Source: Bacteriovoracaceae bacterium
GTDB taxonomy: Bacteria; Bdellovibrionota; Bacteriovoracia; Bacteriovoracales; Bacteriovoracaceae
Direction of reading: 5' to 3'
Length of the DNA: 64,000 bases
Assembly: GCA_013141065.1 (NCBI GenBank)
Contig: JABFRR010000016.1
Location: 64,147 to 128,146 of the forward strand
Shown: in pieces, positions 1 to 64,000 of the stretch
Layout: every line of letters starts with the position of its first letter
Position numbering within the stretch: the first letter of the stretch is position 1
Made by a program: the position numbers and the translations under genes
The notes under the pieces: model-generated
Databases searched by the model: none
Told to the model about the DNA's origin: nothing
Seen by the model: the letters and a program-made list of their open reading frames with translations, nothing else

Positions 1-994
1 GCCAACTATTTTTCTACTAAAAATATCCATAAATAAATATAAATAATAAAACTGACCTCGTATCGGACCTTTCATATAGGTAATATCCCATGACCAAATT
101 TCATTAGGGCCCTTTGCAATTAAAGGTGCTGGCCGATCCATTGTTCTCCCTTTACTTTTTCCTCTGTGTAGCCAGTAACTTTTCTTTTTTAAAACTCTAT
201 AAAAACTTGATTCACTTCCAATAAATATTCCCTCGCTGTCGGCAAGCATTGGTACTATTTCCCACGGAGATTTATCTCTATATTTTTCTGAAGTAGCTAT
301 CTTTATAATTTTTGCCTCTCAAACTCTGAAAGTTTATTGGCAGGAATGGTCTTCGCCCATTCCTTAAATCAATAAGATTTTTTTCCCAACGTTCTATTGT
401 TTTGATACATAATCCACAATCTTTGCTGGCTATTTCTTTTCTGCAGCCATTTAAGTTTGCTTCTTTAATTAATTCAATACAAATTGCTCTTAAGTCAGAG
501 CACACTAATTGTCCTCGTCCACTCCAAACAAAAGATGGCTTTTTTTAGAAGTACAACTCTCGCTGCAAATTCTGCAAGTGCCTTATCTTTTCTTTTAATT
601 CTCTTATAAGTTCTTCTTCTTCTTTTTTTCGTAGCTCAAAGAGTTCAGGATCCTTTCTAGCCTTCCAGCAGCAGACTTGAGCCCATTGGTTAAATCTGTT
701 TTCCACTGCTCTAGATCGCCATAAAAAGCCCTTCTCTACGAAGAAACTCACCAAGAGTAAGCTCATCCATTGTTGCAGTCTTAATAACAGCATCTAGTTT
801 TTCTTCAGGTGTCCACTTGTCTACTGATTTTTTTTTTTTGTTTTCATGGAACTAGACATACCATACATTTTACTCCAACCAAATATTGTTGATACTGGGA
901 GTCCTAATTCTTTGGCTGCCTTACTAGGTCCTAATTTAATCACTTTTTTAACTGCGGCATCTTTAAATTCTTTGCTGTAAACCTCTGAACGCAT
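1..994 (-). pseudogene. IS3-family transposase remnants (orfA and part of orfB), copy 1
   Basis: OrfA would start at 994 with the same MRSEVYSKEF helix-turn-helix start as copy 2. A run of T around 825-840 and further indels near 540-720 put it out of frame. OrfB fragments follow: a helix-turn-helix-like piece (around 278-505, IASKDCGLCIKTIERWEKNL) and the beginning of the integrase core at 1-120. No continuous transposase can be made from this copy. IS3 elements normally make an OrfAB fusion by frameshifting; here the breaks are too many for that. Confidence 0.8.
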
Positions 995-1103
995 AATTTT
1001 CTCACTTCGCCCCCCTCATGGACTCCACCCTCCTTACGTCGGGTGCTTCCATTTCGGGTTAATTATTTAGAATTTGAAGCGACAACTTTCCTGAAATAGG
1101 GGG
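1..1103 (-). mobile_element. IS3-family element, copy 1 (cut by window edge)
   Basis: This stretch is nearly identical to 50466-51566, the distal two thirds of a complete copy found later in the window. Its right end carries the inverted repeat core GCGACAACTTTCCTGAAA and stops in a run of five G at 1099-1103, exactly as in the other copy. The left end lies outside the window, so the target duplication cannot be checked; CTAG (1104-1107) would be the right-hand copy if it is 4 bp. The element is dead: its two reading frames are broken by several small indels, some at places where copy 2 is intact. It sits immediately upstream of the DsbA-like gene. Confidence 0.9.
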
Positions 1104-1117
1104 CTAGTGACAAGGAC

Positions 1118-1843
1118 ATGAAGACTCAAATTTCGAAGCTTCTGAATGAAAATCCATCTATTTTGACTGAGGCGATTGAAAAGCACCCATCTGAGTTTAT
1201 AACGGCACTTCAAAATGCTGCCAAAAATGCCCAAGAATCTCTTGGTAAAAAACGTGAACAGGACGAAAAAAAGCAACTTGAAGAATCATTTAATTCACCT
1301 TTGGTTGCAGATATTAGAACTGACGAGGCGATCAGAGGCCCGAAAGATGCACTTATTACACTTGTCGAATATTCTGATTTTGAGTGTCCCTTTTGTACGC
1401 GTGGAAATGAAACCGTTAACACTCTGATGAAAAAATATGCTGGTAAAATCCGCTTTGTATATAAACATTTACCTCTGAGCTTTCATGAGCAAGCGATGAT
1501 CTCTGCCCAGTATTTTGAGGCCATTCGTATCCAAAATAATGACAAAGCATTTGCTTTTCATGATGAAATTTTTCAAAACCAAGCAAAACTAAAAAATGGC
1601 GTGGTCTTTTTGGATTCAATTGCCAAAAAAGTTGGCGCGGACATGAACAAACTTAAAAAAGATATTAATTCAGAGGCAGTCAAAAATAGAATTGCAGCCG
1701 ATGTGGCGGAAGCAGGAAAATTTGGTATGTCAGGGACTCCAGGCTTCTTATTAAATGGAGTGCCGGTGAGAGGGGCCTATCCTGCAGAGTATTTTGTAAA
1801 CTTAATTGATGAACTTCAAAAGCGCGGAAAACTGAAAATCTAA
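1118..1843 (+). CDS. DsbA-like thiol-disulfide oxidoreductase, 5' end cut by IS3 element
   Basis: This 241-residue protein has a thioredoxin-fold DsbA domain. The active site is C90-P-F-C93 and the cis-proline loop GTPGF lies near residue 206. Family members work outside the cytoplasm, making or isomerising disulfides, so a signal peptide is expected. None is present: the protein begins with a charged helix (KTQISKLLNENPSIL) of the kind that normally follows a signal peptide in this group. The frame stays open upstream only to 1100, inside the terminal G run of the IS3 copy. I infer that the insertion removed the promoter, signal peptide and first codons. The ATG used here is simply the first one left, with an AAGGA only one base before it. 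It may not be expressed or exported. Confidence 0.8.
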   Translation: MKTQISKLLNENPSILTEAIEKHPSEFITALQNAAKNAQESLGKKREQDEKKQLEESFNSPLVADIRTDEAIRGPKDALITLVEYSDFECPFCTRGNETVNTLMKKYAGKIRFVYKHLPLSFHEQAMISAQYFEAIRIQNNDKAFAFHDEIFQNQAKLKNGVVFLDSIAKKVGADMNKLKKDINSEAVKNRIAADVAEAGKFGMSGTPGFLLNGVPVRGAYPAEYFVNLIDELQKRGKLKI

Positions 1844-1891
1844 AAAATTCTTTGATCGGTAGTCTTCCCCAGAATTGTGGATGATTACCGA

Positions 1892-2515
1892 TTAATTTTC
1901 AAACGCCGTTCTTCCACGAATGACTCTTTCAACCATCATATCAAAATGGTTTTCAAGATTAATTAAGAGCTCTTCATTTCGCTCGAGAAACCCTACAGCT
2001 CTGGCCATCGCCTCATAAGTCGAAAGGCGATTTTCATCAGAAGATTTTCTCAGTTTATACCTACCAGGCTCACCAGGAGGAAGCTTCACACACTGAATTT
2101 CACTAAGCCCTGGCTCACGTCTATAAGTCTTTACGGCCTGTGACCAAGTTCCATCTGGAATGATTAGATGATATTTTGTATTCGGAGGATGAGCTGATAA
2201 AAATTTTTCATCTAAGGTGACGGCATCATCATGAGGAAAAAGAAATAAATTTTTAACATGATCTGACTGTTCCAGATTTAATGATTCCACACAAAATGGG
2301 TTCTCTGGAAGTCCACGCAGATATATTTGGCAATTTGATAAAACTAAATGAGCGAGATTAGCGGTATTAGATGTCAGGTGAGTTTCACGGTGATGCATGA
2401 TTATTGAAATGCGTGTATTGGTTTCATATGTTTTAAGTTGATCACAAAAGCAAAGTGTAAAATGAATTTTGCACCTTGAACATCTTCTGCCAACCGAGGC
2501 CCTACGCTTGTTCAT
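1892..2515 (-). CDS. tapT: DTW-domain tRNA-uridine aminocarboxypropyltransferase
   Basis: This 207-residue protein belongs to the DTW family. Characterised members (E. coli TapT/YfiP, human DTWD1/2) move the 3-amino-3-carboxypropyl group of SAM onto a tRNA uridine, giving acp3U. The N-terminus has the metal-binding cysteines C12, C15, C22 and C24. The signature D121-G-T-W124 is present. Its ATG overlaps the last 14 bases of the upstream acyltransferase gene, so the two are probably translated together. The exact target uridine cannot be read from sequence. Confidence 0.85.
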   Translation of the reverse strand: MNKRRASVGRRCSRCKIHFTLCFCDQLKTYETNTRISIIMHHRETHLTSNTANLAHLVLSNCQIYLRGLPENPFCVESLNLEQSDHVKNLFLFPHDDAVTLDEKFLSAHPPNTKYHLIIPDGTWSQAVKTYRREPGLSEIQCVKLPPGEPGRYKLRKSSDENRLSTYEAMARAVGFLERNEELLINLENHFDMMVERVIRGRTAFEN

Positions 2516-3251
2516 GAATTTTTTTTACTTCAAGATCTAACTTCGTGATGGCCTCACTCATCTTGTGGTAAGCTTCATCTTTTAAGATGTTTACATCATT
2601 TATACTTAGACCGGCCGTTTGAATTGGAGGCAGAACTTCCATTATAATTGTTCCTGCATTCCATCGATTGAGTTTTAAATCTTTGGTGTAATTACTCCAA
2701 ACGATAGGGACAATCGGAACTCCAGCTTTTATGGCGGTTAAAAAAGGGCCTTTTTTGAAAGGTAGCAGTCCGCGGCCTTTTGATCTGGTTCCTTCAGGCA
2801 TTATCCAAACTGAAATATTTTTGTCTTTGATTGTTTTTGCAGCAATATCCATGGCCGCAAAAGCCTTTCTTTTATTACTGCGATCAATGAGAATATTTCC
2901 AGAGAGCCAATAATAGAGACCGAAAAAGGGAATAAAAATAATTGATTTTTTTCCAATACTTACTGTTCTTTTTGGCAAGGCAGTTGCCCCCATAAACACG
3001 TCTAAATTATCTTGATGATTACTGATGAAAACACATGGCCTTTGCTCATCCATGATTTCTTTATTTCTAAATAGTATATTAATTCCCAAAATGTATCTGC
3101 CATATTGAAGCACTCTGGTAGTCACTCGAATATTTCCTGGATTAAATGGACGAAGGATGCAGGCAATTATCCCCAACATTGTTGAAAAAATTATCCAGAG
3201 AATAATAAGTGGGAGTCGAATCATTAATAACATAGGGGCCCATTTTTGCAT
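2502..3251 (-). CDS. plsC: 1-acyl-sn-glycerol-3-phosphate acyltransferase
   Basis: This 249-residue membrane protein has the PlsC-type acyltransferase motifs: NHxxxxD at 78-84 (His79, Asp84 catalytic) and PEGTRS at 152-157 for phosphate binding. A hydrophobic segment covers about residues 8-32. The reaction is acylation of lysophosphatidic acid to phosphatidic acid in phospholipid synthesis. Length fits the family. It is followed with a 14-base overlap by tapT. A start a few codons later (MLLMIRLPL) is also possible. Confidence 0.88.
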   Translation of the reverse strand: MQKWAPMLLMIRLPLIILWIIFSTMLGIIACILRPFNPGNIRVTTRVLQYGRYILGINILFRNKEIMDEQRPCVFISNHQDNLDVFMGATALPKRTVSIGKKSIIFIPFFGLYYWLSGNILIDRSNKRKAFAAMDIAAKTIKDKNISVWIMPEGTRSKGRGLLPFKKGPFLTAIKAGVPIVPIVWSNYTKDLKLNRWNAGTIIMEVLPPIQTAGLSINDVNILKDEAYHKMSEAITKLDLEVKKIHEQA

Positions 3252-3277
3252 GATTTCTCTAAGCTTCCAACCATATT

Positions 3278-4285
3278 TTACTGAAATCGCCTTGAATACT
3301 GTGCCAAAGTTTTCTTATCTATATAGGTTTGAGTGACTTTGGCGTCTTTATGATTCAAGTAGTCCCGCACAAACAAGAGGTCTTTTGATTTTAAATAAAG
3401 TTCAGTTGCACAGGCCTTTCTAAAGCTGTGGGGAGTAATTTTTGTGCTGATTTGATTATTGGGTATGGCCCGTTCAATAATTTTAATTATTTTATTGTAC
3501 ATGGCCTTCGCACCAAGGGGATTACCTTTTTTATTTTGGAATAAATAGACTTTGTTAAATTCGTTATTTCCTAAATTTTCTAGTAAAAAACGCAGATTTT
3601 TGAAGATTAAGTCAGATTTTATGGGTGATAAAGTATGCTTGTATCCACCTTTTCGATTTAGGTTTATAGTTTTAGTCTCAAAATCAAAATCCGATATCTT
3701 GAGCTGACAAAGCTCACTAAGCCTTAAGCCACCATAGTAAAGAATATAAATAATAAGCCTTTCGTTAGTTCTAAAAGTTTGTTCTTCAATTTTTTTAAAA
3801 TCTTCCCTAGAAATCATGGTGGTGGGAATGACATCTATATCTTTAAGGGTGATGGCGTGAATTTTACTTTTGACCGGATTTTTTGAAAATTTTTTGGAGT
3901 GATCTTCATGGCTTTCTTTTAAGTATTCAAAAAAGTTTTTAAGGCTTGAAAGATGCCGGCGTTTTGAAGACACACTGAGGGGCAAAGGGATTAATAAGGG
4001 TGGCTTGGGAATTACTAGAGACCGCTTAAAGAGACCTTTGAACCATGTGATGGGTAAAATCTTCGAACTTGGAGGCTTTACAAGAAGAGGCGTCTCACCG
4101 CTTAAAAATTCTTTATATTTTCCAATCGTCTCACCGTTAATTTTTGTGATTTTTGTCTGTTCATTGCGCTCGATCCAAGAAAAAAATTTAGATAAATCGG
4201 CCCTATAGTTTTTAACGGTATGATCCGATTTATTTAGGCGCTTTAGGTTGTTTAAGTATGAAGAAAGATAATTTTTTGTTTCCAA
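3278..4285 (-). CDS. Tyrosine recombinase (XerC/XerD-like)
   Basis: This 335-residue site-specific recombinase has an N-terminal SAM-like core-binding domain and a C-terminal catalytic domain. The catalytic set is visible: R188 (GLRLSEL), a lysine in the beta-hairpin near 212-216, H286-x-x-R289, H312 and the nucleophile Y321. A proline-rich insert at about 65-105, absent from ordinary XerC/D, splits the N-terminal domain. No phage or integron genes lie nearby, so a role in chromosome dimer resolution is more likely than in mobility. A second, different 335-residue recombinase lies at 16732-17739, and the two could form the XerC/XerD pair; I cannot assign which is which. Confidence 0.8.
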   Translation of the reverse strand: METKNYLSSYLNNLKRLNKSDHTVKNYRADLSKFFSWIERNEQTKITKINGETIGKYKEFLSGETPLLVKPPSSKILPITWFKGLFKRSLVIPKPPLLIPLPLSVSSKRRHLSSLKNFFEYLKESHEDHSKKFSKNPVKSKIHAITLKDIDVIPTTMISREDFKKIEEQTFRTNERLIIYILYYGGLRLSELCQLKISDFDFETKTINLNRKGGYKHTLSPIKSDLIFKNLRFLLENLGNNEFNKVYLFQNKKGNPLGAKAMYNKIIKIIERAIPNNQISTKITPHSFRKACATELYLKSKDLLFVRDYLNHKDAKVTQTYIDKKTLAQYSRRFQ

Positions 4286-4325
4286 ACTTTTTTAATCCTT
4301 TAAAAAAGAAGTCATTAAAATGCAA

Positions 4326-4361
4326 AAAGACTACATATAATTTATATTATATGTAGTCTTT
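4326..4361 (-). terminator. Rho-independent terminator of the 689-aa gene
   Basis: Two perfect 16-base arms (4326-4341 and 4346-4361) enclose a 4-base loop. Read on the minus strand the stem is followed by TTTTTGC. It lies 33 bases past the stop of the gene at 4394-6463 and before the recombinase gene on the same strand. Confidence 0.8.
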
Positions 4362-4393
4362 AAAATATAAGTCAACGAAATGATTGAATATTT

Positions 4394-6463
4394 CTATATC
4401 GCCTCATTTAAGGCCGCAATATCATCGGTCGCAGGGGTAACAAGGGCCGGAAGACTATCTTCCATCGTATCAATGTCACTATTTTCCATTTCTAGATCTT
4501 TATCAGTCACGCGAAGATCATATGAGCGATTAGAAATTCTCGATTGAACATTTTCTAATTCTTTATAAAGAGCTCTATAATTCATTGTTCCATATTCAAA
4601 ATTAACGGCTTTTACATCCTTGGCCGTCATTTCAATTTTGAAATACATTAAATTTTTAAGTTCATCTTGCGGTAAAAGAGAGATCAAAAATCCAGATCCA
4701 ATTTTATCAAAAATTCCCGACGTATTCAGTTTAACCAACTGTGACAACATTTTTTCAGCATCATTTTCTTCATTTTTTATAATGTTATAAATTTTTGTCG
4801 CAAGTTCTGTTAAGTGTTCACGTCCAACAAATCGATTAACAAAGAGGAAGTTTTGTAATTTTTCCCAATTATTGTCTTGATCGCTGTCTAAAACTTTTAA
4901 TTTTTTCTTTTCTTCTGTGTATTCGATCAGTTTCTTTTGAATTGTTTCAAGAGAAACATCCTTCAAGTACTTAAAGCCCTGAGATTTTAAAATTAATTGA
5001 AAATAGATTCGCGTATCCGTCTTGTCCGTTGCTTTTTTCCACTCTCCAATATCAACCATTTTACCGATTGCTCTTGGGATTTGGTTAACCATGAATTTTT
5101 CAACTGAACGCTGTTCACTTGGTCTTAGGTATTTATCTTTTCTTTCAAAAGAGAGTCCGTAGTCAGGAGATTTTAATTTACCATCTTCCTGTTTTTTTCT
5201 TGAAATAAGGCCAAAGTTATTTAAATAAGTTTGGTCTTTATAATCAAAAATTCTTTTCCCAACTTTTGTTTCAATATATTTTGAATAAGTAGGATAGTAA
5301 AAATCGAGATTTTTTTCATTTTTATCGATGAAAGTAATTTTATTTTCTGAGTATGTATTGTCTTTAATAAAGCTCGTAAATAACAAAGCAAGTTTTAATC
5401 TTTTGACTTCATTTTTATAGTCATTAAATCCTTTAAAGATTCTTGAGACACGACGATCTTTAATTTCTCTGTCTTTATCTTCTTCGAATAATTTTTCTGC
5501 TTTATCGAAAGTTGAGATAAGTTTGTCTTTTAATTCACTAGCGCTATCAAGTTTATTAATAACCATTAAGTCTTTAAATTTAAAAGTTGATTTTAATATC
5601 TGGTTATAGGCTTCTCCGGCTTCTTTATTACTTAAATCAAAAACATAATCCACACTAAACTGCGCACCTGGATTAATCGCTAATCCCATATTCACCAGGT
5701 CGCGTTCAAAAAGTCTATCTACTTGGCGATCGATGATTCTTATTCCAAAAAACTTAAATGAAAGTCCTGAACCAATACTTGCTCCACGGTCATATCCTCT
5801 TTTTGAAATAATTTTTAAGCGCACTTTTGTTTCGTCTAATTTAAAAACCTGAACAATAAATTCACCACTTAATACGTAGTACACACCAGCATTGGCGTTT
5901 AAAATGATAGGAGCGACAGTGGTCGTCGAGGCCCTGGCTTCGACGGCAATATTAAGATTGGCCGGCATAGAGACAAAGTCTCCAATTTCTAATTTTTTTA
6001 AAGCTGCTTCTGCAGAAAGTGGAAGTTTAGCTGGAGTATATGGCAAGGCCTTTAATGCATCACCTTTATCTTTAAACTGTCTAACGAAGAGAAAACTGTT
6101 TTCACGATTTACTGAAAAACCAAATGGTGTATCGATGACATTTGAAAGAATATCACCAACATTAATATTTGTGTTCACATCCCACTTATCTATTCGAGTG
6201 TAGTATTGATCTTGATAAGAGGCATCGACATTATATCTGTATCTGGCAGCAATATTCACACCGTCGATAATTTCTAAATCACCTAGATCTGCCTTAAAAT
6301 TAATGTCCAAGTCTGCTATTGATTTCCTAAGCTTTTCTGGAATCTCCTTTTTTTCTAGGTATTCTCCAATTTGTCCCGAGTGGGATATAGGCGAAAAGGC
6401 CACTGATAATGCGCTTAAGGCCACTAAAGAAAATTTAATTAAGTTAAGCTTTGAAGTTTTCAT
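4394..6463 (-). CDS. Exported protein of unknown function, 689 aa
   Basis: I do not recognise a family. The protein starts with a signal peptide of about 30 residues (charged KTSKLNLIK, then a hydrophobic stretch ending near SPISHSG). The first third, to about residue 290, is rich in short beta-like segments; the rest is rich in charged residues and probably helical. There are essentially no cysteines, no lipobox and no further membrane spans, so it is likely a soluble periplasmic or outer-membrane-associated protein. It stands alone, with a strong terminator behind it and a divergent DedA gene in front. Confidence 0.75.
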   Translation of the reverse strand: MKTSKLNLIKFSLVALSALSVAFSPISHSGQIGEYLEKKEIPEKLRKSIADLDINFKADLGDLEIIDGVNIAARYRYNVDASYQDQYYTRIDKWDVNTNINVGDILSNVIDTPFGFSVNRENSFLFVRQFKDKGDALKALPYTPAKLPLSAEAALKKLEIGDFVSMPANLNIAVEARASTTTVAPIILNANAGVYYVLSGEFIVQVFKLDETKVRLKIISKRGYDRGASIGSGLSFKFFGIRIIDRQVDRLFERDLVNMGLAINPGAQFSVDYVFDLSNKEAGEAYNQILKSTFKFKDLMVINKLDSASELKDKLISTFDKAEKLFEEDKDREIKDRRVSRIFKGFNDYKNEVKRLKLALLFTSFIKDNTYSENKITFIDKNEKNLDFYYPTYSKYIETKVGKRIFDYKDQTYLNNFGLISRKKQEDGKLKSPDYGLSFERKDKYLRPSEQRSVEKFMVNQIPRAIGKMVDIGEWKKATDKTDTRIYFQLILKSQGFKYLKDVSLETIQKKLIEYTEEKKKLKVLDSDQDNNWEKLQNFLFVNRFVGREHLTELATKIYNIIKNEENDAEKMLSQLVKLNTSGIFDKIGSGFLISLLPQDELKNLMYFKIEMTAKDVKAVNFEYGTMNYRALYKELENVQSRISNRSYDLRVTDKDLEMENSDIDTMEDSLPALVTPATDDIAALNEAI

Positions 6464-6561
6464 GTCTTAATCCCATGTTGGTAAGTCTCTCTATTTAGAC
6501 CTATATTATCCTTAGACAACGCCTGACAGCATGCTTTTTTGACCAGCGTGTATTTTTTACT

Positions 6562-7230
6562 ATGGGGTGTTTATTTATTTTGCTAGACTCCCATCCTATG
6601 GACTTCCTAAGCCCTTATTTTGACCAGATTTTAAAGATCGCCTCTGATCCGATGGCCTTTTTCCAATTTTTTGGTTACTGGGGTCTTGCACTTATTTTAT
6701 TTGCCGAAGTCGGGCTATTTGGCTTTTTTCTTCCAGGTGACTCACTTTTACTCACCCTAGGATTAATGTCAGCGAAAGGGGATATTGAATTGAAAATTCT
6801 CATACCCTCACTCCTTATTGCCACCATATTGGGGGACCATTTTAGTTATTTTCTTGGCCGTAAATTCTCTGTCTGGACTAGTCGAAACATGAACAAGATC
6901 TTTTTAGAGAAAAAGCATCTAGAGATGGCCCATGTTTTCTATGACAAACATGGAGGAAAGACCATATTACTGTGTAAATTCATTGCTTTTGTCCGTACCT
7001 TTGCCCCTTTTGTTGCTGGGACTTCTAAGATGAACTACTGGCGATTTACCCTCTATGAAGTTTCTGGTGCGATATTATGGGTGGGCGGTATCGTCGGTGG
7101 ATCTCATTGCTTTAGTAAATCAGTCAACTTTGATATCGGCGAATACTTCCATTATTTCGTCATCTTACTGATTTTTTTACTTGTCTCCCCATTTCTTTTA
7201 AAATTATTCAAGAAAAGCGATAATAATTAA
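6562..7230 (+). CDS. DedA-family membrane protein
   Basis: This 222-residue polytopic protein has typical DedA features: a re-entrant loop motif FGFFLPGDSLL near residues 51-61, a conserved GDHFSYFLGRKF after the next hydrophobic segment, and the FVRTFAPFVAGTSKM motif near 142-157. DedA proteins support membrane homeostasis and act as lipid (undecaprenyl phosphate or phospholipid) flippases. No clear ribosome site precedes either possible start; ATG 6598 (MDFLSPYFDQ) would give a more usual N-terminus than ATG 6562. Confidence 0.88.
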   Translation: MGCLFILLDSHPMDFLSPYFDQILKIASDPMAFFQFFGYWGLALILFAEVGLFGFFLPGDSLLLTLGLMSAKGDIELKILIPSLLIATILGDHFSYFLGRKFSVWTSRNMNKIFLEKKHLEMAHVFYDKHGGKTILLCKFIAFVRTFAPFVAGTSKMNYWRFTLYEVSGAILWVGGIVGGSHCFSKSVNFDIGEYFHYFVILLIFLLVSPFLLKLFKKSDNN

Positions 7231-7256
7231 GAATAGTAATTTCGACCGAGGCCCAT

Positions 7257-8609
7257 ATGAAGATAGATGCAAATAAAGCTGATTTGACATGCACACTTGA
7301 AGACTACGCTCACCGTGAGTTCCGTAGTGATGAATTTTGGCGCGTGATTCCCGCATGGAAGGATGTGACACTGGCAGAGTTTTCAGATCACATGTGGCAG
7401 ATGAAACATTCAATTAAAAAGGTTGAACAAGTTAAAACTGTGTTGGGTGAGTTGTGTACCGATAAATTTTATCTAGACATGCTTGAAGGACAAAAAATAA
7501 CTCCCATGAACATTAGGATCACACCTTATGTTTTTGCTTTAATAGACTGGAGTAACCCAGATGCCGATCCCTTAAGAAAGCAATTTCTTCCAATAGGCTC
7601 GCAGTTTTTACCAGATCATCCTTATTATAAAGCAGACTCACTTCATGAAGATGTCGACTCTCCAGTACCGACAATTACTCACCGCTATCATGATAAAGTT
7701 CTCTTTTTACCCACAACAATCTGTCCGGTTTATTGTTCATACTGTACTCGTTCGCGTCTTATTGGCGGTTCAACGGAATCAGTAGAAAAAGAAACTTATG
7801 GAGTGAATTCAGGGAAAATGGATGTGGCCTTTGATTACATAAGAAGTCATCCTCAAATTGAAGACGTCGTGATTTCAGGTGGGGATGCTTTCATGCTTAC
7901 AGCGAAGCAACTCACTTTTATTGGTGAAAATCTTCTTAATATTCCTCATATTAAAAGACTGCGTTTTGCGACGAAAGGTATTGCCATTTATCCTCAAAAA
8001 ATTACAAGTGATCATGAGTGGTTTCAGGCTTTATGTGATGTTCATAAAAAGGGACGCGAAATGGGAAAATCCGTCGTCGTTCATACACATTTTTCTTCAC
8101 CTAAAGAAGTGACCATTTTTTCTAAGATGGCCTGTGACCGTTTCTTTCAAGCGGGAATTATCGTCAGAAATCAAGCGGTACTTCAAGAAGGTGTAAATGA
8201 TAATATCAATGATATGATTTTATTAATTAGGCAAATGGGACAAATGAATGTTCAGCCTTATTACGTTTATATTCATGATATGGTTCCAGGTTGTGAGCAC
8301 TTCAGAACAACAATTGCGGAGAGTGTGGCCATTGAAAAAGCCGTTCGCGGAATGACGGCCGGTTTTAATACTCCGACATTTGTTTGTGATGCTCCTGGAG
8401 GCGGTGGTAAACGCCATATAGCTTCTTATGAATATTATGATGAAGAAAATGGTATCTCTGTTTGGACGGCACCAAATGTTAAGCCGGGTGAAGTGTTCTT
8501 TTATTTTGATCCAATCAGAAAATTATCTAAAGAAGCACAAGATCGCTGGGCCAAACCAGAAATGCGAGAAAAGATGATTGCCGAAGCTAGAAAGAAAGCG
8601 GGATTCTAG
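7257..8609 (+). CDS. kamA: Lysine 2,3-aminomutase-type radical SAM enzyme (KamA family)
   Basis: This 450-residue protein is a PLP-dependent radical SAM enzyme. The 4Fe-4S cluster motif is C156-x3-C160-x2-C163. The PLP lysine is K385 in DAPGGGGK, and the substrate-binding DMVPGCEHFRT lies at about 341-351. Family members convert L-lysine to beta-lysine, or act on EF-P (EpmB). The long form with N- and C-terminal extensions resembles free-lysine aminomutases more than EpmB (about 340 residues), and no epmA or efp is next to it. The M14 peptidase gene begins two bases after its stop, so the two are an operon. Confidence 0.82.
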   Translation: MKIDANKADLTCTLEDYAHREFRSDEFWRVIPAWKDVTLAEFSDHMWQMKHSIKKVEQVKTVLGELCTDKFYLDMLEGQKITPMNIRITPYVFALIDWSNPDADPLRKQFLPIGSQFLPDHPYYKADSLHEDVDSPVPTITHRYHDKVLFLPTTICPVYCSYCTRSRLIGGSTESVEKETYGVNSGKMDVAFDYIRSHPQIEDVVISGGDAFMLTAKQLTFIGENLLNIPHIKRLRFATKGIAIYPQKITSDHEWFQALCDVHKKGREMGKSVVVHTHFSSPKEVTIFSKMACDRFFQAGIIVRNQAVLQEGVNDNINDMILLIRQMGQMNVQPYYVYIHDMVPGCEHFRTTIAESVAIEKAVRGMTAGFNTPTFVCDAPGGGGKRHIASYEYYDEENGISVWTAPNVKPGEVFFYFDPIRKLSKEAQDRWAKPEMREKMIAEARKKAGF

Positions 8610-8611
8610 TT

Positions 8612-9601
8612 ATGTTTAAAGAACTCTCCGAAGTCATTAAGCTCATTGATTCCCTTGAGCTGATGCCGGAGGAGGTTCAATCTTTAGTAAAGTCGGAAGT
8701 CTTAACGACAGTTAATTATCAAAATTCAGATTATCCGATTCATGCTTTCATTATAGGATCAACGGATTTATCTAAACCCACACTTGGACTTTTTGCTGGG
8801 GTTCATGGCCTTGAACGAGTGGGCACTCAGGTGCTTTTAGGTTTTCTTAAAAGCTTTATCACTCAATTAGAATGGGATGAAAATTTAAGGTCTTCACTTA
8901 AGGATTTTAGAATTGTTGCCATTCCTATCATCAATCCCGTAGGGATGAAATTTTTAAAGCGGGCCAACGGCAATGGCGTCGATCTCATGAGAAATTCACC
9001 AATAGAAGCACAAAGTGGCCAGCGATTTAAACTTTATCGAGGTCATAGAATATCTCCATGGCTTCCTTGGTACAGAGGAGAGTCTGGCAAGCTTGAGCAT
9101 GAAGCACAGACCTTGATAAATTTTGTAAAAAAAGAAATGCTCAATTCAACTGTATCGATGAGCCTGGATTTTCATTCAGGTTTTGGACTCCGTGATCGTT
9201 TATGGTTTCCCTATGCCAAATCTACCGAAAAATTCCACTTTGAATCAGAAGTTGAATCATTAGTTAATCTCTATGAAAAAACTCATCCACACCACATTTA
9301 TAAAATAGAACAGCAATCAGATTCATACACAACACATGGTGATTTGTGGGATTATCTTTTTTTTGAATCAAGAAATCTCCATCCTGAGAATCTTTTTATT
9401 CCCTGGACACTGGAGATGGGATCGTGGTCGTGGCTTAAAAAAAATCCTTTACAACTTTTTTCCAAAGAGGGAATCTTTAATCCGGTAATCGAGCATCGAT
9501 ACCAAAGAACGATGAGACGCCACTATATCTTGATCCATTTTATCACCAGGCTCATGCAAAATCCTAAAGCCTGGACTAAAAATATCGCAATTAGTGAATG
9601 A
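8612..9601 (+). CDS. M14-family zinc carboxypeptidase / deacylase-like protein
   Basis: This 329-residue protein resembles M14 metallopeptidases and their AstE/aspartoacylase relatives. The zinc ligands are visible as HGLE near residues 69-72 and DFHSGFG near 185-191, with NGNGVDLMRN between them. No signal peptide is seen, so it is probably cytoplasmic. It starts two bases after the kamA-type gene, which implies joint expression and a possible shared substrate (lysine-derived amino acid or peptide). The substrate is unknown. Confidence 0.75.
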   Translation: MFKELSEVIKLIDSLELMPEEVQSLVKSEVLTTVNYQNSDYPIHAFIIGSTDLSKPTLGLFAGVHGLERVGTQVLLGFLKSFITQLEWDENLRSSLKDFRIVAIPIINPVGMKFLKRANGNGVDLMRNSPIEAQSGQRFKLYRGHRISPWLPWYRGESGKLEHEAQTLINFVKKEMLNSTVSMSLDFHSGFGLRDRLWFPYAKSTEKFHFESEVESLVNLYEKTHPHHIYKIEQQSDSYTTHGDLWDYLFFESRNLHPENLFIPWTLEMGSWSWLKKNPLQLFSKEGIFNPVIEHRYQRTMRRHYILIHFITRLMQNPKAWTKNIAISE

Positions 9602-9712
9602 TTGGTGCCGTTTGATTCACTTTTATCGAACTAATAATTCAGCTTTATGGAATATCTTTTTTTTTGTAATTTGATAGATTTATCATGAGGATTTTTATAA
9701 GGAGCACTAACT

Positions 9713-10615
9713 ATGTTTAAACGGATTTTTATTTTCTTTGCAGTATCATTGCTTGTTTCGATAACCGTAAGTTTACTTATGTCAGTATTGGGAATTGGTA
9801 ATTACATTGGGGCCAATGGCATTCAGTACGGTTCACTTATGGCCTTTTGTTTAATTTGGGGTCTGGCCGGATCGATGATTTCTCTAATGATTTCGAAGCA
9901 ACTCGCAAAATGGACTATGGGAGTTCAAATTGTCACATTAGAAGGACCTCATCGCGATATTGTCGATAAAGTTCACCGCCTATCTCGACGTGCGGGTCTT
10001 ACAGAAATGCCAGAAGTAGGGATTTATCAATCGGATGAAATTAATGCTTTTGCCACAGGTCGATCAAAAAATAGTTCTTTAGTAGCCGTTTCAACAGGGC
10101 TTCTTTCAAGAATGAATGATGCTGAAGTTGAAGGTGTTATTGCCCATGAAGTCGCCCATATCGCAAACGGTGACATGGTGACGATGGCCTTAGTTCAAGG
10201 TGTAGTGAATGCTTTTGTTATGTTCTTTGCCAGAATTGCAGCTTTTGCAGTTTCTCAGGCAATGAGGGGCAATGATGACGACGATGCACCTGTTAATCCA
10301 TGGGTGAATGCGGGAATCGTTTTCTTGTTTGATATTTTGTTTGGTATTTTAGCAATGCCTATCGTCGCTTGGTTTTCTCGATATAGAGAATACCGTGCCG
10401 ACACTGGTGGAGCAGATCTAGCTGGTCGTGAAAAAATGATTGCGGCGCTCGAGTCTTTAAAGCGTGCTTATCCGCATTTGGTCGACTCAAAAGAAGCGGT
10501 CAATCCGAATTTTAAATCGATGCAAATTTCTTCAAAGTCATCAATGATGAAGTTTTTTTCAACTCACCCACCGTTAGATGAAAGAATTGCAGCTTTAAGA
10601 GCTTCTAGATTGTAA
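9713..10615 (+). CDS. htpX: Membrane zinc metalloprotease HtpX
   Basis: This 300-residue M48B protease has two N-terminal membrane spans (about 5-28 and 38-60), the zinc motif H145-E-V-A-H149, two more spans at about 160-185 and 200-222, and the third-ligand region YREYRADTGG near 225-234. HtpX degrades misfolded inner-membrane proteins. A good AAGGAG ribosome site lies eight bases before the ATG. It ends back to back with the convergent flavoprotein gene with no gap. Confidence 0.93.
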   Translation: MFKRIFIFFAVSLLVSITVSLLMSVLGIGNYIGANGIQYGSLMAFCLIWGLAGSMISLMISKQLAKWTMGVQIVTLEGPHRDIVDKVHRLSRRAGLTEMPEVGIYQSDEINAFATGRSKNSSLVAVSTGLLSRMNDAEVEGVIAHEVAHIANGDMVTMALVQGVVNAFVMFFARIAAFAVSQAMRGNDDDDAPVNPWVNAGIVFLFDILFGILAMPIVAWFSRYREYRADTGGADLAGREKMIAALESLKRAYPHLVDSKEAVNPNFKSMQISSKSSMMKFFSTHPPLDERIAALRASRL

Positions 10616-11572
10616 TTAAAACTTTATAAAGGATCGTGCAAGAGATTGATTGAAATCCAAAATTATCTCTTGCATGACTTCTTCAACACTTGGAATTGAT
10701 TTGATATGACTGATTATCTGCCCAATTTCTAGCTCACCTTGCTCGATATTACCTTCAAGCATACCGTGCTTGGCCCTTGATTTTCCCAAATGACTTATGA
10801 TTTTTTCTTTTAATTCGTCTTTTATAAAACTTGCTTCAATTTCCTCGATCTCTTTTGAAAATATATTTTCTAATAAGCGCACCGGGACCGTTTTTTTCAT
10901 CAGTAATTTTGTTGATTGAAAAGTGGCCTTAAGCGCATACTGCTTAAAATTATCATGCGCACTTGATTCTTTAGTCATTAAAAATCGAGTTCCCATCTGA
11001 ACAGCATCGGCACCAAGGATTAAAGCCGCATGTATGGATCTTCCAGTAGAAAATCCTCCAGCAGCAATAAGAGGAATAGATATTTTTTCTCTGACTTGTG
11101 GGATGAGCACCATAGTTGTGAGCTCATCACGTCCATTATGTCCGCCGGCCTCGAAGCCTTCTGCGACTACGGCATCAACACCTGCATCTTGGCACTTGAG
11201 GGCCAAAGCAGGAGAACTCGTCACATGAATAACTGTCGCCCCTTTATCTTTTAGCATTTTTGTCACTTTAGAGGGACTTCCAGCTGAAGTAAAAAAAATA
11301 GTCACACCCAAATCAAGTGCACAATTAATCTGATCAAGTGAGCCTTCATATAACAAAGGTACATTAATACCAAAAGGTTTTGAGGTGAGTGTCTGCGCTT
11401 TCATAATATGTTCTTTTAAAAGTGGAGGCTTCATTGAGCCGGCACCAATGAGTCCCAGGCCACCTGCATTTGAAACTGCAGCAGCAAGCTTTGCACCAGA
11501 AACCCAGACCATACCACCTTGAATAATGGGGTATTTGATGTTTAAAAGTTCTGTGATTTTATTCGTAGTCAT
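10616..11572 (-). CDS. Nitronate monooxygenase / FabK-like FMN protein
   Basis: This 318-residue TIM-barrel flavoprotein belongs to the 2-nitropropane dioxygenase/FabK group. It has the N-terminal YPIIQGGMVWVSG signature, VVAEGFEAGGHNG near residue 133-145, and the phosphate-binding IAAGGFSTG and LGADAVQMGTRF segments. Members oxidise nitronates or reduce enoyl-ACP. FabK enzymes are similar in length, so a fatty acid synthesis role is a real alternative. Its ATG lies three bases past the stop of the upstream HD-domain gene, implying an operon. Confidence 0.82.
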   Translation of the reverse strand: MTTNKITELLNIKYPIIQGGMVWVSGAKLAAAVSNAGGLGLIGAGSMKPPLLKEHIMKAQTLTSKPFGINVPLLYEGSLDQINCALDLGVTIFFTSAGSPSKVTKMLKDKGATVIHVTSSPALALKCQDAGVDAVVAEGFEAGGHNGRDELTTMVLIPQVREKISIPLIAAGGFSTGRSIHAALILGADAVQMGTRFLMTKESSAHDNFKQYALKATFQSTKLLMKKTVPVRLLENIFSKEIEEIEASFIKDELKEKIISHLGKSRAKHGMLEGNIEQGELEIGQIISHIKSIPSVEEVMQEIILDFNQSLARSFIKF

Positions 11573-11575
11573 GAT

Positions 11576-12919
11576 CTATTTTTTCTTTTTAAGCGTTTTT
11601 TCTAGTGCCTTAATCATGATGGCCGCGTCTGGTGTTGGGTAGCGCTTATATAATTCATCTGTGATGGGACGAGGCTCGGCCCCTTTTTCTTTAAATTTCA
11701 TAAGCTCTAATACGAAATTATGGGCGATGATAAAAATTTTTGAGATATCAGGAAGTTTTTCAATGACGTTAGAAAAACCTTTTCCATTAAATCCACCATG
11801 GTGATGGCGAATGATTTCATCTGCCCCAAGCGGAGCTTCTGGATGATTATTGACTAAATCAGCAGCATCATGGGCATGATTAAAAACGAGTTCCCAATCA
11901 GATTCGTTAAGCTCTGCTCTTTCAAGCTCCTCAAAAGAATTAATTTTAGAATACTCTTCATGTTCAGCAAGTTTTATGTCGTGAAAGAAAGCAGCAAAGG
12001 CCACTTTTTCATAGGAGAATTGGTCTTTCAGTTTTAAGTTTTTTATCATCTCACAAGCTACGATTGAAGTCATGTGACAACGTTGATAAAGCACACCTGT
12101 TTTAGAATTGATGACTTTATGAAGAAGACTCGACATCTCAGGAGATTTTTCGAAATTCTTTACCATGTTGTTGATGATTGCATCAGTTAGTTGAATAATC
12201 TCACTATTAAAACCTAATTTGATAATTTCTTTAGTGGCAATCTCGTAAGACTCTCCCATAAGTTGATTTTTTTTTGATTCACTCAATTCACTTGATTCCA
12301 TTTTTTCGACAAGTTTGTTTGAAAGAAAGATGGCAAAGTTTCGATGATTTTCTTTAGGTATAAAAAAATAATCCAATCCTTGAAGTGTATATCTTTCAAT
12401 TGAATCTTTTGAAAATGAATCCCCACTGTGAATTCTTTTTACGTATTGATATTCTGTTGGAGACTTTTTAATTCGAATAAATACATCACAATTAACTGAT
12501 TCGAGATTGAGAAAATAACTAACAGGAACTGAAACATAATCTGGAATGATTTTTTTTGCGAGGGATTTTTCATTAATACCTAATACACGCGCCGAAAGTT
12601 GAATCACTTTTTCCCAATCAAGAATATTTTCTAAGATAATTGCATTTTTATTTTTTTGAATGAGGGACTTACCAATGACAATCATGTTGATGTCTAAATT
12701 ATGATCTAATAGATACTTGTTAATTTCTTCAGCCGTGTCTTCGTCATCAACTTGTGAAATTGTAACGATTAAATCAATTCCAGGAAGTATTGCGAGTAAA
12801 CTAATTGTTTCTTGAGCGTTGTTGCGATGGATGAGATCCACGCCGAGAAAACTAGTGAGATTTACAGAGAGCAGATCATTCATAGTTTTATTGCTTTCGA
12901 TTAAAATGACCTGGGCCAT
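11576..12919 (-). CDS. HD-domain regulator with degenerate HD-GYP motif
   Basis: This 447-residue protein has an N-terminal receiver-like region (about 1-120, starting MAQVILIESNKTM), a middle segment, and a C-terminal HD domain. The HD residues are in AAFFHDIKL, and the later HHHGGFNGKGFS corresponds to HHExxDGxGYP of HD-GYP cyclic-di-GMP phosphodiesterases, with the GYP changed to GFS. It may therefore be a variant phosphodiesterase or a non-enzymatic sensor. It heads a two-gene unit with the flavoprotein. Confidence 0.75.
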   Translation of the reverse strand: MAQVILIESNKTMNDLLSVNLTSFLGVDLIHRNNAQETISLLAILPGIDLIVTISQVDDEDTAEEINKYLLDHNLDINMIVIGKSLIQKNKNAIILENILDWEKVIQLSARVLGINEKSLAKKIIPDYVSVPVSYFLNLESVNCDVFIRIKKSPTEYQYVKRIHSGDSFSKDSIERYTLQGLDYFFIPKENHRNFAIFLSNKLVEKMESSELSESKKNQLMGESYEIATKEIIKLGFNSEIIQLTDAIINNMVKNFEKSPEMSSLLHKVINSKTGVLYQRCHMTSIVACEMIKNLKLKDQFSYEKVAFAAFFHDIKLAEHEEYSKINSFEELERAELNESDWELVFNHAHDAADLVNNHPEAPLGADEIIRHHHGGFNGKGFSNVIEKLPDISKIFIIAHNFVLELMKFKEKGAEPRPITDELYKRYPTPDAAIMIKALEKTLKKKK

Positions 12920-12966
12920 GGAACATCCTTTTAAAGGCTAATATTTGCCTCAGATACTATTCTAGC

Positions 12967-13746
12967 TCAGATGTCTCTTAATTCAAGAGTAGGAGACCTG
13001 GATAATTCTACCTGTAGTGATTCTGCTGTCTCACCAATTAGTTTTGCTTTAGTCATTGTTCGTTTTAAACCAAAACCTTTTTCATTTAAAATACACCATC
13101 CGGCAGCGATCAGTGACTTTCTGACACTAATAGATGAGCTATAGGTGGCAAGCCTCACGTGATTTGATGACATTGCCTTACATTCGAGGAACCATTCCTT
13201 CGTCCACAGAGTTGGATTTTTTTTAGGAGAAAAAGCATCTTGAAAAATGGCCGTAAATTCAGGGAGCAAATTATTTTTATGGGCCTCTTTTAAAGTCATT
13301 CTTCCATCGCCAATAAAAATGGTCACTCGAAGTTTTTCATTTAGGCCAAATGAGAATTCAGATTGGTAAGATGTATTTCCATTCTTGTGAAAACTTGTGA
13401 AAATATGTCCTGGAAAAGTATGAGCGATAGACCACAAAAATAAATCTTCATCTAATTCAATTGAAGTATAAGTATAAATTTTTGATTGAAGCTTATTATT
13501 TTGTAAAGTGTCTACTAAGGCCTTGAGTCCAATTCCTAGGCCAAAGCCTACATCGAGAACGTGCAGATTTTCGTTTGAATGAATTTGAGAGACAATGTCA
13601 CAGCCATTAATATAATTATAGAGAGTTTCTTCATAGGCACCTGAAAGATTATGGCAAGCTTCATTGAAGTACTCTGACCAAAGAGTTTTAGTCTTATCCT
13701 CAGTTTCGATAATTTTATAGATTCCGAGCTTGCCTTTAAATTCCAT
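12967..13746 (-). CDS. mnmD: tRNA 5-methylaminomethyl-2-thiouridine methyltransferase MnmD-like, stand-alone
   Basis: This 259-residue SAM methyltransferase has a Rossmann glycine motif (VLDVGFGLGIG near 64-74), GDGRMTL, and the family motif FQDAFSPKKNPTLWT. This matches the MnmD domain (DUF752), which methylates nm5U34 to mnm5U34 in tRNA. In E. coli it is fused to the MnmC oxidoreductase; here it stands alone, as in several other phyla. The stop codon is TGA, which matters for judging the in-frame TGA in nrdA. Confidence 0.83.
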   Translation of the reverse strand: MEFKGKLGIYKIIETEDKTKTLWSEYFNEACHNLSGAYEETLYNYINGCDIVSQIHSNENLHVLDVGFGLGIGLKALVDTLQNNKLQSKIYTYTSIELDEDLFLWSIAHTFPGHIFTSFHKNGNTSYQSEFSFGLNEKLRVTIFIGDGRMTLKEAHKNNLLPEFTAIFQDAFSPKKNPTLWTKEWFLECKAMSSNHVRLATYSSSISVRKSLIAAGWCILNEKGFGLKRTMTKAKLIGETAESLQVELSRSPTLELRDI

Positions 13747-13834
13747 TGATTTTCCTAAAGTGATTTTCTGGCGATTGTGTCCTATCGATATTTTTTAGTC
13801 AAGTGTGTGTGTAGTATGCTAAAATAGGAAAATC

Positions 13835-14002
13835 ATGGATGAAAAAAAACAAGAATCTAGAATTTTAGAGCGCTCAAAATCGAGTAACATTGCAGAGTCC
13901 TCAAAAAAGCAGTCTTTTTTTAGTCTTAAAAATTTAAAGGCTAAAACGAGTTTAAAGAAAGTAGGAAGAAGCAGAACTCAAAAAGGTCATAAGAATTATT
14001 AG
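13835..14002 (+). CDS. Small basic protein, 55 aa, unknown
   Basis: The ATG at 13835 opens 55 codons ending in TAG at 14002, preceded by AGGAAAATC at a workable ribosome-site distance. The product (MDEKKQESRILERSKSSNIA...) is rich in Lys, Arg and Ser, with a net positive C-terminal half, and has no signal peptide or membrane span. Nothing overlaps it on either strand. Family unknown; it could be a nucleic acid-binding peptide, but that is only a guess from charge. Confidence 0.5.
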   Translation: MDEKKQESRILERSKSSNIAESSKKQSFFSLKNLKAKTSLKKVGRSRTQKGHKNY

Positions 14003-14110
14003 ATACTTAATTTAAACTTCTCTCAATACCCAAGCTCCATTGTCAGATAAAGACACTTTTAATCTTCACATTTACATTAATTTATCCATTTAAAAACCGA
14101 TAACTTTCTT

Positions 14111-14827
14111 ATGGAAAAGAGTAAAAAGCACACTCTCATACATTCAATCTCGCTCGTGACGATCAGCTTAATAGCTTTGAGCGCTTGTGGCCCACTTAAT
14201 GGGGGACGAGAGCCGGCATCTGTTGGCTATAGCACCACTGAGAGCTTGACCACTCAACGTGAATTGACAGCTGAGGAACGAACAATTGCCACTCGAATTT
14301 GCTATGCCTATCAATCAAAAAGTAATAATTTTAGAACTGCTCCTTATGTAGGGGGAGTCTTTTCGTTTGATGTTAAGCTTCGAGACTGCTCTGACAAAAT
14401 CTTAAAATATGAAATGCCATCAACTTTAATTGATAATGGAGATAATTCGCTTTCTTATAAGCCTTCAAAGCAGCAAGACTTTTATACAAAGGTTCAGACA
14501 AATCGACATGGCTATCTAACTCAACTTTGTGCCAAGATACAAACGAATCAAGTCGTAACCAATACAACCGAAACTCTCCAAAGCACAGTTCAAATTAGTT
14601 TTGCAAAAAATGGCATTGATAGTTTTACCATTAAATATTTTGCACCAAGCACTCAAGGTAAATTGCTCGTAAAGAGTGCTGAAACATTTTCCGTAAGGAC
14701 ACAATTTAATCTCACAGCTGGAAAAATTTTGGGAATGGATGAAGGTTATGCTTTTTATTCGACTTGCCCAGACACCCTCAAATATTCAGAGCTCACTCAG
14801 AATTTTTTAAACTTTAAAGCGAACTAA
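14111..14827 (+). CDS. Lipoprotein of unknown function, 238 aa
   Basis: The N-terminus is a lipoprotein signal peptide with lipobox LSAC at about residue 26, followed by GPLNGG. The mature part is about 210 residues with a few cysteines and beta-rich composition. No family recognised. Its stop codon shares bases with the stop of the convergent gene at 14824-16623 (CTAA read on both strands), so nothing separates the two. Confidence 0.75.
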   Translation: MEKSKKHTLIHSISLVTISLIALSACGPLNGGREPASVGYSTTESLTTQRELTAEERTIATRICYAYQSKSNNFRTAPYVGGVFSFDVKLRDCSDKILKYEMPSTLIDNGDNSLSYKPSKQQDFYTKVQTNRHGYLTQLCAKIQTNQVVTNTTETLQSTVQISFAKNGIDSFTIKYFAPSTQGKLLVKSAETFSVRTQFNLTAGKILGMDEGYAFYSTCPDTLKYSELTQNFLNFKAN

Positions 14828-16623
14828 GGCTTAGGTGGCGTTTTAGCTTTGATTTCATCATACTGCAAGAATGATGAATTGAGTGTATTGACGTTTAAGT
14901 CTGCATTATTTTTCTTATCAACTAATTTTGCAGCAGTAATTTTTTCACCCACAATCTTGGCATCTTTGGTATCCATCACTTTTGTTTCTGCAAAAAGAGA
15001 AGCGGTATTTCTTTCGATTTTATTATTTCCTGAATCAATAGTGAGGTAAGACGATACGATATTATTAAATTGTACGAGACCCGCGAGCTTAGAGCTTTTA
15101 TTGTTAATGGCCTTTCTTATTTCTCCCATTTTTCCACTATCAGAATTAGCATCTATTTTTCCTTCAGTGTCTGAGGTCTTATTCTTAATTCTATCGGCCA
15201 TTTCTTGAATAATGGCCTCTTTTTCAGATTTATAGCGTGCAATTATCTGGTCTTTTATTTTTTGTAATGAATTTTTATCATCTGTGATTTTTTTAATTTC
15301 GTCTTCTTTGTAGCCTTCTTCTTTCAGATAACTCACAATCTTTTTATCTGAAGAATCTAATTCAACTTTTAGCTCTTCACTTTGAATATTTTGTCTCATG
15401 GCCAACTCTGTTAGCGAGGCTTCATTGGCGTCTTTATCGGTATTTAAAAATTTCTTGCATGCGTCTGTATTGAGAATTTTTTGGGTTTTATCGTCATAAC
15501 AAGCTTCAACTTCTTTTTTAGAAAGCTGATATTCTTTACTGTCTTTAAGGCTATTTTCAACATCCTTTGAGGTGATAGATAAAACAGCGTCAGCGGAGAG
15601 TTTGTTTTCGTCAGTGATTACATGGACGTTTTGAGCGATTCCACCACCGGCCCCATTCGTCTTATTCATTTCATCGTAAAATTCCTTTTGTTTGTCAGCG
15701 ACCATGATATTTTTCCTGGCAGCTTTAACATAATCGACGATCAGGCAGGCACGACGCTTAGAGTAGGTCTCATCTTTTTCCGTTTGAGTTGCAGGTGAGC
15801 TCATTGTAGGCTGTGAATCACAAATTTTAGGAACATTTGTAATACAATAATTCCATTTAGCTGCTTGAGGCCCTTTACTGTCTAAATCGAGTGAATTTGA
15901 CTTGAGATTTTCGAGATTCTTTTTCCTGTTGTCTTCACGAGTCGATTGAACATCAGAAAGAATACATGTTCCACCTTTCTGGCAAGAAGTATCTTCGGTA
16001 TCAAGGCAATAAGAAGTAAAAGCATTAATAATGGTTTTACCAAGTTCAGATTTATAAAGATCAATAAATTTTCGGTGATCAGTACTTAAAATTTTTCCGG
16101 CTTTTTGGTCTTCAAGCGACAAAGCCTTAGAAGGATCGAGAATTTCATCCAGTTTTTTTTCATAGAACTTGCTTAAGGCAACGACTGCCGGATCAGACGA
16201 GTAGTCAGTAGCAACAGGTAGAATTTTAGCAGTGAGAGATTTTTCTGGTTTTGTTTCACCGGCCGGAGATCTAGAGGCTCCACCAGAACTTTCAGAAGTT
16301 TTATCACTTTTTTTCCCTGACGTTTCCAGGGCATAAATTCCTTGTACGGCTTTTTTTTGGTCTGGATTTTTTGAAACTTTATCCCAAACACAATTAGGAA
16401 CAGCTGCACTACCGCTAGAGTGAGTTTTTACACATCCATCATAGATCGCCTTTACTCCTGGAACTTGTAACATTTTATCAAGTGTTTCATTGACTGTGAC
16501 ATTTCCATAAATCACTTCTTTTTTAGCTTCGGCTTTATTGTCAGCAGCATAACTTAAAGACGATGTAAGTAGGATTACAAGCTGGAGAGTTAAGAGATTA
16601 AAAAAGGACTTTTTCATATTCAC
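14824..16623 (-). CDS. Exported protein of unknown function, 599 aa, cysteine-containing and coiled coil-rich
   Basis: A signal peptide of about 26 residues (MNMKKSFFNLL...SSLSYA) is clear. The mature protein has about ten cysteines in its N-terminal two thirds, such as the DTEDTSCQKGGTC pair, and long Lys/Glu/Asp-rich, probably helical segments in the rest. No family recognised. Cysteines in an exported protein suggest disulfides, so a DsbA-type enzyme would be relevant to it. It is transcribed alone. Confidence 0.72.
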   Translation of the reverse strand: MNMKKSFFNLLTLQLVILLTSSLSYAADNKAEAKKEVIYGNVTVNETLDKMLQVPGVKAIYDGCVKTHSSGSAAVPNCVWDKVSKNPDQKKAVQGIYALETSGKKSDKTSESSGGASRSPAGETKPEKSLTAKILPVATDYSSDPAVVALSKFYEKKLDEILDPSKALSLEDQKAGKILSTDHRKFIDLYKSELGKTIINAFTSYCLDTEDTSCQKGGTCILSDVQSTREDNRKKNLENLKSNSLDLDSKGPQAAKWNYCITNVPKICDSQPTMSSPATQTEKDETYSKRRACLIVDYVKAARKNIMVADKQKEFYDEMNKTNGAGGGIAQNVHVITDENKLSADAVLSITSKDVENSLKDSKEYQLSKKEVEACYDDKTQKILNTDACKKFLNTDKDANEASLTELAMRQNIQSEELKVELDSSDKKIVSYLKEEGYKEDEIKKITDDKNSLQKIKDQIIARYKSEKEAIIQEMADRIKNKTSDTEGKIDANSDSGKMGEIRKAINNKSSKLAGLVQFNNIVSSYLTIDSGNNKIERNTASLFAETKVMDTKDAKIVGEKITAAKLVDKKNNADLNVNTLNSSFLQYDEIKAKTPPKP

Positions 16624-16731
16624 CTTAATATTATACCACTCTTGTCGGTTACTATTATGAAAAACCTTACTGTCATCTTTTTAGACACAATTGAATTGAG
16701 ACTATTGAATTCTGTAAAAAAAGTTGTCGAT

Positions 16732-17739
16732 TTAGTTCGTTTTTTTAGTATTGAGAAAACCCAAACCAAAGACAGGGCTTTCGTCCAAGTTTTGACGACG
16801 CTTATTGTACTCTTCAGTGGTTTTAACAGACGCGTGGCCTACGTCTTTAGAGATTTTATAAAGATCGATACCGGAATCAAGAGCAGAGCCGATATAGCTG
16901 GCCCTCGCAGAATGGGGAGAAATTCGGTGATGTATACCGGCTTTTTTACACCAAGTCTTAACGATGTAATCAACAGATTTAGGATTAAGTGGCTTAATGA
17001 TATGAGTGGGATCAAGAGGATTTCTTGAAGGCCTAAAAATCCAATCTTCAGGATGAATTTTTTCACCTTGGCTTTCTAAATAAGTAATAAATTCTAAAAT
17101 TACTTCTGCACATTTCGGGTGAACAACTTTTGTTAAAATTTTTCCTCCCTTTGCTTTGACCTCAATTAAATAATGAGAGTCCTTAACAGTGAAATTTTTT
17201 CGTCTAAGATTGATGAGTTCCGCTTTACGTATACCGGTCGTAAAAAGAGTATAGATAACAGCTTTATGAAGCAGGGCCGGTCCCGTGACTGAATCAAAAA
17301 GACTTAACAGATTAACTATTTCTTGATCACTAAGATCATTTGTCGGACTTCTTACTTCTTGACGAGGCCTTTTTATTGAAGAGCAAGGATTGATTTTTGC
17401 AATCCCTTTTTCAATCAAAAAATCAAAAAAACTAGAGTTCGCTGCAATTTTTCGATTAATACTTTTTGGTGCCAGTTCATTGTCTGTGAGCCAATTTCTA
17501 AAGGCCACGACATGAACTCTTTCGATCAATTCATAATTAGTTACTGTTTTAAAGTGAATACTTAAGAATTCAAAAAATTGAGCGATATCACTGCGGTATG
17601 ATTTTCTCGTATGTGGGGATTCAAAATTATTAAAAAATTCATATTCAAGTTTTGCATCAAAAGAATTTTTTTTCTCATCTGATACAATATGAAAGGAAGT
17701 AATATTCATCAACGCTTTAGTCATATGAGAATTATACAC
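16732..17739 (-). CDS. Tyrosine recombinase (XerC/XerD-like)
   Basis: This 335-residue recombinase has an N-terminal core-binding domain and a catalytic domain with R171 (TGIRKAEL), a hairpin lysine in KAKGGK near 196-200, H276-x-x-R279, H302 and Y311. It lacks the proline-rich insert of the other recombinase at 3278-4285. The start is uncertain: internal ATGs at codons 6 and 11 would give a 330- or 325-residue product. No att repeats or phage genes are visible, so Xer-type chromosome resolution is the best guess. Confidence 0.8.
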   Translation of the reverse strand: MYNSHMTKALMNITSFHIVSDEKKNSFDAKLEYEFFNNFESPHTRKSYRSDIAQFFEFLSIHFKTVTNYELIERVHVVAFRNWLTDNELAPKSINRKIAANSSFFDFLIEKGIAKINPCSSIKRPRQEVRSPTNDLSDQEIVNLLSLFDSVTGPALLHKAVIYTLFTTGIRKAELINLRRKNFTVKDSHYLIEVKAKGGKILTKVVHPKCAEVILEFITYLESQGEKIHPEDWIFRPSRNPLDPTHIIKPLNPKSVDYIVKTWCKKAGIHHRISPHSARASYIGSALDSGIDLYKISKDVGHASVKTTEEYNKRRQNLDESPVFGLGFLNTKKTN

Positions 17740-17857
17740 CGAAGCAATGTGAAGCTAAAGCACTGCTATCCCGGCAAAAATTGATGATTTATCTCATACA
17801 CATATACTGACAAAACAGGTATGGTAATTAAGCTAATACTTAAAGAAGGATGAAAAA

Positions 17858-18298
17858 ATGAAAAATTATGTCTTATGTGCAACTTTAGATGAAGATTGTT
17901 TCAATACTTTAAAAAATTTAAAAAGAGACATTGATTTAAAACATGCGAAAGTCCATCTTGTCACAATTGTAGAAATTCAAGTGTATAATATAGACCTCAC
18001 TCCATTTATTTATCCACTTGAAGCCCAATATCCTTCAATCGAATCTGCAGCGATTACTCTTTTAAAAGGTCTTCAACATTCCTTGGGTATAGAAGACGAA
18101 AATGTCCTAACAAAATGTATGTTCACCAGCAATCGGGAAGAGACAATTAAACAGTACCTAGAAAGTGTAAATGCAGATCTTGTCGTGACGGCGTCAAGAG
18201 GAAAGCATGGTGTTGCAGGATTATTTTCAAGTTCGTTTACTGATCACTTAATTAAGTTTGCTCCGTGTGATGTCTTAGCAATGAGACCTAGAAAATAA
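17858..18298 (+). CDS. Universal stress protein (UspA family)
   Basis: This 146-residue single-domain protein has the Usp fold. The C-terminal end ASRGKHGVAGL...CDVLAMRP matches the family's GxxG nucleotide loop, though the later G(S/T) of ATP-binding members is replaced by SSSFTDH, so ATP binding is uncertain. A good AGAAGGA site precedes the ATG. The last 11 bases overlap the convergent cardiolipin synthase-like gene. Confidence 0.82.
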   Translation: MKNYVLCATLDEDCFNTLKNLKRDIDLKHAKVHLVTIVEIQVYNIDLTPFIYPLEAQYPSIESAAITLLKGLQHSLGIEDENVLTKCMFTSNREETIKQYLESVNADLVVTASRGKHGVAGLFSSSFTDHLIKFAPCDVLAMRPRK

Positions 18299-19568
18299 AA
18301 AAGCCATTGTATAATTGATAGATTAGAAAAATTAAAAGACTCGATATTATGATTATCAGAATCGATAAACTTAAGATGAAACGAGTCACATTAATTAAAT
18401 TAAAGATTTTACTATGTCCTTCTTTGTAAGTGAGTGCGATTGATAAGCTTGCAATAAAAGATAAAACTAAGTAAAAGAAAAAACGTTTTATTTTAATCTT
18501 TAATGGAGCATTGCCATTAAAGTCATCTTGGTCAATTTTCTTACATCCATTTTTAATTATCGATTCGATTTCCGTATTAATAATCTTTGTGTATTCGCTA
18601 GAAATAATATCGATATTCATTTCTAAATTTTGCTGATAACTGGTGTAATTTAAATTAAATGAGCCGATTGTCGTCCAGTTATTATCAACCGTTGCCAATT
18701 TTCCGTGAAGTTTTGATGTAGTCCATTGATAAATTTCAACATTGGCCTTTAAAAAATAATTATACAAATGTTCAGAGGCCAGAATATATGTCGGCCAATC
18801 GGAGTGTTTGGGAAGTATAAGCCTCACTCGAACTCCACGGAGAGCGGCGGCTGAAAGTTGTCGCATAAACTTTCTTCTGGGAAAAAAATAAGGATTGATG
18901 ATAGTAATTTGATCTTTGGCCGTCGTCGTTCGCTGAGCGTATTGTTGAGTAATTTTTGATCTACCCAGCAACCAATCATTTACTAAAATCCTGGCTTTGT
19001 AGCCGTTTTTTTCAAAATTTTGGGTGTGTTTTGATACAACAAAATTCAATAGATTAGGTTCAGTGTAAGCTTTTTTGAAAACGATTTTGCAATAATTGGC
19101 CATTTCCACAATTAAGGGGCCTTCTATTAAAATGGCAAAGTCTAATTGAGGAGGGAGAGTTTCTTCAGTTTGAACATTTATTCCACCAACAATTGCCACT
19201 TGTTCATCAATGAGTAAGACTTTATGGTGTAAACGCCTTCCTAATTTATGAAACCATTTAAGTTTAAAACTATTGAATCGACAAAAATAGACTCCAGAAT
19301 TCACAAGGTCTATTTCTACCTTTACACTCAGGTCTTTTGATCCAATACCATCAACCAAAAGATAAACTTTTACACCTCTAAGTGCTGCTTTTTTAAGCTC
19401 ACTTGCGACACGTGTACCAAAATCATCAAAAAGAAAAATGTATGTTTGTAGATGAATACTTGTATGAGCTTTTTTTATGAGTTCAACATATTTTGAATAA
19501 TATAATTCACCTTCTTTTAAAAATTCTAATTGATTATTATGTGTTGTTGTAAAAAACTCCCTAGTCAT
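18288..19568 (-). CDS. Cardiolipin synthase-like phospholipase D family protein
   Basis: This 426-residue protein has two PLD catalytic motifs: H114-x-K116-x4-D121 (HHKVLLID) and LHGKLATVD near residue 315, each followed by the expected G-G/S-x-N. Two hydrophobic segments at the C-terminus (about 360-425) would anchor it in the membrane. This is unlike E. coli ClsA, whose spans are N-terminal. It follows the EEP nuclease gene with no gap, matching the E. coli ybhP-clsB(ybhO) pairing. Likely reaction: transfer of a phosphatidyl group to make cardiolipin. Confidence 0.85.
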   Translation of the reverse strand: MTREFFTTTHNNQLEFLKEGELYYSKYVELIKKAHTSIHLQTYIFLFDDFGTRVASELKKAALRGVKVYLLVDGIGSKDLSVKVEIDLVNSGVYFCRFNSFKLKWFHKLGRRLHHKVLLIDEQVAIVGGINVQTEETLPPQLDFAILIEGPLIVEMANYCKIVFKKAYTEPNLLNFVVSKHTQNFEKNGYKARILVNDWLLGRSKITQQYAQRTTTAKDQITIINPYFFPRRKFMRQLSAAALRGVRVRLILPKHSDWPTYILASEHLYNYFLKANVEIYQWTTSKLHGKLATVDNNWTTIGSFNLNYTSYQQNLEMNIDIISSEYTKIINTEIESIIKNGCKKIDQDDFNGNAPLKIKIKRFFFYLVLSFIASLSIALTYKEGHSKIFNLINVTRFILSLSILIIIISSLLIFLIYQLYNGFFIF

Positions 19569-20303
19569 TTATATTTCTACCTCGCAAAAAAGAGGTAGGT
19601 GATCTGAAAAATGACTATCTGTTTTTAAAACTTCAGATCTCAGTGCTTTTAAGTCTTTAATATAAACTCGATCTAGGCAAAAGAGGGGATAGTGGGCCGG
19701 AAAAGTTTTAGCATAATTACCATTAAGACTTTTATGCACTTCTTGCATTTGTAAAACATCTTCAAAAATTTGAAATGATTTTTTATTCCAATCATTAAAG
19801 TCTCCGGCAACAATGATTGGAAGTGTTTCTTTAGTCAAGTATTCCTTAATTTTTTCATATTGAATTCTGCGACCGGAATGAAGTAAGTTAAGATGAAGGC
19901 AAGCGGCCACGATTTTTTTTTCAAAAGGATTATTCTCTCCAGGTGGAATTGAGATTTTACAAACCAATAATCCTCTTTTTTCCCAACGATTAGTTGAAAG
20001 GTTTACATTATCTAAATGTTCAATCGGATACTTACTTAAAATGAGATTTCCATGATGGCCGTGATCGTAAAGTGCATTCTGTGCATAGGAAAAATGAGGC
20101 CATAACTCATCTGCAAAATACTCAAACTGAGCATCTTTTAAACCTTTTTTTTGGTAATGATCATTTTTTCCGACAACTTCTTGAAGAAAGACGACATCGG
20201 CCTTAGTAGACTTGATGAGCTCTTTCATTTTATCCAATGAATAATTCTGATTATTCCAATCGAAACCTTTATGAATATTATAGGATAATATTTTTAACAA
20301 CAT
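19569..20303 (-). CDS. Endonuclease/exonuclease/phosphatase (EEP) family protein, YbhP-like
   Basis: This 244-residue protein has the EEP fold motifs: SYNIHKGFDW at the start, FLQEV, VAGDFNDW and the C-terminal SDHLPL. These hold the metal-binding and catalytic Asn, Glu, Asp and His. There is no signal peptide. The neighbour is a ClsB-like synthase, as with ybhP in E. coli, so a lipid phosphodiester substrate is more likely than DNA. Substrate remains unproven. Confidence 0.82.
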   Translation of the reverse strand: MLLKILSYNIHKGFDWNNQNYSLDKMKELIKSTKADVVFLQEVVGKNDHYQKKGLKDAQFEYFADELWPHFSYAQNALYDHGHHGNLILSKYPIEHLDNVNLSTNRWEKRGLLVCKISIPPGENNPFEKKIVAACLHLNLLHSGRRIQYEKIKEYLTKETLPIIVAGDFNDWNKKSFQIFEDVLQMQEVHKSLNGNYAKTFPAHYPLFCLDRVYIKDLKALRSEVLKTDSHFSDHLPLFCEVEI

Positions 20304-20423
20304 AACTAAATCTATCAGATCAGACTATATTTGACTAATTAAGTATTATTACCTGTTTTTCCTATGTCTGAAATCTTTTCCTTTTGTGTTAATATTAAAC
20401 CATCTTTTTCTTAAGGAGAAAAA

Positions 20424-21674
20424 ATGAAATTCTTACCAATTGTACTAATTCTTTCAACAATTTCTGCACCAGTATTTTCTCAGGAAGGTTACGGAACAGC
20501 TGCTCACAGCGCGCTTAAATACTCTGGAAATATTATCTCTGATAATGCAGGTGATATATCAAATTCAGTCCAAGATGCAACACGAGCAGTTGCAAAACCG
20601 ACAAAAAGTTTTTTGGCCTCTATCTGGGGTTATATTTCAGATGCTGGTAACGGTATCGAAAAGCAAAAAGCCTTGGCCACCGGTGATGGTGTTGCCATTA
20701 ATGCAAGTGTTTACTCACTAGCATTGAGAGAAGCAGAAAGAAAAAATGAACCACTCAATCAGTTAAAAAGTAAACGAGACGACACACAATATGCTCTGAA
20801 GCGTTCTCAAGATGAAGCTAAACGACTTGAGGAATTAGCAAAAGCCTACAAAGAAGATGCTAATAATTTTGGTCGCAATATTAATACAACTCTCCAAGAG
20901 ATAGCTTCAACGGCCACGCGACTTGAAGGATGGGATAAACAAAAGCAAGTAAAGCTTTCTAAACTCTTAGATGAACATAAAAAATTAGGGGAAGAAACTG
21001 CTAAAGATGGTGACGCCAGACATGCCAGCCACACATTGACATCACTGAGTGAAACTTTTGCTGAATTAGAAACTGCTGTATTAAAAAGTCCTGATCAAGC
21101 TCAGTCAATTGGACTTGGTGGACGTCTAGGTGCCATGAAATCATTACTTCAAGGTGCAGCGACTCGAATGGGTGAAAAAGAAACTCAAATGCTCCAATCA
21201 ACACGCAGACTAAATGAGCTCGCACAAATTGATGACAAGGCCTTAGCAGCGTCACAAGAAGATATGCAAAGAAAAATGGTCTTAGGAACTCTTAACAATG
21301 CTGTTAATAACCTCATCACACAAGCGGAGTATTCTAAAAATAGAGCACAAATAGCCTTTTCACATTTTGATGATATTGAAAAAGAACTAGGTGTAAAAGG
21401 TGTTAAGCCTGGGGACTTAAAAAAGCATTATCGTGATGACAAAAATCTTCTGGCCTTAACTAATACTTACAATAACAGCCCCATTGGAGTTTATGTCAAC
21501 TCACAGATTTCAAAAGCTCTTGGCTCTGTGTGTGAGCTCGTCAATAATCAGTGTAAAGATGGAACGAATACTAATTTATTTAACTTTTTAGATGACTCAA
21601 GTCGATCAATTTTTAAAGACAGACTCATCACTCCAGGCTCAATTGAAGTTGATGCTGGAACGACAGACAGGTAA
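20424..21674 (+). CDS. Exported coiled coil protein of unknown function, 416 aa
   Basis: An 18-20 residue signal peptide (MKFLPIVLILSTISAPVFS) is followed by a mostly helical protein. Residues about 95-300 carry long stretches of heptad-like Glu/Lys/Leu/Ala typical of coiled coils. Two cysteines near the C-terminus (CELVNNQC) could pair. AAGGAG sits seven bases before the ATG, and a strong bidirectional terminator follows. No family recognised. Confidence 0.75.
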   Translation: MKFLPIVLILSTISAPVFSQEGYGTAAHSALKYSGNIISDNAGDISNSVQDATRAVAKPTKSFLASIWGYISDAGNGIEKQKALATGDGVAINASVYSLALREAERKNEPLNQLKSKRDDTQYALKRSQDEAKRLEELAKAYKEDANNFGRNINTTLQEIASTATRLEGWDKQKQVKLSKLLDEHKKLGEETAKDGDARHASHTLTSLSETFAELETAVLKSPDQAQSIGLGGRLGAMKSLLQGAATRMGEKETQMLQSTRRLNELAQIDDKALAASQEDMQRKMVLGTLNNAVNNLITQAEYSKNRAQIAFSHFDDIEKELGVKGVKPGDLKKHYRDDKNLLALTNTYNNSPIGVYVNSQISKALGSVCELVNNQCKDGTNTNLFNFLDDSSRSIFKDRLITPGSIEVDAGTTDR

Positions 21675-21680
21675 TATTTT

Positions 21681-21714
21681 AAAATAACCTCGAGAATAAT
21701 CTCGGGGTTATTTT
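21681..21714. terminator. Bidirectional rho-independent terminator
   Basis: Arms 21681-21695 and 21700-21714 pair over 15 bases with one G-T pair and a 4-base loop. The plus side ends in a T-rich run and the minus side likewise. It lies between the convergent coiled coil gene and the frameshifted exported gene, and overlaps the stop codon of the latter (21708-21710). Confidence 0.75.
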
Positions 21715-22342
21715 GCTTTTCCAGTGCTTGGTGCCACCATTTTTTTACTGTCTTTTTCTAGCAAAATAGCCTTTTGTCTTGAATTATTTATATCTAATCT
21801 TCTTTGTTCACATTTTTGAAAAAGGTCTTGATTGTAAATGTAATCATTTCCTCCAAATGTGTCGGCAGAATAGCACTTATCTCCATGTCCTTTTCCATCT
21901 TCAACTGTCGCACAAAAATCAATCTTAACTTCACCACAGCGTTTGTAGTCTGTGATAACACAAACTGTATTTTGCTCTTTTCCACTTTGATCAGTAAAGT
22001 AAAGTGAAATAGTATTGTTTCATAGCTTAATCTAGGATTATCATCATAGAGACTCACTAAAAAACTTACGGGTTTTCCTAAAGAAACGAGAAATGATCCA
22101 GCCGGGTAGGAGCCACCACTGCTTACTGAAAAATCTAATTTTCCAGTTTTTGGATTCTTTCTTGGACTTACATATTTTGCTTGGTCTTTGTCAGTACCTT
22201 TGGTCCAATATGTAAAAAAATGATTGGGATTTTTTTCAATGAAATCACTTATTGTTTTGATGTAAGCTGGCTGTGATTCAACTGAATATGCCAACGTCAA
22301 AAGTGCACAATAAGATGAAATGAAGATGAGAGTTTTTTTCAT
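21708..22342 (-). pseudogene. Exported protein of unknown function, broken by a single frameshift
   Basis: The ATG at 22342 gives a signal peptide (MKKTLIFISSYCALLTLAYS) and a sensible protein to about DNPRLSYETI near 22015. After that the frame becomes low quality. Switching frame there gives SLYFTDQSGKEQNTVCVITD and a cysteine-rich tail (DKCYSADTFGGNDY...) ending in TAA at 21708-21710, a far better protein end. One inserted or deleted base near 22010-22020 explains it. Full length would be about 210 residues. The original frame continues to 21794 only as out-of-frame sequence. No family recognised. Confidence 0.65.
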
Positions 22343-22363
22343 AGTTTTCCCTTTTTTTAGGAT

Positions 22364-22395
22364 CTCTACCCGATAACTAACATTATCGGGTAGAG
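22364..22395. terminator. Perfect 13-bp hairpin at gene end
   Basis: Arms 22364-22376 and 22383-22395 (CTCTACCCGATAA and its complement) enclose a 6-base loop. The stop codon of the minus-strand gene remnant forms part of the stem. The T-rich run lies on the plus side (TCTTTT), so as a classical terminator it points rightward; on the minus strand it may only stop RNA decay. Confidence 0.55.
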
Positions 22396-22873
22396 TCTTT
22401 TAAGCTTTTTTCAGGCATTAATGCCTTTGGATCAACATTTTTTGATCCTCTTTGAAGCTGATTAACCGACTTATCATGTTCTGTCTCTAAAGCTTCAGTT
22501 GGTTGTATGGAGCCTTTTTTTCTTTGTTCAAGTACTGCTTCAATCTTTGGCATTAATTTTTCATTTAATATTTTTTCTACTTTTTCTAATTTAACTAGAT
22601 CTGGAAATCTCACGCTATGATGTAATTGAAATCGAAGACCAGTTTCGATACTTATAATGAGTAATTCTTCTGGAGTCATTTTTTTTAATGATTCTTCCGT
22701 GGTGTTTATCTCAAGAAATACTATGAAATTATCAAGCGACTTTTTATCAGCAAGATATTTATCTTTTGAGAGTTTATATTTTGAAGCTTCAAAGGCAAAT
22801 TGCTTGGTGACATATCTATTGATTTCAACTTGTAAACCACCTAAGGCTTTGGGATCCAGGGGAAACGCATCTT
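22383..22873 (-). pseudogene. C-terminal part of an exported protein split by an ISAs1-family element
   Basis: An open frame without any ATG runs from DAFPLDPKALGG at about 22873 down to a TAA at 22383, about 163 residues; the first ATG (22679) would keep only the last 98. The product is helical and charged. At about 22873 it meets the ISAs1 remnant. On the far side of that remnant, at about 23985-24100, a signal peptide and the start of a protein lie on the same strand. I infer one original gene of about 200 residues. Family unknown. Confidence 0.6.
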
Positions 22874-23980
22874 AATTTAAATCAGTTATAATTTATTTTC
22901 GGCCACTTACGGCCCTGCACGATGGCCTTTCGTCTTTTTTTTGCGATGATTTTTCTTATTTTTTTAGGAGAGCATCGTGACAAAAAAGAAAGAAGTAGAT
23001 CCAGTTTTCATGTTGGATTTTATTAGTTCAATTGAAGATCCAAGAATTGATAGAACAAAAAAACATTCATTAGAAACAATTATGATCATTGCAATCTGTG
23101 CTGTCATTTGTGGTGCAAAATCATGGAATGAAATTGAAGTTTACGGCACTCTAAAATTAGAATTTTTAAGTAAGTTTTTAAACTTAGAAAATGGCAGCCT
23201 TCGCATGATACATTTAGAAGATTTTTTATGATTTTAATGCCGAATTCATTGCAAGATTTTTTTACCAATTGGGTGTCTAGTTTTAATAAAGATGAAGTTA
23301 AACAAATCTGTATTGATGGAAAAACATTGCGGGGAAGTAAGCGAAAGGGAGATCGTACAATTCATGTTATTAATGCCTATTCAACGGGCCTAGGATTGTC
23401 ATTAGGGCAGTTGAAAACAGATAAAAAGAGCAATGAAATAACGGCAATCCCAGAGCTTTTGGATTCGCTGGATATAAAAGATACAATTGTTAGTGTTGAT
23501 GCCTTAAATTGTCAGACTGAAATAGCTGATAAAATTGTTTCCAAAGGTGGTGATTATTTATTTTGTGTAAAAAGTAATCAAGAAAAATTACACAGTAGAA
23601 TTGAAGAAAGATTTGAAAAATATGAGCAACGTGGACAAAAACAAATCCGAAAGCTTTGAGGAAAAAGAAAACTAAAACATGGTCGGTTTGAAAAACGATC
23701 AGTAAGAATAATAAAAGAAAATGATGATTATTCATTGGGAGTTAATCCATTATTAAAATGGAAAAATTTAAAAACCATTATAGAAATTAGTGCGGAAAGA
23801 ATTGATCAGAAAACAGGAGAAGTTCAGAATTCAAAAAGATATTATATAAGCAGTAGAGATGAAAGCTCTGAATATTTTTTAAATGCAGTTAAGGATCATT
23901 GGCAAGTAGAGAATTTATTGCATTGGCATTTGGATGTCACAATGAGAGAAGACGATTGTCGCTGATGCTAACTTTATTAA
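22874..23980 (+). mobile_element. ISAs1-family insertion element remnant
   Basis: The boundaries are approximate and set by where host reading frames resume. The left side has an ATTT-rich leader with CGGCCACTTACGGCCCTG just before the transposase. The right side stops about 60 codons short of a normal ISAs1 transposase end, so the right terminus seems deleted. I could not find matching inverted repeats or a target duplication. It interrupts a minus-strand exported protein gene. Confidence 0.6.
22977..23965 (+). pseudogene. ISAs1-family (H-repeat type) DDE transposase, frameshifted, interrupted and 3'-truncated
   Basis: The protein reads MTKKKEVDPVFMLDF... with the family's IEDPRIDRTKKHSLETI start, CAVICGAKSWNEI, then IDGKTLRGS (first catalytic Asp) and later HWQVENLLHWHLDV (catalytic Glu region). 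Three faults are visible: one base is missing near 23195-23200 (frame then continues as PSHDTFRRFFMILMPN), an in-frame TGA stands at 23657-23659 before GKRKLKHGRFEKRS, and it ends at REDDCR, lacking the normal C-terminus. An AGGAG site precedes the start. Confidence 0.85.
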
Positions 23981-23984
23981 ACTT

Positions 23985-24100
23985 TGAGTGTATCTGGAAG
24001 ATGCCTCAGGCCCTGCAGCAAATGCTAAAGGTGTTGAAAAATAGATTAAAAACAATACATTTTTCAATAAATTCTTCTTAAAATCTCCAAACAAGAACAC
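23985..24100 (-). pseudogene. Signal peptide-coding 5' fragment of the split exported gene
   Basis: From ATG 24100 (or the ATG-less LLKNVLFLIY core) the minus strand encodes a clear signal peptide ending STPLAFA-AGPEASS and then RYTQSLIKLA before running antisense into the transposase. Joined to the fragment that begins DAFPLDPKALGG at 22873, it makes a continuous exported protein. This supports a gene split by the element instead of two unrelated pieces. The exact host/element border is uncertain by a few bases. Confidence 0.5.
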
Positions 24101-24166
24101 TGAATATTCAATTTTTATTCTCGGTATTTTTTAAAATTAAATGAAATTATTTGTTTATATTTTAAA

Positions 24167-24187
24167 ACTGTCTAATTATTAGACAGT
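24167..24187. other. Hairpin ACTGTCTAA / TTAGACAGT
   Basis: Perfect 9-base arms with a 3-base loop lie in the 213-base gap between the divergent split gene (start 24100) and the MASE1 gene (start 24314). No T run follows. It could be an operator or a weak terminator; the rest of the gap is AT-rich with nothing else I can name. Confidence 0.3.
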
Positions 24188-24313
24188 GTTTAATTAAAAT
24201 GAAAATACTCGTAACTTAACATTTCCTTAATTTTCCTATTCTTGGGAAGAAATAACGTGACGGGTCGGTGGTTTTAAAATTACTTTATTCATCAAATACG
24301 ATAATCATTATTA

Positions 24314-26920
24314 ATGGTGGCAAATAAAAAGAATATTACCATTTTAACTTATCTCATTCAATCAATTGCAATTTGTATTTTATTTTATATTACTTCTCGG
24401 ATCTCGTTATACGCTACAATGATTCCTGGCCAAGGTTCAGCATTTTATATTCCAGCGGGTCTTACTGTTTCATTAGTCATACTTTTAGGTGTTAGGATAT
24501 TACCTATTATCTTTCTCGCCAAATTTATATTTAGTTATATTAATACAGATTCAGGACTTTGGAGTTTAAGTTTTTTCAGCTCGCTCGCGACAGTAACTGA
24601 AGGCTTTTTAGCATGGTACATATTTGATTCTTTTAAAGAAAGTATTGAAGAGTTTTTTCAATATCAATCAAACTTAGTTTTAATCACTTTCTTAGCACTA
24701 ATAGCGGCTATAGGTTCAGCTGTTATCGGTGTGTCGAATCTTTACTACCATAATCTCATATCTGAGCAGGATTACTTTTCAAATTTTCTCAATTGGTTTG
24801 CCGGAGATTTTTTAAGTATTATTATCTTTACACCACTTGTTGTTTGTTTTCGAAATGAAAAACAATGTATCCTCGATTTTATCTTTCCTTTTTTAGCCGT
24901 AGTCTTTGTTCTTATCTTCAGATACGAATTCATGGCACCGTATTTGTTTCTTATTTTTTTTGTTTTACTCATTCCTTGCTGTTTATCAACTGCGATGGGG
25001 GTCTATTATTCATCAGCTTTTATTTCTCTATTATTGAACTGGTTTCTAATTAATCAGACTGGCCCATTTTCACAAGGGGGCTATTATGAAAATATGGCCT
25101 CAATGCAAATTTTTCTTCTTGCATTGGCCATAACATCTCTTGCCCTCGATGGCTTCAGAAGGACAAATTTAACAAAATATATAATTTTACCACTCGCAAC
25201 TCTATGGCTTGCTAGTGGGAGTATTTACTATTTTTACTTCAATCAAAAATTAACAAACGACATGATGCTTTTTCATAAATTAACTTCAGATTTTGAATCA
25301 CGAGTGCAAGATATAATGGCTTTTCTAGAAAATTCAGTTCTGGGTGCCAGTGGCTTTGTCGTTGGTTCAGATGAAGTAAAATCAGCAGAATGGAATGATT
25401 ATGTAAATACCCTTTCTCAAACAATGAAAGCAAGTGGTGTAAAAGGTTTAGGAGTGCAATTTTTAAAGAGTGATAACTTATTATTTACTTCTGATTCAAT
25501 TAATGAAAACGAATTTAAAAAATATCTGAGTGACAATCGCTTCAAGTCTGCATTTGACTTAGCACTTTTGAAAAAAAATGCAGTTCTATCAGGACATTCC
25601 ATTATTAACGGAGAAAAAATTTCTCTATTACTGAAATCCATTCGAAAAGATTCTCATGTTATAGGCTGGATAGTATTGCCACTTAACATTGACAGCTTTT
25701 TCAATTCTATTACCGGAAATAGAAATTCAAATATTGAAATTGATGTTTACGATAATTTGAATCTCAATTCAGAAAACCTCGTTTTTAGCCGTGTGATCGA
25801 CCCTAAAATGCAAAAATCGCTAATTCCTGACAACAGTCGGATTACTATTTTTAAATTAGTTGACCGAAATTTCAGAATTGACTGGAAAAACACGATGCGC
25901 TTTACTTCGAGACATACTACACAAAATTCGTTATTTTTACTAATGGGTGCTTTATTTAGTCTAACTGTCACTGGATTTTTTCTGAGATTAAAATTAAGTA
26001 ATGTTAATAGCAATGTTCGGGCCTCATAACTACAACAAGAAGTTGAAGATTCAGCTGAGAGATACAAGCTTATATTTGAGGAGTCGATTGATCCAATACT
26101 CATATTTGACGATAAAAAAATTATTGATTGTAATAAAGAGGCACTAAGACTTTTTAAGAAAAAATCTAAGAAAGATGTTTTGAGCTCTCCCCTCTTGTCG
26201 CTTTTGAATATCTATCCATTAAAATCTGATATCGTTATCGAAAAAGATATGAATACTTATTTTCAACAAAAAATGAGTGAGTTGGTGAATTCTCAATCAA
26301 TTCTTTTTGAATGTTTTCTTTATCGTTCCTCGATACCATACCCAGTAGAAATTCGCATTGATCGATTACTCAATGATAATCGTATTTTTTACAAAGCTCA
26401 AATAAAGGATCTTGTAGATGTTAAGAAAAACGAGCCAGTATTGAATCAAAATGACTATATTCAAAAAACAGTTGAATTAGAACTCAATGAACCTGAAATT
26501 GTCCCTCAAACAGAAAAAAAATCCAAACCATTAAGTCAAAATACTCCCTTTCAGGGGCAGAATGTTTTACTTGTAGAAGATAATCAAGTGAACATTATAG
26601 TGACCAAAAAATTTCTTGAAAAATGGGGACTCAATGTTGATGTGGCGTTTAATGGACTAGAGGCTGTTGAAAAATCAAAAAGTAACTCCTATAGTGTTAT
26701 TTTGATGGATCTTCATATGCCCATTATGGATGGAATTGAGGCAACAAAAAATATTAGAGTTTTCAACAACAACACACCCGTCATAGGTCTTTCTGCCGAC
26801 GTACTCTCACAAGGCTTCGATCAGTATTTATCTTATGGTATGAATGATTTCATTACTAAGCCTTTTAATCCTCAAAGCTTCTTAGAGCTTCTATTAAAAT
26901 TTATTAAACAAAACCCTTAG
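24314..26920 (+). pseudogene. MASE1-CHASE-PAS-receiver sensor protein without kinase domain, with in-frame TAA
   Basis: Residues 1-about 310 are a MASE1 membrane sensor (about eight spans, PAGLTVSLVILLGVR). A CHASE ligand-binding domain follows (FESRVQDIMAFLENSV...GVKGLGVQF), then one more span near 535-560. A TAA at 26027-26029 ends the first frame at 571 residues. The same frame continues at once with a helix (LQQEVEDSAERYK), a PAS domain (FEESIDPILIFDDKKIIDCN) and a receiver domain (VLLVEDNQVN, phosphoacceptor in ILMDLHMP, TKPF) to 26920. No HisKA or HATPase sits between PAS and receiver, so even read through it lacks kinase parts. The downstream piece may start at TTG 26180. Confidence 0.75.
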
Positions 26921-27030
26921 GAATCTACGACCTATACAATCTCTTTGACATCTCTTTAATGTTGACTTTATTTCTCGCATATCTTTGAATTATCAGTATA
27001 TTAATAGAATAAATTACCCTTGGAGGTCCA

Positions 27031-27756
27031 ATGACATTTTCATTATTTTCTGCTGCTGGCTTAGAAATGATTTATCGTTTTATTCATTATTTTGCAGGTG
27101 TTGTGTGGATTGGAATGCTTTATTATTTCAATTTTGTACAAGGAGAATGGTTCAAAGAACTAGACGCTGACGAAAAAATTAAATCGGCCAGAGGAATTGC
27201 CGTAAGAACGCTTGTTCCACGAGTCCTTAAATGGTTTCGTTATGGGGCCCTTGCTACTTTTCTTTCAGGTGTCGCTCTTCTAGCTGTCAAAGGCAAAACT
27301 TTTGGACCTGAAATGTTCAACACTTCATGGTGGGCATTTATCGGAACTGGTGCACTTTTAGGAACAATAATGTTTTTGAACGTTTGGCTAATTATTTGGC
27401 CGAACCAGAAAATCGTTATCGCATCAGCTACTCAAGTTGCTGGTGGTGGATCCGCTCTTCCTGAAGCCGCAGGAGCAGCCGCAAAAGCGGGATTGGCTTC
27501 AAGACACAACACACTTTTTTCTCTTCCAATGCTCTTTTTCATGGGAGCTGCATCACACTTACCAGCTCAAATTAATCCAGAATTTAACGGTAAATTACTA
27601 GCTCTTGTTATTTTAGTGATTGTTGGACTTTTAGAATTAAACGCAATTAAAGGAAAAACAGACTATATTAAAATCACATCAATCATGGGTGTCACACATA
27701 TAGGATTAGTTTTAACGGCCGTTTTATACGCAGTGATTGAAGTTTTAACAAAATAA
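27031..27756 (+). CDS. PuuD-like membrane protein (urate hydroxylase membrane domain)
   Basis: This 241-residue integral membrane protein has about seven hydrophobic segments. The start GLEMIYRFIHYFAGVVWIGMLYYFNFVQ, with conserved histidines, matches the membrane part of PuuD, which in Pseudomonas and relatives carries a C-terminal cytochrome c. Here the cytochrome c is a separate lipoprotein gene starting four bases after the stop. A strong GGAGG precedes the ATG. No other urate pathway genes are nearby, so the urate role is only a family label. Confidence 0.75.
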   Translation: MTFSLFSAAGLEMIYRFIHYFAGVVWIGMLYYFNFVQGEWFKELDADEKIKSARGIAVRTLVPRVLKWFRYGALATFLSGVALLAVKGKTFGPEMFNTSWWAFIGTGALLGTIMFLNVWLIIWPNQKIVIASATQVAGGGSALPEAAGAAAKAGLASRHNTLFSLPMLFFMGAASHLPAQINPEFNGKLLALVILVIVGLLELNAIKGKTDYIKITSIMGVTHIGLVLTAVLYAVIEVLTK

Positions 27757-27759
27757 TTT

Positions 27760-28113
27760 ATGAATTTAAAATTGCTTATAAAAAATTTTATTTTAGTGGG
27801 AGTGTTAAGCCTCCCACTAATTTCTTGCCAAAAAGAAACAACTTCTAAAGCTCCATTGTCTAAAATAGCCTCAAGAGGAAAAGGGATTTATCTTTCAAAC
27901 TGTATAGTTTGTCATAATCCTAATCCGGCCATGGATGGCAGTATTGGGCCTGCACTTGTGGGTTCGAGTTTAGAGTTGCTAGAAGCTAAGTTAGTGCACC
28001 AAACATACCCTACAGGATATAAGCCTAAAAGAACTTCTGGGAGTATGCCAGAATTTTCCCAGCTAAAGGCCGACATTCCAGCACTTCATGCTTATTTAGA
28101 AAGTTTTAAGTAA
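27760..28113 (+). CDS. Cytochrome c lipoprotein, partner of PuuD-like protein
   Basis: This 117-residue protein has a lipoprotein signal (lipobox ISC near residue 24), a heme c motif CIVCH at about 46-50, and a likely Met ligand in SGSMPEF near residue 97. It would face the periplasm, tethered to a membrane. Its gene starts four bases after the PuuD-like gene, suggesting that the two rebuild the one-chain PuuD as two proteins. The last 22 bases overlap the convergent ribB. Confidence 0.85.
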   Translation: MNLKLLIKNFILVGVLSLPLISCQKETTSKAPLSKIASRGKGIYLSNCIVCHNPNPAMDGSIGPALVGSSLELLEAKLVHQTYPTGYKPKRTSGSMPEFSQLKADIPALHAYLESFK

Positions 28114-28700
28114 TCTTGTAATTCAACAATTGAAAGTAAAATGAGGCCATGCTTTAAAGCGAAGTCTGAAAGCTCTTGGCCCTTTAATGGATCCCCTGAT
28201 TCATTGAGTGTTTCACATAAAACACCAACAGGTCTTAGCTTGGCGAGCTGTAATAAATCAACCGTGGCTTCAGTATGTCCTGGTCTTTTTAACACTCCTT
28301 CAGAGTTGGCCATGAGTGGAAAAACATGACCAGGTCGAGCGAAGTCACTCGGTAAAGACGAAGGATGTGAGAGTTTTTTTATCGTGAGTGCCCGGTCCGC
28401 TGATGATATTCCCGTATGTGTGCCATGTATTGCATCGACAGAAACAGTGAATGCTGTTTCAAGAGTACCAAGATGCTCTTTAATCATCAATGGTAAGTCT
28501 AATTGAAGAGCAATTGCACTAGACATTGGAGTGCAGATTAAACCTCGGCCGTGATTAATCATAAAGTTTACATGTTCTTTAGTCACGAATTCTGCGGCCA
28601 TAATGAGGTCTGCTTCATTTTCTCTAGTTTCATCATCACAAACTAAAATAAACTGACCTGATTTTAAAACTTCTAGCGCCTCTAAGACTTTACTCGACAC
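28092..28700 (-). CDS. ribB: 3,4-dihydroxy-2-butanone 4-phosphate synthase
   Basis: This 202-residue enzyme makes the four-carbon riboflavin precursor from ribulose 5-phosphate. Signatures are the acidic loop DDETRENEADL near 22-32, GRGLICTPM near 51-59, GTHTGISSADRA near 92-103, and RPGHTEATVDLLQLA. It is the single-domain form with no GTP cyclohydrolase II half. It lies eight bases after the upstream lipoprotein gene on the same strand. Confidence 0.93.
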   Translation of the reverse strand: MSSKVLEALEVLKSGQFILVCDDETRENEADLIMAAEFVTKEHVNFMINHGRGLICTPMSSAIALQLDLPLMIKEHLGTLETAFTVSVDAIHGTHTGISSADRALTIKKLSHPSSLPSDFARPGHVFPLMANSEGVLKRPGHTEATVDLLQLAKLRPVGVLCETLNESGDPLKGQELSDFALKHGLILLSIVELQDYLKLSK

Positions 28701-28708
28701 TTTAATCC

Positions 28709-30160
28709 TTAGGGGTGAAACAATAAATGAAAAGTAGGTTTCACGACATCCTGGCCTTGTATATAGCTCTTATAGGCCTGAAAGTCTTCTTCAAAAATGT
28801 TATCAAGTGCTAGATTTATCTCTTTTAATGTCATAGAACGATCAAATTCCAATGATCTTTTTTCAAGAATTTTAAAAATTTCTTCCCCAACTTTGTCCAC
28901 ATTCATGAAAAGCTCAACTTGTTTAGAGTTCATTGTGATAGGATGGAGGTCTTCAATATATTTACGGACGATAGAGGTTTTTCGAAGAAGCCACAATTTT
29001 TTTGCTTCACCTTCAATCGGAGTTGTTAAATCAAATTGATAGCTGCCCTTTATTATTCGATCAAACATTTTTGAAAGAATTAAATCCATAAACCTATTTT
29101 CTTCAATTTTCCTTGGATTGGTCCACTCGGCCACCAACTCAAATCTAGGATCAAACTGAATATCATCTGGAGTCAGAATTTGCTCTACTCCACTTGCCCC
29201 AAGTATTTCAAGTATCGGCTTTATTCCACTAGTGACATTTGATTTAAACATTGGAATATTATTTTTAAATCCACTGGAAATAATCTCAGTGCTCGAAAGC
29301 CGAGACTCATCTTTTAAGTCAAATGCAAAATCATAAGGGATGTAATCTTTTGATAAATTTTGCTTTACAATTTTTTGAAATATTAGTGAGGAAGCTTCAT
29401 GTGCTGTATATCCATTATTGTAACGAAAGACAGATGTCCTGATATTTTTAATATCTAAGACTTCATTTAAAGAAGGAGTGACACTGCCAATTTCAGGAAA
29501 GGCCATTGATACATTCGTTTCTTTTGATATTGGATCTTGGTGAATGAAGCTAACTTGCGAATAGAAATGTTCACCGTGAGCAAGTGCAGATAAAAAAGCT
29601 TGTGAATGACTTGATTCTCTAGATAAAAGAATATCTCCAGATTTTAAATCACTAGCGGACTTATAAGTTGTTATAAATTTCGGATTGATTAAGAGATAGG
29701 GAAATTCACCGCTCAATTTTGTATATTCTTCAGATGGGTTAATCGATTTTTCCATTCTTAAACCGATTAAGTAATCTTCAATATTTTTTAGTGAACGAAA
29801 CACCATTTTCTTATTATTGTAGCAATCAGTAGCAATAGGCTGATCTTTTATAGAATCCTTTAAAGCTAGTCTCGCCTTAAAGGACTTTTCTATTTCTTTA
29901 TCAATTAATGGAATGTCACTGTAGTCATTGAAACTCATTTCACCAGAAAGCATAAATAGGTCATTGGAAATTGACATAAAAATTTCACTACATTTCTGAG
30001 TATTTTTTTTATTTTCGACTAAAGCATCTGAAAGCTCTGAGAGAATTTCGCTTAAGGGTTTAATTTCAACTGATGAGGGAGTTCTTTCTTTGATTCCTGA
30101 ACATCCTGCTGCAGCTCCTTGCAAAGCGAAACTAATCATTAAAATAGTTTTTAAATTCAT
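28709..30160 (-). CDS. Lipoprotein with degenerate permuted NlpC/P60 (YiiX-like) domain
   Basis: This 483-residue protein has a lipobox AAGC near residue 19. Residues about 165-290 resemble the YiiX/DUF830 circularly permuted papain fold: DLKSGDILLSRES, then a position where the family has SH(V/A)G but here reads YSQVSF, then YDFAFDLKDESRLSSTEII where the family has YCSE. Both catalytic residues (His, Cys) thus appear replaced, by Gln and Ser. It is probably a non-catalytic binding protein, if the match is right. The N- and C-terminal parts are helical and unknown. Confidence 0.55.
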   Translation of the reverse strand: MNLKTILMISFALQGAAAGCSGIKERTPSSVEIKPLSEILSELSDALVENKKNTQKCSEIFMSISNDLFMLSGEMSFNDYSDIPLIDKEIEKSFKARLALKDSIKDQPIATDCYNNKKMVFRSLKNIEDYLIGLRMEKSINPSEEYTKLSGEFPYLLINPKFITTYKSASDLKSGDILLSRESSHSQAFLSALAHGEHFYSQVSFIHQDPISKETNVSMAFPEIGSVTPSLNEVLDIKNIRTSVFRYNNGYTAHEASSLIFQKIVKQNLSKDYIPYDFAFDLKDESRLSSTEIISSGFKNNIPMFKSNVTSGIKPILEILGASGVEQILTPDDIQFDPRFELVAEWTNPRKIEENRFMDLILSKMFDRIIKGSYQFDLTTPIEGEAKKLWLLRKTSIVRKYIEDLHPITMNSKQVELFMNVDKVGEEIFKILEKRSLEFDRSMTLKEINLALDNIFEEDFQAYKSYIQGQDVVKPTFHLLFHP

Positions 30161-30245
30161 TTAATATCCAGTCAGGAGATTGGTAGCGAGCTTAACCACA
30201 AATTATTTTACATTGCCCAGGGATATTTCAAAAGATCAGGCAAAT

Positions 30246-31364
30246 TTAGGACTTAAAATCGATGAGAATTTTAAGCATTCTGCGTAGCGGTTCGGCTGCT
30301 CCCCATAAAAGTTGGTCTCCGACTGTAAAAGCATTGAGATAGTGATCCCCCATCTCTAATTTTCTTAGTCGACCAACTGGAACAGTCAGTTTTCCGCTGG
30401 CGAATTCAGGTGTGAGATACTTGATAGATTCTGTTTTATTATTGGGTACAACCATCACCCAAGGGTTATGTGCTGCCAATAGCCCCTCTATTTCATCAAG
30501 TGGAATGGCACTTTTGAGTTTAATTGTCAGGGCCTGAGCGTGACATCTCATAGATGAGACACGCACGCACGTTCCATCAATTGGTATTATGGACTTAGTT
30601 CCTAGAATTTTATTTCCTTCTGCACTTGCCTTCCATTCTTCACGACTTTGGCCATTGCCGAGATCAGAGTCTATCCAAGGAATTAAATTGCAAGCGAGAG
30701 ACTGTCCAAAGTTTTCTTTTGGAAAATCATTATGGCCCATTAAAGTTGTCACATTCTTTTCAACTGATAAAATTTTATCACTAAGGTTGGCTTCTGCACC
30801 TAGCACGCGGTCTGTTATGTATTTCATTTGCTGGAGAAGCTCATTCATATGTCTTGCACCACCACCTGATGCGGCTTGGTAGGTTTGCGAGGTCATCCAT
30901 TCAATATGCCCTTGGGTAAACAAGCCTCCTAATGCCATCAGCATAAGTGAAACTGTGCAATTGCCACCGATAAAATCTTTTTTTCCTGCTAAAAGCGCTG
31001 ATTTAATGACGGACATATTCACAGGATCAAGAATTATCGTAGAATTCTCTTCCATGCGAATTGCCGAGGCCGCATCAATCCAGTAACCTTTAAAGCCCAA
31101 ATCTCTCAGATTTTTAAATACAGCTTTGGTATAATCTCCGCCCTGACAGGTAACAATAACATCCATGAGAGCTAGTTCTTTAGTGTTATAGGCGTCTTGT
31201 AATACAGGATTGGCATTTTTTAAGTGTTTAAAGGGATGCGATCCACCCGCATTAGAAGTAGAAAAAAAGCTTGTTTCAAAAAAATCAAAGTCGCCTTCGG
31301 CACTCATTCGTTCCATAAGTACCTGTCCTACCATTCCGCGCCAGCCAACAATTCCTAACTTCAT
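30246..31364 (-). CDS. asd: Aspartate-semialdehyde dehydrogenase
   Basis: This 372-residue enzyme reduces aspartyl phosphate to aspartate semialdehyde in lysine/threonine/DAP synthesis. The NADP motif GWRGMVGQ is at 7-14 and the active-site cysteine is C136 in GGNCTVSLM, the Gram-negative type. A later HxxR-type segment (MRCHAQALT) matches. It diverges from lysC with 100 bases between, which I checked for a lysine riboswitch and found none. Confidence 0.95.
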   Translation of the reverse strand: MKLGIVGWRGMVGQVLMERMSAEGDFDFFETSFFSTSNAGGSHPFKHLKNANPVLQDAYNTKELALMDVIVTCQGGDYTKAVFKNLRDLGFKGYWIDAASAIRMEENSTIILDPVNMSVIKSALLAGKKDFIGGNCTVSLMLMALGGLFTQGHIEWMTSQTYQAASGGGARHMNELLQQMKYITDRVLGAEANLSDKILSVEKNVTTLMGHNDFPKENFGQSLACNLIPWIDSDLGNGQSREEWKASAEGNKILGTKSIIPIDGTCVRVSSMRCHAQALTIKLKSAIPLDEIEGLLAAHNPWVMVVPNNKTESIKYLTPEFASGKLTVPVGRLRKLEMGDHYLNAFTVGDQLLWGAAEPLRRMLKILIDFKS

Positions 31365-31464
31365 GTGATTTTCCTAATAATTGATGTTTCCACTCAATTT
31401 TTTATCTTTTAGAATAACTTATCAAGATAATTATTAGCTATCTTTTTAATACAGGAATCTAAAA

Positions 31465-32832
31465 ATGAATCAAACGCAATTAATTGTCTCTAAATTTGGT
31501 GGGACTTCAATGGGAGACGCCCAATGTATGCTCAGAAGTGCAGAGGTTTCTTTTAAGCAGGCTACAAAATGCATTGTTGTCTCTGCAACATCAGGCACAA
31601 CAAATGACTTAATAGATCTCGCTAAAAGTGCTGAAAAAAGCTCTTGGGAGAAAACTCAGGCCGTCATTTTAAAAATAAAAACAAAACATGAAAAAATAGC
31701 AAGAGACCTTGAACTTTCCGATCAGGACTTCATGATCATGCAGGCAATGTTTTCAGAAATGGAATCTATGGCCCGTGGAATTAATCTTTTAGTCGATTGT
31801 TCAAATAAAGCAATGGATTCGATTTTAAGTTTTGGTGAAAGATTGTCTTCCATTTTATTCACTCAAGCAATGAACCTTGTATTAGCTAAAAATAAAAGTT
31901 CAATAAAAGCTGTCTGTCTCGATGTGAGAGAAATTTTAAAAACTGATAACCAATTTGGAAAGGCGAGACCTCTCACAAATGAAATTAAAAATCTCTGTGA
32001 TAAAAAACTAGGGGCCATTCGCCACGAAGACATTATTTATGTTACCCAAGGCTTTATCGGACAAACAGTGGAAGGAATGACTACCACTCTGGGGCGAGGT
32101 GGAAGTGATTATACTGCGGCCATAATAGCAGAAGGAATTAAAGCAGACGTACTAGAAATATGGACGGATGTAGCAGGTATCGCCACAACTGATCCAAGAA
32201 TTTGTCCTGAAGCAAGATCGATTCCTGAAATATCTTTTAAAGAAGCATCTGAGCTTGCAACCTTTGGTGCAAAAATTCTTCATCCCGCAACTCTAGTGCC
32301 GGCCATTCGTTCACAAATTCCAGTTTTTGTAGGAAGTAGTTTTAATCCAGATTCTGGCGGTACATGGATTAAAAAAGATGTCGAGGATTCTCCTTTAATT
32401 CGAGCGATGGCCTTGAGAAAAAAACAAGTTCTCGTCACTTTATCGACTCCGGAAATGCTTAACTCTCATGGTTTTTTATTTCAAATCTTTAAAATTTTTA
32501 ATGACCATAAAGTGAGTGTTGATGCTATCACTACCAGTGAAATTAGTGTTTCAATGACTCTCGAAGAATCAGCTTTAAATAACCGCGAACTTTTTTCTGA
32601 CTTAGAAAATTTGGCCGTAGTGAATGTCGAAGAAAATCTTTCTCTCGTGTCACTTATCGGAAATAATATCAATCATACTCCAGGGCTTGGTAAAAAAATC
32701 TTTAATGCAATTGATGGCATCAATGTGCGCATGATTTGCTTAGGAGCAAGTAAACATAATTTCTGTTTTATTGTCGATGGATCAAAAGGCGAAGAGGCCA
32801 TCACTCGTCTACATAAAACGTTTATAGGTTAA
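31465..32832 (+). CDS. lysC: Aspartate kinase (monofunctional)
   Basis: This 455-residue kinase starts with KFGGTSMGD at 9-17 and has the catalytic segment TLGRGGSDYTAA near 211-222 and the C-terminal pair of ACT domains (from about 310) that bind the feedback inhibitor, usually lysine. It phosphorylates aspartate as the first step to DAP and lysine. dapB starts six bases after its stop and dapA five bases after that, forming a lysC-dapB-dapA operon. Confidence 0.93.
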   Translation: MNQTQLIVSKFGGTSMGDAQCMLRSAEVSFKQATKCIVVSATSGTTNDLIDLAKSAEKSSWEKTQAVILKIKTKHEKIARDLELSDQDFMIMQAMFSEMESMARGINLLVDCSNKAMDSILSFGERLSSILFTQAMNLVLAKNKSSIKAVCLDVREILKTDNQFGKARPLTNEIKNLCDKKLGAIRHEDIIYVTQGFIGQTVEGMTTTLGRGGSDYTAAIIAEGIKADVLEIWTDVAGIATTDPRICPEARSIPEISFKEASELATFGAKILHPATLVPAIRSQIPVFVGSSFNPDSGGTWIKKDVEDSPLIRAMALRKKQVLVTLSTPEMLNSHGFLFQIFKIFNDHKVSVDAITTSEISVSMTLEESALNNRELFSDLENLAVVNVEENLSLVSLIGNNINHTPGLGKKIFNAIDGINVRMICLGASKHNFCFIVDGSKGEEAITRLHKTFIG

Positions 32833-32838
32833 TAAATT

Positions 32839-33504
32839 ATGAAAATAGCATTGCTTGGTAAAGGCAAAACAGGTGGAAGAGTATTAGAACTTTTATTAGA
32901 AAAGAATATTCCTCATACGGTTTTTGATTCAAAAAATATTCCGACTCTTGAAAATTTAAAAGGACATGATGTCATTATTTCCTTTTTATCAGGTGATGTT
33001 TTTTTAAAATATAGGGATTTATTAGTGAATTCCAAAGTACCGGTTGTCTGTGGCAGTACGGGAATGTCATGGCCATTAGGTTTTGGGATTAATTTAAAAG
33101 CGCCTTGGATATATGCTACAAATTTTAGTTTGGGAATGAACCTGGTTCAGCAAATGATTCTTATCATGAAAGAAGCAAAATCCTTACTTTCAGACTATTC
33201 CTTTTCATTGCATGAAGTTCATCACACAAAAAAACTCGACTCTCCTTCTGGTACAGCACTTTCCTGGAAAAAATGGGCAGGACATGAAATGGAAATAAGC
33301 TCAGAACGCCTTGGTGATGTCGCCGGAATTCATGAAATTACACTGACAACTCCAACTGAGAAAATCTCACTTAAGCACGAGGCCCTCGATAGAAAAATTT
33401 TTGCAGAAGGGGCCCTTTATGCTGCAAGAAAAATTAACAACTTATCACCGGAGCTACATCTTTTTCAAGATATAGTTCAAGCAGAACTCTTAAAAGGAAA
33501 ATAA
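32839..33504 (+). CDS. dapB: 4-hydroxy-tetrahydrodipicolinate reductase, short form
   Basis: This 221-residue DapB is about 45 residues shorter than usual. It keeps the NAD(P) motif GKGKTGG at 7-13, the catalytic E-x-HH-x-x-K segment (H128, H129, then Lys) and SPSGTA at 135-140. The shortening is mainly in the N-terminal nucleotide domain. Flanked by lysC and dapA in one operon, so function is secure. Confidence 0.9.
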   Translation: MKIALLGKGKTGGRVLELLLEKNIPHTVFDSKNIPTLENLKGHDVIISFLSGDVFLKYRDLLVNSKVPVVCGSTGMSWPLGFGINLKAPWIYATNFSLGMNLVQQMILIMKEAKSLLSDYSFSLHEVHHTKKLDSPSGTALSWKKWAGHEMEISSERLGDVAGIHEITLTTPTEKISLKHEALDRKIFAEGALYAARKINNLSPELHLFQDIVQAELLKGK

Positions 33505-33509
33505 CTATT

Positions 33510-34403
33510 ATGAAAAGCATCAATGATTACCCACTATGGACCGCGATTGTGACACCAATGAATGCTGATTCGAGTGTGGATTTCGTCTCATTTGAAAAAA
33601 TTCTCAAAGAACAAGAGGCCGCAGGCGTTGCCGTCGTCATCCTTGGTTCAACGGGTGAAGCATTAAATCTCGATCGCTCAGAACAAAAAAGAGTTTTAGA
33701 ATTTGGTCTTTCACTGAATTTAAAAGTACCAGTGATGACTGGTATAGGTGGATTTAATCAAAAAGATATTTTGGAATACGTCAGCTACTTAAATACCTTA
33801 TCAGGCCTAGATGCTTACTTGGTCGTGACTCCCCTTTATGCTAAACCCGGAGAAAACGGACAGACTGAATGGTTTAAGGCGATATTAGATTTAAGTACAA
33901 GACCATGCATGCTTTATAATGTTCCCGGGAGAACTGGGGTTAAAATGAATTTTAATGCCATTTCAAATTTAAAAAATCACAAGAACTTTTGGGCCATTAA
34001 AGAGGCCAGTGGCTCAGTTGAAGATTTTAAGCGCTACGCTGAAATGAATCCGAAAGCGCGTATGTACAGTGGCGATGATGGAATGGTTCCTGATTTTTAT
34101 CCAGTAGGTTGTGTTGGACTAGTTTCAGTAGCTTCCAATGCATGGCCTCGTGAAACAAAAGCTTATGTAGAAAAAACTTTAAATGGAAAATTAACAAAAG
34201 AAGAAGCAAAACTGTGGAGCACTGCTTGTGATACGCTTTTTATTGCAGCTAATCCTGTGCCCGTAAAAAATCTCATGCATGCACAAGGAAAAATTAAAAC
34301 TAATGTTTTACGTTCTCCCCTTCATCACGCTGATCTGATGGATAATTCTCTAGTATTAAAGGCCAATTCAGATGTGGCAAATTGGTATAAAGAAAATCAC
34401 TAA
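33510..34403 (+). CDS. dapA: 4-hydroxy-tetrahydrodipicolinate synthase
   Basis: This 297-residue TIM barrel condenses pyruvate with aspartate semialdehyde. The Schiff base lysine is K164 (WAIKEASGS), the catalytic tyrosine Y136 is in YNVPGRTG, and GSTGE lies at 46-50. It is the last gene of lysC-dapB-dapA and is followed by a hairpin terminator. Confidence 0.95.
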   Translation: MKSINDYPLWTAIVTPMNADSSVDFVSFEKILKEQEAAGVAVVILGSTGEALNLDRSEQKRVLEFGLSLNLKVPVMTGIGGFNQKDILEYVSYLNTLSGLDAYLVVTPLYAKPGENGQTEWFKAILDLSTRPCMLYNVPGRTGVKMNFNAISNLKNHKNFWAIKEASGSVEDFKRYAEMNPKARMYSGDDGMVPDFYPVGCVGLVSVASNAWPRETKAYVEKTLNGKLTKEEAKLWSTACDTLFIAANPVPVKNLMHAQGKIKTNVLRSPLHHADLMDNSLVLKANSDVANWYKENH

Positions 34404-34415
34404 ATAATATAAAAC

Positions 34416-34438
34416 CCTCAGGGTAAAAATCCCTGAGG
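34416..34438. terminator. Terminator after dapA
   Basis: Eight-base arms CCTCAGGG / CCCTGAGG with a 7-base loop lie 13 bases after the dapA stop. The minus strand side is followed by TTTTATATT, so it may also stop transcription coming from the right. Confidence 0.6.
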
Positions 34439-34451
34439 ATTAAAAATAAAT

Positions 34452-34670
34452 TACATTTTAAAACCTAACTGAACTCCGATTTCAAGACCGATTTGGCACT
34501 CAAGAGTTAAATTACGAACGTCATTATAATCAGACATTATTTGTGAATAGTTTTTCGTTTGTTGCTTTAAGATTTGCGATCTCACGTTTATGAAGTTTTA
34601 CTTCGCTTTCTATTCCAAATATCCATGTTTTTAATTCTTTGATTGCTTCAATTATTGGCGCAATCAACAT
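34452..34670 (-). pseudogene. Remnant resembling the C-terminus of a peptidase S74 (intramolecular chaperone) protein
   Basis: The minus strand from ATG 34670 to TGA 34530 encodes 46 residues starting MLIAPIIEAIKELKTWIFGI and ending in a Leu/Lys coiled coil. Autocleaving S74 tails of phage spikes and Bdellovibrio-type exported proteins often end like this. A 28-codon frame ending GVQLGFKM follows (34452-34538). No larger domain is found upstream, so this is probably a scar of a lost gene. It fills most of the 330-base gap 34404-34733. Confidence 0.35.
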
Positions 34671-34733
34671 CGTGTAGGCCTACTTCATACACAAAATCAC
34701 TATTTCAATTAAGTTTAAACTAAGAAATATCTA

Positions 34734-35930
34734 TTATTTCTCTAACATCTCAAAAAAGACATCGAAAATCTGTCCATTTTTTTTCTTACCAGCTTCATCA
34801 AGATAATTAAAGGTAGTTCTCCCTTTAAATATTGACTGATTTCTTTCTAATCTATACTCATTATTAAAATTTAAATCTATGTCTAAAATTTGATAACTGG
34901 AAAGAGGCTTTATTTCACCTTTATCATTTTTCCCATTTCCATTTATATCCTTCCACAAATAAAGATTACTGAAAACTTTATCTTTTTTATCAATTTTCAT
35001 GTCCTTATTTTTGTCTAGTTTTGCCAATGCTTCAAATCCATTTTTAAATTCACTATTGTCACCGAATAAATTATCAATTTTAATAGTTTCTTTTGCAGAC
35101 TTAAGATTCACTAAGAAATAGCCCGTGTGATTTTTTTCAACCCAAGACGTAGGCTTTTCTTCCCCTTTTATAAGTGATGTACTGCCAGTAAATGCAGGGT
35201 AATTTTCATCAAAGAAAACCATTAATGGTGAATGATATCCTCCGCAAAAACCATCTTGTCCTGGAAACTCAGCGGTGATGTGAATAAATTTATTTGTATC
35301 GCTGTAGCCACTGGTATGAACACTTTGTTTTACTGTAAGCTTGGTTCCTCTATCCATTAATCCGTTGAATCCATAAAAAGCTTGTGAGGAGATAGGTGTA
35401 GGAAAGACTTGAATCGATGAGAATGTCGCATTTTTGTCTAAGCCCAAATCCATACTAAAAGAAATTGGAAATTTAATACAATTTATAGAAACTCTATTAG
35501 TGAGGTTTGATATTTTCAAGCCTTCAACTAGATCTATCCCGTTAAGTCCTGGAGAAGTCTTTAATGCAGTCATATCTTTAGGCACACTAAGAACTTTAAC
35601 AGAATCGTTCACTAATTTCGTAATACCGCATGACTGCTGCGCATTTGCTCCGCCTGGAGTAACTGCACTAGATGGGATATCGATTAAAAATCCTTCGGTA
35701 GCAGATTTTTTGATATGGAAGAAAATTCTAGAATTCGGAGAGAGTGGATTTGTTGTTCCTCTGTTGTTGGTTCCATAGCAACTTGCATTGATAATTACCC
35801 CCACTCCAGCATCTGGTACAGCATTTTTTGATAACATGATATTTTGTCGAGGACTAGGTGATACTGTGCCTGCATAAACTAGCGAGGTAAAAAGAATACT
35901 TATAAAAAAACAACTAAAAATAAATTTCAT
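34734..35930 (-). CDS. Exported protein with EF-hand-like calcium motifs, 398 aa
   Basis: A signal peptide of about 20 residues (MKFIFSCFFISILFTSLVYA) leads into a beta-rich protein of unknown family with a few cysteines. Near residue 300-335 two Asp-rich loops, DKNKDMKIDKKD and DINGNGKNDKGE, resemble dockerin/EF-hand calcium sites. It is the last of four same-strand genes with 13 bases or fewer between them, after three pseudopilin-type genes. It is likely exported or displayed by that system, an inference from position. Confidence 0.7.
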   Translation of the reverse strand: MKFIFSCFFISILFTSLVYAGTVSPSPRQNIMLSKNAVPDAGVGVIINASCYGTNNRGTTNPLSPNSRIFFHIKKSATEGFLIDIPSSAVTPGGANAQQSCGITKLVNDSVKVLSVPKDMTALKTSPGLNGIDLVEGLKISNLTNRVSINCIKFPISFSMDLGLDKNATFSSIQVFPTPISSQAFYGFNGLMDRGTKLTVKQSVHTSGYSDTNKFIHITAEFPGQDGFCGGYHSPLMVFFDENYPAFTGSTSLIKGEEKPTSWVEKNHTGYFLVNLKSAKETIKIDNLFGDNSEFKNGFEALAKLDKNKDMKIDKKDKVFSNLYLWKDINGNGKNDKGEIKPLSSYQILDIDLNFNNEYRLERNQSIFKGRTTFNYLDEAGKKKNGQIFDVFFEMLEK

Positions 35931-35943
35931 ACATTTTCCTTAT

Positions 35944-36900
35944 TTAGTTACATACTCCGGAATTATCGTTAGGTTCGCAAAAATTTATTTCAATATTAAT
36001 AATTGGATTAGAAGAGATACTTCTAACTAGCTTAATGCTTTTCAAGTTTGTTGCTATCAAATTTTCTGAATTATCTTTTTTACGATATAGTTCCAAGCCT
36101 TTTTTGTCATTATTTTTCCTTAAGCAATATGAAATATACTCAACAGGAGTAATATAAAAATTAGAGACTCCTCCGCTTGGAGTGGGCAAGCATCTTAGAA
36201 ATTTATCAACACTGCTTAAAACACCATTGCAACTTGTCGGAGGACTATAGGTGGGAATAATATTTGCATTGGGTATTGGATTTCCATTAGAATCAACTTT
36301 TAAAATTATGCCATAATCTTTGTAGTAACCACCGTTACTATATACTGGCATCATCCCACTAATTTTTAATAATTGGTCTTCAAAATTCAAATTATTATCT
36401 TCTAACAATTGCTTCAGTTTAGTCGAATCATAGATTAAAGGATCACTCATACTAGTTCTTGGTTTGTAGAAATAAGAAGGATTAGGCAGTAATGTTTGCA
36501 AGCGAGTGAAAGTACCATTATTGATATCAATTGTTTTTGAAATATCAATCACTAAAACTGAAAAGCAAGATTGATCTTTTTTGATTGTGAGCGATCGTGC
36601 GCCACTATCCTGGTCCCACACTGTCCAAAAATCATTCCCTTGATTTTGCTGTTTCGTACTGTTTAAGTAATTAAATGACGGGACAGAGTTGAGAACGTCA
36701 TCATTTACAATTTTAAAAACCCCCGCATAATCTAAAACAACATCTGCTCTCTCATTAATGTTTGTAATTTCTTTTGTTATATTTTTGGAAACATCTAGGG
36801 TTACGAGTACAATCGCACTGAAAATTCCTGTGGTGATCATCAGTTCCATCAAACTAAAACCTTTTCGTCCTAAAAAAGTATGCTTTTTTGTTTTTTTCAT
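35944..36900 (-). CDS. Pseudopilin / type IV pilin-like protein, 318 aa
   Basis: The N-terminus has the prepilin signature KG|FSLMELM with Glu at mature position 5, then a hydrophobic helix. A PilD-type peptidase would cleave after Gly13. The long soluble part (about 280 residues) has several cysteines and no known domain; the length suits a GspJ/PilW-like minor pilin. Its start overlaps the previous gene's stop by four bases. Confidence 0.8.
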   Translation of the reverse strand: MKKTKKHTFLGRKGFSLMELMITTGIFSAIVLVTLDVSKNITKEITNINERADVVLDYAGVFKIVNDDVLNSVPSFNYLNSTKQQNQGNDFWTVWDQDSGARSLTIKKDQSCFSVLVIDISKTIDINNGTFTRLQTLLPNPSYFYKPRTSMSDPLIYDSTKLKQLLEDNNLNFEDQLLKISGMMPVYSNGGYYKDYGIILKVDSNGNPIPNANIIPTYSPPTSCNGVLSSVDKFLRCLPTPSGGVSNFYITPVEYISYCLRKNNDKKGLELYRKKDNSENLIATNLKSIKLVRSISSNPIINIEINFCEPNDNSGVCN

Positions 36901-37325
36901 TCAGCTCCTAGCAGGTGAGAGGATTCTTTGGAAAGTGACCAGTTCGGATGAGAAATTCTCACTTTCATTAAAAAAAGTCTTTTATTTTGCGTAGGAATTA
37001 TCAATACTCCCATTCGTCCTCGAAGTTCACAGGGAAGCGTACAATCACTAAGGAGCATTTTTTTTCCATTAGTATCCCAAGCGATGGGTAGAGTATTTGG
37101 AAAAACTGCTGATGGTGAATAATCAACCTGCATCAAAGGAGCTGAAGCACTAAAAGTATTAATAAGTTCACTTACAATATCTTTAGACTGTCGGGATACT
37201 TTTATTTTTGAAACAGATTTGTTTAAGTCCGCCACACCGCCAACCAAAACGAGGACAGATCCAGCTAATACGGCCATCGTTATTATTGCCTCAAGGAAGG
37301 TGAAACCACCAGTTTGTTTAATCAT
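36897..37325 (-). CDS. Pseudopilin / type IV pilin-like protein, 142 aa
   Basis: The prepilin motif GG|FTFLEAIITMAVLAGSVL has Glu at mature position 5. The short globular part contains one CTLPCE pair. Size and order between a GspJ-like and a GspK-like gene suggest a GspI/PilV-type minor pseudopilin. Gaps to its neighbours are two bases and a four-base overlap, so it is in the same operon. Confidence 0.8.
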   Translation of the reverse strand: MIKQTGGFTFLEAIITMAVLAGSVLVLVGGVADLNKSVSKIKVSRQSKDIVSELINTFSASAPLMQVDYSPSAVFPNTLPIAWDTNGKKMLLSDCTLPCELRGRMGVLIIPTQNKRLFLMKVRISHPNWSLSKESSHLLGAE

Positions 37326-37327
37326 TA

Positions 37328-40144
37328 CTACATCCCAAATATTTCAAATATTTTAATGGTATTAAAATTATAAGCTCTCTCTTCTGGTTTACAAATAGCA
37401 ACTGGAGATACTGCACTAATCACGCAAAGAGGATCAAAAGTTGTCCAGGTAAAAGGGATTGCTTTAACTGTTAATGAAGCGGGAACGCAATCATCATCTA
37501 ATTTTGCCCAAGTTGGATCATTCGGATTAATAATACATTGATTAGTCGGTTTCAGTTGACGATATCCAACTAATTTATTTCGGACAGAAGGGTGGTATAT
37601 ATTTTTCCAATAAATTTTAGCGTTCGCAGTCTGACCAATCAGCATCTTATCAACTATAAAACTGCCTATCAATTCTAAATCTAAAGTCCTATCTTCAATG
37701 ACAAAATATCTGCAACCTAAAAATCCCTTAACTATAGTTGCAGAACTTTTGATTATGCATCTATCTAAAATACTATACGAATGAAAGAGATTCATGTTTG
37801 TATTGTCTATTTCAAGCTTATTCGTTATTGGAATTGATAAGTTAAAGATTGATGCATATCCTGTTTGTGCTAAGTGAGGTTTATACTGTCCGACTTTATC
37901 AACGGGGTTGAAATTCCACGAATTAAATGCCTCAAGTGTCCAGTCAGCATCATAAGATGCGTATGCTGTTGAGGGCAGTGAAACAACATTACATTTTTCC
38001 AGAAATGAAAATGTTCCTGCAAGATATGTAGTTTCTAATGAATTTAATGACGCTGCATTTCCTGCAGGGTAAGACCATGCGGAATTGTTAATCGACGAAA
38101 ACTCACTCGTACTTAAATTTATCGCGATAGAATCAAAAAACTGATCGTCTACACAAAAATCAAATGGCTTAATTTGAAAATTCAAAATATTCCCATTATT
38201 GTATTGAAAAATTGCTGAATCAAAAGCATCTGCATTAATTTCAATACCAAAAAGCTGAGGTGCAGCTAACCCCGAGTTTGTAAATTTTTGAGTCACTTTT
38301 ATTGTTAATTTTGGAGCTGCTAAATTTGCCTTATTCAGTTGAAACCTAGTCGTAGTTAAGTCACACTTTTGAATCAAGGCAGTAGCTGCCGTGCTACTTG
38401 CAAGATTGGCCGCTGTTGTTGCCGCTACAGCTGCTGCTGCTGCTGCATTTAAAGCATTGTTTTTCGCCGCGAGTAATGCGAGATCTGCTGGTGCTGCATT
38501 AGATGCAGCAACTGCTGCAGCTGCATTTGTCTGAGCAGTAACCAGGTTATTATTTGCGGTAGTAGAAGCTGCGGCAGCTGAAGCTGCATTGGTAATTGCT
38601 ACAGGTGGAACCTGGCAATTGCTTATCGTTTTTGAGACAAAATCATTGTTGTTAAAAACTTCAGAAGCAGAATCAGTATCCTTAACAATACTAACTGTCT
38701 GTGTACTATAAGGATTATTTACAGGAGTTGTTTGTTCTAGATTATCATTATTATCTTTGCATATTTTTCGAGGGGGAGCAGATACCGACAAACAATTTAC
38801 ATTATTTTTCAATTCAAGCTTGTTTAATTTAACCAAGTTAATAGAGACATTGCCGTTAGTTGTTTCAGGTGATAGGTAAACGTTGTAATTATTATCAAGT
38901 CTTAATACAACCTTTGCACTTGAAGGTTTGCCACTTGGATAAGTTATAAGTCCATTATAAGTATTTGCATTGATTTTCTTTGGAACAAATTCGCTTTGTT
39001 TTGTAAGACCTAATGTGTATTTACTGGTGGCAGTTTTTTTGAATATTAGCTTTGGGATGATGTTGTTATCACAAAAAGAATTAGCCGATTTTCTCTCTCG
39101 GTAATCATTACATTCATTCATTAAGTTTGTAATATTCACCGGCGTTAAGGATGGATCGAACATTCTAGATAAAGAGTCCTCATCTTTTGTCCTTACTAAC
39201 CCTTTTTGCAGACCTATAAAAGAAGGTAGTCGAGAAAGCCACAAGTCGCCGTTATCTACAAGTTTGGGAGTCAAGTGATTGCTGCTTAAGTTTTTGAATT
39301 CTCCCGCAAGAAAAACTCGGTCTTGAAAAAAAACATTTCGTGTTGAAGCGCTTCCAGTTTCTGGTACATATAAATTCTTATTTAAAAAAATTGGTGATTG
39401 AAAAATAACATTAGAGCTTTCGGAAATGATGTTTGCCTGTGAATCACTAGGGCTTCCTACGGACAGGCTGCGATTTGAGATAAGCGCAAATTCGCTTAAT
39501 TGTCTTGGATAAAACATATCAATCGATTGTCCTACCGACACAATATCTCCTTTGCAAAAAGCGTCAACATATGCAGTTACCGTTGTTGTCACTTTTGCAA
39601 CAGAAGAATGCAAAGAAGAAGCAGACGAGTCATATCTTATGTTTAAGCAATTTACTGTCAATAGCGAGTAATCACTGTTTTTATCAAATAAAATATACAG
39701 TGGATGCTGGGTAGTGATTTTAGATGCCTTAATGTTGAAATTGAGAGTCGTTAAATATAAAGGTGGTTTATTGGGCTCACAATAACTTTGTAAACCATCA
39801 AGAGGTTTGCCGTTGTTTGTATAATATCTACAGAGGGAACTAGCAACGTTTCGAGAAATTAGTAGCCTTTCTAAACTCCCCTGATCTGTTAGTCTACAAG
39901 GCGTAGTTGGAAGTCCTGTTTCCTTGGCTGCATTAATGCATACACGTGAAGAAAGTAAATCCTTTGCATAGGCAACAATCCCCTTCAACGCGTAGGCATT
40001 TTTAGATTTTTTTTGAATATTGCCGACCAAGTTAGCTGTAACTTGGACCTTATTATTCATAAAGTAAAGTGATCCCAGCAGGGCTGAGATAATTACTAAA
40101 GTAGAAACTAATCCAATTCCTGACTGTGCAGAGCTTTTAAACAT
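37328..40144 (-). CDS. Giant pseudopilin-like protein (GspK/PilX type), 938 aa
   Basis: The N-terminus SGIGLVSTLVIISALLGSLYFM is a prepilin-like helix without Glu5, as in GspK/PilX tip pseudopilins, but the protein is about three times their usual length. Residues about 510-600 are an Ala/Asn-rich low-complexity tract (many AAAA runs; 38370-38600). The remainder is beta-rich with scattered cysteines and no known domain. It heads a four-gene operon, so it could be the tip adhesin of a small pilus. Confidence 0.72.
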   Translation of the reverse strand: MFKSSAQSGIGLVSTLVIISALLGSLYFMNNKVQVTANLVGNIQKKSKNAYALKGIVAYAKDLLSSRVCINAAKETGLPTTPCRLTDQGSLERLLISRNVASSLCRYYTNNGKPLDGLQSYCEPNKPPLYLTTLNFNIKASKITTQHPLYILFDKNSDYSLLTVNCLNIRYDSSASSLHSSVAKVTTTVTAYVDAFCKGDIVSVGQSIDMFYPRQLSEFALISNRSLSVGSPSDSQANIISESSNVIFQSPIFLNKNLYVPETGSASTRNVFFQDRVFLAGEFKNLSSNHLTPKLVDNGDLWLSRLPSFIGLQKGLVRTKDEDSLSRMFDPSLTPVNITNLMNECNDYRERKSANSFCDNNIIPKLIFKKTATSKYTLGLTKQSEFVPKKINANTYNGLITYPSGKPSSAKVVLRLDNNYNVYLSPETTNGNVSINLVKLNKLELKNNVNCLSVSAPPRKICKDNNDNLEQTTPVNNPYSTQTVSIVKDTDSASEVFNNNDFVSKTISNCQVPPVAITNAASAAAASTTANNNLVTAQTNAAAAVAASNAAPADLALLAAKNNALNAAAAAAVAATTAANLASSTAATALIQKCDLTTTRFQLNKANLAAPKLTIKVTQKFTNSGLAAPQLFGIEINADAFDSAIFQYNNGNILNFQIKPFDFCVDDQFFDSIAINLSTSEFSSINNSAWSYPAGNAASLNSLETTYLAGTFSFLEKCNVVSLPSTAYASYDADWTLEAFNSWNFNPVDKVGQYKPHLAQTGYASIFNLSIPITNKLEIDNTNMNLFHSYSILDRCIIKSSATIVKGFLGCRYFVIEDRTLDLELIGSFIVDKMLIGQTANAKIYWKNIYHPSVRNKLVGYRQLKPTNQCIINPNDPTWAKLDDDCVPASLTVKAIPFTWTTFDPLCVISAVSPVAICKPEERAYNFNTIKIFEIFGM

Positions 40145-40449
40145 AAAATACCCAAGTTAGTTTTATTTAATTATAAATAAATCTTAATTATTAACAAGAA
40201 TAATATCAATAATATAATTAACTACTTGTTATTGCTTAAATGTTTAGGAAGTGTGTATGTAAATTGGTGACAACTTTTTAAGGCGTGCTCAATAAATTGA
40301 GCATGCCCTGTTTTATGGTCACTATCTTTTTCTATTTTTTCATTTAAAAACATAAGCAAAATCAACTTTTTTCTCAAACAGATAATGTATTTAATATCTT
40401 AATGGATAAATCGAAAATTTTATTCATTTCCTGGTGCTAAAATAGAATA
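40145..40449. other. Divergent intergenic region, AT-rich, 305 bases
   Basis: This gap separates the pseudopilin operon (minus) from the CGGCH lipoprotein gene (plus). Apart from one stable hairpin at 40282-40307 it is AT-rich with short runs of A and T, and must hold both promoters. I see no reading frame, tRNA or clear operator. Confidence 0.6.
40282..40307. other. Orphan 11-bp hairpin between divergent genes
   Basis: GGCGTGCTCAA and TTGAGCATGCC pair over 11 bases with one G-T pair around the loop TAAA. It is not at the end of any gene. TGTTTTATGG follows on the plus strand, so it could end a short untranslated RNA, or be an operator. Confidence 0.4.
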
Positions 40450-41199
40450 ATGAAAATAATTTTGATAAATTTATCATTCACATTGACTCTATTTCTCACG
40501 GCCTGTGTTCCACAAAACGCGAAAATTTCTGCGCCGAAAACACAAACAAACACACTGCCCTTCAAGGCCTGTAACGTTGCTCCTGAATTCGCTTCACCAA
40601 AATCCATCGAAGCAGTCATCAACCTCATTAATGCATTACCTCGTCCTCTTGATATTCCTTGTTTTATAAGTTCCTTAAAAAGACCTCTTGATATCAGTCT
40701 TACCAACTCAGGACTAAGTGCTCAGCCAGCTTCAGGAAACTCCAATCCACGAATTTTTATTATGCTGGCGCCACTCATAATTTCAATTTCTGTTTCAGGT
40801 GAAGGATCATATCTTGTCGAGTTTGCAGAATCCATTGGCAATAGTCGATCGATTAAGGGCGAACTCAAATTTCCCATTGTCTCTGGAGCACTCGCTGCCA
40901 CTGCCGCCTTTGATCGAATTAGTACTGGAACCAGTACGACTTGTGGTGGTTGTCATCGCTATGAAGAAGTGACGAATTCCAATTATCCAGGTGTCGTCTA
41001 TGAATCTATAGCATTGAGACCTGTTAATACCAGCAAGGTTCAATTAAACGACTTTCAACTTGAAGTCGGTAAATGCCAACTGGCCACAACTCCTACTTAT
41101 CGATGTAATTTAATTTTTGGACTTTTTAACCAAGGGACATTGTCTCAAGTCGATTTCGATCCAGGAATTCCCACATTCCTTGAAAGTTTCACATTCTAA
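40450..41199 (+). CDS. Lipoprotein with a CxxCH heme-type motif, 249 aa
   Basis: The N-terminus is a lipoprotein signal with lipobox LTAC at about residue 19. Near residue 160 the sequence TTCGGCHRYEE contains CGGCH, the c-type heme attachment motif, but no cytochrome c domain is otherwise recognisable and no clear Met ligand follows. It may be a single-heme protein or a coincidental zinc or disulfide site. Unknown family. Transcribed toward dapD, 74 bases away. Confidence 0.65.
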   Translation: MKIILINLSFTLTLFLTACVPQNAKISAPKTQTNTLPFKACNVAPEFASPKSIEAVINLINALPRPLDIPCFISSLKRPLDISLTNSGLSAQPASGNSNPRIFIMLAPLIISISVSGEGSYLVEFAESIGNSRSIKGELKFPIVSGALAATAAFDRISTGTSTTCGGCHRYEEVTNSNYPGVVYESIALRPVNTSKVQLNDFQLEVGKCQLATTPTYRCNLIFGLFNQGTLSQVDFDPGIPTFLESFTF

Positions 41200-41273
41200 A
41201 AATCCTTTTGCTTTTCTAGTGATATTCACCTATTTTTTATCATTCTTTTTAAATCTAACCAGGTCAGGAATCT

Positions 41274-42017
41274 ATGAACTTTGAATCAATACTTAATCAA
41301 CTCGAAGAAGGAACTGTACGCTCGGCCAATTTTATCGATGGAAAATGGCAGGCCAATACTGAAATAAAATCACAGATTCTCGAAGCTTTTAAGGCCGGAA
41401 AACTGGTTGAAGAAAATGGTTTTGTCGACAAACATACTTTGATGCCACAAAAATTTACTGTCGATCGTGGAATAAGAATTGTTCCAGGTGGTACAAGTGT
41501 ACGCAGAGGTTCATATATCGCTAAAGGTGTAATCATAATGCCACCAAGTTATATCAATGTTGGGGCCTATATAGACGAAGGCACCATGGTTGACTCTCAC
41601 GTCTTAGTTGGATCATGCGCTCAAATCGGCAAACGTGTTCACCTCTCAACTGCAGTTCAAATTGGCGGAGTGCTTGAGCCAATTGGGGCCAGTCCTGTTG
41701 TCATTGAAGACGATTGTTTTATCGGTGCTAGTGCGGTGATCGTCGAAGGTATAGTCGTTAAATCGCGTGCGGTGATCGCTCCGGGAGTTATTCTTTCAAA
41801 AGGAATCCCCGTTTACGATATCGTCAATAAACGAATGCTAGAAAAAGGTGAACCAATCCCGAGCGGCGCAGTCGTTGTTCCGGGCAATCGTCCAGTGAGA
41901 GCAGATAACGAATATGCCACCAATTTGGGGCTTACTCTCCAATGTGCGATTATCGTTAAATACCGAGATGACAAGAGCGATACTTCGCTTGTTCTTGAGG
42001 ACTTTCTTAGGTCTTAA
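41274..42017 (+). CDS. dapD: 2,3,4,5-tetrahydropyridine-2,6-dicarboxylate N-succinyltransferase
   Basis: This 247-residue enzyme has the left-handed beta-helix hexapeptide repeats (VGAYIDEGTMVDSHVLVGSCAQIGKRVHLS) and the conserved GGVLEP and DDCFIGA segments of DapD. It catalyses the succinylase branch step of DAP/lysine synthesis. It is somewhat shorter than E. coli DapD (274), mainly at the N-terminus. It lies 7 kb from lysC-dapB-dapA, so the pathway is scattered. Confidence 0.93.
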   Translation: MNFESILNQLEEGTVRSANFIDGKWQANTEIKSQILEAFKAGKLVEENGFVDKHTLMPQKFTVDRGIRIVPGGTSVRRGSYIAKGVIIMPPSYINVGAYIDEGTMVDSHVLVGSCAQIGKRVHLSTAVQIGGVLEPIGASPVVIEDDCFIGASAVIVEGIVVKSRAVIAPGVILSKGIPVYDIVNKRMLEKGEPIPSGAVVVPGNRPVRADNEYATNLGLTLQCAIIVKYRDDKSDTSLVLEDFLRS

Positions 42018-42093
42018 TTTCTCATATTGTGACAATTGTTTTACAGTTCATGAGTGTAATTCCCGCTACAGTAATAGTATTAGGAGAACACTC

Positions 42094-43041
42094 ATGAAAC
42101 CAGAAATATTTCAGACCAACATCTTGGCCGAATCGATAATTGAAACTGAACCTAAAATACAAAATAGTCATAATGAAAGAAAAATTGATTGGGTCAATAC
42201 CCTTTTTCTCACTCTGACTCCTGTTGCCGCCATTATTTTATCTACCATTTATTTTTTAAATAACGGCTTTGAAGTTAGTCAAATTCTCCTGGCCGTCGTT
42301 TTGTACTACGTGACTGGAATGTCAGTTACGGCCGGATATCATCGCCTTTTTTCTCACCGGACTTATAAGGCAAATAATTTTGTAAAACTGATGCTGCTTT
42401 TATTCGGAGCTGCGACTTTTCAAAACTCTGCACTAAAATGGAGTGCTGATCACCGCGTTCACCACAATCATGTTGATGATGAAAAAGATCCTTACAATAT
42501 TAATAAAGGATTTTGGTACGCTCATATCGGTTGGATTTTCTTTCAAGAAAAAGCGCTTGAAACAAAATTTCCCAAAGACCTCACCAATGATCCATTAGTC
42601 ATGTGGCAACACCGCAATTACTACTGGCTTTGTGTGGCCATGGGATTTATTTTTCCTACTGTCTGTGGGTATTTTTTAGGTTCTGCTCTCGGGGGCTTTG
42701 CGCTTGCGGGCCTTGCTCGTGTTGTCGTTGTTCACCACTGTACTTTTTTTATTAATTCACTTTGCCACATTGTTGGAACACGTCCCTACACTGATACAAA
42801 TACGGCAAGAGACAGCGCAATCATGGCCGTTTTAAGTTATGGCGAAGGATACCATAACTACCACCATTTTTTTCCTACTGATTATAGAAATGGAGTTAAG
42901 TGGTACCACTTCGATCCAACTAAATGGCTTATCAGATCTCTCGCCTTTATCGGACTAACGAAAGACTTAAAATCGGTTCCTGAGCGCCTAATCAATGAAG
43001 CCCGCCTACAAATGTCTACTAAGAATAAAACGGCCTTTTAG
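42094..43041 (+). CDS. Acyl-CoA/acyl-lipid delta-9 fatty acid desaturase
   Basis: This 315-residue membrane di-iron enzyme has all three histidine boxes: HRLFSH (83-88), HRVHH (120-124) and HNYHH near the C-terminus. Four hydrophobic segments fit the family. It introduces a cis double bond into saturated acyl chains. An upstream in-frame ATG at 41914 exists but lies inside dapD; ATG 42094 has an AGGAG eight bases before it and gives a normal N-terminus. A dyad TTACA-N9-TGTAA at about 42041-42059 may be an operator. Confidence 0.88.
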   Translation: MKPEIFQTNILAESIIETEPKIQNSHNERKIDWVNTLFLTLTPVAAIILSTIYFLNNGFEVSQILLAVVLYYVTGMSVTAGYHRLFSHRTYKANNFVKLMLLLFGAATFQNSALKWSADHRVHHNHVDDEKDPYNINKGFWYAHIGWIFFQEKALETKFPKDLTNDPLVMWQHRNYYWLCVAMGFIFPTVCGYFLGSALGGFALAGLARVVVVHHCTFFINSLCHIVGTRPYTDTNTARDSAIMAVLSYGEGYHNYHHFFPTDYRNGVKWYHFDPTKWLIRSLAFIGLTKDLKSVPERLINEARLQMSTKNKTAF

Positions 43042-43051
43042 GTCTATTATA

Positions 43052-43077
43052 GGCACTGTAAACTCCTTTACAGTGCC
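43052..43077. terminator. Perfect 11-bp hairpin after the desaturase gene
   Basis: GGCACTGTAAA and TTTACAGTGCC enclose a 4-base loop, 11 bases past the stop. No T run follows, so it is not a textbook terminator, but it is the only strong stem between the desaturase and the nrd promoter region. Confidence 0.45.
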
Positions 43078-43082
43078 CACCA

Positions 43083-43130
43083 CCACTAGATATATGATAC
43101 GTAAAGGAATTAAATCACTATATATTGTGG
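43083..43130 (+). promoter_or_regulatory. Tandem NrdR boxes upstream of nrdBA
   Basis: Box 2 (43115-43130) is TCACTATATATTGTGG, 14 of 16 matches to the NrdR consensus aCaCwAtATaTwGtgt. Box 1 (43083-43098) is a weaker copy, CCACTAGATATATGAT, 11 of 16. They start 32 bases apart, about three helical turns, which is the usual NrdR arrangement. NrdR represses ribonucleotide reductase genes when dATP is high. The leader to the nrdB start is about 275 bases, AT-rich, with a weak inverted repeat and no reading frame. Confidence 0.7.
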
Positions 43131-43404
43131 TACTTAGGAGATTTTTTAAACTAATTTAATTTAAATTCGTCGCTATTTTATCGATGTAAGTTTAAATTAG
43201 ATCCCATAAAATAGATTCTTGAGACCCTTTTTGCCTGGTGTATCTTATTGAAATCAATACACTTTCTGTGATCTCCGAAAAATGATAAAATATTTTAGTC
43301 GGATATATAAATGCCGCCGCTCTTTAATAAATTATTTGTAAACTGATTCGATCTTGTTATCTTTTAATTACACACACAAGACCGAAACATTTTAGGAGAC
43401 AATC

Positions 43405-44388
43405 ATGGCAACGGAAAGCAAATCGGCCATTCTAGCACCCAACGACAATCGCTTCGTTCTCTTCCCGATTAAGTACCAACAAATATGGAACATGTACAAA
43501 CAACACATGGCCGTTTTTTGGACCTCTGAAGAAATTGACTTAGTACCGGATCTTAACGATTGGGAAAAACTCAATAACGACGAACGACATTTCATTAGTC
43601 ACATACTTGCTTTTTTTGCGGCCAGCGATGGAATTGTGAATGAAAATTTGGCGATTCGTTTTATGAAAGAAGTCCAAATTCCTGAAGCACGCTGCTTTTA
43701 TGGATTTCAAATAGCGATGGAAAATATTCACAGTGAAACTTACTCGCTTTTAATTGATACCTACATCAAGGATCCAAAAGAAAAAGATAAACTCTTCAAT
43801 GCAACTCAAAATATGGCCTGTGTAGCGAAAAAAGCCAAGTGGGCAATGAATTGGATTTCTTCAAAAAAATCTTTTGCCCACAGACTGATAGCTTTCGCAG
43901 CGATTGAAGGAATTTTCTTTTCTGGATCTTTTTGTTCAATCTATTGGTTAAAAAAACGCGGACTCATGGCCGGTCTATGCACTTCGAATGAATTTATTTC
44001 AAGAGATGAAGGGCTTCACTGTCAATTTGCGGTTTTAATGCATTCTCTTCTCGATAAAGAAGATCAATTATCTTCAGAGACTATTACAGAAATCATTACT
44101 GAAGCTGTCGCGATTGAAAAAGAATTTATTCTTGAAGCGCTTCCAGTCTCACTTATTGGAATGAATTCTGAGAGTATGTCACAGTATATCGAGTTCGTTG
44201 CAGACCACTGGTTAGCACAACTTGGAGTAGCTCCTTTTTATAAAACAAAAAATCCTTTTGAGTGGATGGAACTCATTTCACTTGAAGGAAAAACAAACTT
44301 TTTTGAAAAAAGAGTTTCCGAATACCAAAGACCTGGAATTCTCGGAGAAAAACAATCACACACATTCACAACAGACGCAGACTTTTAA
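43405..44388 (+). CDS. nrdB: Class Ia ribonucleotide reductase small subunit, eukaryote-like
   Basis: This 327-residue R2 protein carries the di-iron centre and tyrosyl radical. The segment E106-N-I-H109-S-E-T-Y113 gives two metal ligands and the radical tyrosine. Later ligands lie in AVEKE-type helices ([18 protein letters not shown]). The C-terminus ends TFTTDADF, matching the tail of animal R2 that docks on R1. The sequence resembles eukaryotic R2 more than E. coli NrdB. A good AGGAG precedes the ATG; nrdA follows after 12 bases. Confidence 0.93.
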
Positions 44389-44400
44389 GGAGCACTAGAT

Positions 44401-46770
44401 ATGTACGTTATTACCAGAAGCGGTGAAAAAGAGCCGATAAAATTTGATAAAATTACAGAACGAATCGAACAACTATGTTTTGACTTAGATAGAAGCTTTA
44501 TTGACCCAATGAAAATTGCCAAAAAAGTTATCGAGGGAATTTACGACGGAATCACTACGAAAGAACTCGATCAATTAGCAGCTGAGACAGCCGCTTATCT
44601 TTCGACTCAACATCCTCAATACGCCACACTAGCTGGACGTATCGGTGTGTCTAATTTGCACAAAGAAACTCGTGGATGTTTTTCTGAAAATATTAAGGCG
44701 ATGTTTAATTACCATAATCCTGTCACAGGAGAGTACTCGCCTCTGGTTGCAAAAGAGCTTTATGAAGTCGTCATGAATAATGCCGAAAAACTCGACAAGG
44801 CCCTAATAGACAAACGCGATTTCAACTACGATTATTTTGGTTTTAAAACACTAGAAAAATCTTACCTCTTAAAGATGAATAACAAAGTTGTCGAGCGTCC
44901 GGGCCACATGCTCATGCGTGTGAGTTTAGGAATTCACTTAAACGATGTAGATGCTGCCATTAACACTTATAATCTTATGAGTGAAAAATATTTCACTCAC
45001 GCCAGCCCGACACTTTTTAACTCGGGAACTAATAAGGCCCAGCTTTCATCTTGTTTTCTTCTCACAATGAAAGATGACTCTATCGATGGAATTTATGAAA
45101 CATTAAAACAAACCGCACTTATTTCTCAATCTGCTGGTGGTATAGGACTCGCGATTCATAATATTCGCGCCAAGGGTTCATTCATCAAATGAACAAATGG
45201 GACAAGTAACGGCATCGTTCCTATGCTCAAGGTCTTCAATGACACTGCCAGATACGTCGACCAGGGCGGCGGAAAAAGAAAAGGCGCATTCGCAGTTTAT
45301 TTAGAACCGTGGCATGCAGATATTTTTGACTTCCTAGAAATGAAAAAAAATACTGGTAAAGAAGAACAACGTGCTCGAGATTTATTCTACGCACTTTGGA
45401 TTCCCGACTTATTCATGAAACGAGTTGAAGAAGATGGAATGTGGTCACTTTTTTGTCCCCATGAAGCTCCAGGACTTAGTGACTGCTCAGGATTAAAGTT
45501 CGAAGAGCTCTATAAGTCTTATGAAGAAAAAGGCTTAGCGAAAAAAACTGTTCGCGCCCAAGATGTTTGGTTTGCTGTCCTAGAAAGCCAGATCGAAACA
45601 GGCTCGCCTTATATGCTTTATAAAGATGCTGCTAATGAAAAATCGAACCAAAAAAATCTTGGAACGATCAAATCATCAAATCTTTGTACTGAAATTCTTG
45701 AATACACCGCTCCTGATGAAGTCGCTGTTTGTAACTTAGCTTCTGTGGCCCTCAATCGCTTTGTTGATAAATCAAGTGCCAAGGCCTCTTACGATCACAA
45801 AAAACTATACGATGTCGTTTATCAAATGACGGTCAACTTAAACCGAATTATTGATATTAATCATTATCCAGTTATAGAAGCGAAGAATTCAAATATGCGC
45901 CACCGTCCTATCGGTCTTGGGGTGCAGGGACTTGCAGATGCCTTTTTTGAAATGAGACTTCCTTTTGAATCAAAAGAAGCACTCAAGCTCAATAATGATA
46001 TTTTCGAGACTATTTATTTTGCAGCGATGACGGCCTCTAAAGATCTTGCAAAACAAAATGGCACTTATGAGACTTATAAAGGATCTCCTGTCTCTGAAGG
46101 AATTTTCCAATTCGACATGTGGGGAGTCACTCCGGACAGTGGAAACTGGGACTGGAAGGCCTTAAAAGCTGAAGTGTTAAAGCACGGAGTGAGAAACTCA
46201 CTTTTAGTAGCTCCTATGCCAACGGCTTCAACGTCGCAAATCTTAGGCAACAATGAATGCTTCGAGCCGATCACTTCAAATATTTATGTGAGACGTGTGT
46301 TATCGGGAGAGTTTGCCGTCGTTAATCGCTACCTGGTTAATGATTTAATTGCACTTGGATTATGGAATGACCAGATGAGAAACGAAATCATTGCGAATAA
46401 TGGTTCAGTTCAAAATATCAATTCTATTCCTGACGAAGTCAAAGCACTTTATAAAGTCATTTGGGAAATTAAGCAAAAGTCTGTCATTGATATGTCAGCA
46501 GGCAGAGGGCCTTATATCGATCAAGGCCAGTCGCTTAATGTCTTTATGGAAGATCCAAATTTTGGAAAACTTTCAAGCATGCACTTTTATGCTTGGAAAT
46601 CTGGTCTTAAAACAGGGATGTATTATTTAAGAACGAGAGCGGCCGTAAATGCAGTTCAATTTACGGTTAAAAACGATACGATCCCAGTGAGAAAAACTCA
46701 AGAAGAAGAAATCGCCGCAATGGTTTGTTCGATTGATAATCCTGAAGATTGTGTGATGTGTGGGTCTTAG
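44401..46770 (+). pseudogene. nrdA: Class Ia ribonucleotide reductase large subunit, interrupted by in-frame TGA
   Basis: The frame begins with an ATP cone ([19 protein letters not shown]) and runs 263 codons to a TGA at 45190-45192. It then resumes without shift as [12 protein letters not shown] to 46770. Read through, it is 789 residues and matches the eukaryotic R1 length. The site residues are present: NLCTE with the thiyl Cys and Glu, [16 protein letters not shown] and the C-terminal CVMCGS. The stop replaces the conserved Gly of GSFIxGTNG (GGA to TGA is one change). Since nrdB is intact and the gene is normally essential, a sequence error, suppression or a second copy elsewhere must be considered. 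AAGGAG precedes the start. Confidence 0.9.
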
Positions 46771-46790
46771 TTAACCCTAGACCAATTATG

Positions 46791-46830
46791 ACCGTACTAA
46801 CAATTAGTCTAGACTAATTGTTAGTACGGT
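46791..46830. terminator. 40-base perfect palindrome after nrdA
   Basis: Twenty bases (46791-46810, ACCGTACTAACAATTAGTCT) are followed directly by their exact complement (46811-46830), 20 bases past the nrdA stop. As RNA it folds to a long hairpin with a tiny loop; there is no T run. It probably ends or protects the nrdBA message and could also be a protein-binding dyad. Confidence 0.6.
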
Positions 46831-46881
46831 TAATATCAGTCATATAATTTACTAGTTAAAAATCATAAAATTAAGTCGTTA

Positions 46882-49800
46882 TTAAGGAAATGGCTTTCCA
46901 ATTTTTTCAAACGACTCACTTGCAGAAATAACTTGGGGAGCTTTATTAGTACTCTCACCATAGTTCTCAACATCCATTAGTCGCCAAATCTTAGATTGAT
47001 CTAAAGTCAGGCCAGGGAAAACAGGAAAGTTAGATAAAATCGTATGAGTAGAATTAGCTGCCATAAGTTCATTCGTAGCTGATACCGAATACAATTGTAT
47101 TAGTGGTGAACAGGCACCTTGATTAGAACTATAATCGCACAAAGAATTTGTCGTCGAATTAAGAAATGAAGCTGTAATAATTGCCGGAGGGTTAATCTCC
47201 CCAGGATTAAAAATAAGATTAGAGACATTTGTGCTTAGTGCGTTTTGATCCGGAACTAAACTATAGCTTGCGGGATTAAAGTTAGCAAAATTAATATTTA
47301 CTGCACTTTTAATATTCTTAATAATTCCAATATTAGAATTTTTGGCAACAATTACTCCGACAAGACCCAAAGTAGGCTGAAGATAATTTGTAACAGATAA
47401 TTTGCCAGCGACTTCAACTTCTTTTAATAAACCATGATTAATTCCTACTGCACTCCCTAAATTACTTATTGCTCGAGTATCGTTAGAAGGAGTAGTTGAT
47501 GTTCGATTCAATTCAATATTCGCTTTAACACCAGATATTTCACCAACATTTAGCCCCGAAACTCCACCAATCACTTCATCGAAACTAGTAGGATTTGCGA
47601 GATTATAGATTTTTAATTGAGTGTTAATTTCATTATTTAAAATTTTTCCACTAGAAGAGTTTCTTCCAACAATACTGCCAAGAGTGATAAATCCATTTAA
47701 AGACTTATTAACAACTTCTATTTTGGAGAGACTAATATTAACATTATCGATAGTTCCATCATTAACCCCGGCCAAAATACCAAATACTGAATCTTCAACT
47801 TGAGTCAATAGAGGAGAGACTGTAATTCCTAACAAATTCAAATTCTTTATAAGTGAAAAGTTGTTTAAACTAGAAAACAATCCAGATGAGCCATTGTTAG
47901 TTATATCTAATTTAAAATTAGAAAGTGTAAAATTATTGCCATTAAGACGATAAATACCTTGTGAAAATGAGGGTAAAACAACATCTGCAAAATTTAAGTC
48001 TTTTTTGAGAGAATAAAAATTTCCTGCAGTCATATTATTAAACTGAGTTACTGAACAAATAACATAGGGATTTAAAATTGTTCCGGCACCTGTAGGAGAA
48101 GCACTGAACATAAGAGAACCAGTACATTCCCGTGCTAAATAAGGAACTTCACTTTCCTTAGTACTTTCCCACTTCAATCGAGGATAGTCATGGCCTGGAG
48201 TTGGCATCTCCCAAGTAGCTAGTGAAAAGGAAACATACTGATCGTAATTGAAAATATTTGCATCGCCAACTATTTCTGTTCCACAAATAAAATTATTTGC
48301 ATTACTTCCAAAGTAATATGAATTTGGACATGAACCGCCAGGTGCCCACCCTACGAGCCCACCAATATTTGTATCACCAGGAATGCTCACTTTTTTAAAA
48401 GAATCCGCACTAAATGAAGTTAATAAATCTAAGTTTGTTGTAGCCTTACCGACAAGCCCTCCAACATAGGCTCCAGAAATACTATAAGTCGAACTTAAGT
48501 GAGAATTTGAATAACTGTCCTCGATCGTCATCTTATTTAAGAAACCAACAATACCACCGAGATATTGTGATCCTTCAATTTTATTTGCCTTGATAACTAA
48601 TTTTTCAAAAATAACATTTCCCTTAGTTCCTGTATTAAACACTTCACCAGCAAATCCACCGGAATGAGAAGCATAATCAGAATTAGAACTACAAGATGAG
48701 GAAACATCCCCTTTAAAAGAAGATTCACTGACTTTAAACACTTCAGTTCCCGTATAATAACTTTCAACTTTTCCAACGACCCCGCCAACATAATTGGGTG
48801 AGCCACAAGAAATGATTCGACTATTCACTTTAGCGTTTACATGGGATTTTAAAACTGCATTTTGATATGCAGAATTGTTATTAAACATCTTACCCGCAAG
48901 CCCACCTACATATTGTTTGCCATTAACTGCTCCAAAGAATTTAACATTTAAAAATTCAGTATTATGGGCCTCTCCAACGACTCCACCTGAGTGATTGGCC
49001 GTATCACATAAATTTACAATCTGATTAAAAGTAATATTTTTAATTACAGTTTGATCAGTTATTCGAAATATACCTGCTTGATTATTAATACCAGCTATGC
49101 ATTTTAATCTTCCATTTTCAATTTTTAAATTATTACCATTAAACACACCCGCATAAGGTGAGGAGCCTGATTGAGAATCTCCTCCAATCATAACGATAGG
49201 CCCAAAGTTAAAATTTAAATGAGAAAGAACATCGAAGCTTTTACTTTGATTAGTGGAAAAATTTGTCCCACCAATGCTATTCCATTGCTCGGGTGTGCAT
49301 ATCCCGTAGGGATGAAAAGATGTTCCAAATCCAGTAGCAAAAGACGTACTCGCCAATCTAGGGCCTCGACATACATCACCCGCGCTAGTTTCAACAAAAT
49401 AACGACGCTTACCTGCTACTAGGTTATCAAAGAATTTAATTTTTGGAGAATTTGCAGCATATGAATCGACACCTTTTGCCCCATCACATGCGGCTTCAGA
49501 ATAGAAAACTTCAATGTCTGTCGCTACATCATTTGGGATTTTAACCAGGGTAAGTGTACTCGCCATACTTGAGTCCTCTTCACCACCTGCAGTATTTTGA
49601 CTCACTTTAATACAAAAAGACCTAAGGGCATTTCCAGAACGAATAAAAGGCTTTGCGTCTAGTTTAATCTGTTCCGGAACACTTATACGCATCCAAGTCG
49701 CTAGACCTTTATTAGAATTTGCTTGGGAACAATCACCAATTGTGTCTGAAGAAACGAGTCCAAGATTTTTACAACTCGTAATTTTTGGTGAAAGAAATAC

Positions 49801-49888
49801 CTTATTCGCACAAGTCGACGTACTTAAAGAAAAATTTAAAACGACATCCGTGCCATTTAAAATAATATTCTCTTTAAATGCACACCTT
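46882..49888 (-). pseudogene. GLUG-repeat exported protein, C-terminal part (gene split by IS3-family element)
   Basis: The first ATG (49692) gives 936 residues, but the frame is open without a start to the IS border at 49892 (RCAFKENIILNGTDVVLNFS...), so about 1,000 residues of the original protein lie here. It contains many repeats of the GGxxGxxxxG type (GGVVGKVES, GGLVGKATT, GGLAGKMFN), the GLUG motif seen in bacterial surface proteins and adhesins, and several cysteines. The N-terminal part is at 51571-51889. Removing the element and one GTAG copy restores one frame through NNFRGT-TRCAFKEN. Confidence 0.85.
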
Positions 49889-49925
49889 GTAGCGGAAAAT
49901 TTCAGGATAGTTGTCGCCTAACTTT

Positions 49926-50945
49926 TTAACTTACTTTTTTAATTTCGACATCATCTTTTCTTTTAGGATGATTCAAAAATACTTCATCAATCCAATCCCA
50001 GTTTCTTGTGTTTTTTGACCAACGACTAGGATTTAATAATTTTGCCTTAATATAAACTTCTTTTCTTAATTGTAAAACTTTTTTATCTAATCCTTCATGT
50101 CTTGAAGTGGGTGTTACAAATTTTATTCCACTATGAAGGTGTTTATTATTGTACCAATCTACAAAAACTTTACACCAGTCCCTGGCTTCGTCTAACGAGT
50201 TAAATCCATTAGCTGGATATTCTGGACAGTATTTTGTTGTTTTAAATAATGCCTCTGAAAAGGGATTATCATCACTAACTGACGGCCTACTAAATGAAGG
50301 CATTACACCAAGTTCTTGTAACGTTGCAAGCATTGTTGCACCCTTCATTGGTCCACCATTATCAGAGTGAAGTATAATTTGTCCTTTTTTTATCTTCTCC
50401 ATTTTACAAATTTTATCTACTATTTCTGCTGACAATTCCATTGATTCTAATTCAAAGACTTCACGGCCAACTATTTTTCTACTAAAAATATCCATAAATA
50501 AATATAAATAATAAAACTGACCTCGTATCGGACCTTTCATATAGGTAATATCCCATGACCAAATTTCATTAGGCCCTTTGCAATTAAAGGTGCCGGCCGA
50601 TCCATTGTTCTCCCTTTACTTTTTCCTCTGTGCAGCCAGTAACTTTTCTTTTTTTAAAACTCTATAAAAACTTGATTCACTTCCAATAAATATTCCCTCG
50701 CTGTCGGCAAGCATTGGTACTATTTCCCACGGAGATTTATCTCTATATTTTTCTGAAGTAGCTATCTTTATAATTTTTTGCCTCTCAAACTCTGAAAGTT
50801 TATTGGCAGGAATGGTCTTCGCCCATTCCTTAAATCAATAAGATTTTTTCCCAACGTTCTATTGTTTTGATACATAATCCACAATCTTTGCTGGCTATTT
50901 CTTTTCTGCAGCCATTTAAGTTTGCTTCTTTAATTAATTCAATAC
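49926..50945 (-). pseudogene. IS3-family transposase OrfB (rve integrase core), frameshifted
   Basis: The catalytic DDE core is present: Asp in WSWDITYM, Asp in LHSDNGGPMKG, and Glu in FSEALFKTTKYCP, followed by the family's YNNKHLHSGIKFVTP. The first part (IASKDCGLCIKTIERWEKN..., WEIVPMLADSEGIFIG) is separated from the core by a frameshift near 50580-50595, and another disruption lies near 50840. Only the last 204 residues form one frame (50540-49926). Confidence 0.85.
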
Positions 50946-50959
50946 AAATTGCTCTTAAG

Positions 50960-51457
50960 TCAGAGCACACTAATTGTCCTCGTCCACTCCAAACAAAAGA
51001 TGGCTTTTTTTAGAAGTACAACTCTCGCTGCAAATTCTGCAAGTGCCTTATCTTTTCTTTTAATTCTCTTATAAGTTCTTCTTCTTTTTCGTAGCTCAAA
51101 GAGTTCAGGATCCTTTCTAGGCCTTCCAGCAGCAGACTTGAGCCCATTGGTTAAATCTGTTTTCCACTGCTCTAGATTGGCCATAAAAAGCCCTTCTCTA
51201 CGAAGAAACTCACCAAGAGTAAGCTCATCCATTGTTGCAGTCTTAATAACAGCATCTAGTTTTTCTTCAGGTGTCCACTTGTCTACTGATTTTGTTTTTT
51301 TTGTTTTCATGGAACTAGACATACCATACATTTTACTCCAACCAAATATTGTTGATACTGGGAGTCCTAATTCTTTGGCTGCCTTACTAGGTCCTAATTT
51401 AATCACTTTTTTAACTGCGGCATCTTTAAATTCTTTGCTGTAAACCTCTGAACGCAT
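50960..51457 (-). pseudogene. IS3-family transposase OrfA (helix-turn-helix)
   Basis: This 165-residue frame starts MRSEVYSKEFKDAAVKKV with the HTH of IS3 OrfA (GPSKAAKELGLPVSTIFGW). A run of seven A on the coding strand (51006-51012) sits near the end, where IS3 elements often shift into orfB. Here the orfB frame is reached only by +1, and the tail after ARVVLLKK is poor, so I treat it as damaged. Confidence 0.7.
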
Positions 51458-51570
51458 AATTTTCTCACTTCGCCCCCCTCATGGACTCCACCCTCCTTAC
51501 GTCGGGTGCTTCCATTTCGGGTTAATTATTTAGAATTTGAAGCGACAACTTTCCTGAAATAGGGGGGTAG

Positions 51571-51889
51571 TCCCACGAAAATTGTTGTTAAGACCAGCGA
51601 CCGCCTCTTCCCAAGCAACAGAATAAAAACTCCAAGTACCGTTAGGAAAAACTAAATCGCTTGCATCGTTTGAAATTATTTTTGTAAATGAGCGTCCACT
51701 TGTATCTCTACCGTATAAAATTAACCCATTTGAACCAACAACTCCAAGCGAAGCACTAAATGCGTTAGCCCCCACAATTTTAATTTTTGAAGTTGTTTGC
51801 CCTGCTCGATCACTAGAGCAACCCCAGGCACCTATAAGAAGAATCATAATTTGGACAAATCTAAAAAGTACATTCATGCCATCATCCAA
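51571..51889 (-). pseudogene. GLUG-repeat lipoprotein, N-terminal part (gene split by IS3-family element)
   Basis: From ATG 51877 (MNVLFRFVQIMILLIG) or 51889, this encodes a lipoprotein signal with lipobox GAWGC and about 85 mature residues, ending GLNNNFRGT at the element. Beyond this it reads into the inverted repeat (TPLFQESCRFKF) and stops. The C-terminal part resumes at 49888. The intact gene was therefore a surface lipoprotein of about 1,100 residues. The 205-base gap upstream (51890-52094) holds only AT-rich sequence and the nitroreductase terminator. Confidence 0.8.
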
Positions 51890-52057
51890 TGTTCAGAGAA
51901 AATCTAGTAGTATTAACTAGATCAATAATAAACCTTATCGGTCGGTTTTTGAGAAAATTAAGGGAATTAAGTGTTTATATAGACTTGGCATAAACAGGCC
52001 TGGGTTGAATGACAATATATTTGGGCATGCGCCTGGCGAGTACTTGAAAAGACAAAA

Positions 52058-52077
52058 GGCCCACAGTGAAGTGGGCC
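52058..52077 (-). terminator. Terminator of the nitroreductase gene
   Basis: GGCCCAC and GTGGGCC pair around a 6-base loop; on the minus strand the stem is followed by TTTTGTCTTTTC, 18 bases past the stop at 52095. Confidence 0.75.
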
Positions 52078-52094
52078 CAATTACAAACTAGACA

Positions 52095-52745
52095 TTATTT
52101 ATGAACAATTAAATCTTTCATATCAAAACGAACTTTTTTAGCTTCAGCGTATTTATCATCACTTGCTCTATATCCAGCTGGGCAAGCACAAACAGTCTTC
52201 CAACCAGTACCTGTAAGCCCCAAAATCTCATCGTATTTTACAGGGTCAATACCTTCAAAAGGACAAGTATCCACACCAACAACCGCGGCAGTTGTCATAA
52301 AGTTTCCTAAAGCAATATAAGCCTGTCTCGCGGCCCATTCTGCAATGACTTCAGAGCGCGGGCCATTAACTAAATCGCCAATCATCATTTTCTTGTAACC
52401 TTCAAGTGTAGTGATGTCTTGATTACGAACCTTCGCAGTTTGTTCGATAAATTTAGTGATATGAGCTTCATCAAGTTTTTCTTTAATAACAAATACCACA
52501 TGATGAGAACAATCTGTGACTTGAGACTGGCCCCATGAAGCAGCTTTTAATTTTTCTCTTAATGGCATATCTTGAACAATGATAAATTTCCACGGCTGAA
52601 GACCGTAAGAAGAAGGAGTTAAAACAAGCGCTTTTTCAAGTGTTGACCATGTTTCTTCATTAATTTTTTTTGTTGGGTCGAATTTTTTAGTAGCGTATCG
52701 CCATTCAAGAGTTTCGATAACTTCTTTATTTGATAAGTTTTTCAT
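52095..52745 (-). CDS. NAD(P)H-dependent nitroreductase family flavoprotein
   Basis: This 216-residue FMN protein has the nitroreductase pattern: WRYATKKFDPTKK near 14-26, TPSSYGLQPWKFIIV near 38-52 and the GIDPVKYDEILGL region near 168-180. It resembles NfsB/NfnB-like reductases that reduce nitro compounds or quinones; the natural substrate is unknown. It is a separate unit with its own terminator, 17 bases after the BtaA-like gene. Confidence 0.87.
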   Translation of the reverse strand: MKNLSNKEVIETLEWRYATKKFDPTKKINEETWSTLEKALVLTPSSYGLQPWKFIIVQDMPLREKLKAASWGQSQVTDCSHHVVFVIKEKLDEAHITKFIEQTAKVRNQDITTLEGYKKMMIGDLVNGPRSEVIAEWAARQAYIALGNFMTTAAVVGVDTCPFEGIDPVKYDEILGLTGTGWKTVCACPAGYRASDDKYAEAKKVRFDMKDLIVHK

Positions 52746-52762
52746 TGATCATTTGCCTTTGG

Positions 52763-53851
52763 TTAGGGGTTAAACTTATAGACCTTTATTTCATACATCT
52801 GAACCTTTTCAAATTCAAGTAATTTGGTGTGTGACTCAGTAATGTCTATGAAGCCCTCTAGATTTGATTCTGGAGATCGAAGATAATTTCTTAAAACAAT
52901 AATTGCTCCAGGAAGAAGACCTGGCTTAATTTTTTGCATAAAATCCCGTTCTAAATCTCCTCCAAAATAAGAAGGTACATCACTAAGAGATAAAAAATCG
53001 TATTGATTGAGGCCTCGATTAAGATGCGTCACAAAATCTTCTTTTACATAGTGAACATCTGTCTTGGAAACATGCACGCGTCCATGACTCTCCTCGCTAG
53101 CTTCAACAGGAACTCCGTGGAGGGACTTTATTTTTCCATAAAAACACAAGTGCAGGAAAAAACTTTTCTGGGCCAGGTCTGTAGTAAAAAGACGATTATA
53201 AGCATTGAAATAGTAATCAAAATGAGAAAGTGGAGAATTTTTTTTAATAAAATCTCCTTTATACAAAAGAGCATTGAACATCGCTTTGTTACCCAAAAGA
53301 TGTATCAGGGCCTTCCATCTTTTCATGGGAAAAGAATGCTGGTAATAATAAATTTGGTCTTCGAGATTATCAAAACGCATGATACGATCATACTCAGAAC
53401 CCATGATCACTCGACATACTTTTGCAAATACAGCAAATGTGGACTCCCATTTTCCTAAATAAAGTAAAGAATTAAATTGTATTTCATGAAAAACTTGCGA
53501 TAAAAAAGTGTAGGCAGGTGAAGACAATTTGAGTGATGTAAAAAGCTCTCGGCGTCTACTTTGATTATTGTCATCAGAATAAGGAAAATACCCCCAAAAC
53601 AATAAAAAATCAGAATGGGTAAGCTCTCTATACGTAGAAAGCCGCAATTCGGCTAAATAAAGTTGTTCCTGAGATAAATCTGAAAGGGTGAGATCAAGAG
53701 CTCCCTTATGCATTAATGGAATTGAGCGTCCCCCACTGCCACAGATTGAAAATATTTTCTTCGGAAGAATTTTTTTAATTAACTCAATTTCAACTGAAGT
53801 GTCTTCATTGCCCAAAGTATAGTTGAGACCACTAAAATATTTTTGTGTCAT
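52763..53851 (-). CDS. BtaA-like S-adenosylmethionine:diacylglycerol 3-amino-3-carboxypropyltransferase (DUF3419)
   Basis: This 362-residue protein begins with YFSGLNYTLGNED and has the glycine motif SICGSGGRS at about 35-43, followed by LTLSDLSQEQLYLAELR, both typical of DUF3419/BtaA. BtaA transfers the aminocarboxypropyl group of SAM to diacylglycerol, making homoserine lipid, which BtaB then methylates to a betaine lipid. No BtaB-like gene is in the window. It follows the reductase fusion with a 36-base gap, and its operon includes a diacylglycerol kinase-like gene. Confidence 0.75.
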   Translation of the reverse strand: MTQKYFSGLNYTLGNEDTSVEIELIKKILPKKIFSICGSGGRSIPLMHKGALDLTLSDLSQEQLYLAELRLSTYRELTHSDFLLFWGYFPYSDDNNQSRRRELFTSLKLSSPAYTFLSQVFHEIQFNSLLYLGKWESTFAVFAKVCRVIMGSEYDRIMRFDNLEDQIYYYQHSFPMKRWKALIHLLGNKAMFNALLYKGDFIKKNSPLSHFDYYFNAYNRLFTTDLAQKSFFLHLCFYGKIKSLHGVPVEASEESHGRVHVSKTDVHYVKEDFVTHLNRGLNQYDFLSLSDVPSYFGGDLERDFMQKIKPGLLPGAIIVLRNYLRSPESNLEGFIDITESHTKLLEFEKVQMYEIKVYKFNP

Positions 53852-53887
53852 GATAAATTCTCGCTTAATTATTTCTTGTTAACTTTT

Positions 53888-55933
53888 TTAATTGGCAATT
53901 CTTTTTAATTTCAATATTGCATGTTCCCTGCATAAATCAAATTCTGCATCAGTTATAAAACCGCTGTGCCCCATGATTTGCGAAAGCCTCACTCCGTGCT
54001 CGCCAGCGAGTCGATCAATTTCAATAACTTTTTCATAATTGATATTTCTTGAAAGAGTGAATGATTCAAATTTTCCTTCCATCGCAAGTAAGGCCGTCTC
54101 TGCTAGGCAAGCATAAACAATATTACCCTCAAGTCCAAGATCAATAGTAAATTCAACATTGCCAGGTAATGTGACTTCACCACTGGCAATAACTAAAACA
54201 TCAGGTCGCCTAATAGCATCTTCTTCTTTTATATCAAATGGCCTAGAAACATCACAAATTACACATCCTGGCTTCACTTTCATAATATCTAGTATTGATT
54301 TACCCGCACCAGATGTTGTTGTAATAATCAAGTCACATTCATGAGAATAGTTGTCAGCATCGGTTGAAACTTCAATTTTTGCCAATGGATTAATTTTTAA
54401 TATCTCTTCTTTTAATTCAATTAATTTGTAGGCCCGTGGAGCTACGATTATGATCTTCTTCCAAGTTAAGGCCAATATTTTTGCACTGACGGCACCAATA
54501 CTACCAGTTGCTCCCACCACCATGACAGTGCCTTTCATCATGGACTCATCTTGCACAACAAAACCTAACTTTAAGACAGCAAGTCTGGCCGCCCATAAAG
54601 TTGAAGCTGCAGATAATGAGTTTCCAGTTGTGACAGGAATTGGGCTTAATCGGTCTATCGTCACTCCCGCGTCGCCCACAATTTTTGTATAGGCACCAAG
54701 TCCCATTATTTGTGATCCAGCATCATATGCTTTTTCACATAATTTAATTATTTTACTATAAATGGCATCGGGATTGGCCTCTAATAATTTCTTCGGTGTC
54801 TCGGTGACAGTATAAATGAGTCCCTCTACTTTATTACCATTTTTCTCGCTGACGATTCCACCAATTTTTCCATAATAAAAACCTGGTGAGTAGGCAGCTA
54901 CATCTTCAGCAATCTTCTCAAATGGTTTGGAATATTTTTTTATTGGTCTTAGTAAAGGATGCTTAAAAAGATAACTTTTTGAAAGTGGATGAATAACAAA
55001 TGAAAACTTGGTTACTTCATCCGTTTTTACTTGAATCGACTTCACTTCGGGAGAAAATTTAATTTCTTCAACTAATTTAATGACATCGTCTTGATTAACA
55101 AAAACACCGCTTCCTTTTTTAATTTGAATAATACCTTCAAGAATGGAATAGTTAATCTTTGGATAAATGGATAACTGAGGTAAACAAACCATCACCTCTT
55201 TAACTTGTGCCAGCCTCAGCTTTTCTTCGAACTGCGGTGAAAGAATATCAATGACAAGTGATTTACCTTTTAAATGAGAGAGATTGAGAAAATTAATATT
55301 AGCTTCATTTCCGACTAAAACATTACAGCTTAAAAATTCAATGAGTGCTCTATTTTTAAACATAGACTTGTTGTCAAAATCTGGGACATGCTTTTTTTGA
55401 ACCTTCATTGATCTTAAAACAGGAGCAAGCGTTTTAATAAATCTCTCCAGAGTCTTTGGACTATGAAGATTAAAAGGTAATTTCATCAAAAAAAAGGGAT
55501 CGGCCATGACTATTTCATTTCCCATTTCACAAAGTGGTTCAACAAAACTAATTTGCAGTGCTGCAGAATAAAAACCAATTTTTTTATTATTAAAAAACTG
55601 AGGTGTTTTTATGGCAAATCGTCTTAAAGCATATGGAATATAAACGTCTTTAATAATTTGCCCATCCACGATTGGAGTATGCCTGGCGACACTTTTAAGT
55701 CGTAAGGTATCTGGATGGAGAAAATGGCCTTTTTTAAATTTTATTTTTTGTGGAATACCACTTAAACAAATGACATCACAAAGGCCATCATATTTTTTAA
55801 TGAGCCCTTCAGTGAGTTCAACATCAAAGTTGGTCGAGTACTGAATCACTCGATAGGTTTCACCAAAGAAGTCTATTTCTTCATCAAAATTATTGTAATC
55901 TTGAGCAAAGGCCAAAGAAAGAATCGTTTTCAT
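53888..55933 (-). CDS. Fatty acyl-ACP reductase-like protein with unknown N-terminal half, 681 aa
   Basis: Residues about 310-681 resemble cyanobacterial acyl-ACP reductase (AAR): GLGAYTKIV (411-419), TTGNSLSAAS (435-444), NADPH motif GATGSIG (474-480) and YACLAETALLAMEG with Cys609 at the position of the acyl-binding cysteine. AAR reduces acyl-ACP to fatty aldehyde. Normal AAR has about 340 residues, so the first 310 are an extra region. That region has no signal peptide or known motif; segments like KSLVIDILSP and NVLVGNEANINFLN suggest an alpha/beta fold. Neighbours are an SDR and a BtaA-like gene. Confidence 0.72.
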   Translation of the reverse strand: MKTILSLAFAQDYNNFDEEIDFFGETYRVIQYSTNFDVELTEGLIKKYDGLCDVICLSGIPQKIKFKKGHFLHPDTLRLKSVARHTPIVDGQIIKDVYIPYALRRFAIKTPQFFNNKKIGFYSAALQISFVEPLCEMGNEIVMADPFFLMKLPFNLHSPKTLERFIKTLAPVLRSMKVQKKHVPDFDNKSMFKNRALIEFLSCNVLVGNEANINFLNLSHLKGKSLVIDILSPQFEEKLRLAQVKEVMVCLPQLSIYPKINYSILEGIIQIKKGSGVFVNQDDVIKLVEEIKFSPEVKSIQVKTDEVTKFSFVIHPLSKSYLFKHPLLRPIKKYSKPFEKIAEDVAAYSPGFYYGKIGGIVSEKNGNKVEGLIYTVTETPKKLLEANPDAIYSKIIKLCEKAYDAGSQIMGLGAYTKIVGDAGVTIDRLSPIPVTTGNSLSAASTLWAARLAVLKLGFVVQDESMMKGTVMVVGATGSIGAVSAKILALTWKKIIIVAPRAYKLIELKEEILKINPLAKIEVSTDADNYSHECDLIITTTSGAGKSILDIMKVKPGCVICDVSRPFDIKEEDAIRRPDVLVIASGEVTLPGNVEFTIDLGLEGNIVYACLAETALLAMEGKFESFTLSRNINYEKVIEIDRLAGEHGVRLSQIMGHSGFITDAEFDLCREHAILKLKRIAN

Positions 55934-55966
55934 AAATTCTCAAAAAGTAAGTGTTGATTAGAGAAT

Positions 55967-56977
55967 TTACTGAAATAGAATTTTTTTGAAATCACTGTAA
56001 GTGCTTTCTTCAATTTCTGGCAAATCCTCTAAAGTACTCGACTTATCGTAAGAAAGTTTTGAAAACATAAATGGTAATACTTCTTTAGGAATACCCGCAA
56101 TTTTTAGTATTGAATCATGGATCTTATTTTTCTTAAAGGGAATAAATTCTGCTTTAAGTCCAAATTTTATTTTAACGTCAGCAAGAAACTCTTTTAAATT
56201 TGGTAGGTCATTACTGATAAGATGATAAGTTTTTATTTGATTTTCAAACTTATCTCTTGAAATGAGTAAGTCAATAAACCGAGCACAGTGATCAACTGGA
56301 ATAAGTGGGATTTTCGCTTTTGGGTTAAAACTTAATGGAATAAATGGCAATTTTTTAATGAGACCAATATGTTTTTTAATGGCCTCTAAAAAATAGTAGG
56401 GCCCATCGGTTTTAGGCATTTTTGATCCACTCGAATCCCCAATAATGATTCCAGGTCTAATGATTCTTGTGACAAATTTTTTCGAAAGATTTTCCCTAAT
56501 CAATTGTTCAGCTTGATATTTGGTTGCCGAGTACGAATCTTCAAAGATCGACCTCGCTGGTAGTGTATTTTCATCCAAAAAATATGTAGTGGGGTCTCCA
56601 ACTGCAATTGTGGAAATGGCATAAAAGGCTTTGAGTCTGCTCATAGATTTTAATAAATGAAGTATATTTTGAGTCCCAACAACATTTTGTAAAAAGCAAT
56701 CAGAGTAGCTTGCCTTTAAATCATAAAGAGCTGCAGCGTGAACGACAATATCTATTTGAGACAAAATTTTAGATCTTTTATTCTCATCAATAGTGAGAAC
56801 ATCAAAATGTGTAATATCACCTTTAAGTAAAACTACATTTCCAAAATGAGAGAATTGACTTTCAGATAATTCAGTATCTTTTCTGGTCAGGACATAAACA
56901 GTACTAAAATGCTTTGAAAAATATTTAACCAAATATTGACCAAGAAAACCTGTTGCACCTGTAAGAAGTATATTCAT
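55967..56977 (-). CDS. Extended SDR / NAD-dependent epimerase-reductase
   Basis: This 336-residue protein has the nucleotide motif GATGFLG at 7-13, GDITHFD, HAAALYDL and the catalytic Y149-SAT-K153. It resembles NAD-binding 4 fatty acyl reductase-type and OleD-type SDRs. Position between the reductase fusion and a diacylglycerol kinase gene points to a lipid or aldehyde substrate. Its start lies seven bases after the DAG kinase gene's stop, in the same operon. Confidence 0.8.
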   Translation of the reverse strand: MNILLTGATGFLGQYLVKYFSKHFSTVYVLTRKDTELSESQFSHFGNVVLLKGDITHFDVLTIDENKRSKILSQIDIVVHAAALYDLKASYSDCFLQNVVGTQNILHLLKSMSRLKAFYAISTIAVGDPTTYFLDENTLPARSIFEDSYSATKYQAEQLIRENLSKKFVTRIIRPGIIIGDSSGSKMPKTDGPYYFLEAIKKHIGLIKKLPFIPLSFNPKAKIPLIPVDHCARFIDLLISRDKFENQIKTYHLISNDLPNLKEFLADVKIKFGLKAEFIPFKKNKIHDSILKIAGIPKEVLPFMFSKLSYDKSSTLEDLPEIEESTYSDFKKILFQ

Positions 56978-56983
56978 ATAACC

Positions 56984-57949
56984 TTATGATAAAGTAACAA
57001 TCTGGCCGCTAAAGTTATTTAAATCTATCTGATCTTTTGGAGAAAAAACACTTAAAAAATTAGGATGACATCTGATATTCCATTCCCTTTCAGGTTTAAA
57101 AACTTCACCATCTCCAAAAAATGCTAAATTCTCTGCCCCATCTAATAGCGAAATTTTAACTTGTTCCGTTTCAAAACTAAAAAGGTTTTTATCATCTTTC
57201 GGATAAGCACCATTCATAATTTTTAAAATACAATTGATTAATTCCAAGCGATTTTCATGCTTAAAAATTGTCACATTCATTTTTCCATCTTGATGATTGG
57301 TGAAAGGAGCAACCTCAAAACTTCCGCCCAAGACTGGTTGATTATTGACCAATATAAGTGGAGCATAAAGAACTTCACTAAATTCAAATGAGTCTACTTT
57401 AAATTTATAGCTGGCAATTTCTCGCGCCAACATTTTTTTGGCAGCAAAAAAAGAATAAATATTTTTTCCAGAAAATTTCATTAATCCTTTAAACTGCGGA
57501 TAATTTTTCCTTAGTTCGTTTATATCCCTCGCAATCTCAGAAGCAAATCCCAGCCCTCCATTGGTGGCCATAAATGTTCCATTAATATTAATAAGATCAA
57601 TTTTTTTTCTAGCATTTACCCTAATGGTTTGAGTGATTTTCTTTATATTAGAGCTACACCCCATCATTTGAGCAAAATCATTCGCCGTTCCTCCTGGAAC
57701 AACTAAAAGTCCTATGTCGGTTCCCGCCAATTTTTGAATAATGGAGTGAACTGTTCCATCCCCTCCAATTGACAAAATAGCATCCACATTGGCCTTAACA
57801 TCCAGATCTAAGTTGTGATAAAGCTCATCAAGAGTTTCAGAAACCGGATAACTTATTTGGCTTCTAAAAAGAGCATTATTAATCATCCCTTGCCAATCTT
57901 GACTACCATTTGAGGCCCGATGATTTAAATAAACTGATATGTTTTGCAT
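56984..57949 (-). CDS. Diacylglycerol/sphingosine kinase family protein (DagK/YegS type)
   Basis: This 321-residue kinase has the family motifs GGDGT at 62-66 and PGGTANDFA near 86-94, then NGGLGFASEI and DGKMNVTIF in the second domain. These enzymes phosphorylate diacylglycerol or related lipids at a free hydroxyl with ATP. It is the first gene of the minus-strand unit DAGK-SDR-reductase-BtaA. The IS50-like element lies just upstream and may have replaced its promoter. Confidence 0.88.
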   Translation of the reverse strand: MQNISVYLNHRASNGSQDWQGMINNALFRSQISYPVSETLDELYHNLDLDVKANVDAILSIGGDGTVHSIIQKLAGTDIGLLVVPGGTANDFAQMMGCSSNIKKITQTIRVNARKKIDLININGTFMATNGGLGFASEIARDINELRKNYPQFKGLMKFSGKNIYSFFAAKKMLAREIASYKFKVDSFEFSEVLYAPLILVNNQPVLGGSFEVAPFTNHQDGKMNVTIFKHENRLELINCILKIMNGAYPKDDKNLFSFETEQVKISLLDGAENLAFFGDGEVFKPEREWNIRCHPNFLSVFSPKDQIDLNNFSGQIVTLS

Positions 57950-57995
57950 AATGCCTAAAGCTTAAAACAAAGTAGGCAGCTTTTGTGAAAACTAA

Positions 57996-59610
57996 CTGAC
58001 TTTTCCCCATAATTACATGGTCGAAAATAAAGTGTAAAAAGATTGGTCGGCCTCAGCGAGGATAACTGGCTAAAAAATCATAAAACTAACTGATTCGCTT
58101 CTTAAAGGGTGCTACTCGGTTTGTAAATTACTTATTGATTGGTGTTGTATCGGGAAGATTTATTAGAATTAAAATTGATATTTTTCTTTGAGGTATCTGA
58201 ACATTTCTACTTTTGCTTCAAGCTTTATTAATCCTCGCCAAATACTAACCGTCCCGGCTCTCCGTCGCTTTTACGGCCATTAAAGCCCCCATCTTAGCGA
58301 CAAATCGTAGAACTCTCTAATCGTTATTCTTTGATCATCAGATATCTTATTTTCTATTTTCAAAACGAGTGATTCTTCTTCTGAAAAAGAAAGACTTGAA
58401 TCTTCATCTGGAGCTGCTTCTGCTAAATGTTTAACGTAATAAATTCTCCACGCAATAACTGAAAATAATGTGATATATTTTTCTAGTCGCTCAAATGTTC
58501 TTAATGATGCTCTCTCAACTTTGCATCCGCCATCTTTTAAAATTTTAAAATAATTTTCAATGTGCCAGCGTTTCTTATAATAATCAATGACTCTAGAAGC
58601 ATCTCCAAAATTTTTCAATGGCAAACTTGTCAGCAAGATCCAGTGCAATCGATCTTTCTCTGCAACTTCCCCAGTCGTACTTATTTCTAATATATTTAAC
58701 ACCACTTTTCTTTTTACAGAAGTAAGTCCATTAAGTTTGAAGCTAGGATCAAAAAATTCTATCTCACCGTACTTTACAATTGCATCCACATCTTTTTAAC
58801 TTCGTATGAAATATTTTGAATTCATGATCAGTTTTTTTTTTGTTCAAATGCCAGCGAAGATAATGATCTCCATTTTCGATTATTCGATCGTGCTTGGATC
58901 TAATTATAAAATCTTTATTATTTTTTATTAAAGTAAATAGAACTTCAAACTGATCTGCCTCCCTGTCAGCGACGTGAATGAGTTTTGTGCCTTTAGGACA
59001 ATGCTTTTCTGTTTCTAAAATTGCCTCTGCCCAACGATCACTTTCTTTCTCCCACATATCATCGTATGCACGACTCCATGTTGATAAGGCCATAACTCCT
59101 AGAGGTACATCATTGATATTTACAGCTAAACTATAATGTCCAATAAAACCATGAGTCTCTTGATCTCCAGCTTTTCCACCAATATTACCTAAGCCTTTTA
59201 TAGATCTTTTTGAATTGAAGCTAAAAAGCTAGAATCATGAATCATCAAAGCTACAGATTCATTTTGAAGTCTCGAAGAAGTAGACTCACGATGCTCAAAT
59301 AATATTTTATCTGACGAGAAATTCTTGTGACTGAAGAGACGATAAGTTGCTTTTTTATCTGCAAAGTTAACTACCACTTTATTAATAGTTTCGTCAGGAC
59401 GTCGTGAAAAAATATTCGCCATAGAGAAAAAGCGATCGCGAAGTCTTTTATCTCCAAATTCAATATTCTTAAATTCTTTTTCTAGCCAATCGCTTTCACT
59501 CATTTAATAAAAATAATTGCAACGATGTGGATGGCCAAGCAAAAAAATCTAACAGGGCCTTACATTTGAAAATGTCAACGAGTTAAAGAAAACTTGTGGG
59601 TAATTGTTAG
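57996..59610 (-). mobile_element. IS4-family element of the IS50/Tn5 group, 1,615 bp
   Basis: The ends are 19-base inverted repeats: CTGACTTTTCCCCATAATT at the left (57996-58014) and the complement of CTAACAATTACCCACAAGT at the right (59592-59610), 14 of 19 alike. Both resemble the Tn5 outside end CTGACTCTTATACACAAGT. The target duplication is a perfect 9-mer. A broken Tn5-type transposase fills the middle. The left 260 bases (58015-58279) hold no gene. It sits between the two divergent halves of the lipid locus. Confidence 0.9.
58280..59503 (-). pseudogene. Tn5-type (IS4 family) transposase, two frameshifts
   Basis: The three parts are in order: N-terminal domain (WLEKEFKNIEFGDKRLRDRFF, KKATYRLFSH, MIHDSS with the first Asp), middle with the VADREADQFEV motif (second Asp), and C-terminal YKKRWHIENYFKILKDG with the catalytic Glu of the YREK motif. 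Frames change near 59195-59215 and again near 58790-58800. A full product would be about 405 residues, shorter than Tn5 transposase (476). Inactive as it stands. Confidence 0.88.
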
Positions 59611-59708
59611 GAAAACTAATCTGTAACCTGAAAAAAATTCAACAAGTGTCTAAAAATTAAACACTCTAACACTTCAGAATTTCTAAATTTAACCCGAAAG
59701 GATGAAAT

Positions 59709-60476
59709 ATGAAAATTTTAATCGTTAGCAGTGAAGTCACCTTTGTGCCCAATAATTATAGGGGCTTTCTTGAATCCCTCCTTTCTTCTCTCAAAACAGA
59801 GATGAAAGAAGGTAAGTTAGATGTTCAAATAGCTCTTCTCAAGAACAATTCTTTAATTCTTCCAATAAAAGGACTTTTTTTTGCCTTAATTGGTGCAAGA
59901 AAAATAGGCATGCACTTATTAATGAACTCACTCGCTGCGAGATTTGATGACAAAAAAAATTTAACTCAACATTTTTCAGTCAAAATCCACTATTTTGAGA
60001 GTCCAAATTCTGATGAATTTATTAATTTTTTAACGACCCAAAAAATTGATCTCTTAATTAATGCACGAACAAGATTTATCTATAAAAATAAAACACTCAA
60101 AATCCCAAGCATCGCTTCATTAAATATTCATCACGGACTACTGCCTGATAATCGTGGAACTATGTGTGATTTATGGGCCCTCTATGAAGACCGTCCAACT
60201 GGTTTTATAATTCATAAAATGGAGAAAAAAATAGACGACGGTGTGATTGTCCGACGAGTTCAAACAAGTAATGCTGGTGAAAAAAAGGATTATGCCAAAT
60301 TAATTGAAGAAAGTGCGCACCTTGAAGGCAAAGTGACAGCACAATTAATTAGGGAGCTTAAATTGTCTCAAAAAATACCGATAGAAATGCAAAATATTTC
60401 AACTAATGTAACTTATAAGAAGAATCCAAGTTTTTGGGTTATAAGAAAAATTTTAGCTAAAGGGATAAAGATATGA
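59709..60476 (+). CDS. Formyltransferase-fold protein
   Basis: This 255-residue protein has the formyltransferase signature: N139 and H141 in SLNIHHGLLPDNRG, and D177 in IHKMEKKIDDG, matching the Asn/His/Asp triad of GART and methionyl-tRNA formyltransferase. Such enzymes use 10-formyltetrahydrofolate to formylate an amine. It lacks the C-terminal domain of Fmt. Its stop overlaps the next gene's start (ATGA-type), so the product likely works with the hydrolase-ligase fusion. The substrate could be an amino-bearing lipid head group or sugar; this is inference. Confidence 0.75.
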   Translation: MKILIVSSEVTFVPNNYRGFLESLLSSLKTEMKEGKLDVQIALLKNNSLILPIKGLFFALIGARKIGMHLLMNSLAARFDDKKNLTQHFSVKIHYFESPNSDEFINFLTTQKIDLLINARTRFIYKNKTLKIPSIASLNIHHGLLPDNRGTMCDLWALYEDRPTGFIIHKMEKKIDDGVIVRRVQTSNAGEKKDYAKLIEESAHLEGKVTAQLIRELKLSQKIPIEMQNISTNVTYKKNPSFWVIRKILAKGIKI

Positions 60477-62884
60477 AAAAAATTGAATTTCACCATGGAT
60501 CCCCTGGTTCAAAAGAAGACTTTAAACTTTTAAGTCAAAACTTGTCAGACTTGTATGAAATCATGGCAAAGAATAGATTTGAAACAAAAAATACTTCCAC
60601 TAATTCAAATTCAAATGACTCTATTGAAATTCAGGTAGGATTTTCTTTCGGTTGTTTAAGTGCTCTAGAAACGGCCGCGAGTAGACCGGAAACAAAACTT
60701 GTCATATTCATAGCTCCATATTTATTTCCTGAAAATAGACCAAGCGGAATAATGAAAGGATTAATCAAAAATGATTTTTTTAAAAACAATCTACTTTCAA
60801 GACTAGGTAAAAATAAAATACATGAAAAAATGATTGAAGGCTCACTTCCGAAGTCCCTTCCAAGCGAATACCTAAATCAATTAGACATATTTGCTCGTGC
60901 TGACGTCTTAGCACACTCTATCCTTGAAAAAGAAGTTGATGACTTAAAAACAATATCTCTTTTAGAAAAGCTGAAAAATAAAAATATACCAGTCCTTGTC
61001 ATAATTGGGGAAGAAGACAAAGTCAGTTATGAAAAAAAACAAAAGGCATTAGAAATTGATCCACTTCTCATTTATAAAAATATTAAAATAAAAACACTAA
61101 AAAATGCAGGTCATGCATTACTATGGACTCATCCTCTTGAAATAGCAGACCTCGTAAAAACAGAAATTGGATTAAATATGAATGCAAAATTAGGCTACTA
61201 TCCTGGAAAGAATGAACATAACAATGTAGGGAGTTTTCTAAAAGATCACCTCCAAAAATTTCCACAACGAAATATTCTCTCTTGGGTTAATCCTAATGAT
61301 CTAAAAAGCTGGAATGGTGATATCAATACATCGATACCTCACCAGTCCGTAAAAGTTGCAGAATTGGATCATTTAGTGTCTATATTGGCTTCTGAATTTA
61401 TTGATCTAGGTATCAAAGAAAATGATAGAGTCATTCTTTTTCTTCCGATGTCTTTATATATGTATGCGGCGATGTTTGCACTTCAAAAAATGGGAGCAAT
61501 ACCCACTTTTCTAGATTCATGGGCAAGAAGAGATCAAATGGGAGTGAGTGCAAAAGTAGCGAATCCAAGTGCCATGATTAGTGCCGATCGTGCATTTTGC
61601 TATCTTGCCGATGTTCCAGAAATAGCCCAAATCCCAATTAAAATTGTTGCTGGTGAAATCACTTCTCAAATTACTTATAAAGCAAGACTTGAAATTTTAC
61701 TTCAAGGAAAATCCCCTGCTCCTATATCTCCAGTGGAAAAAGAGCATACTGCACTCATAACATTTACCACTGGTTCGTCTGGAACCCCAAAGGGAGCAGA
61801 CCGGAGTCATCGCTTTTTAGCGGCCCAGCACTACGCGCTTAATCGGCACTTACCCTACGAATCGAATGATAAGGATCTACCAGTCTTTCCTATTTTTTCA
61901 TTAAATAATCTTGCTGCCGGAGTTGAAACTGTAATACCAGCAATCGATGTTGGGATGCCTTCCGAAAACGATGCACTCGTTCTCTATTCTCAAATGAAGT
62001 CTGCCGGTGTCACTTGTACGACCCTTTCTCCTTCTTTATTTAATTCTGTTGCAAATTTTTGTATTGATAAAAAATTAAATCTGAATTTTTTAAAAAGAAT
62101 AGTCACTGGTGGGGCACCAATTTCACGTGATGATGTAAAAAGAATGAAGAGTGTAGCGGCCAATGCAGAAATATTGGTTCTCTATGGATCAACAGAAGTT
62201 GAACCAATGGCACATATAGAAGCAAGCGAAATGTTAGCAGAAATTCAAGATCCAGACAGTGAAATCGTCGAAGCTGGAGTAAATGTTGGTCATCTTGATA
62301 GTGGATTAAAATACAAATTTATCACAATCAATAAAGATGCTCAGTATGTGAACCAAAATAGCGACTGGGATAAAATTACCGTGGCCCAGGGAGAAGTTGG
62401 TGAGCTAATAGTTGCCGGAGAACATGTTTGTGAAAAATACTTTAATAACGAAGAGGCTTTTTTCAGAGCAAAAATTCGAGACCATGAAGGAGTCGTTTGG
62501 CATCGAACCGGAGACTTGGGAAAATTAGATGCATCTAATAACTTATGGATTGTAGGAAGAGTTCACAATGCCATTAAAAGACAAAATCATTATTATTTTC
62601 CAGTAAGAGCTGAAATCATATTAAAAAAATTCCCATTCATCGCCAGAGCAGCATTTTTAGGTATTCCTGATAAAGATCTTGGAGAGAAAACTTATGCGGT
62701 CTTTTCTACAAATGACAATTCTATAAATTTAGATGATGCCAAAAAAGAAATTAAAAGAGTTCTAGAAAAAAATCAATTTCTCGTTGATGAAATACTTCAC
62801 ATTGATGACATTCCAATGGATCCACGACATCATAGCAAAGTTGAGTATGAGGTTCTAAAAAAGAAAATATTAGGTGAAATCTAA
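60473..62884 (+). CDS. Alpha/beta hydrolase - acyl adenylate ligase fusion, 803 aa
   Basis: Residues 1-235 are an alpha/beta hydrolase with oxyanion HHGSPGS, nucleophile S58 in GFSFG, D182 in GEEDK and H214 in AGHALLW. Residues about 265-803 are an ANL adenylating enzyme: P-loop FTTGSSGTPKG (431-441), YGSTEVEP, WHRTGDLG and a C-terminal lid with GRVHNAIKRQ. The segment DLPVFPIFSLNNLAAGVETVIP resembles the OleC ligase group. No carrier domain is present. It could load or proofread an acyl chain, the hydrolase acting as thioesterase. It overlaps its neighbours on both sides by a few bases. Confidence 0.8.
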   Translation: MKKIEFHHGSPGSKEDFKLLSQNLSDLYEIMAKNRFETKNTSTNSNSNDSIEIQVGFSFGCLSALETAASRPETKLVIFIAPYLFPENRPSGIMKGLIKNDFFKNNLLSRLGKNKIHEKMIEGSLPKSLPSEYLNQLDIFARADVLAHSILEKEVDDLKTISLLEKLKNKNIPVLVIIGEEDKVSYEKKQKALEIDPLLIYKNIKIKTLKNAGHALLWTHPLEIADLVKTEIGLNMNAKLGYYPGKNEHNNVGSFLKDHLQKFPQRNILSWVNPNDLKSWNGDINTSIPHQSVKVAELDHLVSILASEFIDLGIKENDRVILFLPMSLYMYAAMFALQKMGAIPTFLDSWARRDQMGVSAKVANPSAMISADRAFCYLADVPEIAQIPIKIVAGEITSQITYKARLEILLQGKSPAPISPVEKEHTALITFTTGSSGTPKGADRSHRFLAAQHYALNRHLPYESNDKDLPVFPIFSLNNLAAGVETVIPAIDVGMPSENDALVLYSQMKSAGVTCTTLSPSLFNSVANFCIDKKLNLNFLKRIVTGGAPISRDDVKRMKSVAANAEILVLYGSTEVEPMAHIEASEMLAEIQDPDSEIVEAGVNVGHLDSGLKYKFITINKDAQYVNQNSDWDKITVAQGEVGELIVAGEHVCEKYFNNEEAFFRAKIRDHEGVVWHRTGDLGKLDASNNLWIVGRVHNAIKRQNHYYFPVRAEIILKKFPFIARAAFLGIPDKDLGEKTYAVFSTNDNSINLDDAKKEIKRVLEKNQFLVDEILHIDDIPMDPRHHSKVEYEVLKKKILGEI

Positions 62885-63783
62885 TGTCAAAAATGAATAG
62901 ATGGTGGATATTTACAAAAGAGAGATTTGCACCAACTTCGCATATGGCGATGATTGTTGTCTTTTTGTTTGCACACCTACTTGTAATTAATGCTGTTAAA
63001 TCTGTGCGAGCGACATTTTGGCAGGACATTCTTTTGCTTATTGGAGTGACCGCATTTTATTTTAAACTTCGTCTCTATGATGAAGTCAAAGATTATGAAT
63101 TAGACGTTGTTATTAATAAGCATCGCCCACTCCCTCGAGGTCTTCTAAATCATCAAGACATGTATTCAGGAATGATCACTTGTATTGGCATAGAAGTTTT
63201 TACTTTTTCTTTAATGGGTTTTAATGCACTTTTAGCAATATTCATCGCCATTGCTTATTCTCTTTTGATGTATAAAGAATTTTTTATTAAAGAAAAAATT
63301 CGCCCACACTTAACTACCTATGCTCTCCTTCACACAATAGTTACATCTGTATTAAGTTTTGCTATTTTTAGTTTTCTCTCACAAGAAAGCATCATTAATC
63401 TCATTCAAAATAAAACTTTGCTGTCATTTGCAATACTAAACTGGCTCTTATTTAATATATTTGAATTTGGTCGTAAAACATTTTCAACGACAGAAGAACG
63501 AGACCAAGTAGATACTTACTCAAGTCTCTTTGGCCGCACAGGAGCAGTCTTAATGGTGGTCTCTCAAGCATTGATTGCTCACCTTCTAACTTTAAACCTT
63601 GCAGGCACAAATAAAAACGTACTTATATTCATGAGTTCATTACTTTTCATTATACTCATTCTCATTTCAATTTCTTATATTATAAAAAACACTATACCAA
63701 CGGCCAAGATCTACCGTCATTTTAGCTCAGCTTACATTATTTTATTTTATTTAACTCTTATACTTTCGCATATTATTCCATAG
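62884..63783 (+). CDS. UbiA-family membrane prenyltransferase-like protein
   Basis: This 299-residue protein has eight to nine hydrophobic segments. The aspartate motif RLYDEVKDYELD (D66, D70, D74) matches the first metal-diphosphate site of UbiA enzymes, and DEKDYE-like spacing is typical. The second Asp motif (ERDQVDTYSSLFGR near 201-214) is present in altered form. The substrate is unknown: a prenyl or other diphosphate donor joined to a lipid-like acceptor. Its ATG overlaps the ligase stop. Confidence 0.75.
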   Translation: MSKMNRWWIFTKERFAPTSHMAMIVVFLFAHLLVINAVKSVRATFWQDILLLIGVTAFYFKLRLYDEVKDYELDVVINKHRPLPRGLLNHQDMYSGMITCIGIEVFTFSLMGFNALLAIFIAIAYSLLMYKEFFIKEKIRPHLTTYALLHTIVTSVLSFAIFSFLSQESIINLIQNKTLLSFAILNWLLFNIFEFGRKTFSTTEERDQVDTYSSLFGRTGAVLMVVSQALIAHLLTLNLAGTNKNVLIFMSSLLFIILILISISYIIKNTIPTAKIYRHFSSAYIILFYLTLILSHIIP

Positions 63784-63796
63784 GAAAATGTTAACC

Positions 63797-64000
63797 ATGA
63801 AAGATTCAAAAAATACTTACTACACAGTCACAACCAAAAGTACCCATTACTTTGCCAAAAAAGAATCTGGTGGAAAAGGCCACAACCTCTACTTACTTGG
63901 GTCTAATGGAATAAATGTTCCAGAATTTATCACACTCCCACCTCAGTATTTTGAAGAATTTAAAAAACAATCGGGAATTACTGATTACTTACAAAATATT
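63797..64000 (+). CDS. PEP synthase / pyruvate phosphate dikinase-like protein, N-terminal fragment
   Basis: Only 68 residues are inside the window. KKESGGKGHNLYLLGSNGINVPEFITLPPQYFEEF matches the start of the PPDK ATP-grasp domain (GGKGxNL...G..VPxxF). Such domains phosphorylate pyruvate or a related acceptor, and are also found in biosynthetic clusters acting on other substrates. ATG 63797 is preferred over 63788, which is only two bases from the AGGA. It follows the UbiA gene by 13 bases, so it is in the same operon. Confidence 0.7.
   Translation, partial: MKDSKNTYYTVTTKSTHYFAKKESGGKGHNLYLLGSNGINVPEFITLPPQYFEEFKKQSGITDYLQNI

Follow-up and report, generated by a model that had tools for sequence, protein, structure and literature searches.

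A candidate locus for the biosynthesis of a fatty-aldehyde-derived amino lipid in Bacteriovoracaceae and related bacteria

Described relatives and layout of the locus

Bdellovibrio and its relatives enter or attach to other bacteria, and envelope chemistry matters for that. A window of 64,000 nucleotides from a Bacteriovoracaceae bacterium (the whole stretch of DNA that was analysed) contains a locus whose enzymes recall several described systems. For instance, betaine lipid synthesis depends on BtaA and on BtaB, its partner methyltransferase, and the locus has in common with it a DUF3419 protein, which we take to belong to the BtaA-type aminocarboxypropyl transferase family. With the Ole cluster it shares an OleC-like ligase, a short-chain dehydrogenase/reductase (SDR) and a hydrolase; with cyanobacterial AAR, an enzyme of alkane synthesis, a reductase domain and its catalytic cysteine; and with rifampin phosphotransferase an ATP-binding domain and a phosphohistidine domain without a PEP barrel. 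The tam and pig clusters, like the locus, combine an AAR-like reductase (PigE/TamH) with an ATP-dependent condensing enzyme of the PigC/TamQ type. The reduction of thioesters to aldehydes by PigE and TamH is reported in parts of PMC8341465 and PMC9594044, and an AMP-binding protein, permeases and an ABC transporter are listed for the tam cluster in a part of PMC6667630. In contrast to these clusters, the locus has no reductase-fused transaminase, no bipyrrole genes were recognised in the set, and a DUF3419 protein, a lipid kinase, a UbiA protein and a formyltransferase are added. Among the papers listed in searches of the open-licence PMC literature, judged from titles, abstract openings and term counts, none described this gene set. 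The locus looks like an undescribed pathway, composed of recognisable enzymes, that would lead from a fatty acid to an amino-acid-bearing, lipid-like compound.

The first-pass annotation had described eight genes in two divergent units, with overlaps or gaps of at most 36 bases within each, and the coordinates bear this out. The left unit, on the minus strand, comprises the DUF3419 protein (52763-53851; PF11899, 87 bits, cut-off 28.2), a two-part reductase (53888-55933; PigE model, 158 bits over 309-669), an extended SDR of the thioester-reductase/FAR-like type (55967-56977; PF07993, 130 bits) and a lipid kinase of the diacylglycerol/sphingosine kinase family (56984-57949; PF00781, 59 bits), separated by gaps of 36, 33 and 6 bases. 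The right unit, on the plus strand, comprises a formyltransferase-fold enzyme (59709-60476; PF00551, 32.7 bits, cut-off 26.1), an alpha/beta hydrolase fused to an AMP-dependent ligase of the OleC-like clade, PRK09274 (60473-62884; AMP-binding, 130 bits), a UbiA-superfamily membrane transferase (62884-63783; PF01040, 27.7 bits, below the cut-off of 34.2) and a dikinase of 904 aa (63788-66502, or L002:1435-4149, with 63788-64000 inside the window), with overlaps of 4 and 1 bases and then a gap of 4. Looking past position 64000, as had been suggested with that annotation, completed this eighth gene.

The left unit, the dikinase and the pigment clusters

The reductase consists of an N-terminal domain of about 308 aa and a thioester reductase domain of the PigE/TamH/AAR type with Cys609. 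In sequence comparisons, the window protein matches 4ppm (110 bits) and 6jzq (33 bits), and it scores 158 bits with the PigE model, whose curated cut-off is 850. In the alignment with cyanobacterial AAR, Cys609 falls on C294, and the position is a cysteine in all 41 aligned relatives, three of which are transaminase fusions; the NAD(P)-binding glycine motif is present in 40 of 40 distinct relatives. Thus, judged by its sequence, the reductase is closest to the PigE/TamH thioester reductases and keeps their catalytic cysteine, which is in line with the earlier proposal that it may reduce acyl-ACP to an aldehyde. Compared with cyanobacterial AAR, it has an extra N-terminal domain and is nearer to PigE, and no aldehyde-deformylating oxygenase was recognised in the set. 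A Pfam search of the window protein gave no match, and hence no transaminase domain, whereas Pfam finds a class III transaminase fused to the reductase in L055 and L077; in L055 and L056 the fusions have the TamH order and adjoin two dikinases. For the reductase and the dikinase, structure prediction gave low-quality models (pLDDT 57 and 52), so that the N-terminal domain of the former and the middle of the latter are left without assignment. Most matches of a PDB search with the reductase model fell in the nucleotide-binding region of the reductase half; TM-scores were low, and the top rows were a carmabin-pathway domain and cyanobacterial AAR.

The other enzymes of the left unit also keep their motifs. 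NYxLxNED occurs in 27 of 29 distinct full-length DUF3419 relatives, YxxxK in 35/35 SDR relatives (the strict glycine pattern in 28/35), and GGDGT in 34 and the DGE/DGD pattern in all of 35 lipid kinase relatives.

The dikinase passes an NCBI model named PEP synthase (NF004881, 1026 bits over a cut-off of 883), and it had been annotated as PEP synthase-like. Nevertheless, the PEP/pyruvate-binding barrel was not found in it with Pfam, which recognises only PPDK_N and the mobile domain, and a true PEP synthase, which has this barrel at its C terminus, is ruled out. The protein matches RedH (378 bits, cut-off 1350) and PigC (364 bits, cut-off 1300) in one stretch each, and RPH (351 bits) in two. 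K30, R118, E301, Q313, R315 and H862 are conserved in 22/22 sequences, and by their roles in rifampin phosphotransferase we take them to be the ATP site and the swivelling histidine. On these alignments we reassign the “PEP synthase” as a dikinase of the PigC/RedH/rifampin-phosphotransferase type without PEP barrel, related to the PigC/RedH ligase and not the same enzyme. It differs from rifampin phosphotransferase in that the match is broken in mid-protein, while that to PigC/RedH is unbroken, and in that it usually adjoins UbiA.

These relationships could be taken to indicate a pigment or alkaloid of the prodigiosin/tambjamine type, in which a PigC/TamQ-type ligase would couple a partner to the fatty aldehyde made by a PigE/TamH-type enzyme. 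In fact, one enzyme of the locus is nearest to PigE and another, when curated enzymes with a known function are considered, to PigC/RedH; the TamH-order fusions of L055 and L056, with two dikinases next to them, point the same way, as do the permeases and the ABC transporter of the tam cluster (PMC6667630, in the part cited above), which have counterparts beside our loci. However, the window reductase lacks the transaminase domain, bipyrrole genes were not recognised within the conserved set, both scores are far below the curated cut-offs (PigE 158 of 850, PigC 364 of 1300), and DUF3419, the lipid kinase, UbiA and the formyltransferase would have no evident role. We therefore consider a pigment unlikely.

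The right unit and its exchangeable cassette

The nearest solved structures to the formyltransferase are sugar N-formyltransferases. Its residues N139, H141 and D176, presumably the Asn-His-Asp catalytic triad of formyltransferase-fold enzymes, are invariant in 11/11 aligned sequences, and the N-H-loop pattern is found in 16 of 17 distinct relatives, being absent from L065. With score limits that were chosen after the scores were seen, 46 of 80 genomes have the formyltransferase, 27 have a GNAT acyltransferase and none has both, and at least five switches between the two are placed on the reductase tree. This mutual exclusion, together with the switches, indicates that the right half is an exchangeable cassette. 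Most likely, the product bears an amine that is either formylated or acylated, and the formylation of an amine that had been suggested for this DNA would fit such an exchange.

The hydrolase part of the fusion scores 19.2 bits against a Pfam cut-off of 27, while a stand-alone relative in L004 reaches 34.4; in L004 and L005 hydrolase and ligase are two separate genes. Among 15 ORFs filed as fusions, which include three ligase-UbiA ORFs, RHxSK occurs in 15, the ligase P-loop pattern in 13 (absent in L059 and L066) and the hydrolase GxSxG in 10, the serine motif being absent in L042, L043 and L044 and present in the window. The ligase obtains 360 bits with PRK09274 (cut-off 478) and 207-218 bits with OleC models (cut-offs 850-900).

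The ligase clade, together with a weak match of the SDR to the OleD model (50 bits), could suggest an olefin/beta-lactone (Ole) pathway with a fused OleB-OleC. Nonetheless, no thiolase is found at the locus among the eight genes, the window hydrolase has its serine motif, and the same genome carries a separate ole-like cluster at G000:C9 (L104). This cluster includes an OleA-like thiolase (PRK09258, 414 bits, cut-off 285), an OleD-like SDR (349 bits, cut-off 580) and a ligase with 624 bits for PRK09274 (cut-off 478) and 497-508 bits for OleC models, under their cut-offs. On these grounds we reject the olefin pathway for our locus as very unlikely. The window ligase is not the best olefin-type ligase of its genome. 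In L104 an alpha/beta-hydrolase-like ORF was also seen, by eye, between the ligase, SDR and thiolase genes.

UbiA scores vary around the Pfam cut-off of 34.2 (27.7 in the window, 34.3 in L008, no match in L006), and the window protein has 69 bits with PRK13592 (cut-off 443). All 25 distinct relatives keep DExKDxxxD, which we take to be Asp-rich motif 1 of UbiA prenyltransferases. In G129, G210 and G265, ligase and UbiA form a single ORF.

The acidic motif would also suit a straight-chain analogue of prenyl transfer, in which the reductase and the SDR would yield a (2-enoyl-derived) fatty alcohol, the kinase and the dikinase would phosphorylate it, and UbiA would transfer it to form an ether. 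This scheme accounts for the constant kinase-SDR-reductase order and the frequent UbiA-dikinase pair, but it leaves the ligase-UbiA fusion without explanation. To our knowledge, no UbiA enzyme has a straight acyl-derived chain as its substrate and no PigC-type enzyme makes diphosphates, and we find the scheme rather doubtful.

Distribution of the genes and proposed product

The gene block recurs over much of the phylum Bdellovibrionota: at least 21 genomes, from four families in several orders, carry all eight genes at a single locus. The dikinase is present in 83 of 87 genomes with the reductase (Fisher p 5e-42 over 290 genomes, not corrected for descent), and the two lie within 16 kb of each other in 60 of the 83 genomes having both. 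Gene order is rearranged between families while linkage persists; the kinase-SDR-reductase order is constant and UbiA and the dikinase are frequently paired. A scan for the reductase in named genomes, which finds close relatives only, gave six loci, all in Halobacteriovorax, Bdellovibrio, Bacteriovoracaceae or Bacteriovoracia. The first-pass annotation had asked whether the neighbours are conserved together, and across genomes they are. In one genus, five genomes (G008, G055, G063, G082 and G178) have the two halves apart, as might be expected of chance neighbours from unrelated pathways, but co-inheritance and linkage across families despite rearranged order contradict that explanation, which we regard as extremely improbable.

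Additionally, the reductase is missing from 29 genomes that give a dikinase match; in some of these the dikinase has different partners, a PUFA-like synthase being one example, and the right half is thus not bound to this chemistry. G147, G038 and G015 have a GNAT cassette without the reductase, and DUF3419 is present in the first two.

In the window genome DUF3419 (PF11899) has a single match, and a DUF3419 gene is present in the 21 complete loci. This would suit a betaine/homoserine lipid (DGTS-like) operon, in which the DUF3419 protein would form diacylglycerylhomoserine and the other genes would be accessory. Unlike betaine lipid synthesis, however, the conserved set has no N-methyltransferase and has seven further enzymes, of which the reductase, dikinase, UbiA and ligase would be left without explanation, so that we hold such an operon to be improbable. 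DUF3419 was not seen in the examined stretches of G030, G081, G164, G251 and G262, some of which are short contigs.

With moderate confidence, we propose instead that the locus directs the biosynthesis of a fatty-aldehyde-derived amino lipid or lipid-like metabolite. Families, active-site residues, linkage and cassette exchange have support in the sequences, whereas substrates, order of steps, acceptor and product are our proposals, and the glycerolipid acceptor and the prenylation suggested in the first-pass annotation are likewise conjectural. The left half would be a shared scaffold and the right half an exchangeable cassette. The reductase would release the acyl chain from its carrier protein as an aldehyde. 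Reduction and phosphorylation of the product would fall to the SDR and the lipid kinase, and DUF3419 would add a 3-amino-3-carboxypropyl group from S-adenosylmethionine, the head group probably being of this homoserine type. The PigC-like dikinase would activate a substrate by means of ATP and its phosphohistidine, UbiA would join the activated substrate to an acceptor in the membrane, and the AMP ligase, with or without the hydrolase, would activate a carboxylate. The amine would be capped by a formyl group in this genome and elsewhere by an acyl group delivered by GNAT, often with a P450 nearby.

Among 43 stretches, the neighbours include ABC components in 11, a permease in eight and a LolA-like protein in six; no flanking gene is common to the window and the related loci compared. 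Since the locus is accompanied in several lineages by a LolA-like carrier together with an ABC transporter, the product is probably destined for the outer membrane. The occurrence of the locus across several families, the sound active sites and the at least five cassette switches would suggest an envelope compound new to the searched literature, and would bring UbiA-dikinase pairs and PigC-like ligases into lipid, not pigment, chemistry; database family names (PEP synthase, prenyltransferase, unknown function) conceal the locus. A more specific version, which we find quite doubtful, is that the dikinase phosphorylates the enol of the fatty aldehyde or a derived alcohol and that UbiA moves the resulting chain, which is straight and non-isoprenoid, to an N-capped acceptor of the homoserine type. 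If true, it would represent a new bacterial route to vinyl-ether or ether lipids with an exchangeable head-group cassette.

Between the two units lie broken transposase-like ORFs (58280-59503, minus strand; three short ORFs, IS4-like by eye), which have no counterpart in the related loci compared and are outside the pathway. Rfam (gathering scores) and tRNA scans over the window gave no match, and promoter and terminator scans gave no excess over shuffles (39 against 43.7 and 6 against 7.0). Seventeen bases behind DUF3419 there is a nitroreductase (52095-52745, minus strand; PF00881, 80 bits), an optional part followed by a terminator-like stem (52078-52057) of a kind no commoner than in shuffles. 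It adjoins DUF3419 in five (L016, L018, L019, L022 and L025) of the eight short loci of the genus compared (L016-L019, L021-L023 and L025), the window's own included, all of which extend only about 400 bases past DUF3419. In this genus, the left operon may end with it.

Conservation of the eight genes as a unit

The eight genes form a unit. Gene calling confirmed their positions and tight spacing (intergenic gaps not exceeding 36 bases, or short overlaps), as described in the first-pass annotation, with the lipid kinase, SDR, 681-aa reductase and DUF3419 protein encoded on the minus strand and the formyltransferase-fold protein, hydrolase-ligase fusion, UbiA-type membrane protein and 904-aa dikinase on the plus strand. 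The DUF3419 gene lies at the left edge of the set, from window position 52763, and, when the region past 64000 was examined, the dikinase, the eighth gene, was found to extend to 66502. A single scan of named genomes yielded six relatives of the reductase (loci L004 to L009). All eight functions are present in identical divergent order in four of them (L004, L005, L006 and L008), hydrolase and ligase being separate genes in L004 and L005, and L007 and L009 are interrupted by contig ends. The flanking genes of these loci have none in common with the flanks in the window.

Of 290 genomes surveyed from the phylum, 89 have the reductase (E up to 1e-20) and 112 the dikinase (E up to 1e-60). With the exclusion of two genomes holding only a transaminase-fused reductase, 87 reductase genomes remained, 83 of which also carry the dikinase (Fisher p 5e-42, common descent being ignored); G177, G194, G251 and G261 gave no dikinase match at E up to 1e-60. 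In 60 of the 83, reductase and dikinase are no more than 16 kb apart; they are on separate contigs in 22 and far apart in one. Five genomes that carry the two halves separately (G008, G055, G063, G082 and G178) all belong to one genus, g2. Conservation of the neighbours in related genomes, a test named beforehand, was borne out by the complete set in a single locus in at least 21 genomes of four families: 12 of f1 (which includes the Halobacteriovorax and Bacteriovoracaceae records of the named-genome scan), 5 of f6, 1 of f7 and 3 of f8. Gene order is divergent in the 12 f1 genomes, a single run in G022 (f7) and G054 (f8), and rearranged in f6, kinase-SDR-reductase being the most constant order among the loci examined.

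A nitroreductase may be the closing gene of the left operon, as it lies 17 bases behind the DUF3419 gene, has the same placement in five of eight short loci of the window's genus, and is followed by a terminator-like stem (such stems being no commoner than chance). The divergent region between the units holds broken transposase-like ORFs (58280-59503; IS4-like by eye) with no relatives in the compared loci of the reductase relatives. In related loci the units are spaced by only about 125-190 bases; expression of the locus may differ in this genome. Transposase-like ORFs related to one another, of integrase and helix-turn-helix types by eye, flank the region on both sides (49926-50540 and 50960-51457, and 14647-15978 of L002, the stretch running past the window end) and are common to stretches L003 and L002. 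A 936-aa protein with repeated GGLVG-like motifs, by eye possibly a surface protein, is encoded at 46882-49692.

Reductase, dikinase and partner enzymes

In its C-terminal half the reductase is closer to PigE (158 bits with the PigE model, 110 bits with the solved PigE) than to cyanobacterial acyl-ACP reductase, which scores 33 bits. C294 of the cyanobacterial enzyme is the counterpart of Cys609 in the alignment, and a cysteine is found there in 41 of 41 aligned relatives; homology and active site thus back the acyl-to-aldehyde step of the first-pass annotation. Two papers report the conversion of thioesters to aldehydes by PigE and TamH, of the prodigiosin and tambjamine pathways, TamH requiring an ACP-bound thioester and not using the CoA thioester (PMC8341465, PMC9594044). 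A known prodigiosin or tambjamine cluster was rejected, as neither a transaminase nor bipyrrole genes were recognised in the set. The N-terminal domain (308 residues) also stands alone in five genomes, as frames of about 310-330 aa (L061 8887-9837, L076 9592-10527, and in G267, G281 and G024), with internal stop codons in G281 and G024.

The dikinase, formerly described as PEP synthase-like, passes NF004881, an uncharacterised NCBI "PEP synthase" model (1026 over 883), but the PEP barrel was absent in the domain search. Over most of its length it is related (358 bits) to chains 5fbs and others, labelled PEP synthase in the PDB file, which we take to be rifampin phosphotransferase, an identity that fits the match to the RPH model (351 bits). 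PigC (364 bits) and RedH (378 bits) match it in one unbroken stretch, the RPH and classical PEP synthase models in two. Its ATP-site residues and histidine are invariant (22/22).

Formyltransferase residues N139, H141 and D176 are kept in 11 of 11 sequences and the loop pattern in 16 of 17, and the UbiA motif DExKDxxxD in 25 of 25, the window copy being under the Pfam cut-off. The ligase falls in an OleC-like clade, and for each of the 25 models among the matches listed its score is below the curated cut-off. An olefin pathway was rejected for this locus because the same genome holds a separate oleA-B-C-D-like cluster (8061-12595 of L104, G000:C9:84000-103500), whose ligase scores far higher with the identical OleC model (497 vs 207 bits). 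In L104 the cut-offs of two general models are exceeded, PRK09258 by the thiolase and PRK09274 by the ligase, and scores with the Ole-specific models fall below their cut-offs. An active OleA reported from Halobacteriovorax marinus (PMC7064751) is consistent with this second, ole-like cluster.

An exchangeable right half and the proposed product

Many loci have another cassette as their right half, made up of a GNAT, UbiA, dikinase and a diverged ligase, the ligase being one ORF with UbiA in G129, G210 and G265; neither formyltransferase nor hydrolase was found in these GNAT-type loci. In G170 and G235, of the window's own genus, this cassette adjoins an orthologous left half. A P450 accompanies it in both, as well as in G132, G134, G210 and G265, and none was seen in the examined stretches of G083, G129, G216 and G228. 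Of 80 genomes, all among the 87 with the reductase, 46 have the formyltransferase family (at least 210 bits; next best 94), 27 the GNAT family (at least 174 bits; next best 111), none both and seven neither, the score limits of 200 and 150, respectively, having been chosen after the scores were seen. A quick tree was built from 56 reductases (36 formyltransferase, 16 GNAT, 4 unlabelled); the label changes seven times on it, at least five of these changes being forced by well-supported branches.

Acylation of amines is the usual activity of formyltransferases and of GNATs, two enzyme families unrelated to each other. Since they occupy the same slot and never occur together, the pattern suggests a product with an amine needing a cap; this exchange is the best evidence for it, with the caveat that the whole cassette changes and not a single gene, and it fits the modified amine of the first-pass annotation.

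We give even chances to the reading, as a whole, that the locus makes a lipid-like amino compound as follows, and consider any one exact structure far less probable. The reductase would convert acyl-ACP to an aldehyde, as its homology and active site suggest, and reduction and phosphorylation would follow. Aminocarboxypropyl transfer from SAM is predicted from the family concerned; dikinase and UbiA would carry out ATP-dependent activation and joining in the membrane, the ligase would activate a carboxylate, and a formyl or other acyl group would cap the amine. A plain betaine-lipid operon was rejected, as the conserved set has no methyltransferase. No description of the eight-gene combination was found in the literature searched, subscription journals being mostly outside its scope, and we rate the cluster as an undescribed lipid-like biosynthetic locus, each enzyme family of which is already known.

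Export genes and wider relatives

In 43 stretches, which include duplicates and stretches holding other loci, genes for an ABC ATPase (11), an FtsX/MacB-type permease (8), a LolA-like carrier (6) and a possible outer-membrane protein (6) recur beside the locus, and point to an outer-membrane destination of the product in the lineages that have them; none of the four was seen in the sequence read on either side of the locus in the window. A check of one example per type gave Pfam assignments for the first three, and the fourth, without a Pfam match, was called outer-membrane by eye.

Fusions of transaminase and reductase in TamH order occur at L055 9327-11999, L056 6095-8956 and L077 7694-10348, beside two dikinases each in L055 and L056, with UbiA and a CarS-like gene also in L056; L077 has, besides its fusion, a class I/II aminotransferase and a lipid kinase, the latter judged by eye. 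In L109 and L116, a dikinase, a UbiA-like protein, a ligase and an SDR-like gene adjoin a PUFA-like synthase (KS/AT/ACP/KR). The arrangements in L055/L056 and L109/L116 suggest a portable module of dikinase, UbiA and ligase that acts on chains of different origin. According to Pfam, L116 also encodes two ICMT-like proteins (ICMT/PEMT-like), and at L119 2783-5038 a fusion of HMG-CoA reductase and APH-type phosphotransferase domains adjoins a dikinase.
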